Shown here: piece after piece, positions 1 through 40,545 of the stretch
Numbering within the stretch: the stretch's first letter is position 1
Layout: each line of letters opens with the position of its first letter
Source of the DNA: Bacteroidales bacterium
Lineage (GTDB): Bacteria > Bacteroidota > Bacteroidia > Bacteroidales > UBA7960
Direction: 5' to 3'
Assembly: GCA_003557965.1 (NCBI GenBank)
Contig: PWND01000115.1
Location: 1 to 40,545, forward strand
DNA: 40,545 nt
Made by a program: the position numbers and the translations under genes
The notes under the pieces: generated by a model
What the model saw: the letters and a program-made list of their open reading frames with translations, nothing else
What the model was told of the DNA's origin: nothing
Database searches by the model: none

Positions 1-555
1 CAGGCCATTGACGACAGGGCTGTTATTCCTGTTTCTGTAAACCTACAATCTATACTTCGCCTTAATGTTGTATCCGGCGGTAGTATTGAGTTTAACTTTA
101 ACACCCTTGATGATTACGAAAATGGGATTAACTCTGGTGGTACAAACGCAGGATATCAAACCAAGTTTAATGTTGCTTCATCTGTTGACTGGAACGTCTT
201 TATGTATGCTGAAGATGCTACATTACAAGGAACTGATGAAATAGGCGGTGCAAATACTATGACTATAGACAACATTGGTTATCACCTGGATTATGATGGT
301 GATGGTCTTGAGGATGATTATGATGGCAACTTTGATGAAGGCAACCCAACAGCATTAACAGCTGATGAAAACGAATTGTTAGTGGGTTATGATGAAGACC
401 CTATTGCAGGCGACATTAACAGAAATGCTTTTGTTATAAACTGGAGGTGTGGAACACGTGAAGGGAACATGCTGGATGAAACAATTCTGGAGCAAGGCCT
501 GGCAGCAGATCGCTATGCAACTAATGTGTTTTTATTGCTTCAACCTGCTGAGTAA
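1..555 (+). CDS. Partial (5' truncated by window) secreted beta-strand-rich protein, possibly pilin/DUF4402-like
   Basis: Frame 1 is open from base 1 (QAIDDRAVIPVSVNLQSILRLNVVSGGSIEFNFNTLDDYENGI...) to TAA at 553-555. Ends in an alternating hydrophobic strand (YATNVFLLLQPAE). The pilin-like call is inference. Confidence 0.7.
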   Translation, partial: QAIDDRAVIPVSVNLQSILRLNVVSGGSIEFNFNTLDDYENGINSGGTNAGYQTKFNVASSVDWNVFMYAEDATLQGTDEIGGANTMTIDNIGYHLDYDGDGLEDDYDGNFDEGNPTALTADENELLVGYDEDPIAGDINRNAFVINWRCGTREGNMLDETILEQGLAADRYATNVFLLLQPAE

Positions 556-594
556 GAACAACACGAAAATTCAATAATTTGGAAAAGGCTTTAC

Positions 595-628
595 TTCCCG
601 GATGTTACCATCCGGGAATATTTTATTT
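595..628 (+). terminator. Rho-independent-like hairpin
   Basis: Perfect 10-bp stem TTCCCGGATG (595-604) / CATCCGGGAA (609-618), 4-nt loop TTAC, followed by TATTTTATTT. Confidence 0.75.
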
Positions 629-661
629 ATCTTCTTTATTCGTTTAAAAGAACGCAATTAG

Positions 662-1228
662 ATGCCTCAAATTAAAAAGAAGTTAATAATACCAATATGC
701 TTATTGTTTTGCATATTAACAGAAGTGCATGCCCAAAGAACAAGAGCCCCTTTCACTCAAAATATTAACAGAGACAGTAATAAAGAAGAGGAAAGTGTTA
801 ATATCAGGTTAGAAAGTGGAGGAAATGTTCCTTTTCATATTAATTCTTTTAGAAAATATGTTGAAGGTGATGAGTTACATGCCTGGACAAGGTTTGCTTT
901 GTTGATTGAGAATCTTGACCCTGCAGATACCTGGAGATTAGAAGTTTTGGCAAGTGACAGTGAGTTAGCAGGAGACTATGGAAGAGAGCTTGATTTACAT
1001 TATATTTCAATTTCAGCAAACCATTTTAACGTTGACTCAGAAGATTTGGATTACTTTCCAGTAAATGAATTGTCAGACATCCCGCAAACTTTAGTGACGG
1101 GTTCAGGAGATGGGTTATTTGTGATAACAATAAACTATAGTATAGGAAAGGATCCTGGCAACAGGCTACTTGGTGAATATCCGGATTATTATTTTGTAAA
1201 TTTATATTTTGACCTTAAACAAGACTAA
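662..1228 (+). CDS. Small secreted hypothetical protein, possible second subunit of the surface-fibre cluster
   Basis: 188-aa ORF with signal peptide (KKKLIIPICLLFCILTEVHAQ). C-terminus is a predicted beta strand (YYFVNLYFDLKQD). Confidence 0.75.
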   Translation: MPQIKKKLIIPICLLFCILTEVHAQRTRAPFTQNINRDSNKEEESVNIRLESGGNVPFHINSFRKYVEGDELHAWTRFALLIENLDPADTWRLEVLASDSELAGDYGRELDLHYISISANHFNVDSEDLDYFPVNELSDIPQTLVTGSGDGLFVITINYSIGKDPGNRLLGEYPDYYFVNLYFDLKQD

Positions 1229-1249
1229 ACGAAACTCAGTTTATTGCAC

Positions 1250-4200
1250 ATGAAGCAATTACATACATATAGCATACTGCTGATTTTTTTGCTTACATGT
1301 TTAACAGAATCATATTCTCAATTCAATAATAACAACTTTAATCGCTCTAATTCTTATATTACTGCGGAATTCAAAAATGAAAACATAATAATAAAGCCTG
1401 AAACAACTTTTTTTAATGTGTTGTTTATTGAAAATAAGGGCGAACAAAGAGAAGAAGTTTTTATTGATATAAATGTTCCTGTTGGATGGTCTGTAATTGC
1501 ATTAGAAGACAGGTCATACCATATTAACCCCGGAGATACTCTTTTGCTGCCTATCAGGGCAGCTCCTGCAAGAGGTGTTGAAGGTAACATAGGCTATTCT
1601 TTGATTGCCGCTGTTAATAATCGCGATGGTGATACATACACTAATGCTTATTGTTTTGTTCAAATTGAAAGGCAATCCGACTTGCAGTTCAGGGCAATCA
1701 CCAGGATGGGCTACTTTGACCAGCAAACAGGAGAAAGCGAGCTTTCATTCAGGTTAATTAACCGTGGCAATATTAGTGAATTGGTTTATTTAAGTTTTCA
1801 ATCAACTGAAAACGTTGCCATTGTAAATGAAAGAGACAACATCTACAGCATGGATGTAATGCTAAGTGCTCGCAGCGATACTACAATTACACTACCTGTT
1901 AAAGTTGTTGAAGACCATAATTTACACAACGGGAGCTTATTCAGGATTGACCTGAAAGGCCATACAATTGACAGGGAATTCGGCACATCTTTTTGGTTTA
2001 ATCATACAGTAAGCCAGTATAAATATAATATCCCTGAATCTGAAAAAATTCTTATAGCTGAAATAGCTGCACAAAATTTATTTAGTGATCAAAATACAAT
2101 ATTTTCAGGGGGAGTAAGAGGGGTCTTATTGCTTCCGGAAAGCCGTGATTTCAAGTATCGATTTTACAGGCATGGTGGTGCCCCCTCAAGTGATTTTCTC
2201 AGATACAGCAGGGCAAGAGTCTCTTACAACTCTCCTTTTATGGGCATTACGGTTGGTGACATCTCCGCATACAACCTGAAGTATGGTGGAGGTAAAGGAA
2301 CAGAAATTGTTTACAGAATGCCCGGTGCATTCCAGGTGTCGGCAATGGCAAACCGCAACACCTTCAGGCCAATTACAAACTATGGGATTAGTATTAACGA
2401 ACGTTTATCTTCTGTAAGGTTGGGTACAGAGCTTGCTTATACAGAAAACGAAATATTGAATAATTATGCTTATCTCGGCACCCTTAGAGGATCTGCAAGG
2501 CTCGGCAGAAACCATTATATAAAAACAACTGCTGGAATTAGCAGTGTTCATTATATGCATAATGAAAGTACTAATTTAGGTTATGGTTTGTTGTTTGATT
2601 ACAGTGGTAGAATTGGAAATGCAAGAATTAGAATCAGAGAGCATTTGGGAACGCCGGAATATTATGGCAGATACTCCGGAAGGCATAACCTCACAACAAC
2701 AGTTTTATATCCTTTTGAAAGTGGCTTGCAGCTATATTTTAGTGGATTTGACCAAAGATACAGGCCTTTGGTTGAAACTCATGAAGGCATTACATCTGAC
2801 AGGTTCCTGGATAACAGATCGGCAAATTTAATACTTAGAAAATTTCTTGACCAGGGATTTCTCATATATGGCGGCCCTGTTTACCAGGGAAAATCTACTA
2901 ACAGTTTCTTCCTGTTTGATGGTGAAAACCCTTTTACCACACATTCTGCCAAATTCACACTTGGCACAAGGCTAAATGAAGGAGGCCTGAGCTTTAACCC
3001 TGCTGTAACTATGGGATATACTTTTATTACTGACCACTCAATCCCCGAACCCGGAACTCTCAGGCATGATATTAGAAACAGTGATGGAAAATTCTTCAAT
3101 AGCCTTTTTACTTTGAATTTAAGAAGTTCGTGGTGGGGAGCATTTATTAACTATTATTACGGGCCATATACTGTTAACCAGGAAATCTCTCAATTCTACT
3201 ACGACATTTCTGCTCACTCTGTTAGGCTTATGCCGTATCTTGAGAGATTTATTTATAAAGATATTGTTTTCCTTTCTTCTAAGCTGAGTTTTACTTATGA
3301 TTTTGCTTTCAAAACAAGCAGAATTAACCTTATGAACCAACTTGATGTTTATTTTGAACACGACTTCAAATTTTCTTTATTGAATACCTATGGTTATCAA
3401 CTCACTACTGATTTAGTTACCGACCAGAAATACACATACTCTCACCTCTATTTTGAAGCAAGGCTTACAAAAGAATTCAACTTCAACCAACCTCGCATTA
3501 GATATTACGACCTGAAAATCAGTCTTTTTAAAGATTTAAATGGAAATCTTATCAGGGACCCTAACGAGCCCGGTGTCAGAGATATTCTTGTAAGTATAAA
3601 AAGTATTGATCCTCATAAATATAAAGATTATGATGTTGATTATCCTCCTCCTGATAAATTAGTTTCCATGAGCTTATTATCAGGCATGGACGGAACTGTT
3701 ACATACGAAAACTTGCCAATGGGCATTTACAAAATAGAGCTGACAAATGTTGGAAGAGACCAGGATAAGTACTTCCCTGATGAAAGTTCTTTTATTGTGC
3801 ATGTTACCCGGGATAAAACAGTTTACGTTCCATACCTTGAAAGAAACAAAATCTTTGGAAGGGTAATTATGAATCGTAGCAGGTTATCAACCCTGGGCAG
3901 GATCGAGCTTGGAAACATAAAAGTGACTGCTGTTGATAGCAAAGGTAGAGAAACCGCCACTCTTACTGATTCAAGGGGGCATTTTGAAATGTATGTACCA
4001 AGTATTGATTATTACGTTGTTTCGATAAGAGATATTTTTAGTGATCACTTTAACCTTAGACAAAACCATTTTAGGGCAAATCTAAACGGTTTTAAACAAT
4101 TTGAAGTTAACTTTGTATTCGATGAAATCCGAAGGCATGTTGAATTTACTCCTACTCCTTCAGATATTGAGGCTGAAATCAGAAGAGTAGGACGAACTAA

Positions 4201-4804
4201 CCTGTCGGGGATAGTTAGAGATGCCTCAACCTTAAGGCCATTAAGAGCTCAAATTGAAGTAGTTGACAATAAAACCGGCAACAGCATTACTCAAACAATT
4301 TCCGACAGGGCAAATGGAAGATATAGTGCCAGCTTTGTAACAGGAGAAGATTACATGCTCATTGCCAATGTAAGTGGATACTGGATGCACTCCGAAAGGT
4401 TAAGCCTTGACCAGTTTCTGACTATTCAAGATATTGAAGTTGATATTTTGATGGAAAGCATTGCTGTAGGATCAAGGTTCCAGCTAAATAACCTGCACTT
4501 TGCTCCCGAAAGCGCTGAAATACCAACGGAGGCATTCCCGGAGCTTGACAGGCTGATTAAGCAGCTTAAAGACAATCCTAATGTGAGAATCAGAATAGAA
4601 GGACACTCTGATGCAGTTGAAACTCTGGAAGACAGAACATTGTCTCTTAGCAGGGCTGACGCTGTGATGAGGTATATGGTACAAAACGGTTTCGGAAATA
4701 TTGAGTACACAGGACGGGAAGATTCTCAGCCAGTGGCTCCAAATGATACAGAAGAAAACAGAAGAAGAAACAGGAGAGTTGAAATTATTATTGTTGACAG
4801 GTAA
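1250..4804 (+). CDS. Large outer-membrane protein: N-terminal Ig-like region, usher-like beta-barrel, SdrB/CarboxypepD-like modules, C-terminal OmpA domain
   Basis: ORF called from TTG at 1244; first ATG at 1250 precedes a signal peptide. Barrel region contains VGDISAYNLKYGGGKGTEIVYRMPG. Contains SLFKDLNGNLIRDPNEPGVRDILV (SdrB-like) and a C-terminal OmpA motif (LHFAPESAEI...IRIEGHSDAVETLEDRTLSLSRADAVMRYM...NRRRNRRVEIIIV). Confidence 0.85.
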   Translation: MKQLHTYSILLIFLLTCLTESYSQFNNNNFNRSNSYITAEFKNENIIIKPETTFFNVLFIENKGEQREEVFIDINVPVGWSVIALEDRSYHINPGDTLLLPIRAAPARGVEGNIGYSLIAAVNNRDGDTYTNAYCFVQIERQSDLQFRAITRMGYFDQQTGESELSFRLINRGNISELVYLSFQSTENVAIVNERDNIYSMDVMLSARSDTTITLPVKVVEDHNLHNGSLFRIDLKGHTIDREFGTSFWFNHTVSQYKYNIPESEKILIAEIAAQNLFSDQNTIFSGGVRGVLLLPESRDFKYRFYRHGGAPSSDFLRYSRARVSYNSPFMGITVGDISAYNLKYGGGKGTEIVYRMPGAFQVSAMANRNTFRPITNYGISINERLSSVRLGTELAYTENEILNNYAYLGTLRGSARLGRNHYIKTTAGISSVHYMHNESTNLGYGLLFDYSGRIGNARIRIREHLGTPEYYGRYSGRHNLTTTVLYPFESGLQLYFSGFDQRYRPLVETHEGITSDRFLDNRSANLILRKFLDQGFLIYGGPVYQGKSTNSFFLFDGENPFTTHSAKFTLGTRLNEGGLSFNPAVTMGYTFITDHSIPEPGTLRHDIRNSDGKFFNSLFTLNLRSSWWGAFINYYYGPYTVNQEISQFYYDISAHSVRLMPYLERFIYKDIVFLSSKLSFTYDFAFKTSRINLMNQLDVYFEHDFKFSLLNTYGYQLTTDLVTDQKYTYSHLYFEARLTKEFNFNQPRIRYYDLKISLFKDLNGNLIRDPNEPGVRDILVSIKSIDPHKYKDYDVDYPPPDKLVSMSLLSGMDGTVTYENLPMGIYKIELTNVGRDQDKYFPDESSFIVHVTRDKTVYVPYLERNKIFGRVIMNRSRLSTLGRIELGNIKVTAVDSKGRETATLTDSRGHFEMYVPSIDYYVVSIRDIFSDHFNLRQNHFRANLNGFKQFEVNFVFDEIRRHVEFTPTPSDIEAEIRRVGRTNLSGIVRDASTLRPLRAQIEVVDNKTGNSITQTISDRANGRYSASFVTGEDYMLIANVSGYWMHSERLSLDQFLTIQDIEVDILMESIAVGSRFQLNNLHFAPESAEIPTEAFPELDRLIKQLKDNPNVRIRIEGHSDAVETLEDRTLSLSRADAVMRYMVQNGFGNIEYTGREDSQPVAPNDTEENRRRNRRVEIIIVDR

Positions 4805-4821
4805 CTTAATATATACTAATT

Positions 4822-5199
4822 ATGAAATTACCGGCTTTTTTAATACTCGTATTGCTTTTCGTTATTTCTGCTTGCGATAAAGAAGAAGAAGAATTTTACT
4901 TTGAGCTTGATGATCTTTTAGAAACACATTGGGGAATACCACATGTTATTGAGCCGGGACAAGAAGATATTGATTTAGCAGCACCCACGATATTTTACCC
5001 TGATGGCTATGTTAATATTGGCCCTGACAGAACGGATTTCTGGAGGATTAAAGACTCCAGAAGTATCTTTTTGGATGAAGCCGGAGAAGATTGGTTTTTT
5101 ATAAACCTAAGTCCTGACACTATGTATGTTGAAAAAACAAAATATCCTCAAGGTATATTTTTAGGAAAATACATTTATCATCCGATGGAATATAACTAA
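4822..5199 (+). CDS. Putative lipoprotein
   Basis: 125 aa with lipobox-like N-terminus LVLLFVISACDKEEEE; 17 bp downstream of the OmpA-fused gene. Confidence 0.7.
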   Translation: MKLPAFLILVLLFVISACDKEEEEFYFELDDLLETHWGIPHVIEPGQEDIDLAAPTIFYPDGYVNIGPDRTDFWRIKDSRSIFLDEAGEDWFFINLSPDTMYVEKTKYPQGIFLGKYIYHPMEYN

Positions 5200-5255
5200 G
5201 CGTTGAAAAACATATACACTGAAAATTTATAATTATAAAAACGAAAAAAATCTTT

Positions 5256-5282
5256 TTTGTAAAGAAAAAGTGATTATATTTG
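5256..5282 (+). promoter_or_regulatory. Bacteroidota-type promoter upstream of tRNA-Gly
   Basis: TTTG at 5256-5259 and TATATTTG at 5275-5282, fitting the TTG / TAnnTTTG consensus; 18 bp upstream of the tRNA. Confidence 0.5.
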
Positions 5283-5299
5283 CAACCTCAAAAGCAAAA

Positions 5300-5372
<73 letters not shown>

Positions 5373-5376
5373 CAGC

Positions 5377-5402
5377 AACCTCTGAGAAAGAGGTTTTTTT
5401 TT
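5377..5402 (+). terminator. Rho-independent terminator between tRNA-Gly and tRNA-Leu
   Basis: AACCTC (5377-5382) / GAGGTT (5390-5395) stem followed by a T run. Confidence 0.65.
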
Positions 5403-5414
5403 ACCACTCAAGTT

Positions 5415-5499
5415 GCCCGGGTGGTGGAATTGGTAGACACGCAGGACTTAAAATCCTGTGGCCATTGCGGCCGTGCCGGTTCGATCCCGGCCCCGGGTA
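5415..5499 (+). tRNA. tRNA-Leu (anticodon UAA)
   Basis: 85-nt class II tRNA; acceptor GCCCGGG/CCCGGGT, anticodon stem-loop CAGGACTTAAAATCCTG, variable arm, T-arm GGTTCGATCCC. Confidence 0.95.
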
Positions 5500-5529
5500 C
5501 TTTTCTTTCAAGCATTACAAGCCACCAAT

Positions 5530-6165
5530 ATGAAACTATTTTCAAAAAAGAAAAAAACTGCAAAATGCCCCTACTGTGGGTATATTTTTAAAGAAGCACC
5601 CCGGGTAAAAATTAAATGCCCGGAGTGTCAAAATCGTATATACATCCAAAAAGGAAAGAATAAAACTGAGCTTTATACAGAAAAAGATCATGAGGAGCTT
5701 ATTATTCTTCACTATTTAGAATCTATTGGATATTCTAAAAAACAATATCAAAAGTTTAAATCTGACTTTGAAAATAAGTCAAGGGAAAGCACTGATCACA
5801 AAGATGCTTTATGGGCGTTATATGGCTATTTATTAAAGGAAAGTGCTAAGAAAGACGACTATAATGCCATGAGCATAATATATAGCCTTATGGCAACTAT
5901 GCAGTTAGACACTCCCGCTGAATACCTGAAGCTTAGAAAATTAAGCGGAGAAATGGAGCTTTTATCATTTAAAACGGACTCAAAGTTTGACCTTGAGGTT
6001 GAAATACTTACCACAAAAAATTCATGTGATTATTGTAAAAAGTTCAGTAAAAGGCGATACACCCTGGAAAAAGCTCTTGAAGAACTACCATTACCACTCC
6101 TTGAATGTGACCAAGGGGCTGAATGTAGGTGCTGTTATGGGATAAACTCAAAAGAAAAAGTCTAA
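5530..6165 (+). CDS. Zinc-ribbon-containing hypothetical protein
   Basis: In-frame ATG at 5530 (MKLFSKKKKTAKCPYCGYIFKEAPRVKIKCPECQNRIYIQ) with CPYC/CPEC ribbon. The ORF-track start at 5458 lies inside tRNA-Leu and is unlikely. Confidence 0.8.
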   Translation: MKLFSKKKKTAKCPYCGYIFKEAPRVKIKCPECQNRIYIQKGKNKTELYTEKDHEELIILHYLESIGYSKKQYQKFKSDFENKSRESTDHKDALWALYGYLLKESAKKDDYNAMSIIYSLMATMQLDTPAEYLKLRKLSGEMELLSFKTDSKFDLEVEILTTKNSCDYCKKFSKRRYTLEKALEELPLPLLECDQGAECRCCYGINSKEKV

Positions 6166-6998
6166 TTAATACTTAATTTTATCCTGCTACCTGTTATTTC
6201 TGTTAACAAATTCAAGCCTCGATGATCTTTAGCAGAAAATGTGTTATTTGTTAGTATTTTAAAATCGCTGAAACGATTTGAACTCTCCATAAAAGACATT
6301 ACACTATTAAATGCTTCTTTCGAATCATTAGTTGATTCATATTCGAAAGTAATAATTTTATAATCATCGTATTCAAGCATTACAGCTTGATTAACATTAA
6401 ACACATCCTGAAACCCCAAAGAGTAAATATTGTTTAATGCCAAAGGCCCAAGAATATAAGTAAAGTGCTGTGTTGGTTTTTCATAATATAATTCCTTAAA
6501 TAATGATGGAGGGGTTCCATAGCTATCAATGCCTTCAATTATGTTTGCCATTAATATAAAGTAATCCATCCTCATCCCCTTTTCTGCAAAATCAACTCCT
6601 GAAATAGTAATATAATAATTGCTTTTCCAAATACTCATAAACTTATTCTCAAAAATAATCCACGGTGAAGGCTCTATTTTCAAAAAGGTATTTCCTTTGT
6701 TCATGCTAAACGCCCCGAAAGCAGCGCTGTCGCTGTCCATTCTGTAAACTTCCACATAAAGCCGGCCTTTTTCAGGGTGAATATAATCCACCGCTGCCAC
6801 ATCACTAAATCCAAACTCCATATATAAATCTGCAGCACCATTAATCAAAAAAAACAAATCATCTCCTTCGTAAAATAAAACATCATTTGCTTCCCAGCCT
6901 TCCTGCCATCCGGCTGAAGGCAAAATATCTTTTGAAGACTGCGACATTAATTGGAATCCAATTAAGAAACATGTTAAACTAAAAGCTACTTTTTTCAT
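6162..6998 (-). CDS. Secreted protein, DUF6599-like
   Basis: 278 aa with signal peptide; YMEFGFSDVAAVDYIHPEKGRLYVEVYRMDSDSAAFGAFSM resembles DUF6599 from memory. Confidence 0.7.
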   Translation of the reverse strand: MKKVAFSLTCFLIGFQLMSQSSKDILPSAGWQEGWEANDVLFYEGDDLFFLINGAADLYMEFGFSDVAAVDYIHPEKGRLYVEVYRMDSDSAAFGAFSMNKGNTFLKIEPSPWIIFENKFMSIWKSNYYITISGVDFAEKGMRMDYFILMANIIEGIDSYGTPPSLFKELYYEKPTQHFTYILGPLALNNIYSLGFQDVFNVNQAVMLEYDDYKIITFEYESTNDSKEAFNSVMSFMESSNRFSDFKILTNNTFSAKDHRGLNLLTEITGSRIKLSIN

Positions 6999-7068
6999 CT
7001 GTTAAAGTTTTTGTTATTAATATACAACGTTCCTAGTATAGTCATCTTGTCATTTATGGCGAGATTGA

Positions 7069-8118
7069 CTATATCATATTTCCACCGGATTTTTTAATTT
7101 TGTTTTCCAGTTCATTTTCAATTTCTTCAATAGATGGTAATTTTGTTTTAAAACTTTCAGGGATAGCGTCAGTTAAGCGGTATTCACTAATTCCCATTGG
7201 TTTATTTATATCTCTGAGTGCGTATTCAACTTCAATTTTATCTTTACTCTTGCATAAAAGAATTCCTATTGATGGATTGTCGTCAGTTTTCCTAAGTTGG
7301 CTATCAATTGCTGACAAATAGAAGTTTAACTTTCCAGCGTATTCAGGTTTGAATTTTCCTGATTTTAATTCAATAATTACATAACAGCGTAGATCAACAT
7401 GATAGAATAGCATGTCTATGAAGTAGTCGTTTTCGCTAACTTCTATCTTAAACTGTCTGCCAAGAAAAGCAAATCCTTTACCGAGTTCAAGTAAAAATTT
7501 TGTGATATGTTTTGTTATCTCGTCTTCAATTGCTTTTTCAAGAGCACCATCTTCTAATCTCAGAAAATCAAAGTTATAAGGATCTTTTAAAGTTTGTTCA
7601 GCTAATTTTGATTGATGTGCTGGAAGCGTGTGTTTAAAATTGTGTGCAGCCTTGCCAATTTTTCCGAAAAGGTTTTTCTTAATTTGCAGTTCAAGAGTGT
7701 CTCTATCCCATCCATTTTCTACTGTTTTTAAAATATAAAATTCGGCTTCATCAAGGTCCTTTGTTTTGGATATTATCACTCGATTGTGACTCCATGGAAT
7801 TTGTGCCACAGTCTGTGGCACAAATTGATATTTCTGAGAATAGAGCTTATACCATTGACTCATGGCGTATAAATTCCTGCGAGAAAAGCCTTTGATTTGA
7901 GGAAATTCATGCTTTAGCTCAATAGCAGCCTTTTCGATAAAACTACTCCCCCAATTTGCTTTTTCTTGCTTTTGAGCAATTGATTTCCCTATATCCCAAT
8001 ACAATTCGATTAACTGTGAATTGATTGAAAAGGCAACCCTTCTCTGTGCTTCATGAATTTTGGATTTTATCTCAATTATCCAATTCCCAAATTCCGTTAT
8101 GTTTACTTCTTGGCTCAT
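7069..8118 (-). CDS. YhcG-like PDDEXK nuclease domain protein (DUF1016)
   Basis: LYWDIGKSIAQKQEKANWGSSFIEKAAIELKHEFPQIKGFSRRNLYAMSQWY, VAQIPWSHN, and nuclease core DYFIDMLFYHVDLRCYVIIELKSGKFKPEYAGKLNFYLSAID. Confidence 0.92.
   Translation of the reverse strand: MSQEVNITEFGNWIIEIKSKIHEAQRRVAFSINSQLIELYWDIGKSIAQKQEKANWGSSFIEKAAIELKHEFPQIKGFSRRNLYAMSQWYKLYSQKYQFVPQTVAQIPWSHNRVIISKTKDLDEAEFYILKTVENGWDRDTLELQIKKNLFGKIGKAAHNFKHTLPAHQSKLAEQTLKDPYNFDFLRLEDGALEKAIEDEITKHITKFLLELGKGFAFLGRQFKIEVSENDYFIDMLFYHVDLRCYVIIELKSGKFKPEYAGKLNFYLSAIDSQLRKTDDNPSIGILLCKSKDKIEVEYALRDINKPMGISEYRLTDAIPESFKTKLPSIEEIENELENKIKKSGGNMI
7798..7826. repeat. 29-bp perfect palindrome within the yhcG-like gene
   Basis: AATTTGTGCCACAG-T-CTGTGGCACAAATT: 14-bp arms around a single central base. 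Confidence 0.95.
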
Positions 8119-8193
8119 AAAGCGAATATAATCATATTGGTCTATTCTATCATTTTTTAAATTGGAGGCAACAATTAATCATATTATCCAAAG

Positions 8194-9098
8194 CTACTTG
8201 GGTATTTCAACAATATTAATTCTATCTAAGTCTTTATAGCCTAAACCTGCTTCATAACCTTTTTTAATCGTAAGAACATCTTCCGCGAAAAACCCAACCT
8301 GTATTGCACAATATTTATCAACAGCCACAGGGTCTGTGCCCGCTACAACTTTCATCGGGCTTACTATTTCTCCCGGTCCTCCCGGGCCATTTGTTGTTAT
8401 TACATGCGACACATCTGAAATAATTAAATCGGGTTTTCTTAGCAGGTTTAAATCTACAATGCTTTGTGCGAGAAAGTGAGGGTCGTTTCTTTCAGGGCCC
8501 TCCAAATGAAACTTCACATTTGAAGCGCGTGTATTTATGCCATCATGTTTTTCATAGCGTTTGTTAAAACAGTTAAGCTATGATGCTTTGCAATTGGAAT
8601 ATTAATAAAAACATCAACATTAAAAAACTCTTTCACTACTTCAAGCTCCCAGCTTATTGCTTTAGCTCCTTTTACATCTTTTACTACTTGAAAGTTCTCA
8701 TCATCAAATTCTGATGGGAAATGATTTGCCTCTATTGTCCTGGTTTTATTTATCACCTCTTTATATTCATCATAAAGCCCGCTTCTTTGCCAATATTCAG
8801 GAATTATATGCTGTAGAAAAACAACATCTGTGGCTCCGGCATCAAAAATCATTAATAATGCTGCTATTACAACATCCGGGTCAACATAGGCCCCTTTTTC
8901 CCTGAAACCTGAATTAACAAGTATGCCAACAGTATTTCCCGGTTGCACAAACCTTTCCATGCCTCCAAGAGTTTCAACTGCAATTTTTGTGTTTTCAAAA
9001 ACACTGTCACCTTTTACAGCAACAATATCAGGCGCTCGCCCTTTTGTCGCAATGCTTGAAATCAATGCAAGCAAAATAACTACAAATAACTTATTCAA
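8194..9098 (-). pseudogene. DUF362 domain-containing protein, split by an apparent single-base frameshift
   Basis: ORF 8535-9098 (ends ...AMKNMMA*) and ORF 8194-8517 are in adjacent frames. Inserting one C in the + strand near 8539-8541 (an extra G in the coding strand) gives AMKNMMGINTRASNVKFHLEGPERND... The span of 905 nt becomes 906, i.e. 302 codons. Confidence 0.8.
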
Positions 9099-10234
9099 TC
9101 TTTTAACTCCTTTTCCGTTAATGAGTAATTGATGTCTCTTTCTTTTTGATAATTAATTATAAAATTATAACAATCCTGATTTTTTCCAACAAGTTCCAAT
9201 GGTGAAACTCCTTTATTGCTATATTTATTTTTTAAAATCATATCAGCGCAAGCCGTTGCAACAAAGCCGGTAGTTCTGGCCATAGACGAAAGCCCTGTTA
9301 CGGCATCAAATTCATCATAAAGCTCATAAATAATTTCGGTTTTCTTATTATCCTTATAACCATTAATTACAATTCTCATTACTGTAAATTCATGTTCTTC
9401 CGGACCCAGCTTCCAGTTGTTAATTAAAATTTTACTGGTAAAATCAATCGGCCTTATAGCTGTATTATTAATTGTTAAAGGGTTTTTATCAAAGAAGCCC
9501 GCCTTTGCTAATGCCTTAACGAGAGAAATATGCCCGGGGTGCCTTAAAGTTTTTTCCTTCATAGATGGAATATTTTTCATTGTAGTTAGTAAAGACCTTA
9601 GCCCATCAGTAAAAAAAGCTTCTAAAGTGCCAACCTTGTCAAAATCCATCATTTCAACTTCACTCATTGCAGGCTTGGTAAGTATTTTGCCATTTTCTTT
9701 ATATCTTGCCGGGCGGGTATATTCTTCAATTACATCAACAGGAGAAAAAGGTGCTTTATAATAAAACGGATACGTCTTTGCTTTAGGCAAACCACCAACA
9801 ACATATTCGAACGATTCAATTTTCATTATTTCATTGTAGTAACCGGCAATAAGATTAGGAATACCCGGGGCAACGCCACAATCAGTGATGGCTATAACCC
9901 CATTTTCAGCAGCCAAATCATTTAAATCAAGAAAATTTTCCGGCATAAATGAAATATCAACAACATTTTTACCCGTTTCTATTATCTTTTTTAATGTATC
10001 ATAACCCATAAAGCCGGGAACAGCTGATATTACAAGGTCACAATCATTAATAAGCCCGCTTATTGACTCATCATTTTCAATATTTGCTTTTACAGTTTTT
10101 ATGGGAAACTTCTCAGATATTTTACTCAAAGAGCTGCCGCTTACATCAACAGCAGTAACTCTATATCCTTTACAAAGGTCTGCAATAATAGCTTTGCCTA
10201 CCATCCCCGCCCCAAGAACCAGAATTTTTTTCAT
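9095..10234 (-). CDS. Saccharopine dehydrogenase-family protein
   Basis: N-terminal Rossmann motif KKILVLGAGMVGKAIIADL; ITDCGVAPGIPNLIAGYY; SEVEMMDFDKVGTLEAFFTDGLRSLL; MKEKTLRHPGH. Confidence 0.9.
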   Translation of the reverse strand: MKKILVLGAGMVGKAIIADLCKGYRVTAVDVSGSSLSKISEKFPIKTVKANIENDESISGLINDCDLVISAVPGFMGYDTLKKIIETGKNVVDISFMPENFLDLNDLAAENGVIAITDCGVAPGIPNLIAGYYNEIMKIESFEYVVGGLPKAKTYPFYYKAPFSPVDVIEEYTRPARYKENGKILTKPAMSEVEMMDFDKVGTLEAFFTDGLRSLLTTMKNIPSMKEKTLRHPGHISLVKALAKAGFFDKNPLTINNTAIRPIDFTSKILINNWKLGPEEHEFTVMRIVINGYKDNKKTEIIYELYDEFDAVTGLSSMARTTGFVATACADMILKNKYSNKGVSPLELVGKNQDCYNFIINYQKERDINYSLTEKELKD

Positions 10235-10243
10235 GCTATATAA

Positions 10244-11404
10244 TTATTTGTTTTTCTTTGTTATCAATGTATTATAAATATTTTCCAAATCAACCTGTTT
10301 TTTGTTTATATCAAGATTTCTCTTAGCATAATCTTTTGCTGCAATCCCGATTTTTTTTCTAAGCTCAGGGTTTTCTGCAAGTAAAAGAATTTTTCCTGTA
10401 AGTGCATCAACATCCCACTCCTTAACTAAATAACCATTTTCTCCATCTGTTATTATCTCAGGGATGCCGGCATGATAAGTACTAACAACAGCCAGGCCTG
10501 AACTCATTGCCTCAAGCATAGTTCCCGGGATACCCTCCATATTTCCTTTTGAATCAGTAATACTTGGATGAACAAAAAAATCAGCATGCGACAGCATTTT
10601 AAGATGTCGCTCACTTCCATACTGGTATGGTGCATGCCATACAACTTGTTTTTCTAAACCCAGTTCTTTTATGCTTTTGTTTATTTTACTATAATTTCCA
10701 TATTTCCCTGTAAAATGTAATTTCAGAGGCAACTTGCTTTTATGTGCGCTTTTTTTAAATGCTTTAAGTAAAAACATGTGCCCTTTTTTGGGCTCAAGAC
10801 TACTTAAAAGGTATATATTTATCTCCTCATTACTACTGTAATCCCTGTCAATATCAAAAACCTTTGTGTCAAGGCCATGATAATGAATTTTTATTTTTTC
10901 ACCATGGCAACCTAAGGAAATAAGTGCCTTTTTCATACTGTGACTCATGGCAAGAATTATATCACTGTGAGCAAAAACCTTCTTCTGTAATTGCTTTTTG
11001 CCAATGCCAAAATTACTTTTTGGAAAACTTGAATAATCCCAACCATAAAAAGACACTACCTTAGGAACAGTTGAATTTTTTAAAACTTTGTAAAACATCA
11101 TCGCATCTGTTCCATAATGAAAATGTAATAATGATGGCTTTTCTGCCTCAATATGCTCTAAAACAAATTTTATTTGAGAGTTTGTTATATGTTTTAAAAA
11201 CTTGTACAATAAGTTATTTATCTTTAATCGTAAGCCTTTTGATTTTTCAATACTAAATATCTTATTAAAGCTAAATGACTTATGCGAAATTATTTCGCGA
11301 CATAAAACCTGCGGCTCAAATTCTTTATGATTTACAACCTGGTTGCCTATAAATGTTGCAGTGTAATGTAAATAACGGCCTGTTATATGAAATACTTTTC
11401 GCAT
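10244..11404 (-). CDS. Glycosyltransferase (GT4-type)
   Basis: HYHGLDTKVFD, SSLEPKKGHMFLLKAF, HPSITDSKGNMEGIPGTMLEAMSSGLAVVSTYHAGIPEIITDGENGYLV. Confidence 0.92.
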   Translation of the reverse strand: MRKVFHITGRYLHYTATFIGNQVVNHKEFEPQVLCREIISHKSFSFNKIFSIEKSKGLRLKINNLLYKFLKHITNSQIKFVLEHIEAEKPSLLHFHYGTDAMMFYKVLKNSTVPKVVSFYGWDYSSFPKSNFGIGKKQLQKKVFAHSDIILAMSHSMKKALISLGCHGEKIKIHYHGLDTKVFDIDRDYSSNEEINIYLLSSLEPKKGHMFLLKAFKKSAHKSKLPLKLHFTGKYGNYSKINKSIKELGLEKQVVWHAPYQYGSERHLKMLSHADFFVHPSITDSKGNMEGIPGTMLEAMSSGLAVVSTYHAGIPEIITDGENGYLVKEWDVDALTGKILLLAENPELRKKIGIAAKDYAKRNLDINKKQVDLENIYNTLITKKNK

Positions 11405-11440
11405 AATTTTTGCAAAATTTGATTAAATTGCCTGTTGTTA

Positions 11441-11460
11441 TATATTTTTAATAAAATATA
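11441..11460. repeat. AT-rich 20-bp palindrome in divergent intergenic region
   Basis: TATATTTT-TAAT-AAAATATA, 8-bp perfect arms. Confidence 0.6.
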
Positions 11461-11592
11461 AACCTGGTTTTAACTTCACTACAATAATAAATTCAATACA
11501 AAGTTATTGATTCAAAACCATTTATTTTTATAACTATTAATTTTATTTAGAAACATTAATAAAAAAAACTAAAAAACATTTGATATTTATTA

Positions 11593-11618
11593 TTGTTTAA
11601 TTAATTGAAATAACTTTG
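11593..11618 (+). promoter_or_regulatory. Bacteroidota-type promoter
   Basis: TTG at 11593-11595 and TAACTTTG at 11611-11618, upstream of ATG 11636. Confidence 0.5.
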
Positions 11619-11635
11619 CACACCTTTAAATCTAT

Positions 11636-12010
11636 ATGACAAAGAAAATTTTTTTATATAAGTTATTCTTTATTGCATTAATTCCTGCGGTATTATTTCT
11701 GTTTTATAATCAGAAAACAAATACTCACTATCACATATTAGATAATGGGCAGGTTATTGAACACTCACATCCATATAAAAACTCTGCAACACCTGGCAGT
11801 CCTTATCAAGAACACGAACACTCAAGCTCAGAGTTGATATTTCTATCCCTTTTATCAGAAATTACCGGAGCATTTATATTATTAGCAATACTAATTTCAG
11901 CACTAAACAAAAAGCTTGTATTTTATATCTCGCAAGTACAAGATATATATGTAAAATCTGTTTACCTTCTTACTGACAAAAAAAGAGGCCCACCTGTAAC
12001 AGCTTTCTAA
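11636..12010 (+). CDS. Small His-rich membrane-associated hypothetical protein
   Basis: 124 aa; NTHYHILDNGQVIEHSHPY and YQEHEHSSSE between two hydrophobic segments; followed by a TonB receptor gene on the same strand. Confidence 0.75.
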   Translation: MTKKIFLYKLFFIALIPAVLFLFYNQKTNTHYHILDNGQVIEHSHPYKNSATPGSPYQEHEHSSSELIFLSLLSEITGAFILLAILISALNKKLVFYISQVQDIYVKSVYLLTDKKRGPPVTAF

Positions 12011-12119
12011 CATTTTTACAACAAACAAATTCATTATCATATTAAGCATTGGTAGTTGCAATACTTGAATTTATTGAAACAAGTGCCGGCTTAATAAATA
12101 CCAAAATAATATCTTAAAT

Positions 12120-14363
12120 ATGAAAAACTATCTTTTTTTAATAATTACTCTATTAATAATAAACCTCAATTTATATTCGGAGTCATCTGACATGAGCCAG
12201 AGGCCACCAACTGATGCAAACATCTTTGGACATATTATAGATGCATCCACAGGCGAACATATTCCATTTATAACATTAAAGATTGAAGGGACACGTATTG
12301 CCGCCATAACTGATTATACCGGCCACTATTTTATTGCTAATATTCCGGAAGGAGAGCATACTTTGGTGGTTCAGGGTATGGGTTATGAAACGACGTATAA
12401 AACATTTGAAATAAAAGCCAGGCAAAGCCTGGAAGTTGATGTAGAAGTAATTCCCAGGGCTATAGATTTGAGTGAGATTGTAATTACGTCATCACCAACT
12501 CAAAGTGGTTTCAGGTACCAGCCAAACCAGGCTTTTTTTGGAGAAAATCTTCAGAAGCGTGGTGAAGCATCTTTTGGCGAAATGCTTAAACTTGAGCCGG
12601 GCTTAGCAATGCGTTCATTAGGGTCTATTACAAGCAGGCCTGTAATTCGCGGGCTTGATGGTGACCGCATTCTTGTTTTAGAAAACGGCGAACGCATGGG
12701 GGATGTTTCTGAAACCGCAGCAGATCATTCGATTTCACTTGACCCTTTAGCAGCAAGCCGTCTTGAGGTTGTCAGAGGACCGGCAAGCTTACTTTACGGT
12801 TCCAGTGCCCTTGGAGGTGTGGTTAATATTATGACCACCGATATCCCTGATGACTGGGAAAAAGGTTTTAGTGGTGTAGTTTCAGGACAGGGTGCTACAG
12901 TAAATTCTATGGGAGCCGGATTTGGACGGGCAACCTATGGCGCTGACAGCTGGGCAACAACAGCCAGAATGTCGTACAGAAAAGCCGGAAATATTAATAC
13001 CCCTGAAGGTGTTTTGGGCGGAACTTCCATGGAAAGTTATGATGGCGCATTTGGAGTTGGTTTTGGCCTTGACAATACCACTGGTGGAATTTCAGTTTCT
13101 CTTGCCGACCAAAATTATGAACTGCCTGAAGCACTTGATGATGACAACGAGAGAGTTGAAATTAGAATGCAGAGGATTGCACTTCAAGGCCGGGTTCAAA
13201 ATACTTATAATGGCTTTTTTGATAAATCTTTAATTCGCTTTAATGCTACCCAGCTAAATCAGCAGGAGTTGGAACTTGAATTTGAAGATGGCGCATGGGA
13301 CGAAGATATTGAGTTTGACTATGACAAAAAATCAATCAGCGCTTCCTTTATTGCCCAGCATAAGCCAATTGGAGTTTTCGACAGGGGGGCTTTTGGAATC
13401 AGTATTTTTGGCCATAATATGAATGTTTGTGGTGATGAAGCTTTCACTCCCGGTGAAAACAGGATTAATGCCGCATTATATACATACCAGGAAGTGCCGC
13501 TTAGTGGTATGATTCGCTTGCAGGCCGGGTTAAGGGTTGAATACCAATCAACAGAGGCTCTGCCAAATCAATTATTCCCTGATATTGACTCCAGCAGTGA
13601 CGACCTCAATTTTGCCGGTTCATTCGGATTAAATATAAGGCCGGATGAAAAATGGGAAATAGGAGGCCAATTCGCAAGAGCACACAGAACACCATCTGTT
13701 ACAGAGTTATATGCCAATGGTGTGCACATTGGAGCAGGAGTATTTGAAATCGGGAGCAGTGATTTAAAAAGTGAAATAGGACATGGTGGTGATTTATTTG
13801 CAAACTATCGCTCAGGCATGATTGAGTTTGAATTAGCAGGCTTTATTAATTATTACCGTAATTTTATTTTATTTCAAAGTATTGGAGAAATAGATGAAGA
13901 CTCCGGTTATGAAAAGTATAAATATATGCAGGATGAGGCAAGAATGAGAGGGGGCGAATTAACTGTTAATTTAATGCCGGTTGACAGGTTTGTAATCGGG
14001 ATGGGTATAGATTATGTTCAGGGACATAGAAACGGTGATGTTAAAGACCACCTACCGTTCATCCCACCATTAAGGTTCAGGGGCAATACAGAATATGATT
14101 TTGGGAATTTTTGGATTGGCGCAAATATATTAGTTGCTGCACAACAAGATAAAGTTGCACCAAATGAAAGCGTTACTGATGGTTATACTTTATTTGGAGC
14201 ACAGGCAGGATACAGGCTTAATTTTGCCGGTCAACAAGTCATTATTCTGCGTGGCGAAAACCTGCTTGACGTTGCATACCGGGATCATCTTTCAAGGGTT
14301 CAAAATAGAAATTATCCTATGCCGGGCAGAAATATAAACCTGGCATACAGGTGGTATTTCTAA
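12120..14363 (+). CDS. TonB-dependent receptor with CarboxypepD_reg-like N-terminal domain
   Basis: NIFGHIIDASTGEHIPFITLKIEGT; plug motif DPLAASRLEVVRGPASLLYGSSALGGVVNIMT; terminal barrel strand GRNINLAYRWYF. Confidence 0.95.
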   Translation: MKNYLFLIITLLIINLNLYSESSDMSQRPPTDANIFGHIIDASTGEHIPFITLKIEGTRIAAITDYTGHYFIANIPEGEHTLVVQGMGYETTYKTFEIKARQSLEVDVEVIPRAIDLSEIVITSSPTQSGFRYQPNQAFFGENLQKRGEASFGEMLKLEPGLAMRSLGSITSRPVIRGLDGDRILVLENGERMGDVSETAADHSISLDPLAASRLEVVRGPASLLYGSSALGGVVNIMTTDIPDDWEKGFSGVVSGQGATVNSMGAGFGRATYGADSWATTARMSYRKAGNINTPEGVLGGTSMESYDGAFGVGFGLDNTTGGISVSLADQNYELPEALDDDNERVEIRMQRIALQGRVQNTYNGFFDKSLIRFNATQLNQQELELEFEDGAWDEDIEFDYDKKSISASFIAQHKPIGVFDRGAFGISIFGHNMNVCGDEAFTPGENRINAALYTYQEVPLSGMIRLQAGLRVEYQSTEALPNQLFPDIDSSSDDLNFAGSFGLNIRPDEKWEIGGQFARAHRTPSVTELYANGVHIGAGVFEIGSSDLKSEIGHGGDLFANYRSGMIEFELAGFINYYRNFILFQSIGEIDEDSGYEKYKYMQDEARMRGGELTVNLMPVDRFVIGMGIDYVQGHRNGDVKDHLPFIPPLRFRGNTEYDFGNFWIGANILVAAQQDKVAPNESVTDGYTLFGAQAGYRLNFAGQQVIILRGENLLDVAYRDHLSRVQNRNYPMPGRNINLAYRWYF

Positions 14364-14390
14364 AAAACCAATAAACATTTATATCTTTGT

Positions 14391-14464
14391 AATCATTGAG
14401 GTTGTCTTAGTTGCTGCATAATGCTTATTGTTAAGCTTTCTCAACAGCCTCAATGATTTTTTTG
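14391..14464 (+). terminator. Long-stem hairpin with downstream T run (terminator or structured RNA)
   Basis: Arms AATCATTGAGGTTGT (14391-14405) and ACAGCCTCAATGATT (14444-14458) pair over 15 bp with one G-U wobble; T run follows. Confidence 0.55.
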
Positions 14465-14489
14465 TAAAGTTTAATCAAATATTCTATAA

Positions 14490-17294
14490 ATGGAAAACCA
14501 GAAAAAGATTTTTCTGCTTGATGCAATGGCTTTAATATACCGTGCATACTATGCTTTTAGCCGTAACCCCAGGGTAAACTCAAAAGGAACCAACACCTCC
14601 GCCGCTTTTGGGTTTATGAACTCATTGCTGGAGGTAATCAAAAAAGAAAAGCCTACTCACATGGCTGTGGCTTTTGACACTCTTGCACCTACACAAAGAC
14701 ACTCTGACTATATACACTACAAAAGCAACAGGGAAGAAACACCGGAAGACATTGTAAATATGCTTGATATTATTAAAGAGCTTATAAAAGGTCTTAATAT
14801 TTCCGTTTTGGAAGCTGATGGATACGAAGCTGATGATATAATTGGAACATTAGCAAAAAAAGCAGAAAAAAAGGGTTATAAAGTTTTTATGATGACCTCT
14901 GATAAAGACTTTGGCCAGCTTGTATCAGAAAACATATTTATGTATAAGCCTGCACAAAGAGGAAACGACATTGAAGTATGGGGTGTTAAAGAAGTATGCA
15001 AAAGATTTGAAATAAATCAACCGGAGCAACTAAAAGACATTTTAGGCCTATGGGGCGACTCATCAGATAATATACCTGGTGTGCCCGGTATTGGCGAAAA
15101 AAAGGCAAAAAAACTTATAGCAGAGTTTAACTCTGTTGAGAACTTATTGGAAAACATAGAGCAGGTTAAAGAAAAACGAAGCAGGGAGAGCCTGAAAAAA
15201 TACGCTGAACAGGCAACTTTATCAAAAAATCTGGCTACTATTATTCTTGATGTACCTATCGAATTTGAAGAGGAAAAATTAAAAATTGGCAAGCCCGACA
15301 AAGAAAAGCTTATGCCAATTCTGGAAGAGCTGGAGTTTAGAACCTTAGCCAAAAGATTATTTGAACAAAAACAACAATTGCCGGCTGAAAACGATAAAGA
15401 TAAAAAGTTAAAGCCGGGACAAATGGACCTTTTCTCCGGTAGTGAAGCTTTTGCCAATCCATATGACCTTGCTGTAGAAAAACTAAATAGTTTACTCAGT
15501 GAAAAATCATACCATAAGGTTAAATCAAAAGAGAAAATTATAGAGCTTGCAAAAAAACTTGAAAAAGCTGATTCTTTTTGCTTTGATACTGAAACAACCA
15601 GCCTTAGCTGTATAGACGCCGAACTGGTTGGAATTGCTTTTGCTGTCTCTCCTGGTGAAGCATGGTATGTGCCATTTCCGGAAAACAAAGAGCAGGCAAA
15701 AGAAATATTATATGAATTTAAAGATGTTTTTGAAAACAATAATATTGAAAAAGTCGGGCAAAACCTGAAGTTCGACATCAATATTCTGAGAAACTATGGT
15801 GTTGATGTTAAAGGCAAACTTTTTGACACAATGATTGCTCATTACTTGCTACAGCCTGATATGCGACATAATATGGAGTTGCTTGCTGAAACTTATCTTG
15901 ATTACACTGTTGTAAGCATAGAAGACCTTATTGGCAAAAAAGGGGCCTCGCAAAAAAGTATGCGCACCGTGCCTGAAGACCTTGCTACTGCATATGCTTG
16001 CGAAGATGCTGATATCACACTACAACTTAAAAGCCACTTTGAACCTTTACTGAAAAAACAAAAGCTTACTAAGCTTTTTGAAGAAGTTGAGTTGCCACTG
16101 GTGTTTGTTTTGGCAGAAATGGAATACTCTGGTGTAAATATTGACACCAGCGCTTTAAAAGATTTTTCACAAATACTGGATAAAGAAATAAAAGAAACAG
16201 AAAAGGAAATTTATTCAATTGCCGGTAAAGAATTCAATATTGCTTCTCCAAAGCAACTCGGTGAAGTATTATTTGATGACCTAAAAATAGTTTCAAAGCC
16301 AAAAAAAACAAAAACAAAGCAATATAGCACAGGGGAAGAAATTCTGGTAAAACTTGTTGACAAGCATCCCATAGTTGAAAAAATATTAACTTACAGAAGC
16401 TTAACCAAGCTAAAATCAACATACGTAGATGCTTTACCAAAGCTGTTAAACGAAAAAACGGGAAAGTTGCATGCTTCTTTTAATCAAACTATTGTTGCAA
16501 CCGGAAGGTTATCATCCAATAATCCCAATCTTCAAAATATTCCTATAAGGACAGAAAGAGGCAGGGAAATAAGAAAAGCTTTTGTTCCGGGAAAATCTGG
16601 CAATATTCTTATGGCGGCAGATTATTCACAAATTGAGCTGAGAATTATTGCATCACTGAGCAAGGATAGTTCGATGATAGAAGACTTTAATAAAGGCCTT
16701 GACATTCATGCTGCAACTGCTTCAAGGGTATGGGAAGTCAATATTGATGATGTTACTAAAGAAATGAGAAGGCGGGCAAAAACTGTAAACTTTGGAATAG
16801 TTTATGGAATTTCTGCTTTCGGATTGTCTGAAAGAATTAACATCCCAAGAGGCGAAGCTGCAGAAATAATTGAACAATACTTTAAGAAATATCCGGGAAT
16901 AAAAGAATATATGAGTGATACAATACAGTTTGCCAAAGATAATGGCTATGTGGAAACAATGAAGGGTAGAAGAAGATATGTCCCGGATATTAACAGTGCT
17001 AATGCCATTGTTAGAGGTTATGCTGAAAGAAATGCAATAAATGCACCTATACAGGGAACAGCTGCTGATATGATTAAGCTTGCAATGGTAAGCATTTACA
17101 ATGAGATGAAAGAAAAGAATTTAAAATCCAAAATGATTATGCAAGTTCATGATGAATTGGTTTTTGATACTCAAAAAGATGAGCTTGACATACTGATTCC
17201 CCTGGTTGAAAAGCGCATGAAAGATGCTATACCATTGGAAGTACCTGTTATTATTGATATAAATACAGGAAATAATTGGCTGGAAGCACACTAA
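14490..17294 (+). CDS. polA: DNA polymerase I
   Basis: 5'-nuclease domain (LLDAMALIYRAYYAF...SDNIPGVPGIGEKKAKKLI), 3'-5' exo-like domain (FCFDTETTS), Pol A motifs (MAADYSQIELRIIA, RRRAKTVNFGIVYGIS, MQVHDELVFD). Confidence 0.98.
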   Translation: MENQKKIFLLDAMALIYRAYYAFSRNPRVNSKGTNTSAAFGFMNSLLEVIKKEKPTHMAVAFDTLAPTQRHSDYIHYKSNREETPEDIVNMLDIIKELIKGLNISVLEADGYEADDIIGTLAKKAEKKGYKVFMMTSDKDFGQLVSENIFMYKPAQRGNDIEVWGVKEVCKRFEINQPEQLKDILGLWGDSSDNIPGVPGIGEKKAKKLIAEFNSVENLLENIEQVKEKRSRESLKKYAEQATLSKNLATIILDVPIEFEEEKLKIGKPDKEKLMPILEELEFRTLAKRLFEQKQQLPAENDKDKKLKPGQMDLFSGSEAFANPYDLAVEKLNSLLSEKSYHKVKSKEKIIELAKKLEKADSFCFDTETTSLSCIDAELVGIAFAVSPGEAWYVPFPENKEQAKEILYEFKDVFENNNIEKVGQNLKFDINILRNYGVDVKGKLFDTMIAHYLLQPDMRHNMELLAETYLDYTVVSIEDLIGKKGASQKSMRTVPEDLATAYACEDADITLQLKSHFEPLLKKQKLTKLFEEVELPLVFVLAEMEYSGVNIDTSALKDFSQILDKEIKETEKEIYSIAGKEFNIASPKQLGEVLFDDLKIVSKPKKTKTKQYSTGEEILVKLVDKHPIVEKILTYRSLTKLKSTYVDALPKLLNEKTGKLHASFNQTIVATGRLSSNNPNLQNIPIRTERGREIRKAFVPGKSGNILMAADYSQIELRIIASLSKDSSMIEDFNKGLDIHAATASRVWEVNIDDVTKEMRRRAKTVNFGIVYGISAFGLSERINIPRGEAAEIIEQYFKKYPGIKEYMSDTIQFAKDNGYVETMKGRRRYVPDINSANAIVRGYAERNAINAPIQGTAADMIKLAMVSIYNEMKEKNLKSKMIMQVHDELVFDTQKDELDILIPLVEKRMKDAIPLEVPVIIDINTGNNWLEAH

Positions 17295-17468
17295 GTTTAC
17301 CACATAATCCTGTATAAGAATAAAGTGTTGAAATAATCCGGATAGCTTAATGATGTTAACTCTTTTGCCATCCTCAGTATTACATCGTTTATTTTTATTT
17401 CCCCTCATTTTTTTGTATTTTTGTATTTTATTGACTATTAATGCTTTATGCATTATTGAAAATATTTT

Positions 17469-17504
17469 TAAAGCCCGTTTAATATTTATTAACAGGCTTT
17501 TTTT
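17469..17504 (+). terminator. Rho-independent-like hairpin downstream of polA
   Basis: AAAGCCcGTTtaata...ttaACaGGCTTT followed by TTTT. Confidence 0.55.
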
Positions 17505-17582
17505 AACAAAATTCTTATATTAGAAGTTATAAATAAGTGTACTTTTTAAGTATAATTAAATTGAACTAAAAAAAATAACAAA

Positions 17583-19760
17583 ATGGTTAACATAAAAGAA
17601 GAGCTTAAAGTAAATAAAACAGAAGAATTATTAAATGTCCTTTTAAAAGAGAACCCAAAAATCAATAATATTCTGCAAGAAGCGAATAACACAGAAGAGA
17701 TACATGCCAAGATTAAAGAGCTAATAGATGATTACTTCAAAAGCAATCCCAAAACTAAAAGTTTTTACCTTGAAGAAGATTGTGGCCGTGAAGCAATGGA
17801 AAGACTAACATGGCAGGATTATGCAGCAATAAGAATCATGGATTATATTGATAATGCGGGCAAGGCTTATAAAGATTTAAACCTTCGTGGGAAAGAAATA
17901 AGCAGCAATCCTTTTAAAATGCTTTGGGAAGCCGTAAAAAACGGGCGTAACGATTTGAGTGAAGATTTTTACCTTGATATGATTTACTTATTCAGGCAGT
18001 TTGATGGCAAAATAACTCAGAAAATCCCCACTGATGAAGTAATTAAGAAATGGATGAACAAATATCCGGCAGGTACTGACTCAGCAGTAATGGAGGTGAG
18101 AAAGAAAAACAAGCAAAGAATTATTTCCTTATTTAAGAAGAAAATTGAGTCAGGAGAAATAAAGAAATCTGGTTTTAGCTTTCCTGATGGCGCTACTGAT
18201 GACGAGAAGCTTGAGCTTTTAAATTCCTGGTGGGATAATTATAAATTTCACCTGGCTTTTGCAGTAAGGACTCCTGATTTATTGAATGAAATGCTAAACA
18301 ATTCACTCGATAAGGAAACAATGGATATCTTATACAAGGCTGAAGAGAAAGGCATTCCATTTTTTGTAAATCCTTACTATTTATCACTGCTAAATGTAGA
18401 AACTCCGGAATCATTAAAAGGAGCAGACCTTGCAATAAGGTATTATGTTTTATATTCACAAGAGTTGGTTGATGAGTTTGGCGATATTGTAGCCTGGGAA
18501 AAAGAAGATGTTGTTGAGCCCGGGAAGCCGAATGCTGCAGGATGGATTTTACCTACTAAGCATAATATCCACAGGCGTTATCCTGAAGTGGCAATAATGA
18601 TTCCTGATACAATGGGGCGGGCTTGTGGAGGCCTGTGTGCAAGTTGCCAGAGAATGTACGACTTTCAAAGTGGCAACCTTAACTTTAACCTTGATGAGCT
18701 TAAGCCGGATGAATCATGGAATGACAAGCTCGATAAAATAATGAACTACTGGGAAAAGGATTCACAGTTGAGAGATATTCTTATTACCGGCGGAGATGCG
18801 CTTATGAGTGCAGATAAAACTTTGAAAAATATTTTTGAGGCTGTTTATAAAATGGCTGTTAACAAGAAAGAATCAAACAAAAACCGCAAAGACGGCGAAA
18901 AATATGCTGAGCTGCTGCGGGTTAGGCTTGGAACAAGGTTGCCGATATATTTACCACAAAGGATTACACCTGAGCTTACTGATATTCTTAAAGAGTTTAA
19001 AACAAAAGCTTCAAAGGTTGGAGTTAAACAGTTTGTAATTCAAACACACTTTCAGTCGCCAATGGAAATAACGCCTGAAGCCGAACGTGGTGTTAAAAGA
19101 TTAATTAGTGCAGGGTGTACTATTACAAACCAACTTGTTTATACTTCTCCTGCTTCAAGGAGAGGACATACGGCACAACTCAGAAAAGCCTTAAATGACA
19201 TTGGCGTTCTTACATATTATACTTTTTCTGTAAAAGGGTATATGGAAAACAGCAATAAGTTTGCTACAAACGCCAGGGCTGTTCAAGAGCAACTGGAGGA
19301 AAAAATACTGGGTGCTATTCCGCAAAAGCATTATAACGAAATTAAAAAATTCCCCATAGAAGCGGAAAAGCTTATTGAAAACATAAGAGAACTTAGAAAG
19401 GAAGCAAATATCCCGTTTTTGGCAACCGACCGAAACGTGCTTAATCTTCCCGGGGTTGGTAAAAGCATGACTTACAGGGTAATTGGCATAACTTCAGATG
19501 GCAGAAGAATACTGGAATTTGACCATGACCACACAAGGAAACACAGCCCAATTATTGACAAAATCGGCAGGTTTGTTATTATTGAGTCAAAGTCAATTTC
19601 TGAATACCTTAAACAAGTAGATGAAATGGGAGAAAATCCTGAAGAATACAATTCAATTTGGGGATACTCTATTGGTGAAACGGAACCAAGACATCCAATT
19701 TACGAGTATCCAGAATATGGCTTTGAAATAACTGATAAATATACAAACTTGTCAGTTTAG
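17583..19760 (+). CDS. KamA-family radical SAM protein (lysine 2,3-aminomutase-like)
   Basis: CGGLCASC (CxxxCxxC) cluster motif; RDILITGGDALMS; RVRLGTRLPIYLPQRITPEL; THFQSPMEITPEAERGVKRLISAGCTITNQLVYT. Confidence 0.9.
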   Translation: MVNIKEELKVNKTEELLNVLLKENPKINNILQEANNTEEIHAKIKELIDDYFKSNPKTKSFYLEEDCGREAMERLTWQDYAAIRIMDYIDNAGKAYKDLNLRGKEISSNPFKMLWEAVKNGRNDLSEDFYLDMIYLFRQFDGKITQKIPTDEVIKKWMNKYPAGTDSAVMEVRKKNKQRIISLFKKKIESGEIKKSGFSFPDGATDDEKLELLNSWWDNYKFHLAFAVRTPDLLNEMLNNSLDKETMDILYKAEEKGIPFFVNPYYLSLLNVETPESLKGADLAIRYYVLYSQELVDEFGDIVAWEKEDVVEPGKPNAAGWILPTKHNIHRRYPEVAIMIPDTMGRACGGLCASCQRMYDFQSGNLNFNLDELKPDESWNDKLDKIMNYWEKDSQLRDILITGGDALMSADKTLKNIFEAVYKMAVNKKESNKNRKDGEKYAELLRVRLGTRLPIYLPQRITPELTDILKEFKTKASKVGVKQFVIQTHFQSPMEITPEAERGVKRLISAGCTITNQLVYTSPASRRGHTAQLRKALNDIGVLTYYTFSVKGYMENSNKFATNARAVQEQLEEKILGAIPQKHYNEIKKFPIEAEKLIENIRELRKEANIPFLATDRNVLNLPGVGKSMTYRVIGITSDGRRILEFDHDHTRKHSPIIDKIGRFVIIESKSISEYLKQVDEMGENPEEYNSIWGYSIGETEPRHPIYEYPEYGFEITDKYTNLSV

Positions 19761-19779
19761 AATAGAATAACATACTTTG

Positions 19780-20721
19780 TCAGAAACTGTATGATAACCC
19801 AACACTAAACAGCTGCTTAAACTGAGTGCGAGGGCCGAATTTGTCAAATTCGCCATCATCGTTTGTATCTATTCCAATTTTAACATTTTCATCATATATC
19901 AGGTGAGTTGCAAAGTTTATTGTAATATACTGCGTTACTTTGATAACTGTGAGAGTTTCCCAGTTTACGTCAAGGTTTTGAGGCTTATCAAGATAATTTG
20001 AAAACAAGTCAAGCTTTGTCTGAAAAGTTATGTCATCCGTTACTTTCCAGCGATAAGCGAATCTGACATATCCACCAAATTCTCTTTTTGTTGTTTCTCC
20101 CGGTTCAACACCGAAAGCACCTTCTTCTGATAGTCTTTTGTCGTTTACAATTGTTATTTTCCCTGTTACAGGAGCAAAAAACAAGCTTAAGTTTCCACTC
20201 GCTTTATAATCAAGTCCGGCTGCACCTAACAAGTATGCAGGAGCAAGAAAATCAGAGATTTTTACAGAATCATTAGGGTAGTTATAACCCGGTGTCATTT
20301 GAGTACGAAAATTAACTAATCCGGAATAATGCCAATTATCAAAAGCCTTATATCCTAATTTCGACATAAAATCAATCCTGTCGTTAGTTTTTATTACACT
20401 TTCCTCTCCTTGCCTGACCATTCCATAGCCCACATCAAGAGTATTTTCCCATGACAATGACTCTTTACTATAAGTAAGAAACAAATTTGAAAGTGTATTT
20501 CCTGATAATGAGTTTTGCCCACCAGCTGCCCAATTTGTTAGAGAAACTTGCGAGAAACCCAATGAAAACACACCCCCTGTATTCCAGCCCTCTTCAACTT
20601 CTTCTTCTGTTATTTCCATTAAATCCGTTTCTACTTCTGTTACCTGGGCTTTTAGGCTTTTCCCTGTCAGCATTAACACAAAACCTCCCAGCAATAAAAT
20701 AGTATATAAATTTAGTTTCAT
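19780..20721 (-). CDS. DUF3078-like secreted/outer-membrane protein
   Basis: Start revised to internal Met (MKLNLYTILLLGGFVLMLTGKSLKAQ signal peptide). GWNTGGVFSLGFSQVSLTNWAAGGQNSLSGNTLSNLFLTYSKESLSWENTLDVGYGMV is DUF3078-like. Confidence 0.85.
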   Translation of the reverse strand: MKLNLYTILLLGGFVLMLTGKSLKAQVTEVETDLMEITEEEVEEGWNTGGVFSLGFSQVSLTNWAAGGQNSLSGNTLSNLFLTYSKESLSWENTLDVGYGMVRQGEESVIKTNDRIDFMSKLGYKAFDNWHYSGLVNFRTQMTPGYNYPNDSVKISDFLAPAYLLGAAGLDYKASGNLSLFFAPVTGKITIVNDKRLSEEGAFGVEPGETTKREFGGYVRFAYRWKVTDDITFQTKLDLFSNYLDKPQNLDVNWETLTVIKVTQYITINFATHLIYDENVKIGIDTNDDGEFDKFGPRTQFKQLFSVGLSYSF

Positions 20722-20851
20722 AATAGTATTTTTTTTAAAACCGATTTGAATGATTACAAATAAAAATAACAAGCAATAATAACAAATGTTTATTAACCCT
20801 TTTAATAGCAGCTATTAAAAAACCTTGCAAAAAGAGTTATTTTTTGCTAAA

Positions 20852-22369
20852 TTATTCCTTTCTCTTCGCTTTAAATATTTTTGAAATAATGTTTTTTGTA
20901 TCTGTTGTAAATGATTTGTCGCTAATTACAACAAAAAATATAAAAACAAATAGCAATATTGCATGGATAAAATATCTCAAAAACGGGTTTGCAATATCCA
21001 GGAAAACACTAATAAAGTACACTAATAAGGCTAACCCTATCATTAGGGTAATTTTTTTCCAGGGATACGGAATGAAAAAATATTTTTGTCCAAACAACAG
21101 GCAGGCAACTGTCATTGAAAAATAACACGCAAGCTGTGCCCATGCTGAGCCAAAGTAACCATATATAGGAATTAACCATAAGTTTAAGCTTACAGTTATA
21201 ATTGCACCTATTATGGTAAAAATTGCGCCAAAATGTGTTTGTCCTGTAATTTTATACCATATACTAACATTAAAATATATTCCCAAGAACATTTTTGCCA
21301 TCAGCAAAATAGGGACAACACCCAATCCTTCACGGTATTCTTTACCAATAAAGTGCTGGACTATATCCATATATAGCATTATCCCCAAAAAAATAAACAA
21401 ACATGCAAAAACAAAATATTTCATCACAATTGCATACAATTGAGGAGCTTCCTTTTTTTCTGAGTGTGAAAAGAAAAATGGTTCAGCGGCAAAACGAAAA
21501 GCCTGGATAAATATGGCCATAATTACTGCAATCTTAAAACAGGCCCCATAAATACCTACATGCGACATTGCAATGTCTTCAGGCAAGATATATTTCAGCA
21601 TCAGCTTGTCAAGAGCTTCATTTGCCACCCCGGCAATTCCTGCAACCAGTAGTGGCAGTGCATAAATTAGCATTCTCCTTAACAAAGCTGCAGAAACAAG
21701 AATTTTTGTTTTGAAAATTTCGGGCAACAATAATGCAAGTGTTATTATACTTGCAATTAAATTTGATATAAAAACATAACCAACTCCAATATCCGGGCTA
21801 TAAACTACTGAAACTAACTTTATTACACTTTCGCTGCTATTGTTTATAAGCCACGGACACAGCAGTAAAAAAAACAGGTTAAGCCCAATATTTACTCCAA
21901 TATTAATTAACTTAATTGTTGCAAACCTCATCGGTCTGTTTTCTGCCCGGAGCTTAGCAAAAGGGATGGCTGCAATTGCATCAAAGCCTATTATTATTCC
22001 AAACCATATAACATACTCCGAATGTTGCGGATATCTTAAAAGGGCTGCCAGGTCATTGCTGAATATCATTACTAAAGCAATGAAAACAATTGAGCTTGTA
22101 AACACTGACACTACTGTTGTACCAAACACAGTGTTTCTTTTATCCTTTTCTGTTTGATAAAAGCGAAACAATGCCGTTTCCATACCATAAGTTAGAATAA
22201 CAATGAGAAAGGCAACATAAGAGTACATCTCAACCACAACACCATACTGGCTTGTTAAAAATATGCGGGTATAAAGCGGAATCAGAAGGTAGTTTAACAA
22301 CCTTCCAACAATGCTACTTAAGCCATAAATGGCAGTTTGTCCGGCAAGTTGAGATATATGTGACGACAT
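20852..22369 (-). CDS. Polysaccharide biosynthesis protein / flippase (Wzx/MATE-like)
   Basis: Multi-pass membrane protein; LAGQTAIYGLSSIVGRLLNYLLIPLYTRIFLTSQYGVVVEMYSYVAFLIVILTYGMETALFRF. Confidence 0.9.
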   Translation of the reverse strand: MSSHISQLAGQTAIYGLSSIVGRLLNYLLIPLYTRIFLTSQYGVVVEMYSYVAFLIVILTYGMETALFRFYQTEKDKRNTVFGTTVVSVFTSSIVFIALVMIFSNDLAALLRYPQHSEYVIWFGIIIGFDAIAAIPFAKLRAENRPMRFATIKLINIGVNIGLNLFFLLLCPWLINNSSESVIKLVSVVYSPDIGVGYVFISNLIASIITLALLLPEIFKTKILVSAALLRRMLIYALPLLVAGIAGVANEALDKLMLKYILPEDIAMSHVGIYGACFKIAVIMAIFIQAFRFAAEPFFFSHSEKKEAPQLYAIVMKYFVFACLFIFLGIMLYMDIVQHFIGKEYREGLGVVPILLMAKMFLGIYFNVSIWYKITGQTHFGAIFTIIGAIITVSLNLWLIPIYGYFGSAWAQLACYFSMTVACLLFGQKYFFIPYPWKKITLMIGLALLVYFISVFLDIANPFLRYFIHAILLFVFIFFVVISDKSFTTDTKNIISKIFKAKRKE

Positions 22370-22536
22370 TTATAATAAAAATAAATATATTGCAAATTTG
22401 CGAAAATTATTTCTGTTATCAGTAATAAAAAAATAATATCACTTTATAAATCTGCTTTTCTTTATTTTTAAAAAAGTTCAGGCAAAATTATTATTATCAA
22501 TAAGTGCTTACTTGGTATTAAATAAAATTCATTGTT

Positions 22537-22544
22537 TACCTTTG
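22537..22544 (+). promoter_or_regulatory. Bacteroidota -7 box upstream of gpmI
   Basis: TACCTTTG about 26 bp upstream of the gpmI ATG. Confidence 0.45.
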
Positions 22545-22569
22545 CACACGAAGAAAAAAAAATATATAT

Positions 22570-24090
22570 ATGTCAAACAGAAAATGTCTTTTGGTAATAT
22601 TGGATGGATGGGGAATTGGCAACAAAGATAAGGCTGATATTATTCATAATGCTAACCTGCCATTTACAAGCAACCTTAACAAAACCGCAGCTACTGCACA
22701 ATTATTAACATCCGGCGAAGATGTTGGCCTTCCTGCCGGGCAAATGGGTAATTCTGAAGTAGGACACCTCAACATTGGTGCCGGCAGAATAGTTTACCAG
22801 GACCTTGTAAAAATAAGCCAGGCAATTGAAGATGGCTCTTTTTTTGAAAATGAAGTAATTAATGAGGCATTCAATTATGCAAAAGCCAAATCAAAAAAAA
22901 TACACCTTCTTGGCCTGGTTTCTAATGGTGGAGTACATTCCGCCATGGATCATCTTTTTGGTATTTGCGATGCCGCTAAAAATCATGGCTTTGATGATCT
23001 TTTTATTCACGCTTTTACTGACGGACGTGATACTGACCCAAGAAGTGGAGCAGGATTTATAAAAGAACTTGAGCAACACCTTAAAACCTCAAAAGGAAAA
23101 ATTGCATCGGTTTGTGGAAGATACTATGCTATGGACAGGGATAAGCGCTGGGAAAGAATTAAGCAGGCTTATGATATGCTTGTTGATGGGAAAGGTGAAA
23201 CATTTTTTAGTGCTGAACAAGCTATCCTTGACAGCTATGAAAATAAAACTACTGATGAGTTTATTAAACCTAAAGTCATTACAGATGAAAATAAAAAGCC
23301 GTTAGCTACCATTGATAAAGACGATGTAGTGATTTGCTTTAATTTTCGTACCGACAGGTTGCGTGAAATAACCAGCGTGCTTACCCAGAAAAACATGCCG
23401 GATTTTAACATGAAAACTCTTCCGTTGTATTATGTTACAATGACAAAGTATGATGAGTCTTTTAATAATGTAAGGGTGGTTTTTGAGAAAGATGACCTGA
23501 AAAATACTTTAGGAGAAATACTTGCATTAAATAATAAAACACAGCTTAGAATTGCGGAGACCGAAAAATATCCTCATGTTACTTTTTTCTTTAGCGGTGG
23601 GCGCGAAGAAATATTTAAAAATGAAAAAAGGATAATGATTCCTTCTCCAAAAGTGGCAACCTATGACATGCAGCCGTCAATGAGCGCACCGGAAGTAAAA
23701 GACAGTGTTGTTAAAGAGATTCAAAAAAGAATTCATGATTTTATTTGCCTGAATTTTGCTAATGCCGATATGGTAGGCCACACCGGTGTTTATGAAGCTA
23801 TTAAAGAAGCTGTTGAAACAGTTGACAATTGCTTGCAGGAAGTAGTAAAAACTGCTGTAAATAACGATTATACAGTAATAATCACCTCAGATCATGGCAA
23901 CGCTGAAAATGCCGTTAATGCTGATGGAACACCAAATACTGCACACTCAACAAACCCGGTACCATGCTGGTTGATAGATGAAAATAATAAATCAATGAAT
24001 AATGGAAGGCTGTCGGATCTGGCACCAACAATCCTGAAAATCATGGGAATTAATGCACCTGAAGAAATGACAGGAAAAGCTTTGGTTTAA
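22570..24090 (+). CDS. gpmI: 2,3-bisphosphoglycerate-independent phosphoglycerate mutase
   Basis: LLVILDGWGIG, GQMGNSEVGHLNIGAGRIVYQDL, HAFTDGRDTDPRSG, GRYYAMDRDKRWER, NFANADMVGHTG, ITSDHGNAE. Confidence 0.98.
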   Translation: MSNRKCLLVILDGWGIGNKDKADIIHNANLPFTSNLNKTAATAQLLTSGEDVGLPAGQMGNSEVGHLNIGAGRIVYQDLVKISQAIEDGSFFENEVINEAFNYAKAKSKKIHLLGLVSNGGVHSAMDHLFGICDAAKNHGFDDLFIHAFTDGRDTDPRSGAGFIKELEQHLKTSKGKIASVCGRYYAMDRDKRWERIKQAYDMLVDGKGETFFSAEQAILDSYENKTTDEFIKPKVITDENKKPLATIDKDDVVICFNFRTDRLREITSVLTQKNMPDFNMKTLPLYYVTMTKYDESFNNVRVVFEKDDLKNTLGEILALNNKTQLRIAETEKYPHVTFFFSGGREEIFKNEKRIMIPSPKVATYDMQPSMSAPEVKDSVVKEIQKRIHDFICLNFANADMVGHTGVYEAIKEAVETVDNCLQEVVKTAVNNDYTVIITSDHGNAENAVNADGTPNTAHSTNPVPCWLIDENNKSMNNGRLSDLAPTILKIMGINAPEEMTGKALV

Positions 24091-24123
24091 CAAAAAAGGC
24101 TGATCTGTTTTTTATTTTTGACG

Positions 24124-24603
24124 TTACCTTTTTATAATCTTAAAAGTTTTAATTTTTCTGTTGCCATCAAGCACCTTCAAAAAATAAGTTGATGGAGGCA
24201 GATTTGTCATATCAATAGACGTAATAGCACCTTCAACTTTATCATTAGTAATAACGCGTCCGTTAAAGTCAATTAGCTGGTAACTCAGGTTTTCGCTATT
24301 ATAACTTTCGACTTTCAATGAAAGATTTCCTGTTGTGGGATTTGGATAAGCCTGGCAAAAAACGGTAATATCTTCGGCTTCATCTATCCCAACTATTACA
24401 AATATTTCATAAGGTTGCTGAACACCTTCTGTAATAATACCATCCTGACTTTCCATTGTTGTATATGAAATCTGGCCAACGGAGTAGCTAACGGTTCCGC
24501 CATCGCCGGAACCCTCTCCACCGGAGGTAGTAATAACTTCCTGCGCTGAAATACTTAAAGCGGATACAAATAAAAAAACAGGAATAACAAACAAGGTTTT
24601 CAT
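24124..24603 (-). CDS. Small secreted protein with type IX secretion C-terminal sorting domain
   Basis: Signal peptide; AYPNPTTGNLSLKVES...DFNGRVITN...MTNLPPSTYFLKVLDGNRKIKTFKIIKR. Confidence 0.88.
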   Translation of the reverse strand: MKTLFVIPVFLFVSALSISAQEVITTSGGEGSGDGGTVSYSVGQISYTTMESQDGIITEGVQQPYEIFVIVGIDEAEDITVFCQAYPNPTTGNLSLKVESYNSENLSYQLIDFNGRVITNDKVEGAITSIDMTNLPPSTYFLKVLDGNRKIKTFKIIKR

Positions 24604-24807
24604 CGTTGTCCTCCTTTTATAAAAAATTGTCTATTAAACACTTGGTTTCATTTTTAACATTATAAAGGTACGCTATTTATTAATATGTATTAAAAATAAT
24701 AAAATATTTTTTGTTGAAAATTTCAAATAAGTCAGCCCCATATTAGCTTATAGAAGCTTGTAACCTTTTTTAAATGAAAAACTTAGGATTTTTTGCAAAT
24801 TTAAAAC

Positions 24808-24837
24808 TTGTTATAATGGTTTAAAGAATTATTTTTG
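24808..24837 (+). promoter_or_regulatory. Bacteroidota-type promoter
   Basis: TTG (24808-24810), 19-bp spacer, TATTTTTG (24830-24837), upstream of ATG 24899. Confidence 0.55.
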
Positions 24838-24898
24838 TGCAAAATTTTAAAATAATCAAACTAAAATAATTAACTAACATATTTAAATTTAAGAAGTT

Positions 24899-26260
24899 AT
24901 GAGTAAAAATAAGAAAAATGTAATTATTATCGGTGCTGCCGGTAGAGATTTTCACAACTTTAATACTTATTACAGAAAAAATGACAACTACAATGTAGTA
25001 GCGTTTACTGCGGCTCAAATTCCTGATATTGACGGGCGCAAGTATCCTGCAGAGCTTGACGGAGAATTATATCCAGATGGGATTCCTATTTATTCACAGG
25101 ATGAGTTGCCAAAACTGATTAAGGAGCTTGATGTTGACGTTTGTGCATTTTCTTACAGCGATGTTTCTTACCAGGAGGTAATGGCAATTGGTTCAATAGT
25201 AAATGCGGCCGGTGCAGATTTTATTCTAATAGGCCCTAAAGAAACGATGCTGAAAAGCACTAAGCCTGTAATAGCTGTTGGAGCTGTTCGCACGGGATGT
25301 GGCAAAAGCCAGACTTCAAGAAGAGTGATTGAAGTGCTTATGGAAATGGGGCTTAAAGTAGTAGCTGTCCGTCATCCAATGCCTTATGGCGATTTGGTAG
25401 CTCAGAAAGTACAGAGGTTTGCTGAGCTTGATGATCTTAAAAAGCACAAATGTACTATTGAAGAAATGGAAGAATATGAACCACACGTTATCCGTGGAAA
25501 TGTTATCTATTCCGGTGTTGATTATGAAGCAATTCTTCGCGAAGCTGAAAAAGAAGCTGATATAATTCTTTGGGATGGCGGAAACAATGATTTCCCATTC
25601 TTCAAGCCTGATCTTATGATTACAGTAGTTGACCCACACAGGCCCGGGCACGAACTTAACTATTATCCCGGCGAAACTACTTTACGAATAGCTGATGTTG
25701 TTGTTATTAATAAAATTGACAGTGCATCACCTGAAGGAATTCAGGAACTACGTGAGAATATTGCAAAGGTAGCTCCTGATGCAAGAGTGGTTGACGCCGC
25801 CTCCCCTCTTACAGTTGATAAGCCTGAACTTATTAAAGGCAAAAAGGTATTAGTTGTTGAAGATGGCCCAACTCTTACTCACGGACACATGAAAATTGGA
25901 GCCGGAACAGTAGCCGCACAAAAATATGGCGCAGGCGAATTTGTTGACCCAAGGCCTTATGTTGTGGGGAAACTGGCAGATACATTTAAAACTTATCCTG
26001 AAATTGGTACTTTACTGCCGGCAATGGGCTATGGCGACCAGCAAATTGCTGACCTTGAAGCTACGATAAATAAAGTTGAGTGCGATACAGTAGTAATTGC
26101 CACTCCTATTGATTTGTCGAGAATTGTAAAAATTCAGAAACCAACTGCAAAAGTTGATTATGAACTTCAGGAAATTGGTTCACCTAACCTTTGTGAACTG
26201 GTACGTGATTTCCTTGAGTCTCAAAACATCAGCAAAAACAACAAGTGCAGTTGTTGTTAA
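24899..26260 (+). CDS. Cyclic 2,3-diphosphoglycerate synthetase-like GTPase/ATPase
   Basis: IIIGAAGRDFHNFNTYYR; P-loop-like GAVRTGCGKSQTSRRV; DIILWDGGNNDFPFFKPDLMITVVDPHRPGHELNYYPGE; VVINKID; C-terminal KNNKCSCC. Confidence 0.85.
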   Translation: MSKNKKNVIIIGAAGRDFHNFNTYYRKNDNYNVVAFTAAQIPDIDGRKYPAELDGELYPDGIPIYSQDELPKLIKELDVDVCAFSYSDVSYQEVMAIGSIVNAAGADFILIGPKETMLKSTKPVIAVGAVRTGCGKSQTSRRVIEVLMEMGLKVVAVRHPMPYGDLVAQKVQRFAELDDLKKHKCTIEEMEEYEPHVIRGNVIYSGVDYEAILREAEKEADIILWDGGNNDFPFFKPDLMITVVDPHRPGHELNYYPGETTLRIADVVVINKIDSASPEGIQELRENIAKVAPDARVVDAASPLTVDKPELIKGKKVLVVEDGPTLTHGHMKIGAGTVAAQKYGAGEFVDPRPYVVGKLADTFKTYPEIGTLLPAMGYGDQQIADLEATINKVECDTVVIATPIDLSRIVKIQKPTAKVDYELQEIGSPNLCELVRDFLESQNISKNNKCSCC

Positions 26261-26266
26261 TAAATT

Positions 26267-26292
26267 AAAGGGGCTTTAGCCCCTTTTTTTTT
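26267..26292 (+). terminator. Rho-independent terminator
   Basis: AAAGGGGCT-TT-AGCCCCTTT followed by a T run. Confidence 0.85.
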
Positions 26293-26335
26293 GTCTAATA
26301 TTTATATTTGCTTAACAATTACAAAACAAACATCA

Positions 26336-27244
26336 ATGAAAAACAAAAGCCTTGTTTCTATTAATGACTACAGCAAAGAAGAACAGCTTAAAATTCTTGA
26401 AATTGCAAAAGGATTCGAAAAAAATCCTGTTCAGGATATTTTAAAAGACCATGTAATAGCTTCTTTGTTTTTTGAGCCATCTACTCGTACGCGCTTAAGT
26501 TTTGAAAGTGCAGTAAGCAGGCTTGGCGGAAAAATAATAGGATTTTCCGAAGCCTCAAACACCAGCGTTAAAAAAGGTGAATCTCTTAGAGATACCATTT
26601 TAACTATCGCTAATTATTCAGATCTTATAATCATGCGCAATCCTATTGAGGGAAGTGCACGCTTTGCATCTGAAATATCTCCAGTGCCAATAATTAATGC
26701 AGGAGACGGAGCTAACCAACACCCAACTCAAACATTGCTTGATTTGTATAGCATTATCAAAACCCAGGGGACTCTCGACAACTTACATGTTGCATTCGTA
26801 GGTGACTTAAAGTATGGCAGAACTGTACACTCTCTGGTTATTGCCTTATGTAACTACAATACTACTTTTCACCTTGTTTCTCCCTTAGAGCTAAAACTGC
26901 CAAGTTCTGTAAAAATGTACATCAAAGAAAGAAAGTTAGCATACCACCAATATACTGAACTGGAAGATGCTATTCCAAGTGCTGATGTACTGTATATGAC
27001 CAGGATTCAAAAAGAAAGATTTAGTGATCCTTTAGAATTTGAAAGAATCAAAAACTCGTACATCCTTAGCAATAATATGCTTGATAACACTAAAGAAAAC
27101 ATAAAAGTTTTGCATCCGCTTCCAAGGGTAAATGAAATAAATATTAATGTTGACACAAACCCAAAAGCATATTATTTTGAACAGGCTCTTAACGGAGTAT
27201 TTGTACGTCAGGCTCTGATGGCCTCAATATTAGGATTAAGCTAA
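26336..27244 (+). CDS. pyrB: Aspartate carbamoyltransferase catalytic subunit
   Basis: ATG at 26336; FEPSTRTRLSFESAVSRLGG, GDGANQHPTQTLLDLYSI, VAFVGDLKYGRTVHSL, MTRIQKERF, HPLPRVNEI. Confidence 0.97.
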   Translation: MKNKSLVSINDYSKEEQLKILEIAKGFEKNPVQDILKDHVIASLFFEPSTRTRLSFESAVSRLGGKIIGFSEASNTSVKKGESLRDTILTIANYSDLIIMRNPIEGSARFASEISPVPIINAGDGANQHPTQTLLDLYSIIKTQGTLDNLHVAFVGDLKYGRTVHSLVIALCNYNTTFHLVSPLELKLPSSVKMYIKERKLAYHQYTELEDAIPSADVLYMTRIQKERFSDPLEFERIKNSYILSNNMLDNTKENIKVLHPLPRVNEININVDTNPKAYYFEQALNGVFVRQALMASILGLS

Positions 27245-27275
27245 TTTTTTCGTTTTTTTAAAAAACTAAAAAACA

Positions 27276-27737
27276 ATGAATGAATCAATAAAACAATTAA
27301 AAGTTTCTGCCATAGAAAATGGCACCGTAATAGATCACATACCTGCTCTGGCCGTATTCCAGGTTATCAGAATATTAAAGCTTGACAAGTTTGACAACAT
27401 GGTATTATTTGGAACAAACCTTGAAAGCAAAAAATATGGCAAAAAAGGCATTATTAAAGTAAGTAATAAGTTTTTTGCTGATGAAGACCTAAACAAAATC
27501 TCCCTGGCAGCGCCGCACGCTACTATAATAGAGATACATGATTATAAAGTAACATCAAAAAAAGTAGTTGAAACTCCCGAGCAAATAAAGGGTATTGTAA
27601 AATGTTTTAACCCTAACTGTGTTACAAATCATGAACATGTGTCAGCAAGGTTTGATGTTCTTGATAAAGAAGATATCAGGTTAAAGTGTCATTACTGTGA
27701 AAAAATTACGGTAAAAAATAATATGGAATTTAAATAA
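27276..27737 (+). CDS. pyrI: Aspartate carbamoyltransferase regulatory subunit
   Basis: KVSAIENGTVIDHIPALAVFQVIRIL; zinc site CFNPNC...CHYC. Confidence 0.97.
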   Translation: MNESIKQLKVSAIENGTVIDHIPALAVFQVIRILKLDKFDNMVLFGTNLESKKYGKKGIIKVSNKFFADEDLNKISLAAPHATIIEIHDYKVTSKKVVETPEQIKGIVKCFNPNCVTNHEHVSARFDVLDKEDIRLKCHYCEKITVKNNMEFK

Positions 27738-27738
27738 A

Positions 27739-28734
27739 TCAGCTTAGCTTCTTTGCTAATGATTTAATTTCTTTTTCAGGCGGGCTGTTATCATACAAGA
27801 TACTATAAACAGCATCAACAATAGGCATTTTTACATGATATTTGTTGTTGATTTCTTTTATACATTTGGCAGCATAATACCCTTCTGCAACCATTTTCAT
27901 CTCCATTTGTGTGGCTTTCACGCTATAACCTTTGCCAATCATTGCACCAAACATTCTGTTACGGCTATATTGGCTGTATGCTGTAACCAACAAATCGCCA
28001 AGATAAACGGAGTTGTTAATATCTCTTTCAAATGGATGAACTTTATTGAGAAAGATACGTATTTCCTTAATTGCACTACTTATCAAAACAGCCTGGAAGT
28101 TATCGCCATAGCCCAGGCTGTGACAAATCCCACTTGCTAAAGCCATAATGTTTTTTAATACCGGGGCATATTCTGTTCCGTAAATATCAGAAGATATTGT
28201 AGTGTAAATAAATCTGCCGGAAATTAATTCCGAAACCTCCTTCGCAATTACATTGTTTACTGATGATATAGTCAGGTATGTTAAACGCTCCCTGGCAACT
28301 TCTTCAGCATGGCTTGGGCCGCTTATTACAGCATAATTATTATATGGAACATTGAAATTTTTATTAAAATACTCGGTTATTACCGTATTATATTCCGGAA
28401 TTATACCTTTAATAGCACTAATAATAATTTTATCTTCTAAGTCTGCTGAATTGAGGTGTTTTATGGTATTATGCAAGTATGCCGAAGGCACACAGAAAAT
28501 AATGTAGTTGCTGTTTTCAATTGCTCTTTCAGGATTATTAAACAACTCTAATTTTGACATATTGAAATTTACAGAACTTAAATAAAATGGGTTATGCCCA
28601 TATTCTTTTAAGTTTTTAATAATTTCTGGTTCGCGTATATACCAGTTTACTTTATTAATATTGTTGAGCAAAATTTTTACTATTGCACTTGCCCAACTTC
28701 CTGAACCAATAACAGCTACTTTAGAGTTTTGCAT
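27739..28734 (-). CDS. gpsA: Glycerol-3-phosphate dehydrogenase [NAD(P)+]
   Basis: KVAVIGSGSWASAIVKIL, AVISGPSHAEEVARE, EYAPVLKNIMALASGICHSLGYGDNFQAVLI, YLGDLLVTAYSQYSRNRMFG. Confidence 0.95.
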   Translation of the reverse strand: MQNSKVAVIGSGSWASAIVKILLNNINKVNWYIREPEIIKNLKEYGHNPFYLSSVNFNMSKLELFNNPERAIENSNYIIFCVPSAYLHNTIKHLNSADLEDKIIISAIKGIIPEYNTVITEYFNKNFNVPYNNYAVISGPSHAEEVARERLTYLTISSVNNVIAKEVSELISGRFIYTTISSDIYGTEYAPVLKNIMALASGICHSLGYGDNFQAVLISSAIKEIRIFLNKVHPFERDINNSVYLGDLLVTAYSQYSRNRMFGAMIGKGYSVKATQMEMKMVAEGYYAAKCIKEINNKYHVKMPIVDAVYSILYDNSPPEKEIKSLAKKLS

Positions 28735-28813
28735 ATTCTGTATTCTCTTAAAATTACAAAAATAAATAAAAATGACACTATTATACAGCCATAGCTTTCA
28801 CATTGAAAGCAAA

Positions 28814-29482
28814 TTACCTCCCTTCAACCACTATCACAATTTCACCTTTTGGTGGCTTAGAAATATAATGCTGTAATACGCCTTCAATATCTCCGCGAAT
28901 ATTCTCCTCATAAACCTTTGTAAGTTCCCGGCTGACAGACACTTTCCTGCTGCTTCCAAACGCTGTTGCAAAATCCTTTAATGTTTTTATAAGCCTGTGC
29001 GGAGATTCGTAAAATACCATAGTGCGGCTTTCTTCTTTCAAAAATTCAAGGCGGGTTTTTCTTCCTTTTTTTACCGGCAAAAAACCCTCAAAACAAAACT
29101 TATCAACAGGTATGCCGCTGTTAATCAATGCCGGCAAAAAAGCAGATGCTCCGGGGAGGCTTTCAATGCTGATGTTGTTTTTTATACATTCACGCACAAT
29201 AAGAAATCCGGGATCTGAAACCCCGGGCATTCCTGCATCACTCACAAGGCCAACTTTCATGCCGAAATTTATTTTATTCACCAGCAAATCGAGTACTTTG
29301 TGTTCATTATGCTGATGGTATGAAGTCATTTTTACCTTAATATCATAATGCGATAATAAAATGCCTGTTTTTCTTGTATCCTCAGCCAGCAATAAATCAA
29401 GGCTTTTTAATACATTCACTGCCCGATATGTAATGTCTTCAAGATTCCCAATGGGAGTTGGAATAATATAAAGTTTTGACAT
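28814..29482 (-). CDS. rsmI: 16S rRNA (cytidine(1402)-2'-O)-methyltransferase
   Basis: LYIIPTPIGNLEDITYRAVNVLK, LLAEDTRKTGILLSHY, GLVSDAGMPGVSDPGFLIV, FYESPHRL. Confidence 0.97.
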   Translation of the reverse strand: MSKLYIIPTPIGNLEDITYRAVNVLKSLDLLLAEDTRKTGILLSHYDIKVKMTSYHQHNEHKVLDLLVNKINFGMKVGLVSDAGMPGVSDPGFLIVRECIKNNISIESLPGASAFLPALINSGIPVDKFCFEGFLPVKKGRKTRLEFLKEESRTMVFYESPHRLIKTLKDFATAFGSSRKVSVSRELTKVYEENIRGDIEGVLQHYISKPPKGEIVIVVEGR

Positions 29483-29489
29483 GGCTTGA

Positions 29490-30401
29490 TTAGTTGCTCA
29501 TATACCTGCGTTGTACCAGGCTTGCAAATTTCTCAATTGTGGTAGCTGAACGTTGACCGTCCCATGAAAATGCTGTTGTGAGTTCATTTATATATTCAAA
29601 TGCTTCATTTATATTTCCAAAGTTATTTAACTTATCAACAGCCTCATTATATGCTTGAATATTTCCATTAAATAATTCATTAATAAACAAAAACTTCTCA
29701 TTAACACCTATTGCATCTTTAATGTTGGCAATGGACTTCTGTTGCATTTTTGCCCCGATGCTGTGATCTTCCTTTTCTCCGGAAATCTTATCGTGTAGTG
29801 AACTTTCTAAAGAAACAAGCTTTTCTCCTAATGCCTGATCACCATTTTCAAACTTATCAGCTATTCTTTTTGTTCTGTTTTCTTCTGCCGGCCCTGAATT
29901 TGCAGGTTCGTCCGCAGGTTGTTTTTCCTTATAACTGCCAGAATCAACAACACTGTGCTCTTTCTCTGCAGGTGCAGAATCCTCACTTGCTGTTTCAGGC
30001 TCCTTAACTTCACTTTCCTTTATTTTCAAATCTTTCTCATGATTCTGTTTCTCGCTGTATTCTGTTTCAGCTTTTTGGGTTTCTACAGGTTTATGCCCTG
30101 GCTCCTCCCCAGGCTCCTCACTTTCTGTAATCTCTTTTGGAGCAGCTTCTTTCTTTTTCTCATAAACTCCAATTCTTGATGGTTCTTCTTTCAGCCCTTC
30201 TGTAGTGCCTTGCTCTTCTGAAAGATTTGTTTCAAGATCTTTCCTCATCTGCGCATAAACATCATATAAGCTACGCATATCTTGCATTATTACGTCCAAC
30301 TCAAGCAAACTTGCTTTTTCGTCTTTTTTGAGAAAGTCATTGTGCTCAACAATTTTTTCAAGTAATACAATTACCTTATCCTTCAAATCGGTATAGTCCA
30401 T
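29490..30401 (-). CDS. Hypothetical protein with long acidic/Pro-rich linker
   Basis: 303 aa: folded N-terminus, Glu/Lys/Pro-rich low-complexity middle, conserved-looking C-terminus (NIKDAIGVNEKFLFINELFNGNIQAYNEAVDKLNN). Confidence 0.8.
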   Translation of the reverse strand: MDYTDLKDKVIVLLEKIVEHNDFLKKDEKASLLELDVIMQDMRSLYDVYAQMRKDLETNLSEEQGTTEGLKEEPSRIGVYEKKKEAAPKEITESEEPGEEPGHKPVETQKAETEYSEKQNHEKDLKIKESEVKEPETASEDSAPAEKEHSVVDSGSYKEKQPADEPANSGPAEENRTKRIADKFENGDQALGEKLVSLESSLHDKISGEKEDHSIGAKMQQKSIANIKDAIGVNEKFLFINELFNGNIQAYNEAVDKLNNFGNINEAFEYINELTTAFSWDGQRSATTIEKFASLVQRRYMSN

Positions 30402-30566
30402 ATTGTGCTAAAATTTAATATTATCAATTTATCACGAACAAAACATTAATTTATTGCTGCAATAAGTTGAAATCTTTTATCATAAAAATGAAAACTTAAG
30501 AGTTATCTTTTATAAATTTGTTTGAATTATTTTGTAAAGTTAAAAATAAAAGATAAACCATTAATT

Positions 30567-31127
30567 ATGTTTCTTGAAAAAGACATAAACAATATAGGAA
30601 GGGGCTGGATTGAGGTAATTTGTGGCAGTATGTTTTCAGGGAAAACGGAAGAATTAATCAGGAGGTTAAAAAGAGCAAAGATTGCAAAACAGCGTGTTGA
30701 GATTTTTAAACCTGCTATTGATACAAGGTATGATGAAGAAAAGGTAGTATCACATGATGAAAATGAGATTATTTCTACTCCAGTGCCATCTTCTTCTAAC
30801 ATATTGTTAATGACCAATGATGTTGATGTTGTTGGGGTTGATGAGGCACAGTTTTTTGATTCAGAACTTCCACACGTGTGTAATGAGTTAGCTAATCAAG
30901 GTATTAGAGTTATTGTAGCGGGATTAGATATGGACTTTAAGGGAAAGCCTTTTGGCCCTATACCAGCTCTGCTGTCTATGGCAGAATATATTACAAAAGT
31001 ACACGCTATTTGTGTTAAATGTGGCGGGTTAGCTAATTTTTCAAACAGAAAAATTGCAAGCGACAAGCTTGTTGTATTAGGCGAAACAGAATCTTACGAA
31101 CCACTTTGCAGAAGTTGCTATTTTTGA
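30567..31127 (+). CDS. tdk: Thymidine kinase
   Basis: ATG at 30567; [62 protein letters not shown]...CRSCY. Confidence 0.96.
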
Positions 31128-31168
31128 TTAGGAGAATATAATCAGCATATAAACCAAATACAAAAAAT

Positions 31169-31726
31169 ATGAAAATAAAAGGAATTGCTGTAAAAACAAC
31201 TCCGGATTTTGTGAGGACAAAACATGGGGACAACTATAACAAGTGGCTAAACTCATTGCCGGAAGAATCAAGGAATATTATTTTAAGTGGAGTATATGCA
31301 ACTAACTGGTATCCTTTAACGGAGGCTGTTATTATTCCTACGCAAAAAGTTGGTGACATTTTCTACGAAGGCGACCATGTTGAAGCAGCTAAAGATCTCG
31401 GGCGTTTCAGCTCGGAAGTTGCATTAAAAGGTATTTATAAACTTTTTATTAAGGTAAGTAGCCCCCATTTTGTTTTAAGCAGGGCAAGCAGCATTTTTAG
31501 TGCTTATTATGACCCTTCAGAAATTGACGTGCTCGAAAAAAAAGATAAAAAAGCGGTTCTGAGATTTTCCGGATTTGATGAAAAAGACAAACTTATTATT
31601 TACAGAATATCCGGATGGATAGAAAAAACTCTTGATATTACGCTAAAAAAAGCAATTAACATTGATGTCAGCAGCAAGGTGGTAGATTCAAAATGTATTT
31701 TTAACATGACAATATTGTGGGAGTAA
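31169..31726 (+). CDS. Hypothetical protein, resembles the TIGR02265/DUF2378 family
   Basis: 185 aa; FVRTKHGDNYNKWLNSLPEESRNIILSG...WYPLTEAVIIPTQKVGDIFYEGDHVEAAKDLGRFSSEVALKGIYKLFIKVSSPHFVLSRA. Family similarity is from memory. Confidence 0.65.
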   Translation: MKIKGIAVKTTPDFVRTKHGDNYNKWLNSLPEESRNIILSGVYATNWYPLTEAVIIPTQKVGDIFYEGDHVEAAKDLGRFSSEVALKGIYKLFIKVSSPHFVLSRASSIFSAYYDPSEIDVLEKKDKKAVLRFSGFDEKDKLIIYRISGWIEKTLDITLKKAINIDVSSKVVDSKCIFNMTILWE

Positions 31727-31770
31727 TAAAACATTTTCAAAATCGTTAAGCTAAAAAACTTTTTAAAGAC

Positions 31771-33720
31771 TTGATTACAAAAGAAACCATAAATCTTATT
31801 TTTGATTCTGCAAAAATTGAAGAGGTGGTTGGGGAGTTTGTGAATCTTAAAAAAAGAGGAGCAAACTTTACCGGCCTATGCCCTTTCCATGATGAAAAAA
31901 CTCCGTCATTCTCTGTTTCTGCATCGAAAGGTATTTATAAATGCTTTGGATGTGGGAAAGGCGGGAATGCTGTTAATTTTTTAATGGAGCATGAAAACTA
32001 TTCTTATCCTGAAGCACTAAAATACCTTGCAAAAAAATACAACATTGAAGTTGAAGAAACTGAGCCGGACCCTGAAGAACAACAAAGCATAGATGAAAAA
32101 GAGGCTTTATTTAACATTACTGCATTTGCACAAAAATATTTTAACGAGGTTTTACTTGACTCGGAGGAAGGAAAGGCAATAGGCCTTTCTTACTTTAAAG
32201 AAAGAGGATATACAGTTGATATTTTGAAAAAATTTGGACTGGGTTATTGCCTGAATAAATGGGATGACTTTTCAAGGCATGCTATGAAAAACGGATATGA
32301 CAAGGAACTGCTTATAGAATCAAGCCTTTCCAAGTCGAAAGACGGAAGCACTTATGATACATTCCGTGGCAGGGTAATATTTCCAATTCATAACCTCAGC
32401 GGAAGGGTATTAGGCTTTGGGGCACGTATTATCAAATCAGAAAAAAACAAACCAAAATATCTTAACACTGCAGAATCAAATATTTACCAGAAAAGCAAAG
32501 CGTTATATGGCTTATACTTTGCAAAATCTGCAATTGTAAAAGAAGACAACTGCTTCCTGGTTGAAGGATATACTGATGTAATATCATTACATCAGGCAGG
32601 AATTGAAAATGTGATATCATCATCAGGCACTTCACTTACTATTGAACAGATAAGGTTAATAAGGCGCTATACTAACAACATAACGTTATTGTTTGACTCT
32701 GATGCAGCCGGTGTTAAAGCAGCATTTAGGAGTATTGACATGGTGCTTGAAGAAGGGCTGAATGTTAAGATTATACTTTTCCCGGAAGAAGAAGACCCTG
32801 ACTCCTATGCGCAAAAACACAGGCCTGCTGAAACTAAAAACTTTTTACAGAAAAATGCCGTTGACTTTATTACTTTTAAAGCAAGGCTTTTATATGACGA
32901 AACAAAAGATGACCCAATAAAAAAAGCGAGCCTGATTAAGGAAATTGCTAATACTATTTCTCTTATCCCTGACCCGATTATAAGAACTTTATACGTGCAA
33001 AAGTGTGCCGGCCTTGTTAGTATAGAAGAGAAAATTCTCTTCATGGAAATTAACAAGCTGAGAAGAAAAAAAAGCAAGGATAAAGCAATTACGGAAATAA
33101 AAGAAGAGCAGGAAAGCGAACTTGAAGAAATTTTAAGCGAAAAACAATTAAAACCTGTAGAATCATCAGATTACCAGGAAAAAGAATTGCTTAGAGCCCT
33201 TATACAATACGGCAATGAAGAAATCTCATTTGTTGTAAAAGATGAAAACGACAAAGATGTTGAGAAAATAGTTAAAGTAATGGATTTTTTAATTGATGAA
33301 ATTTTGATTGACGAAATTGAATTTGAAAATAAAAGCTGTCAGAGTGTCTTTGAAGAAATTGTAGATTTAAGAGAAAAAAATGCCTTTGACTTTGAACAGC
33401 ACTTTTTGCATCATACAAACGAGGAGAAAAAGAAATTTGCAATAGATATTACAACTACTCCATATACAGTAAGTGACAACTGGGAAAAAGTTCATTCCAT
33501 TTTTATACTAAGAGAAAAAGACAATATTAAACAAAACGTAGAAAGAATTTTATATTCTTTCAAGCTAAAAAAACTTGAAAAAATTTTGGCAGACAATCAG
33601 GAAACTCTAAAAAACACCTCGGACATTGAGGAAACAATGAACTGTGTTGCCAAAGACAACAAGTTAAAAAAAATAAGGACACTTATTGCAAAGAAATTAT
33701 CACGCGTAGTAACTAAATAA
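31771..33720 (+). CDS. dnaG: DNA primase (apparent TTG start)
   Basis: CHC2 zinc finger CPFHDEKTPSFSVSASKGIYKCFGCGKGG; TOPRIM region LVEGYTDVISLHQAGIENVISSSGTSLT, LLFDSDAAGVKAA. Confidence 0.97.
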   Translation: MITKETINLIFDSAKIEEVVGEFVNLKKRGANFTGLCPFHDEKTPSFSVSASKGIYKCFGCGKGGNAVNFLMEHENYSYPEALKYLAKKYNIEVEETEPDPEEQQSIDEKEALFNITAFAQKYFNEVLLDSEEGKAIGLSYFKERGYTVDILKKFGLGYCLNKWDDFSRHAMKNGYDKELLIESSLSKSKDGSTYDTFRGRVIFPIHNLSGRVLGFGARIIKSEKNKPKYLNTAESNIYQKSKALYGLYFAKSAIVKEDNCFLVEGYTDVISLHQAGIENVISSSGTSLTIEQIRLIRRYTNNITLLFDSDAAGVKAAFRSIDMVLEEGLNVKIILFPEEEDPDSYAQKHRPAETKNFLQKNAVDFITFKARLLYDETKDDPIKKASLIKEIANTISLIPDPIIRTLYVQKCAGLVSIEEKILFMEINKLRRKKSKDKAITEIKEEQESELEEILSEKQLKPVESSDYQEKELLRALIQYGNEEISFVVKDENDKDVEKIVKVMDFLIDEILIDEIEFENKSCQSVFEEIVDLREKNAFDFEQHFLHHTNEEKKKFAIDITTTPYTVSDNWEKVHSIFILREKDNIKQNVERILYSFKLKKLEKILADNQETLKNTSDIEETMNCVAKDNKLKKIRTLIAKKLSRVVTK

Positions 33721-33734
33721 AAGGATTAAAAAAC

Positions 33735-34505
33735 ATGAGTAAAAAGAAGTATAAAGTTGGCTTGGTTTTAAGTGGTGGTGGCACGAGAGGTTTTGCTCAC
33801 CTTGGAGTTATTCAGGCTCTGCATGAAAATAACATTTATCCCGAAATTATTTCAGGGGTGAGTGCCGGGGCTATTGTAGGAGCTCTTTACGCCGACGGAA
33901 AACAGCCGGAAGAAATTCTTAAGTTGCTGGCCGGGAAAAAACTGCATTACTATTTAAAACTTTTTGTGCCAAGGCAGGGTTTGGTAAAAATGTCAGGATT
34001 TGTAAAAACATTAAGGAAAACATTATCAGTAAAAACTTTTGAAGAACTTAAAAAGCCATTGTTAGTATATGCTGTAAATATTAATAAAGGCAAATATGTG
34101 TGTTTTGACAAAGGTGATATTGTTGATGCCGTTACTGCATCTTCTTCTATCCCGGTTGTATTTCCACCGGTAAAAATAAATAATGAATATTACCTTGATG
34201 GTGGAATCATAAATAACTTTCCGGTAATGCCACTAATTGGCATTTGTGAAAAAATAATTGGCGTAAATTTAAACCCTATTGGTGAAACTGATGAAATTAA
34301 AAACATCAGACAAATTGCCGAGCGGGCATTTCATATATCTTTGAAAAGCCACACTATAGGATTAAAAGAAAAATGTGATTTGTATATTGAACCATCAAAC
34401 CTTGAAAAATTTAGTTTACTAAATCTAAACAAAGCAAATAAAGCTTTTGATGTTGGATATGAGGAAACAATAAAATCTCTTGAGAAAAAAAACTTTAAAT
34501 TATAA
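33735..34505 (+). CDS. Patatin-like phospholipase family protein
   Basis: GLVLSGGGTRGFAHLGVIQAL, GVSAGAIVGALYADG (GxSxG), YYLDGGIINNFPV (DGG). Confidence 0.95.
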   Translation: MSKKKYKVGLVLSGGGTRGFAHLGVIQALHENNIYPEIISGVSAGAIVGALYADGKQPEEILKLLAGKKLHYYLKLFVPRQGLVKMSGFVKTLRKTLSVKTFEELKKPLLVYAVNINKGKYVCFDKGDIVDAVTASSSIPVVFPPVKINNEYYLDGGIINNFPVMPLIGICEKIIGVNLNPIGETDEIKNIRQIAERAFHISLKSHTIGLKEKCDLYIEPSNLEKFSLLNLNKANKAFDVGYEETIKSLEKKNFKL

Positions 34506-34542
34506 TAGCTGCCTTAAGTTTGTCTAATAAGTATACAGTGAA

Positions 34543-35523
34543 CTAATACTCCCGGTTAAGCAAATCTTTGGCAAGCATTCTTAGAGGGGTTTTTGATTCA
34601 CTCTTCACACTTATTTTGCCCAGGTATAAGAGAGCTTTATCAAAATAGTAGTTTATTTTTTCAACCGAAAGTTTGTCAATGTTTAAGTTGTTATAAATGT
34701 TTTTTACAGAGCTTATTTTTTCTTTATTATTATTTGTTTTGTTTGAATATAAATCCAGTAGGCTTTTTTTCTGATTTTCGTTAGCTATTTCTAATGCTTT
34801 AATATATAGCCATGTTTTTTTGTTAGCAATAATATCACCGCCTGTTTTTTTTCCAAATAATTCTTCATTTGCATATACATCAAGCCTGTCATCTTGTATT
34901 TGAAAAGCTAAGCCTATCATTTCGCCAAATTTATACAAGTTAAACAGGTCTTCTTCATTGGCTTTTTGTGAAATCAGTCCGCCAATTTTAAGGCAGTTGG
35001 CAGGCAAAACAGCCGTTTTGAGCCTGATCATATTAAGATAATCGCTTTCGCTAACGTCATTTTTCTCTTCAAAATCAAGGTCGTATTGCTGTCCTTCGCA
35101 AACTTCTATTATAGTGTTGTTAAAAACCGTAAGAACCTCTTTAAGGCATTCTGCGGGAACCTTCATCATATAACTGTAAGCTACAGCCAGCATTGCATCT
35201 CCTGAAAGAATTGCTGCATTTGTTCCCCATTTTTTAAATACACTAGGTTGTCCTCGCCTGATAGGCGCCTCATCCATAATATCATCATGCATTAAAGTAA
35301 AATTGTGCAAAAGCTCAAGGCCTATTGCTGCATTTACAGCGTTCTCAATATTTCCTGAAAAAAGATCACAGCCAAGCAGTGTCATCTGCGGACGAATCCT
35401 TTTGCCTCCGTTTTTTAAACAATAATCAACAGGTTCATAAAGGCTGCGAGGTTCTTTTATTAACTTAACTGATTTGATTTTCTCTGTAATCAGATCAAGT
35501 ATTTTACTGGTATTATTGTTCAT
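34543..35523 (-). CDS. Polyprenyl (isoprenoid) diphosphate synthase
   Basis: GGKRIRPQMTLLGCDLF, LLHNFTLMHDDIMDEAPIRRGQPSVF, AFQIQDDRLDVYANEELFGKKTGGDI. Confidence 0.95.
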   Translation of the reverse strand: MNNNTSKILDLITEKIKSVKLIKEPRSLYEPVDYCLKNGGKRIRPQMTLLGCDLFSGNIENAVNAAIGLELLHNFTLMHDDIMDEAPIRRGQPSVFKKWGTNAAILSGDAMLAVAYSYMMKVPAECLKEVLTVFNNTIIEVCEGQQYDLDFEEKNDVSESDYLNMIRLKTAVLPANCLKIGGLISQKANEEDLFNLYKFGEMIGLAFQIQDDRLDVYANEELFGKKTGGDIIANKKTWLYIKALEIANENQKKSLLDLYSNKTNNNKEKISSVKNIYNNLNIDKLSVEKINYYFDKALLYLGKISVKSESKTPLRMLAKDLLNREY

Positions 35524-35549
35524 AAAATAAATATTAATTACAAGAACTT

Positions 35550-36503
35550 TTATGGCAAGATAAATTCAGGGCGTTCTATTACTTTCTTAATACCGGTTTT
35601 AAGTGATGTTATTTTTCTGTTTAGCAGCTTGTTCATTTTTGTTGTATCAGGATAGCGGCGATGCATATCTCCTTCAATAAGTGGTGGCTTAAAAGCAATC
35701 TTTGATTTACTCCCTGTTATTTCAATAACAATTTTTGCAAGGTCAATAATTGGTACTTCAATATCAGACCCTATATTTAGAACATCATTTACATATTCAT
35801 TTTTATACAATGCAGCAACACATGCATCAATATTGTCATCTATATAGCAAAATGTTCTGGTTTGATTGCCATCTCCATATATTGGAATATCTTCATTTAG
35901 CAGTGCATGGCTAATAAATTTAGACATAACAAAGTCTGTACTTTGCTTTGGCCCGTACGTATTAAAAAACCTGAATATTGTAAAATCCAATCCAAATTCT
36001 TTTTTATATGATCGCAGGTATGCCTCTCCAACGTTTTTCACCACAGCATAAGGAATCCTTGAATTTAAGGGAGTAGTTTCTTCGTTTTGAGGTAAATCAA
36101 CCGGCTCACCATAGACTTCGGAAGATGAAGCAAAAAACACCCTTTTTACGCCTGAGTTTTTACATAGGTCAAATATATGCTCTATCCCATATAAATCTTT
36201 TAATACTTTTATGGGGTTTGCTTGCGTGGCATTAACACCAACAAAAGCAGCGTAATGAAAAACATAATCAAACTTGTTTGCAAGCATTACTTCAGCAATA
36301 TCCCTGTAATCATTAACATCACACTTAATAAAACTCCAGTTGTCTTTTGGTTTTTGAGGCAACTTTTCAAGGCTGCCGCTTAATAAATTATCTACAATTA
36401 CTACATAGTTATCAGGGTTTTCAATAAGTTTTTCAGCTAAGCAACTTCCAATAAAGCCCGCTCCCCCGGTAATTAATATTTTCGTCCTTTTTTTCATCTG
36501 CAA
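35550..36503 (-). CDS. NAD-dependent epimerase/dehydratase (extended SDR)
   Basis: KILITGGAGFIGSCLAEKL, SSSEVYGEP, YAVVKNVGEAY, FRFFNTYGPKQ, RRYPDTTKMNKLL. Confidence 0.93.
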   Translation of the reverse strand: MQMKKRTKILITGGAGFIGSCLAEKLIENPDNYVVIVDNLLSGSLEKLPQKPKDNWSFIKCDVNDYRDIAEVMLANKFDYVFHYAAFVGVNATQANPIKVLKDLYGIEHIFDLCKNSGVKRVFFASSSEVYGEPVDLPQNEETTPLNSRIPYAVVKNVGEAYLRSYKKEFGLDFTIFRFFNTYGPKQSTDFVMSKFISHALLNEDIPIYGDGNQTRTFCYIDDNIDACVAALYKNEYVNDVLNIGSDIEVPIIDLAKIVIEITGSKSKIAFKPPLIEGDMHRRYPDTTKMNKLLNRKITSLKTGIKKVIERPEFILP

Positions 36504-36844
36504 TAGAGTGTTTTTAATAAAAGAAATTAATACCTATTCCTTTTATAGTATTAGAATTTCACCACAAAGTTATAATAATTCTATAAAAATTTTGGGATTA
36601 TGGGTATTCTTGCCGCTATAAAGTGTTTTTATTAATAATTGAAGTAGTTTCTTTCTTTTTACTTATTGTCAATGTATTACTTTTGTAACAATAAAAAATA
36701 TCTTAGCTGAAATAACAGCATACGTTTTATAAAGCAAACAAAAAATAATGTTTGTTGTTTTTGTTATACAACAGCTTATACAAATTAAAGCTTTTGTAAT
36801 TGTTACTTAAATAGAGCATCATTAAATTTTAAAAACCTGTAATA

Positions 36845-38260
36845 ATGAAATTAAAACATAAATTTTTATTTGCATTAATTGCCATTACAATTTTTTCATC
36901 ATGTAGTGGCAATAAAAGTGAAAGAAATAGCTTGCCAAAACCCAAAAATATTATTGTTTTTATTGGAGATGGCATGGGATATAATCATATTCTTGCAGCA
37001 AATTATTTCGAGCATGGCATGGCTAATGCACAAGCATATGAGCAGCAGGATTGGGTTAGCTTAGCCATGGCTACATATAGTTCTGTAATTAGTATTTCAA
37101 ATGGAGATACAGTATTTTCAGGCGGGTATAACCCAAGAGAAGCATGGGAAAACCCTGCTTATATTATCAAAGATTATACTGACAGCGGAGCTGGTGCTAC
37201 AGCAATTTCAACAGGGGAAAAAACCTTTAATAACTCAATAGGAATTGGTGTTTGGGGTGACACCCTTGTGCACATTAGCTCAATAGCAAAAAACAAAGGA
37301 AAAAGCATTGGTGTTGTTGCCAATGTGCCATTCAGCCACGCCACACCGGCAGGATTTTTAGCACACAACTCAAACCGAAGCAATTACGAAGAAATAACAA
37401 AGTATCTTTTATTTGAAACAAAGGCAGATTTAATTATTGGCACAGGCAATCCCGGATATAATTGCAATGCAGAAGTCTCAGAAGGCGACCCAAAATTTGT
37501 AGGAGGGCCAAAACTTTGGGAAAAACTTATGGAGAACCAAAGCAGAATAGAATTCACGATAAATGACAAAACCTATGCTGTAAAAGATGCCACAGGCAAC
37601 GGGAAACCCGACCCATGGCATTTATTACAATCCTATGAAGAGTTTTTATCTTTGAGTAAAAACCCGCCTTCCGGAAGGATACTCGGGGTGCCAAAAATAT
37701 ACAGCACTTTGCAGTCGGAAAGAGATATAAGTGACGATGAAATACTTCCCTACTCTACTCCCCTTAATACTAACATACCTACTCTTGAAGAGATGGCCAA
37801 GGGAGCAATTAGCTTTTTGTCTCAAAATGAAAATGGATTTTTTATTATGATTGAAGGTGGGGCTATTGACTGGGCCAGTCATAGTAACAATTCTGCCAGG
37901 GTTATTGAAGAGCAAATTGATTTTAACAACTCTGTTGCTGCAGCTGTTGAATGGGTTGAGAAATATAGCAACTGGGATGAAACACTTATTATTGTTACCA
38001 GCGATCATGAATGCGGATATCTCACAGGGCCTTCTCATCCGGAGGTATTAAATTCTCCTGTAAAGAATAATGGAAAGGGAAATCTGCCATCTATGAAATG
38101 GAATTACGACAGCCATACTAATCAATTGGTTCCCTTTTATGCTAAAGGAGCAGGTGCTGAACTTTTTTACATATTTGCAGATGAAAATGACCCAATAAGA
38201 GGCCCTTTCATTCAAAACTCTGAAATTGCACAACTTATATATCTACTTTGGAAGCAATAA
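36845..38260 (+). CDS. Alkaline phosphatase (lipoprotein)
   Basis: Lipobox FSSCSG; NIIVFIGDGMGYNHILAA, YTDSGAGATAISTGEKTFNNSIG, GVVANVPFSHATPAGFLAHN, IEGGAIDWASHSN, IVTSDHECGYLTG. Confidence 0.94.
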   Translation: MKLKHKFLFALIAITIFSSCSGNKSERNSLPKPKNIIVFIGDGMGYNHILAANYFEHGMANAQAYEQQDWVSLAMATYSSVISISNGDTVFSGGYNPREAWENPAYIIKDYTDSGAGATAISTGEKTFNNSIGIGVWGDTLVHISSIAKNKGKSIGVVANVPFSHATPAGFLAHNSNRSNYEEITKYLLFETKADLIIGTGNPGYNCNAEVSEGDPKFVGGPKLWEKLMENQSRIEFTINDKTYAVKDATGNGKPDPWHLLQSYEEFLSLSKNPPSGRILGVPKIYSTLQSERDISDDEILPYSTPLNTNIPTLEEMAKGAISFLSQNENGFFIMIEGGAIDWASHSNNSARVIEEQIDFNNSVAAAVEWVEKYSNWDETLIIVTSDHECGYLTGPSHPEVLNSPVKNNGKGNLPSMKWNYDSHTNQLVPFYAKGAGAELFYIFADENDPIRGPFIQNSEIAQLIYLLWKQ

Positions 38261-38361
38261 GAAACCTGTCTCTTCTTTTCTAAAGCTGGTAAAGCTGCTC
38301 TTTTAGTAAGATATAAAAAAGTCTTTCCGGCTTCGGAATTACTCTGTCTGGCACTTTATAT

Positions 38362-39993
38362 TTACTGCCTTGATTCTCTTTGGTTGAATGAAATACCTTT
38401 GTGGGAAGAGCCATTTAGTTCTTTAATAATGCTATTTGCCAGCTTTTTCTCAACTTCAACAGCAAAAGCACGTTTAAAAATCTCTATTTGCCCTATTTCT
38501 GAATTACGTGCACCAGGTGCACCAACGCATAGCTTAATGATTTCAAGCTTTGTTATATTTTTACCCTTACCAACGTTGAACAATATCCTTGACATATTTT
38601 TCCCGCTTCCTTTTCCATTTCTTTTCCTGTTTTCAGGCTTTGAGCGCTCTCTTCTTTTTGAAGGCTTTTCAGAAACATTTAAATCAGGAGCATTTTTATA
38701 ATAATCCAAAATACGGTTAAACTCCAATGAAACAAATCTTTCTATGATTTCTTCTTTTGAAAGATCTTTCAATAAATCATTTGCCTCTGCCATATAATCA
38801 TGTAACTGGTTGTGGCCAACCGGTGAATTTTTCAATTTGTCAATTAACTTCACTAATTGTCTCTCACAAATCTCCTTTTTGCCGGGTATAAGCTTGTTTT
38901 CAAACTTTTTATTAATTACTCTTTCCAGTTGGAAAATCTTGTTTTTTTCTCTCTGGCTTATGATAGAAACGGCTACCCCCTCTTTTCCGGCTCTGCCTGT
39001 TCTTCCGGTGCGATGAGTATAAACTTCAGGGTCATCAGGCAAGTTGAAGTTAATCACATGTGTGAGGTTGTTTACATCAAGGCCTCTTGCCGCAACATCT
39101 GTAGCAACAAGTATCCTGATGTTTTTTTCTCTGAATTTCTGCATAACATAATCTCTCTGAGCCTGGGAAAGGTCTCCGTGTAATGCTTCTGAATTATATC
39201 CATCACCCATAAGTTTTGAAGCCACATCTTTAGTTTCAATACGTGTACGGCAAAAAACTATACCATATATTTCCGGATAATAGTCAACAACTCTTTTCAG
39301 GGCATTATACCTGTCTCTTGACTGCACTGTGTGATAAATGTGAGAAAGGTTTTCTGCTACCGAGTTTTTTTTGCCGATAGTAATTTCCAAAGGCGATTGC
39401 ATATAATTTTTTGTAATTGACAATATTCCGGGAGCCATCGTAGCTGAAAAAAGAAGTGTGTTTTTGTTAACCGGGGTATGTTCAAGTATAGCGTCAACAT
39501 CTTCACGAAATCCCATTTTTAGCATTTCATCAGCTTCATCCAATACAAGCGTGGATACTTTTGACAGGTCAATTTTCTTTCTTCTGATTATATCATAAAT
39601 ACGACCTGGTGTTGCTACAATAACATTAGCTCCGTTTTTCAAGGCAGATATTTGTTTGTCAATTGCTGCACCACCATAAACTGCAGCTATTTTTATGCCG
39701 TCAATATATCTGCTAAAAGACTCCATATCGCGGGCTATTTGCAAACAAAGTTCTCGTGTTGGGCTTAATACCAGGATTTGCGGATAAGCTGCTTTCGTGT
39801 CAATTTGTTCAAGAGAAGGCAAGCCAAATGCAGCAGTTTTACCTGTTCCTGTTTGAGCCAGCCCGATAATATCTTGTTTTTTTTCTAATAATGCCGGAAT
39901 TACTTTTTCCTGTATAGGAGTTGCGTTTTCAAATCCAAGGCTTTTAATGCCTTTCATAATTTCAGGAGAAAGCCCCATTTCTTTAAATAACAT
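38362..39993 (-). CDS. DEAD-box ATP-dependent RNA helicase with DbpA-like C-terminal RNA-binding domain
   Basis: AQTGTGKTAAFGLP, PTRELCLQIA, ATPGRIYDII, LDEADEMLKMGF, LFSATM, VATDVAARGLDVNNLTHVINFNLP, HRTGRTGRAG; C-terminal ILFNVGKGKNITKLEIIKLCVGAPGARNSEIGQIEIFKRAFAVEVEKKLA. Confidence 0.96.
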   Translation of the reverse strand: MLFKEMGLSPEIMKGIKSLGFENATPIQEKVIPALLEKKQDIIGLAQTGTGKTAAFGLPSLEQIDTKAAYPQILVLSPTRELCLQIARDMESFSRYIDGIKIAAVYGGAAIDKQISALKNGANVIVATPGRIYDIIRRKKIDLSKVSTLVLDEADEMLKMGFREDVDAILEHTPVNKNTLLFSATMAPGILSITKNYMQSPLEITIGKKNSVAENLSHIYHTVQSRDRYNALKRVVDYYPEIYGIVFCRTRIETKDVASKLMGDGYNSEALHGDLSQAQRDYVMQKFREKNIRILVATDVAARGLDVNNLTHVINFNLPDDPEVYTHRTGRTGRAGKEGVAVSIISQREKNKIFQLERVINKKFENKLIPGKKEICERQLVKLIDKLKNSPVGHNQLHDYMAEANDLLKDLSKEEIIERFVSLEFNRILDYYKNAPDLNVSEKPSKRRERSKPENRKRNGKGSGKNMSRILFNVGKGKNITKLEIIKLCVGAPGARNSEIGQIEIFKRAFAVEVEKKLANSIIKELNGSSHKGISFNQRESRQ

Positions 39994-40201
39994 TTTTAAT
40001 AGTTTTAAGGCCTCTCTGAATCATTGTTTTTGTTGATATCAGGTCAACCTGTTTATAAATATTTCAACAGAACGTTTGACTGCTCTTTTGTTGTACAAAC
40101 AATTCTTTGGAGCAGTTGAAGTGTGATGCAACCAATAAAAAAACAGGCTTATTTGTTCTTAATGGAGGGATCTTTCAAACAATTCTCTTAAAAAACCGGC
40201 G

Positions 40202-40209
40202 CAAAAGTA
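40202..40209 (-). promoter_or_regulatory. Possible -7 box of the helicase gene
   Basis: TACTTTTG on the minus strand (CAAAAGTA on plus), about 210 nt upstream of the start codon. No clear -33 TTG was seen. Confidence 0.35.
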
Positions 40210-40411
40210 ATCATTATTATTTAATAAGTGCAGAAAAATCTTAAATAATCACTATTGTCCTCATTAAAAACCCATGTATGCCCTGTCATTTCGAATGTTT
40301 AGGCCCGGGTTTTGGGCCGTCGATGTGGAATTACAATTAGTGTTTTTCTTGTTTAGCCAATGCTGTTGATAACCTGATTTTTTCTGTTTTTGTTAAATCA
40401 AATGGTTTTGG

Positions 40412-40504
40412 GACAGGTCAAGCCCTGTTATGCGACATTTACAATGCGTGTCCACTTGGAATGTAGTTCAAGCCGGGGGTAAGTCGGACAGGGCTTGACC
40501 TGTC
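40412..40504. repeat. Inverted repeat pair, 17-bp perfect arms
   Basis: GACAGGTCAAGCCCTGT (40412-40428) and ACAGGGCTTGACCTGTC (40488-40504), spacer 59 nt. Confidence 0.9.
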
Positions 40505-40545
40505 TTTAAAAAACAGCTTTTACACCATGAACAAAGCATTTTGAA

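Follow-up and report, generated by a model that had tools for sequence, protein, structure and literature searches.

The FimA/Mfa1 (type V) fimbriae of the Bacteroidales are surface fibres whose subunits are lipoproteins. Chaperone-usher systems, of which type 1 pili (FimC-FimD-FimA) are the classical example, are listed for the Proteobacteria, Cyanobacteria and Deinococcus-Thermus, the range also given for their archaic (sigma) branch (Csu, CupE), which is the most widely distributed and is related to biofilms (PMC4654587). A chaperone-usher system described in Bacteroidota was not found in the open-licence literature. Two further systems share components with the locus considered here: the WxL/WxLIP clusters of Gram-positive bacteria, in which a two-Ig interacting protein is predicted to complete the beta sandwich of its partner (PMC10599100), and the SiaA/SiaC pathway of Pseudomonas aeruginosa, which controls aggregation and biofilm formation (PMC7647112).

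The stretch of DNA analysed, referred to as the window, is a whole contig of 40,545 bases (G000:C5) from a fragmented Bacteroidales genome. It probably holds the downstream half of a putative, divergent chaperone-usher-like pilus pathway of the Bacteroidota, the parts, homologies and gene order of which were computed. The four consecutive co-oriented genes of a preliminary description of this DNA are present as the open reading frames q1 to q4, and the set is limited downstream by two tRNA genes (5300-5373 and 5415-5500). At its other end, the window starts at a contig end that falls within q1, meaning that q1 is truncated and the upstream genes are absent from the window; comparison with relatives places the start of q1 at the mature N-terminus. 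Beyond the tRNA genes, two adjacent short open reading frames on the minus strand (8194-8517 and 8535-9098) resemble pieces of one gene, possibly broken. The features of the gene set are:

1-555, plus strand: q1, major pilin-like subunit, mature part (184 aa, open at the contig start, signal peptide cut off)
13-54, plus strand: q1 residues 5-18 (DRAVIPVSVNLQSI), putative donor strand or N-terminal extension, conserved in q1 and unpaired in the AF2 model
662-1228, plus strand: q2, pilin-like homologue of q1 that does not have its donor-strand extension and is a candidate for the tip or initiating subunit (188 aa, signal peptide)
1250-4804, plus strand: q3, usher-like outer-membrane protein (1184 aa)
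1352-2005, plus strand: q3 residues 35-252, pair of Ig-like domains with homology to the free chaperone (hhalign)
2051-3478, plus strand: q3 residues 268-743, predicted transmembrane beta-barrel of about 24-26 strands (AF2 secondary structure; Foldseek FimD matches)
3503-4453, plus strand: q3 residues 752-1068, SdrD_B-like and CarboxypepD_reg-like beta-sandwich domains (Pfam, AF2)
4499-4774, plus strand: q3 residues 1084-1175, OmpA peptidoglycan-binding domain (PF00691, 2.8e-14)
4822-5199, plus strand: q4, small accessory lipoprotein with a lipobox (125 aa)

This gene set is not a product of chance, because relatives of q3, sought without its OmpA part, occur in 32 of the 198 genomes in the order, the present one among them, and because q1, q2 and q3 are adjacent in all 24 of the related loci that have at least 5.5 kb of upstream sequence. 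A scan of genome contigs with q3 as a single protein found nothing, and a 24-row alignment of q3 was too divergent for searching; an eight-row alignment (A2) worked, its profile retrieving 40 loci from a public genome collection. These come mostly from Bacteroidales metagenome-assembled genomes, with a single named isolate, Perlabentimonas gracilis M08_MB, in which the order runs SpoIIE-q1-q2-q3. The survey of gene order envisaged in the preliminary description thus found the arrangement of q1, q2 and q3 conserved. Usually, genes for a MORN-repeat protein and a two-Ig protein of about 270 aa, most often divergently oriented, are followed by a TPR/SpoIIE phosphatase gene, q1, q2 and q3, with q4 closing the locus in near relatives. 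Across the same 24 loci, the phosphatase is present in 23, the two-Ig chaperone and the MORN-repeat protein in 21 each, and a SiaC-like gene in 14.

Relatives outside the order (L134-L140) combine a chaperone, pilins ending like GTYTQTVTYTATAL, larger proteins of 339-478 aa and a q3 that has no OmpA domain. The C-terminal part of these larger proteins is the pilin domain of the q1/q2 family (iE down to 7e-22), and their predicted layout is that of a two-domain tip adhesin. In another relative (L097, 7923-11482), q3 is split into two open reading frames of 348 and 834 aa. Matches in Methanosaeta and a Deltaproteobacterium (L103 and L104) were weak, were confined to the final strands of the barrel and the beginning of the SdrB-like domain, and were left aside.

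The missing upstream genes were sought within the same genome and found together on another contig (G000:C230, locus L061), which carries genes for two-Ig, MORN, TPR/SpoIIE and SiaC-family proteins, as well as a paralogue of q1. Those with roles in the model set out below are:

C230 612-2603: TPR/SpoIIE membrane phosphatase
C230 2847-3647: PapD-like two-Ig chaperone
C230 4844-5272: SiaC-family protein (1.6e-33)

The q1 paralogue has its signal peptide, shares 79% DNA identity with q1 over 323 bases, and runs off the contig end. Since the genome has one copy of q3, the other matches there being to the OmpA end, C230 very probably lies directly next to the window, with a tandem duplication of q1 at the junction. 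The chaperone gene on C230 contains one in-frame TAA, after which the frame resumes directly, so that either the gene is broken or the assembly is in error here.

Like the classical systems, the q locus encodes a free-standing two-Ig chaperone that is homologous, by profile, to the FimC type. A broad alignment of this protein, comprising members from the Bacteroidales and from the relatives outside the order, matched FimC, SfmC, ElfD and YraI of E. coli K-12 over both domains (hhalign 91%, E 1.1e-6; reversed control 0.2%); the narrower alignment, taken alone, reached 4% against the E. coli chaperones, which is below significance. Single members gave sub-threshold or near-cut-off matches in Pfam to MSP, ASH, WxLIP_PGBD and PapD_N, all of which share the PapD-like Ig fold.

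The small proteins had been proposed for comparison with pilin folds, and both profile and Foldseek evidence support a pilin-like nature. The two proteins, which end in YATNVFLLLQPAE (q1) and YYFVNLYFDLKQD (q2), are homologous to one another (hhalign 99.4%, E 2.4e-21), and resemble classical pilins in a C-terminal beta strand and, for q1, in an N-terminal extension that q2 sequences mostly lack. The distance from the mature N-terminus to a conserved GG is 24-25 residues in 32 of 32 q1 sequences, and 8-14 residues precede the GG motif in 33 of 35 q2 sequences; the q2 of the window is among the two exceptions, with a leader that is longer (28 residues) but polar. The second half of the q1 extension alternates between polar and hydrophobic residues, and residues 1-18 are without a strand and unpaired in the AF2 model of q1 (mean pLDDT 87). 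In Foldseek, the best match of this model is TLP-1a/b (6e-6), a TasA-like fibre protein. Behind it, with weak E-values, come the chaperone-usher pilins and other known donor-strand subunits SafA, the PapG pilin domain, CfaB, EcpA and FimG. Judged from sequence and model, the anatomy of q1 and q2 is that of donor-strand pilins, with a putative incomplete Ig fold and a putative donor strand.

Pfam searches of q1, q2 and q4 matched no family, those of the q1/q2 family found no match to the FimA/Mfa families, and a direct profile comparison of the pilins with E. coli families found nothing. Although FimA/Mfa1 fimbriae are likewise surface fibres of Bacteroidota, q1 and q2 differ from their subunits in having ordinary signal peptides ending in Q, with no lipobox found in sequences of either protein. 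A search of q1 to q4 for type IX secretion sorting domains gave no match, and the PorE model of that secretion system scored 63.7 bits against a cut-off of 600, covering the CarboxypepD/OmpA part only. The q2 profile (alignment A5) has a weak match (E 0.0076) to 3rwx, the solved structure of a hypothetical outer membrane protein from a bacterium.

The proposal that q3 is an usher-type platform stands in part. The Ig-like stretch and the 'VGDISAYNLKYGGGKGTEIVYR' stretch on which it drew are both present in the protein, and its predicted large outer-membrane barrel with beta-sandwich domains after it may resemble the layout of classical ushers. In the AF2 model of q3 (mean pLDDT 83, pTM 0.55), a pair of Ig domains at the N-terminus precedes a barrel spanning residues 268-743 with about 24-26 strands, after which come three beta-sandwich domains and the OmpA domain. 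Among outer-membrane barrels, Foldseek ranked FimD first (3.6e-11), followed by LptD (1.3e-7) and BtuB (5.6e-7). As the TM-scores by query to FimD lie only at 0.16-0.23, with an rmsd of 14-29 A, and ciliary proteins with Ig arrays have better E-values, this match is supportive rather than decisive.

However, q3 departs from classical ushers in several respects. It has no match to the usher family PF00577, which is over cut-off in 0 of the 198 genomes of the order, including those bearing q3. No plug, in the form of a domain-sized insertion between barrel strands, was detected in the AF2 model or the alignment, and the usher N-terminal domain is absent, with the two chaperone-homologous Ig domains in its place. 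Hence q3 is not filed in the usher family. Failure against PF00577 equally separates q3 from the archaic systems, to which the q locus can be likened, by description, in that it too combines a chaperone and pilins with a platform in the outer membrane. Direct comparison of q3 with the E. coli usher profile was nil (0.5-1.5%), the beta-sandwich domains that follow the barrel, two to three in number, scored 0.7% by profile against E. coli ushers, and a PDB profile search with q3 minus its OmpA domain returned nothing meaningful. The Pfam families over cut-off in q3 are OmpA, which confirms the predicted PF00691 domain, and CarboxypepD_reg (1.9e-8), with SdrD_B (0.005) below it. That the putative platform q3 works like an usher is nevertheless the best-supported reading.

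The N-terminal chaperone-like module and the OmpA domain of q3 are further differences from the classical usher, and both had been anticipated. The N-terminal Ig pair matched the chaperone alignment (hhalign 95%, E 3.6e-8; reversed control 0.8%), and an HMM of this region, run against 683 open reading frames, found only two non-q3 matches, both of them chaperones (E 4e-4 and 1e-3). This homology means a chaperone-like module is fused in cis, as suggested, but beside the separate chaperone rather than instead of it, the latter being encoded in 21 of 24 relatives and on C230. Anchoring through OmpA is similarly a feature of this q3 but a clade-specific addition, as many relatives are without the domain. 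In a phylogeny of q3 from which the C-terminal module was excluded, a single branch (support 100/99) separates the proteins that bear OmpA from the others, requiring one change in 100% of bootstrap trees. Therefore the OmpA anchor was probably gained once, as a late and clade-specific event.

The fourth gene does encode a lipoprotein, to judge by the lipobox of q4, but this protein is accessory and not part of the core, being found downstream of q3 in 12 of 40 related loci, all from near relatives. In the near relatives L064, L066, L068, L095 and L100, q4 is followed by an open reading frame of about 1,730 aa and then one of about 250 aa; the window does not have this pair after q4, where the tRNA genes follow.

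A second system in the same order provides a parallel. The usher-like protein USH2, representing a separate gene family, occurs in 29 of the 198 genomes, and in most of the ten loci examined (L141-L150) it lies beside a two-Ig chaperone and pilins of the PF14352 (DUF4402) type, one of which matched that family at 8e-26. No description of this system was found in the literature searched. USH2 resembles q3 in the SdrB/CarboxypepD domains that follow its barrel, whereas its pilins belong to PF14352, it retains a stretch that, by eye, resembles a plug, and USH2 and q3 are unrelated in their N-terminal parts. Against E. coli ushers, USH2 scored 81.7% (barrel alone 37%; controls 0.1-2.2%). Against q3 it scored 97.8%, mainly through the C-terminal sandwich domains (97.7%), and this score is therefore not taken to prove that the barrels are homologous; the q3 barrel alone reached 8.5% against USH2 (controls 0.2-0.9%), which is not significant. 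The chaperones of the two systems matched at 98.6%, and the q1/q2-family pilins matched those of the DUF4402 type at 74%. Hence the links between chaperones are the firmest, with those between pilins and between barrels being suggestive. In this second system, the usher-like protein at G032:C11:136-3234 (L062) has a weak PF00577 match and a SPOR domain at its C-terminus.

From these components we infer an order of assembly involving donor-strand exchange, translocation through q3, and regulation. Sec would export q1 and q2 to the periplasm, where the separate PapD-like chaperone, encoded on the contig that probably abuts the window, would hold them by completing their unfinished Ig fold, and then deliver them to q3, the predicted large barrel across the outer membrane. 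The N-terminal two-Ig module of q3 may accept the growing base subunit or keep it in place, and the fibre would exit via q3 while q1 subunits exchange donor strands. As a subunit predicted to be without a donor strand, q2 would start the fibre as its tip, and the OmpA domain would tie the q3 platform to peptidoglycan. It is possible, if tentative, that subunits are relayed from the soluble chaperone to a chaperone tethered on the platform, replacing the N-domain and plug of ushers, and from there to export. The timing of fibre production would probably be set by the membrane TPR/SpoIIE phosphatase and its SiaC partner. Signalling genes of this kind, and a MORN protein, distinguish the q locus from classical chaperone-usher systems, and by analogy with SiaABCD of P. 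aeruginosa, where a SpoIIE/PP2C phosphatase is likewise found beside a SiaC-family protein, the pair suggests that fibre production is regulated. Unlike its P. aeruginosa counterpart, the q-locus phosphatase has a TPR region N-terminal to the membrane helix and adjoins a pilus-like locus.

The departures of q3 from ushers could alternatively mean that it is a static anchor, holding a donor-strand fibre to the outer membrane and peptidoglycan, with secretion by something else and no usher pathway involved. The absence of a plug, usher N-domain and PF00577 match speaks for this, the OmpA domain and Ig modules fit such an anchor, the structural match to FimD is weak in TM-score, and the protein most similar to q1 is TasA-like, a kind of fibre that is not known to use an usher. 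We nevertheless consider this unlikely, as the large barrel is conserved among q3 relatives, even those that have no OmpA domain, an usher-like protein can be recognised at the corresponding position in the parallel DUF4402 systems, and no other conserved outer-membrane exporter was found in the locus.

The chaperone raises a different alternative, since the WxL/WxLIP clusters also encode a two-Ig protein: a diderm counterpart of these would form a fixed complex of the two-Ig and small proteins on peptidoglycan, with no polymerisation. WxLIP_PGBD does rank among the chaperone's best Pfam families (to 6e-7), and a profile comparison with the PDB gave the chaperone a weak match to EfmWxLIP1 (E 0.13). 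Yet WxL/WxLIP clusters have neither an outer membrane nor a barrel, the WxL domain in Pfam was unmatched by q1, its 31 relatives and q2, and the N-terminal extension is retained in every q1. With the aligned chaperones having no C-terminal transmembrane helix, and matching E. coli pilus chaperones by profile in both domains, such a complex appears highly improbable. It is harder still to credit that q3 is an ordinary OmpA-family porin beside unrelated small secreted proteins. While its only Pfam families over cut-off are OmpA and CarboxypepD_reg, synteny and homology both disfavour this explanation: the six-gene order is near-invariant, q1 is homologous to q2, the N-domain of q3 is homologous to the chaperone, and OmpA is missing in many relatives.

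If the q locus is indeed a chaperone-usher-like pilus pathway, it would represent a whole clade of such systems in the Bacteroidota, with pilins unknown to Pfam. Its assembly platform would dispense with both the plug and the N-domain of ushers, and bear a chaperone-like module, making the evolution of usher parts, and the need for a plug and a chaperone-recruiting domain, open to test. Were subunits passed between soluble and tethered chaperones, this relay would have no known precedent in classical, archaic or alternative systems. Fibre assembly in these bacteria would, moreover, be tied to a switch of the SiaA/SiaC type.
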